This document shows, in pieces, positions 1-7,363 of a stretch of 7,363 nt of DNA. The notes under the pieces were generated by a model. That model was not told where the DNA came from, searched no databases, and worked only from the letters and a program-made list of their open reading frames with translations. Numbering within the stretch: the first letter of the stretch is position 1; each line of letters opens with the position of its first letter. Where the stretch lies: positions 1-7,363 of the forward strand of contig JAICSD010000227.1 in assembly GCA_025937075.1 (NCBI GenBank), written 5' to 3'. The position numbers and the translations under genes are program-made. Source of the DNA: Vicinamibacteria bacterium (GTDB lineage Bacteria > Acidobacteriota > Vicinamibacteria > Vicinamibacterales > 2-12-FULL-66-21).

Positions 1-704
1 ACCATCGTCTCGGCCGTCGTGCTACGAGCGAATGCCGGCTTGCCGGCGAGCATTTCGTGGAGTACGGCGCCAACGCTGAAGATGTCCGACCGCACGTCGA
101 CCGGTTCCCCACGAACCTGCTCCGGAGACATGTAGGCCGTCGTACCAGCCGCGGTTCCGTCATGTGTATCGGTGGCCGGGCCGCCGCCAGAGGCGTCGCC
201 GCCGGGCATCGTCAGCTTCACGAGCCCGAAATCGAGGATCTTCACCCGCCCATCGGTGGTGATGAAGACGTTCTCAGGCTTCACGTCGCGGTGCACGATG
301 TGTTTGTCGTGCGCAGCCGCGAGGCCGGTCGCCATCTGGCGGGCGCAATCCACGGCTTTCTGCGTCGACAGTCCTCCAGCCTCGAGCCGTGTGCGCAGCG
401 TCTCTCCCTCGAGCAGCTCGGAGACGATATACGGCATCCCTTCGTGTACGCCGACGTCGTAGACCGTCAGGACGTTGGGGTGATTCAGTTGTCCTGCCGC
501 CCGCGCTTCCCGTTCGAAACGCGCGACGCGGCTCGCGTCGGTGGCATACGCAGGTGAGATCAGCTTGATCGCCACGGTCCGATCGAGCCGCGGATCGCGC
601 GCCCGGTAGACGACGCCCATGCCGCCCGCACCGAGCCATTCGGTGATTTCGTACGGGCCGACTCTGGTGCCAGCCCCAAGGGATGCCGAAGCGTCTGGGG
701 TCAC
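1..704 (-). CDS. Ser/Thr protein kinase (Hanks type), 3' end beyond window
   Basis: A eukaryotic-like Ser/Thr kinase that would phosphorylate protein Ser/Thr residues in the cytoplasm. Reading from a GTG at 704, 234 codons stay open to the window edge. The kinase domain starts near residue 18. It shows the glycine loop GAGGMG (26-30 area), VAIK with catalytic K47, the helix-C Glu near E66, HRDVKPEN with D140 and N145, DFG with D158, and the activation segment ending in MSPEQ (192-196). An Arg precedes the catalytic Asp, so it belongs to the RD class, which is usually controlled by activation-loop phosphorylation. The activation loop is rich in Gly, Thr and Asp. The C-lobe end and anything after it, such as a membrane helix or sensor, lie outside the window. 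The GTG overlaps the TGA of the winged-helix/FHA gene (GTGA) and has no clear Shine-Dalgarno sequence, so translational coupling is likely. The family call is very secure; substrates are unknown. Confidence 0.95.
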   Translation of the reverse strand, partial: MTPDASASLGAGTRVGPYEITEWLGAGGMGVVYRARDPRLDRTVAIKLISPAYATDASRVARFEREARAAGQLNHPNVLTVYDVGVHEGMPYIVSELLEGETLRTRLEAGGLSTQKAVDCARQMATGLAAAHDKHIVHRDVKPENVFITTDGRVKILDFGLVKLTMPGGDASGGGPATDTHDGTAAGTTAYMSPEQVRGEPVDVRSDIFSVGAVLHEMLAGKPAFARSTTAETM

Positions 705-1348
705 GGCGAGTGAGTATCTGTCGTCATCGCGGACGAATACAGATGAAAGGTCAGGCGCAGCGACCCGATGCCGATCAAATCTCCATCGGCGAGTGGAACC
801 GCTGAAGTGACGCGGCCGGTTCCCCGGAACGTGCCGTTCTTGCTGCCGGCGTCCTCGAGCGTCACGCCTTCGGCCGTGACGAGGATGCGGGCGTGACGGC
901 GCGAGACGGTCGTATGGTCAAGCCGGACCTGCACGTCGGGATCGCGGCCGATCACGTGCTCGCCGGCCGCGAGAAGAAATCGCCGCCGGTCCCATTCGAG
1001 CCAGCCCGCCGGTGCAGCTGGATCAGGCGAGACACGTGGCGGCACCGTCGCAGCGGCGCAGAATGCGTAACCGGTTCCGTGTGACGTTCGGATGAATGTT
1101 GGCGCGCGTGGAGAATCGTCGAGCGCCTGCCGGATTTCAGCAACGAGATTGGACAGGTTGGCTTCAGCGACGAACGTCTCGGGCCAGAGACGGCGCTGCA
1201 GTTCGTCCTTCGAGACGACGTTCGGCCGTTCAGCGATCAGGATTTCGAGCAGCTCGAACGCCTTCGGCGTCAGGTGCACGACGCGTCTCTCGCGCGTCAG
1301 TTGTCTCGTGCCGGAATCGAGCGCGAACGGGCCGAAGGTGATCGTCAC
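701..1348 (-). CDS. Winged-helix transcriptional regulator with C-terminal FHA domain
   Basis: A 215-residue cytoplasmic DNA-binding regulator. Residues 1-97 match the OmpR/PhoB-type effector domain (Trans_reg_C): the N-terminal strands, LTPKAFELLEIL, the recognition-helix region around NLSNLVAEIRQAL, and the terminal hairpin FIRTSHGTGYAF. After a short Pro/Ala linker, residues about 115-203 form an FHA domain with the phosphothreonine-binding signature: GR at 134-135, S149-R150 and H152, and SKNGT ending in N171-G172. No receiver domain is present, so the input is probably phosphothreonine recognition rather than a histidine-kinase relay. The start is GTG with AAGAGG four bases upstream. The gene overlaps the kinase gene by four bases, which makes that kinase the obvious partner. 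Mycobacterial EmbR is a known winged-helix plus FHA regulator controlled by a Ser/Thr kinase, but it carries a BTAD domain between the two that is absent here. Target genes are not known; the divergent operon is the natural candidate. Confidence 0.93.
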   Translation of the reverse strand: MTITFGPFALDSGTRQLTRERRVVHLTPKAFELLEILIAERPNVVSKDELQRRLWPETFVAEANLSNLVAEIRQALDDSPRAPTFIRTSHGTGYAFCAAATVPPRVSPDPAAPAGWLEWDRRRFLLAAGEHVIGRDPDVQVRLDHTTVSRRHARILVTAEGVTLEDAGSKNGTFRGTGRVTSAVPLADGDLIGIGSLRLTFHLYSSAMTTDTHSP

Positions 1349-1379
1349 GGCGCCTCTTGGAAAAACCCGTCCGCATTCC

Positions 1380-1407
1380 TGGAGATGTCCTGAGACTCGC
1401 CCGGAGA
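1380..1407 (+). repeat. Three GAGA direct repeats, possible regulator binding site
   Basis: TGGAGA (1380-1385), CTGAGA (1390-1395) and CGGAGA (1402-1407) lie in the same orientation with periods of 10 and 12 bases, about one helical turn. OmpR/PhoB-type winged helices typically bind tandem direct repeats at 10-11 bp spacing, and the adjacent regulator has that domain. The shared core is short, so chance is a real alternative. Confidence 0.25.
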
Positions 1408-1435
1408 CGGTGATTATTTTAATTCAGAAACACGG

Positions 1436-1442
1436 GTGAGGA
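1436..1442 (+). promoter_or_regulatory. Ribosome binding site for the 40-residue ORF
   Basis: GTGAGGA, with core GAGG at 1438-1441, lies five bases before the ATG at 1447. It is one of the best Shine-Dalgarno matches in the window and is the main reason for calling the small ORF. Confidence 0.45.
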
Positions 1443-1446
1443 CGAT

Positions 1447-1569
1447 ATGAAGCACACGACCGCAAAAAGGAAGCGCTGTTTGGGCATGCCGTGCGATTTC
1501 TGCTTCCGCGCCGTCACGCTCGACGGCGACACCCGGCTCGACATCCTCCTGCAGACGTCTCCGCGTTGA
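1447..1569 (+). CDS. Possible small Cys-containing protein (40 aa)
   Basis: An ATG-to-TGA frame of 40 codons that I do not recognise. The N-terminus is strongly basic (MKHTTAKRKR). Three cysteines follow at positions 11, 16 and 19 (CLGMPCDFC), then a more acidic, mildly hydrophobic tail. There is no signal peptide or membrane helix. A CxxC pair plus a third Cys could bind metal or a thiol, but no family is evident. Support comes from the strong GTGAGGA ribosome site and its place as first frame after the divergent promoter region, 24 bases ahead of the TIG lipoprotein. It could instead be a leader peptide, or untranslated 5' leader sequence. Confidence 0.35.
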   Translation: MKHTTAKRKRCLGMPCDFCFRAVTLDGDTRLDILLQTSPR

Positions 1570-1593
1570 TCCGCGAAGAAAACGAGGGCCATC

Positions 1594-2274
1594 ATGAATT
1601 CAACACAACCACGGACCGCCGCGGCCGTGATTCTTGCGGCAGTGGCGATCGCCGGGTGTGGCGGATCGCCGTCGGCTCCGACTCGCACGTCCGCTGCTCC
1701 GTCGACCTCTGCGCCCGCGCCGGATCCGGTGCGGGTCCAGCCGACAATCGCAGCCGTAACGCCCGCCGCGGTCTGGAGTGGCGGCGGGGGATGGGGAACG
1801 ATTGCCGGAGAGGGTTTCGTATCGGGTGCCACGGTGACCCTGGGAGACCAACACATCACCGCCTTCGTCGAGGACGGCACGAAGATCGTCTTCGTGACCA
1901 CGGCCCAGCCTGTCGGAGTGGTCGACGTGACAGTTGAGAATCCTGGTGGTCTTGCCAGCCGGCTCGAGCGCGCGTTCAGTTACGTGTCGGCGGACCAATT
2001 CGATCTGGACGGCGTCTGGGCGGGTCACGTCGGCGGCGACTACGAGACGGATATGCCGTTCACCATTGAGCACCACGTGCTCGTCAGCTTGTCGTGCGGC
2101 ACTTCCCTGGTTGTGTCGGTACCGCTGCCCGTTTCGTTCAGCAACGGCGAATTCGTCGTAACGGGCAATGACGGGCTGCGCCTGTCGGGCCGGATGGTGG
2201 GGCCGACGGAGGCGGCCGGCGAAATCAGTTCGGCATCGTGCCAGGTATCCCCCTGGTGGGCCGACCGCAAATAA
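1594..2274 (+). CDS. TIG/IPT-domain lipoprotein
   Basis: A 226-residue predicted lipoprotein. Residues 1-21 form a signal peptide ending in a lipobox (IAG then C22), so the mature protein would be lipid-anchored in the envelope. A Ser/Pro/Ala-rich tether (23-48) follows. Residues about 49-131 look like an IPT/TIG immunoglobulin-like domain: a PTIAAVTPAAV opening, GEGFVSGATVTLG, and a closing DVTVENPGG. Residues about 135-226 form a second beta-rich domain running from DGVWAG to WWADRK, with C168 and C216 as a likely disulfide. That domain resembles a recurrent secreted beta-sandwich pattern in environmental bacteria, recognised by eye only. ATG 1594 has GAGGG at 1584-1588. The gene is followed after 57 bases by another lipoprotein gene on the same strand. 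No enzymatic residues are apparent, so a surface binding or structural role is inferred. Confidence 0.85.
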   Translation: MNSTQPRTAAAVILAAVAIAGCGGSPSAPTRTSAAPSTSAPAPDPVRVQPTIAAVTPAAVWSGGGGWGTIAGEGFVSGATVTLGDQHITAFVEDGTKIVFVTTAQPVGVVDVTVENPGGLASRLERAFSYVSADQFDLDGVWAGHVGGDYETDMPFTIEHHVLVSLSCGTSLVVSVPLPVSFSNGEFVVTGNDGLRLSGRMVGPTEAAGEISSASCQVSPWWADRK

Positions 2275-2331
2275 TCGCAGCCAACCGTCATCCGCTGAAA
2301 GAAACGGCAGGTCCGTCCCATTGATTGGGAT

Positions 2332-3063
2332 ATGCGACTCCCAGCCAGGACCGGACGAATCCTCGGGGCAGTGCTCATCACAGGGCTCACAGCATGCGGC
2401 GGTAGCTCGAGCGGGACCAGTCCCACCTCTCCGAGCGGCGGCGGCGGGGGTGGCGGCAGCACCGGCCCGGCGTGCCGGACCTACTACACCAACGAGAACA
2501 TCACGACGAGGACGAGCGGCACGAACATCGTCTTCAACGCGATACAGTCGGCGACCTTCGACACCTCCACGAAGAAGGCGACGACGACGGTGAAGTTTGC
2601 GAACGGCTCGGTCTGCGGCAGCGGCGCGGCCAGCTACAACTCGGTCGCGGATTTCGTGGACGAAGTGCGCGTCATCCCGCCGGTGTTCCTGGCGGTGGGC
2701 ACGACGAGCGCGGGCGGCGGGGCGTGCGGCGGCGGGGGAACTCCGTCGGGCTCCCTGACTTATCACTACGACAGCAGCCGCCGGCTGACCGGCTGGACGG
2801 CGGTGCCAGGCGACACGACCACGTTCACGGCATGGGACAGCTCGGGCCGTCCGACGACGGGCAGCGTCAGCAACGGCACCACGATCAGCAACGTCTACGA
2901 TGACGCCGCACGCACCGAGACGACCACGTCGAATCCCGGCAACACGGTCAGCACGCAGACGTTCGACGCCAACGGCAATTTGATCAAACTCGTCCTCCTC
3001 ACGGGCGGAACGACGGTGACAACGACGTTTGATATCACGTCGACGGCAACGGTCTGCAAGTAA
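2332..3063 (+). CDS. Small lipoprotein with RHS/YD-like repeats
   Basis: A 243-residue predicted lipoprotein. The N-terminus is basic, followed by a hydrophobic core and a lipobox (LTA then C22). A flexible Ser/Thr/Gly linker with seven consecutive glycines (about 37-43) leads to a Thr-rich beta domain with cysteines at 48, 95 and 132. The C-terminal third carries four motifs resembling the YD repeat of RHS/wall-associated proteins: YDSSRRLTGW at 146, WDSSGRPTTG at 168, YDDAARTETT at 189 and FDANGNLIKL at 211, with steps of 22, 21 and 22 residues. The protein ends at C242, which could pair with an upstream cysteine. True RHS proteins have many more repeats and a toxin tail; this one has only a short stack and no toxin domain. 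The start gives a proper signal peptide but lacks a well-spaced ribosome site. Function unknown. Confidence 0.82.
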   Translation: MRLPARTGRILGAVLITGLTACGGSSSGTSPTSPSGGGGGGGSTGPACRTYYTNENITTRTSGTNIVFNAIQSATFDTSTKKATTTVKFANGSVCGSGAASYNSVADFVDEVRVIPPVFLAVGTTSAGGGACGGGGTPSGSLTYHYDSSRRLTGWTAVPGDTTTFTAWDSSGRPTTGSVSNGTTISNVYDDAARTETTTSNPGNTVSTQTFDANGNLIKLVLLTGGTTVTTTFDITSTATVCK

Positions 3064-3081
3064 GATAGTCGGCCGGCGCGC

Positions 3082-5214
3082 ATGTTCTGCAATTACTGCG
3101 GCGCTCCCAATCCGGACGACGCGGCGTTCTGCCGTGGATGCGGGCGCGAGCGCGCCCACCCCGGGGCTGCACCGACGGCGCCGCGCGTGGTGTCCGTCCC
3201 GCCTCAGCCAGAACCAGAGGCGCCGCCGCCCGCGGACCTGCCGCCGCCGGAGGGCCAGGCGGCTCCGTCCGCTGCAGCCCCAGACGCTGTCCCGTCTCAG
3301 CCCCCGAGCGGCCTGAGCCTCTTCTTCATCGCGGTCGCGGGCCTGATGATCATCACGGCGCTGGGCTACGCCCTCGCGAATGTGGTGGAAGGGCGGCGTG
3401 AGGCTGCGCAGCGGGACGCTGATTCGGCCCGGGCCCTCGATACCTCTCTCCAGAATGCCGCCACGTCCTTTCACGTGGCGGGCACAACGCAGCCGGTTGC
3501 CCCGACGGGATCCCAACCCGCAGTGACATCGACGGCGATCGGCCCGATCGACAACCTGCAGGCGCTGGCCTCGCTCGCGTTCCCGCCGGATGGTGACGAT
3601 GCGAACGCGCTGGCGTGCGACCGTCTCGCCGATCATCCGGACGATCCGCTCAGGGTAGGGGACGGCGTCCAGGTGCCATTGCTCGACATCGCGCAGGCGC
3701 TGCCGGTGTGCGAGCGCGCGGCGGCGATCACGCCCGACAAGCCTCGGTATCACTTCCTGTATGGCCGCGTCCTCGACGCCGCCGGACGTAGTCAGGAGGC
3801 GATTCAGCAGTACACGCTCGCGGAGCGGGCCGGCTACGTGTTGGCGGACCTGAATCTCGGTCTCCTTTACGGGTATGGCGACGGCGTTGCGCAGAATCAG
3901 GATCTCGCGATCGCCTTCCTCCAGCGCGCCCATCTGGGCGGATTGGCAAACGCGCGGGCGTTTATCGGCGATCTGTACGCCCACGCGTCGCCGCCGGACT
4001 ATGCGCAGGCGAAGGCCTTTTACGAACAGGCCGTCGACGTCAGCGCGCCGCAGGGATATGCCGGCCTTGCCGTGCTCTACGACCTTGGCCTCGGCGTCGA
4101 CAAAGATCGGGTCAAAGGCGCCGAGCTCGCCCGGAAAGCCGCCGAACTTGGCAACGTGAACGGCATGTTCTGGCTCGGACGGCACCTGAGAGACGGACAG
4201 GGCGTCGAGCGAAATCCCTCCGCCGCGTGTGGGTGGTTCGACAAGACCGCGCGCGCGAACTACGCATACGGGCAACTCGAAGCGGGCCGGTGCTTCTACA
4301 CCGGCGACGGCGGCATCAGGAACCATGAGTACGCGTTCTACTGGCTCATTCGCGCGGCACAGGCCGGGCTTCCCGAAGCGCAGGAACTCGTCGGTGACAT
4401 GTACGACGACGGCGACGGCGTTGCCGCGGACGAAGCACAGGCCGTCGCGTGGTATCGCAAGGCGGCCGTTCAGGGCGACACCTACGGGATGATGCAGCTC
4501 GGCGTCCACCTCCGGCAAGGCAAGGGTGTCGCCTGGAGCGAAGCGGAGGCGATGCAATGGTTCGAGAAGGCGGCACGGGCAGGATATGCCGCCGCCCAGA
4601 GTTCGCTTGGCGCGGGATATCTGGCCGGCCTCGGTCAGGACGCCGGGCAGGGCCACCAGGACTACCAGCAGGCGGCGTACTGGTTCGGCGAGGCGATCAA
4701 ACAAGGCGAAGGCTTCGCGCTGGTGAACCTGGGCGTCATGTACGAAAACGGGTTGGGCGTGCCCCAGGACCTCGATCGCGCGAAGCAGCTCTACACGCAG
4801 GCGGCACAGAGTTCCAATCCAGCGGCCGCCAAGGCGGGACAGGAATACGCTGCGAACCTCGCCTCACCGCCATCGACGAGCGAGCCGCAACCGGGCTCAC
4901 TCGCGCGCACGAAGCAGTCGCCGTCGAACGCCGATGCCTGGGTCGCGATCGTCGTCGGCGCGGTCGCCGTCGCCGCGGTGACGACGCTGTTCGGCCATTC
5001 GTCGTCGACGTCGTCGGATGCATCCGCGGATTCATCCACGGATACATCCAGCATCGACACGGCGCCGTTCACACCGTTTACGCCATCCATCGACTGGGGG
5101 TCTTCGTCGTCCAGCTCAACGCCTGACCCGGCGCCGCTGCACCCGTACTACCCGTATCAGCAGTGGAAGACGCCGAACGGAGACCTGACCAATCCGAATA
5201 TCGCGTGGCGTTGA
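3082..5214 (+). CDS. Zinc-ribbon, membrane-anchored Sel1-repeat protein
   Basis: A 710-residue membrane protein. Residues 1-21 are a zinc ribbon with ligands C3, C6, C17 and C20. A Pro/Ala-rich linker leads to a transmembrane helix at about 78-100. A conserved-looking segment with C179 and C210 (CDRLADHPDDP, ending near PDKPRYHFLYGR) precedes a solenoid at about 220-595. The solenoid has one TPR-like unit and about nine Sel1-like units of roughly 36 residues with the usual LG..Y..G.GV and AA..G signatures. A second hydrophobic helix (about 617-637) and a Ser/Thr/Asp-rich tail end the protein. If the zinc ribbon is cytoplasmic, the Sel1 solenoid lies in the periplasm and the tail returns inside; this topology is inferred. 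Sel1 repeats are protein-binding scaffolds, so an adaptor role is likely. No strong ribosome site precedes ATG 3082, but the MFC..CG opening matches the downstream paralogue and fixes the start. It lies 18 bases after the YD lipoprotein gene and 9 before the next. Confidence 0.92.
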   Translation: MFCNYCGAPNPDDAAFCRGCGRERAHPGAAPTAPRVVSVPPQPEPEAPPPADLPPPEGQAAPSAAAPDAVPSQPPSGLSLFFIAVAGLMIITALGYALANVVEGRREAAQRDADSARALDTSLQNAATSFHVAGTTQPVAPTGSQPAVTSTAIGPIDNLQALASLAFPPDGDDANALACDRLADHPDDPLRVGDGVQVPLLDIAQALPVCERAAAITPDKPRYHFLYGRVLDAAGRSQEAIQQYTLAERAGYVLADLNLGLLYGYGDGVAQNQDLAIAFLQRAHLGGLANARAFIGDLYAHASPPDYAQAKAFYEQAVDVSAPQGYAGLAVLYDLGLGVDKDRVKGAELARKAAELGNVNGMFWLGRHLRDGQGVERNPSAACGWFDKTARANYAYGQLEAGRCFYTGDGGIRNHEYAFYWLIRAAQAGLPEAQELVGDMYDDGDGVAADEAQAVAWYRKAAVQGDTYGMMQLGVHLRQGKGVAWSEAEAMQWFEKAARAGYAAAQSSLGAGYLAGLGQDAGQGHQDYQQAAYWFGEAIKQGEGFALVNLGVMYENGLGVPQDLDRAKQLYTQAAQSSNPAAAKAGQEYAANLASPPSTSEPQPGSLARTKQSPSNADAWVAIVVGAVAVAAVTTLFGHSSSTSSDASADSSTDTSSIDTAPFTPFTPSIDWGSSSSSSTPDPAPLHPYYPYQQWKTPNGDLTNPNIAWR
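5015..5050 (+). repeat. Three 12-bp tandem repeats with palindromic cores
   Basis: CGGATGCATCCG, CGGATTCATCCA and CGGATACATCCA follow each other without gaps, differing only at two positions. Each has the self-complementary core GGAT-n-CATCC; the first copy (GGATGCATCC) is a perfect palindrome. In frame they add Ser/Asp/Thr/Ala tetrapeptides to the tail of the Sel1 protein, so this is an in-frame coding minisatellite. Confidence 0.7.
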
Positions 5215-5223
5215 GGAAGCCGC

Positions 5224-5820
5224 ATGTTCTGCCAGTATTGCGGGAAGCCGAATCCAGACGACGCGTCCTTCTGCGGCGCGTGCGGGAAGAACATCGCGTG
5301 GGCTCCCGAGCCTGCCGTGCGGCGCGTCCCGCCGACGGTCCAGACTGCGCCGGGGAGCGCCCCTCAACCGATCGCGTCAGAACCCGTTCACACCGTATCG
5401 GCGGCTGAGGAGCGGCTCGTTCGATCGATTCTCGCGCCGGAAGCGAAGAAGGATAGATGGAAGCTGCCCAATTGGCTCGGGGTCGCCGCCGGCATCGCGA
5501 TCATCCTCATGCTGATTCCGCACAAGGACGGAGCATCGGTTTGCGACGCCGCGCACAATGAAGTCGCGCAGCAGGTGCCGTTCGCCGTCGAGATCCTCGC
5601 CGCGCGCCACCCGCTCACCGTCGGCGTCGTTCGCGCGGTCACGAAGGAGAGCGGGTTCGTCGACAAGCTTGCCGGGATTTACGTGCAGAGCGAAATGATC
5701 CCGCAGGAGAATCCCGGGGCCGCGAGCTGCTACATCGCGTATTACACGGTGATGTTCCAGAAGGACCGCGTCCGCGCCTCCATCGCCGATTGGCTGGAAG
5801 CGAAGGCGCAGCTGAAGTAA
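5224..5820 (+). CDS. Zinc-ribbon single-pass membrane protein
   Basis: A 198-residue protein. Residues 1-21 form a zinc ribbon (C3, C6, C17, C20) that matches the N-terminus of the preceding Sel1 protein at 16 of 21 positions. A Pro/Ala/Thr linker with a charged stretch (61-80) leads to a transmembrane helix at about 82-99. A C-terminal domain of about 98 residues follows, with C107 and C169, which could form a disulfide if this part is periplasmic. I do not recognise the C-terminal domain; it looks alpha/beta, without catalytic motifs. GAGGAA at 5213-5218 overlaps the TGA of the upstream gene and stands five bases before the ATG, so translation is probably coupled. The shared N-terminal module and tight spacing suggest that the two proteins meet at the membrane. 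The gene ends four bases from the stop of the convergent adaptor gene, with no clear terminator between them. Confidence 0.9.
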   Translation: MFCQYCGKPNPDDASFCGACGKNIAWAPEPAVRRVPPTVQTAPGSAPQPIASEPVHTVSAAEERLVRSILAPEAKKDRWKLPNWLGVAAGIAIILMLIPHKDGASVCDAAHNEVAQQVPFAVEILAARHPLTVGVVRAVTKESGFVDKLAGIYVQSEMIPQENPGAASCYIAYYTVMFQKDRVRASIADWLEAKAQLK

Positions 5821-5824
5821 CCCG

Positions 5825-6889
5825 TCAGCGGCTCGTCGCGCGGAGTCCAAGGCGCTCGCGCTCGGCGCGCAGCGAGAACGTTCCCTTCGTGACCACGGCG
5901 TCGCCGGCCTTCACACCCTCGATCACCGCCACACGATCCCCTGAGCGTTCGCCCAGTCGCACCTCGCGTTCGGTGAACCTGCCCGGGTGGCTGTGGTCGA
6001 CGAGGTAGACGACGGTCCGATCGCCGACGTTCTGAACGGCGCTGGCAGGCAGCGTCGGCAGGTTCGTATCGCCTGCGTCGTCGATACTCATCTCGGCATA
6101 CATCCCGAGACGCAGCAGCCCGCGAGGATTGGGCACTTCGGCACGCACCCTCGCCGTCCTGGTCTCCGGGCTCACCTGGGGATCGATGTATGTGACGCGC
6201 GTGGGAATCACCAGGCCCGGATAGGCAGTCGTGGTGACGGTCGCTCGAGCGCCGGAGCGCAGGCGCGCGAAATCTTTCTCGTAGACCCCGGCTATCACCC
6301 ACACGCTGGAGAGATCGACGATCGTGAACAGCTTTGCAGTCGTGTCTACGTTCAGGCCTGGATTGGCCGTCCGTGCGGTGACGATGCCCGCCAGCGGCGC
6401 AGGGATCGTCATGAGCGCGGCGACGTGTGTTCCGGGGCCGAGATGGCCGATTTGCGCCGATGACAACCCGAGCAGCTCGAGACGCGACTGCGCGCTCGCG
6501 ACAGCCGTAAGCCGCGCCGTATGCTCCGCGTGGAGCATCTCCACTTCCTGACGCGTGGCGGCTCCGATCTCGACCAGCTTCTCGGTCCGCTGAAGCTGCC
6601 GTTCGTGCGCATCCAGCTCCGCGCGGGCGGAAACGTAGCGTGTCTCGGCTTCGGCGAGGTCCGGGCTGAAGATTTCCGCGAGCGCTTGACCGCGGCGGAC
6701 GGACTCGCCGAGTTGCGCGAGAACGCGCGTCACTCGCCCGGAAGCGAGCGGCGTCACATCGACCTGCTTGTAATCGTTTGGCTCGATAGTCGCGGGCAGC
6801 CGAAGCTGTGCACCCTCGCCGCCTGCGGCGACGGTTGCGACGACAATCCCTGCGCGCTCCATTGCTTCCGGTGTGAGCTCGATGTTCAC
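5825..6889 (-). CDS. RND efflux periplasmic adaptor (CusB/CzcB-like), open part downstream of an in-frame TAG
   Basis: The periplasmic adaptor (membrane fusion protein) that joins an inner-membrane RND pump to a TolC-type channel. The open stretch from GTG 6889 encodes 354 residues. It has the split barrel-sandwich/lipoyl domain (about 43-75 and 160-192), an alpha-hairpin (about 76-145) with heptad-like Ala/Leu/Glu pattern, a beta-barrel (about 194-270) with SSVWVIAGVYEKDFA and LGMYAEMSI, and a membrane-proximal domain (about 275-345). The style is that of heavy-metal-efflux adaptors, but no metal specificity can be proven. The same frame continues upstream for 72 codons to ATG 7105 and contains one TAG at 6959-6961. 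GTG 6889 lacks a ribosome site and would give a protein without export signal, so it is probably not the natural start. I read the locus as a recently disrupted gene or a sequence error. No RND pump gene follows; the next gene is convergent. Confidence 0.85.
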   Translation of the reverse strand: MNIELTPEAMERAGIVVATVAAGGEGAQLRLPATIEPNDYKQVDVTPLASGRVTRVLAQLGESVRRGQALAEIFSPDLAEAETRYVSARAELDAHERQLQRTEKLVEIGAATRQEVEMLHAEHTARLTAVASAQSRLELLGLSSAQIGHLGPGTHVAALMTIPAPLAGIVTARTANPGLNVDTTAKLFTIVDLSSVWVIAGVYEKDFARLRSGARATVTTTAYPGLVIPTRVTYIDPQVSPETRTARVRAEVPNPRGLLRLGMYAEMSIDDAGDTNLPTLPASAVQNVGDRTVVYLVDHSHPGRFTEREVRLGERSGDRVAVIEGVKAGDAVVTKGTFSLRAERERLGLRATSR

Positions 6890-6958
6890 ATCTGCCAGTC
6901 GATTACTTCCGGCCGCCGCGCCGTGGTTCTCGTGCGGTTGGGGTTGCGGAGTGCCTTG

Positions 6959-7105
6959 CTATAGCGCGTGATCGGCGCGGGCCGGCGCCGGCCGCGCGGG
7001 CGATCGCACGATCCAGTACGTGCCCGCCGCGCCAGCCGCCATGCACGCGATCGCGACAATGAGAAACACCGGCCAGCGCAGCGCTACTCGAGACGTCGCG
7101 TTCAT
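6959..7105 (-). pseudogene. N-terminal fragment of the periplasmic adaptor ending at TAG
   Basis: ATG 7105 opens a 48-codon frame ending in TAG (6961-6959). The peptide has a short basic N-terminus (MNATSRVALRW), a hydrophobic segment at about residues 12-33 (a signal anchor or uncleaved signal), and a Pro/Ala/Arg linker. This is exactly the expected N-terminus of an RND adaptor. It is in the same frame as the adaptor body at 5825-6889, and the 23 codons between TAG and GTG 6889 are open and read as a Gln/Pro/His-rich linker (QGTPQPQPHENHG). The start is firmly set by GGGAGAAG upstream and an ATGA overlap with the TolC-family gene. One C-to-T change in a CAG codon would explain the stop. Confidence 0.85.
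6975..6997. repeat. GC-only near-perfect palindrome in the adaptor linker
   Basis: GGCCGGCGCCGGCC (6980-6993) is a perfect 14-base palindrome, and four further base pairs extend it if G6979 is bulged. It lies in the codons for a Pro/Ala/Arg linker, 13 bases 5' of the adaptor's in-frame TAG on the mRNA. Linker codon use alone can explain it. Confidence 0.5.
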
Positions 7106-7363
7106 CGAACTTCTCCCAATGCGGCTTTGAGTGCCTGCCGCGCTTCGTAGGCTTCGCGCAACGCCGCCGTGTACGCGAGCTCCACGTCCAGGTATCGCCG
7201 TTGTTCGTTGAGGACATCGAACAGCGTCACGCGGCCGAGGTCGTAGGTCTGCCTCACGACGGCGAGATTTTCACGAGCGAGGCCCCGCGCATCGGAGGTG
7301 TATGCGGCGAGCGCCGCCCGCGCGTGTTCATCGCGGCTCCGTGAAGCCGCGATTTCGCTCTGC
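7102..7363 (-). CDS. TolC-family outer-membrane efflux protein, C-terminal part
   Basis: The last 86 codons of an outer-membrane efflux channel (OEP/TolC family); the 5' part is beyond the right edge. The reading frame ends in TGA at 7104-7102 and shows the family's C-terminal helical repeat: ENLAVVRQTYDLGRVTLF, then DVLNEQRRYLDVELAY and a final long helix. The YDLG-to-FDVLNEQRRYLD stretch is the typical equatorial and second-hairpin region. The trimeric channel spans the outer membrane and periplasm and docks on the periplasmic adaptor encoded next. The stop overlaps the adaptor ATG (ATGA), which indicates one operon with coupled translation. The order channel-then-adaptor matches heavy-metal RND operons, where the pump gene usually comes third; here it does not. 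Confidence 0.9.
   Translation of the reverse strand, partial: QSEIAASRSRDEHARAALAAYTSDARGLARENLAVVRQTYDLGRVTLFDVLNEQRRYLDVELAYTAALREAYEARQALKAALGEVR
7110..7117 (-). promoter_or_regulatory. Ribosome binding site fixing the adaptor start
   Basis: GGGAGAAG on the minus strand ends four bases before ATG 7105, with the GGAG core seven bases away. It lies inside the end of the TolC-family gene. It makes ATG 7105 the natural start of the adaptor, which in turn makes the downstream TAG a true interruption of that gene. Confidence 0.7.

What the first reader, a model, noticed from the sequence alone, without database searches (positions are those of the whole stretch)
5825..7105. Single in-frame TAG splits an otherwise intact efflux adaptor gene
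ATG 7105 has a good ribosome site and an ATGA overlap with the TolC-family gene, encodes the expected membrane segment, and is in the same frame as the full adaptor body. The only interruption in 426 codons is TAG at 6961-6959, within the linker (context CTA TAG CAA, plausibly once CTA CAG CAA). No other stop or frameshift is present, so the lesion is recent, a sequencing or consensus error, or read through. None of the six other complete frames I call ends in TAG (three TAA and three TGA, one of these in the tentative 40-residue ORF), so amber suppression or reassignment cannot be excluded from this window, though the count is small.
Basis: partly seen in the sequence, partly recalled or inferred. 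Interest (0 to 1): 0.7.

Follow-up and report, generated by a model that had tools for sequence, protein, structure and literature searches.

The report
Metal-efflux adaptor gene with premature stop
A gene for one part of a probable bacterial metal-export pump is cut by a single stop codon in a fast-changing spacer, while a close relative carries it whole, so this is most likely an ordinary recent mutation or a sequencing mistake and not a new way of reading the genetic code.

Summary
The frame from ATG 7105 to TGA 5825 has 427 codons, with stops only at codon 49 (TAG 6961-6959) and at the end. Both pieces match one intact relative, P0002 (426 aa), without a gap. All 26 differing codons, the stop included, are one base from the relative's residue. 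The protein is an RND-type periplasmic adaptor, nearest to ZneB among solved structures. In a model of P0002, residue 49 lies in a disordered linker between membrane helix and body.

Recoding has no support: the relative has a sense residue there, no other frame examined has an internal stop, and no TAG among seven gene ends is expected one time in five. Without reads, a real nonsense allele cannot be told from a consensus error.

Side result: of 120 listed homologues, 13 begin just after the linker, and three short database proteins fit a frameshift inside it. This looks like a fragile stretch or a shared artefact; the DNA was not seen. Interest is low.

The parts
6959..7105 (-). N-terminal piece of the adaptor: ATG 7105, 48 codons with the membrane segment, then TAG
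   Evidence: 43 of 48 residues identical to intact P0002
6959..6961 (-). in-frame TAG, codon 49, in the linker
   Evidence: linker disordered at 34-69 in the model of P0002
5825..6958 (-). adaptor body in the same frame, 377 sense codons and TGA
   Evidence: 357 of 374 aligned residues identical to P0002, no gap
5825..6889 (-). open frame from the first ATG/GTG/TTG after the TAG (GTG 6889), 354 aa; carries the HlyD_D23 and RND_mfp matches
7110..7117 (-). GGGAGAAG, likely ribosome site of the adaptor (judged by eye)
7102..7362 (-). 3' end of a TolC-family outer-membrane factor gene, overlapping the adaptor start by ATGA
   Evidence: PF02321, E 2.4e-06

Best explanation
An ordinary nonsense lesion, one base change from the state of the intact relative, in the flexible linker of an RND-type (probably heavy-metal) efflux adaptor. 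Shown: the frame, the lone stop, and an intact colinear relative. Inferred: if the DNA really carries it, translation ends after 48 codons and leaves a membrane stub; any body made from GTG 6889 has no export signal and stays in the cytosol, so this copy makes no working adaptor. The lesion is young, since no other stop or gap is found in the frame. I put a real allele in this population at about 0.55 and a base or consensus error in this contig at about 0.37; the remainder goes to the two other rivals.
For: One stop in 426 codons, and the rest 95% identical to P0002. All 26 differing codons, the stop included, are one base from the relative's residue, so the stop sits in frame among ordinary substitutions. 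Linker residues 36-75 hold 12 of the 26 differences, against 3 in 1-35 and 11 in 76-426, and residue 49 is in the disordered stretch of the model. No other internal stop in the gene frames examined (nine, two of them cut by the window's ends). The RNA after the TAG folds no better than shuffles (z +1.18); no tRNA and no Rfam match at gathering score in the window.
Against: The host genome is not held and no reads are available, so allele and error are not separated. The 48-aa product sits in a database cluster of two member sequences on one listed contig of 7363 bases; the second member could be an independent copy or the same contig twice. The family's recurrent linker breaks could point to something systematic (see the section on the most novel reading). 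Only one close relative was found (next best 68%).
Confidence: 0.92

Rival explanations
1. Consensus or assembly error in this contig; the organism's gene is intact. (One of the two branches of the best explanation, listed apart because reads would decide it.)
For: A lone stop in an otherwise conserved gene. The window has the length of the whole 7363-base contig listed for its own 48-aa product. Three other short database proteins of this family fit a frameshift in the same linker (P0130, P0133, P0135).
Against: The other frames in the window have no internal stop. The codons around the TAG also differ from the relative by single steps, as natural divergence does. Those three breaks are indels, this one is a substitution.
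Confidence: 0.37
2. The TAG is decoded (reassigned codon, suppressor tRNA or programmed read-through) and the full-length adaptor is made.
For: The frame continues open for 377 codons, and no natural gene end in the window uses TAG.
Against: The 96% identical relative has a sense residue at this column. TAG is met once in 2345 codons, where a reassigned codon should recur. No TAG in seven ends is expected by chance 21% of the time. No stable RNA structure follows. A 2021 screen states that all stop reassignments then known in bacteria concern UGA (PMC8629427, passages seen).
Confidence: 0.03
3. The real gene starts at GTG 6889 and the 48-aa frame is not part of it.
For: 13 of the 120 listed homologues are annotated as starting just after the linker.
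Against: P0002 begins at the equivalent of ATG 7105. For each of the 13 short forms a listed protein at 79-95% identity has the longer N-terminus. By eye no ribosome site at proper distance precedes GTG 6889, and a body without export signal could not serve as a periplasmic adaptor (inference).
Confidence: 0.03

Closest known systems
RND periplasmic adaptor / membrane fusion protein (NCBIfam TIGR01730; Pfam HlyD_D23)
   Same: The body scores 185 bits against a cut-off of 94.9, and HlyD_D23 189.6 against 30; the gene follows a TolC-family gene.
   Different: The membrane segment is cut off from the body by TAG.
ZneB / CzcB / CusB heavy-metal efflux adaptors
   Same: Best solved-structure match by sequence is ZneB 3lnn (E 1.2e-37), also first by fold for the relative P0002 (E 1.3e-24, though TM-scores are only 0.32 and 0.39). 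By my count 29 of the 120 listed homologues bear a heavy-metal or cobalt-zinc-cadmium efflux name; others are called only RND family efflux subunit or have no name.
   Different: Below the curated cut-offs of the CzcB (153.5 against 319.3) and CusB (102.7 against 390) models; no RND pump gene was seen in the window.
P0002, intact relative from a JGI metagenome
   Same: Same length, start and end; 400 of 426 residues equal.
   Different: Sense residue at column 49; 25 other substitutions, 11 of them in residues 36-75.

Membership tests
RND periplasmic adaptor (TIGR01730), as a gene family | body scores above the curated cut-off | tested here: met
   185 bits against 94.9
Working (exported) RND adaptor | N-terminal anchor or signal joined to the body | tested here: not met
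   TAG at codon 49 parts them in this copy; joined in P0002
CzcB/NccB family (TIGR00999) | score above the curated cut-off | tested here: not met
   153.5 bits against 319.3
CusB (NF007303) | score above the curated cut-off | tested here: not met
   102.7 bits against 390
TAG reassignment or suppression | TAG at sense positions in several genes | tested here: not met
   once in 2345 codons over eight frames, two of them cut by the window's ends; the window is small
TAG reassignment or suppression | suppressor tRNA(CUA) in the genome | not testable with these tools
   no tRNA in the window; host genome not held
Programmed stop-codon read-through | stop kept in relatives | tested here: not met
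   sense residue in P0002
Programmed stop-codon read-through | stable RNA structure after the stop | tested here: not met
   z +1.18, 182 of 200 shuffles fold at least as well
Nonsense allele / young pseudogene | intact relative, little other decay | tested here: met
   P0002 intact; no other stop or gap in 426 codons
Nonsense allele / young pseudogene | lesion present in the reads | not testable with these tools
   no read data

The most novel reading that the evidence does not exclude
In this adaptor family the linker between membrane helix and body is a recurrent break point. The window (TAG), P0130, P0133 and P0135 (frameshifts), P0123 (a piece that diverges and ends 20 residues further on, by a stop or a contig end), and 13 of 120 listed homologues that begin just after the linker might together mean that metal-efflux adaptors are switched off and on by reversible lesions there, or are made in two pieces.
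Probability: 0.05. Interest if true: 0.5.

Novelty: new member of a known kind. Interest (0 to 1): 0.14.

Why it matters
It matters little by itself: one more single-stop lesion in a metagenome contig, of use as a caution when stop-codon recoding is inferred from single genes. The recurrence of linker breaks would be worth a survey with reads, because low-complexity GC-rich linkers could be either an assembly trap or a real switch of an efflux system.

Tried and rejected
Close relatives with DNA: the one scan of genome contigs gave 10 loci, all at 29% identity or less; a scan of viral contigs gave no relative; the plasmid records gave nothing at 60% identity or more (best row shown 37%). The DNA of P0002 and P0123 could therefore not be compared, and no Ka/Ks was possible.

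A double frameshift around the TAG was considered as the source of the local divergence and set aside: all five differing codons 48-52, the stop included, are single-step changes in frame. A structured read-through signal was not found. Tails of seven short database proteins were tested as linker frameshifts, their start points set by eye and with 12 shuffles each: P0130, P0133 and P0135 exceed all shuffles; P0138 (64 aa, from a 597-kb contig) reaches 11 of 15 where shuffles reach 12; P0141 20 of 32 (shuffles up to 20), P0140 13 of 24 (up to 14) and P0123 6 of 7 (up to 6) do no better than shuffles. P0132 was too short to test.

Limits of the recurrence count: the short-piece searches only admit proteins of 0.55 to 1.75 times the query length, so breaks late in the gene could not be seen; the 120 homologues are the best of 3012 matches; the DNA behind the 13 late starts and the short pieces was not seen, so some may be start-site calls or contig ends.

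Paper searches: one on premature stops in metagenome-assembled genomes found no paper holding all four terms; one search listed two unrelated papers; (pyrrolysine, Acidobacteri, TAG) listed three papers that I did not open; some searches were seen as listings, from which three papers were opened (PMC8277102, PMC8629427: passages; PMC3549826: abstract and one section).

Full report
WHAT IS THERE. On the minus strand, ATG 7105 opens a frame of 427 codons ending in TGA at 5827-5825; codon 49, at 6961-6959, is TAG and is the only other stop. GGGAGAAG stands at 7117-7110 and the start overlaps the stop of a TolC-family gene as ATGA. At the window's base composition (66% G+C) a frame this long with at most one stop has probability about 0.0004. 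The body scores 185 bits against the RND adaptor model (cut-off 94.9) and 189.6 against HlyD_D23, but stays below the curated cut-offs of the CzcB and CusB models. Its best solved relative by sequence is ZneB (E 1.2e-37). It is therefore an RND adaptor gene, most probably of the heavy-metal branch; the substrate is inferred, and no pump gene was seen in the window.

THE INTACT RELATIVE. A protein search with the 354-aa body gave 3012 matches among 7997 scored candidates, of which 120 are listed. The first, P0002 (426 aa, 96% identical, a cluster of 24 member sequences, from JGI metagenome data), is far above the next (718 against 504 bits; 68%). The window's 48-residue piece matches P0002 residues 1-48 (43 of 48), and the 377-residue piece matches to the last residue (357 of 374 aligned), so that 48 + 1 + 377 = 426 with no gap. 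Codon by codon, 26 of 426 columns differ, the stop among them, and all 26 are single-base steps; 3 lie in residues 1-35, 12 in 36-75 and 11 in 76-426. An AlphaFold2 model of P0002 (23 sequences, mean pLDDT 74.8, pTM 0.45, so only local features are used) has a helix at 11-33, pLDDT under 50 at 34-69 and the first strand of the body at 73; ZneB 3lnn is first in the fold search (E 1.3e-24, but TM-scores of 0.32 and 0.39, so the pose is poor). The stop thus falls in the fastest-changing, unstructured linker.

IS THE TAG READ? Nothing found here supports it. The close relative has a sense residue at this column. In the window TAG is met once in the 2345 codons of eight frames, two of them cut by the window's ends. 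The seven natural ends are three TAA and four TGA; with TAG at about 20% of stops in bacteria (PMC3549826, abstract and one section read) none in seven has a chance of 0.21. The 70 bases after the TAG fold worse than most shuffles (182 of 200 at least as well). There is no tRNA and no Rfam match at gathering score in the window. A screen of over 250,000 genomes states that all stop reassignments then known in bacteria are of UGA and that its five new codes concern arginine codons (PMC8629427, passages seen), and that stops in pseudogenes can mimic recoding, the last said of yeasts. The host genome is not held, so a suppressor tRNA elsewhere remains untested.

WHAT FOLLOWS IF THE DNA IS REAL. 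Translation would end after the membrane segment. The first ATG, GTG or TTG after the TAG is GTG 6889; by eye its 20 upstream bases hold no ribosome site at proper distance. A body begun there has no marked hydrophobic stretch (best 19-residue hydropathy 1.05 in about its first 60 residues, against 2.0 in the 48-residue piece). A review notes that AcrA without its lipid anchor still works (PMC8277102, passage seen), but that concerns a different adaptor and protein already in the periplasm; a cytosolic body cannot bridge pump and channel (inference). So a real allele would be a loss of this adaptor, and a young one.

ALLELE OR ERROR. The window has the length of the contig that the database lists for its own 48-aa product. 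That cluster counts two member sequences on one listed contig, which may or may not be an independent copy. Clean frames elsewhere and single-step divergence around the stop lean to a real allele; the breaks in this linker in other database sequences lean the other way. Reads would decide.

A SIDE RESULT: THE LINKER BREAKS OFTEN. Of the 120 listed homologues, 105 have the body motif at residue 92 or later, two (P0008, P0121) at 84 and 79, and 13 begin only 30-55 residues before the motif, that is after the linker and without a membrane segment; for each of the 13 a listed protein with the longer N-terminus exists at 79-95% identity. A search with the window's 48-aa piece found two proteins, the window's own and P0123. 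P0123 (68 aa) equals P0002 to residue 60 but for residues 3 and 8, then differs at 61 and 63-66 and ends at 68; whether by a stop or at a contig end was not seen. A search with an alignment of 20 N-terminal pieces gave 20 short proteins among 7746 candidates. Eleven of them carry the reading past the linker into the body (P0124-P0129, P0131, P0134, P0136, P0137, P0139; P0129, P0131 and P0136 lose the match later, in the body). Three have tails that fit a frameshifted reading of relatives' linkers better than each of 12 shuffles (P0130 18 of 21, P0133 14 of 14, P0135 20 of 25). Of the other six, P0138 is inconclusive, P0132 too short to test, P0140 and P0141 leave the family's sequence earlier (after residues 33 and 25) and fit no frameshift, and P0122 and P0123 are those. 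This fits a low-complexity, GC-rich, indel-tolerant linker that is hard to sequence or mutates often.

VERDICT. This is most likely an ordinary premature stop in a known kind of gene.

Noticed in passing
P0123 (68 aa, JGI contig of 2302 bases): Against P0002, residues 61 and 63-66 are five changes that could each be a coding-strand C-to-T, and so could a stop at column 69, if the piece ends by a stop; a strand-coherent cluster that looks like base damage at a read end, an artefact or a deamination event. Worked out by hand from the proteins; the DNA was not seen.
   Followed up: partly
5820-5825: The adaptor and a zinc-ribbon protein gene (5224-5820, +) converge with four bases between their stops; no RND pump gene lies downstream of the adaptor, so the pump would be upstream of the TolC-family gene or elsewhere.
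   Followed up: no
5825-5900: The adaptor ends without the C-terminal cupredoxin-like domain (PF13473) that many of its listed homologues of about 520 residues carry; P0002 and several others also lack it.
   Followed up: no
3082-5214 and 5224-5820: Two neighbouring genes begin with the same kind of zinc ribbon (PF13240); the first continues with Sel1 repeats.
   Followed up: no
6959-6964: The codon before the TAG is CTA, the only CTA among the 2345 codons of eight frames, so the spot is unusual in codon use as well.
   Followed up: partly
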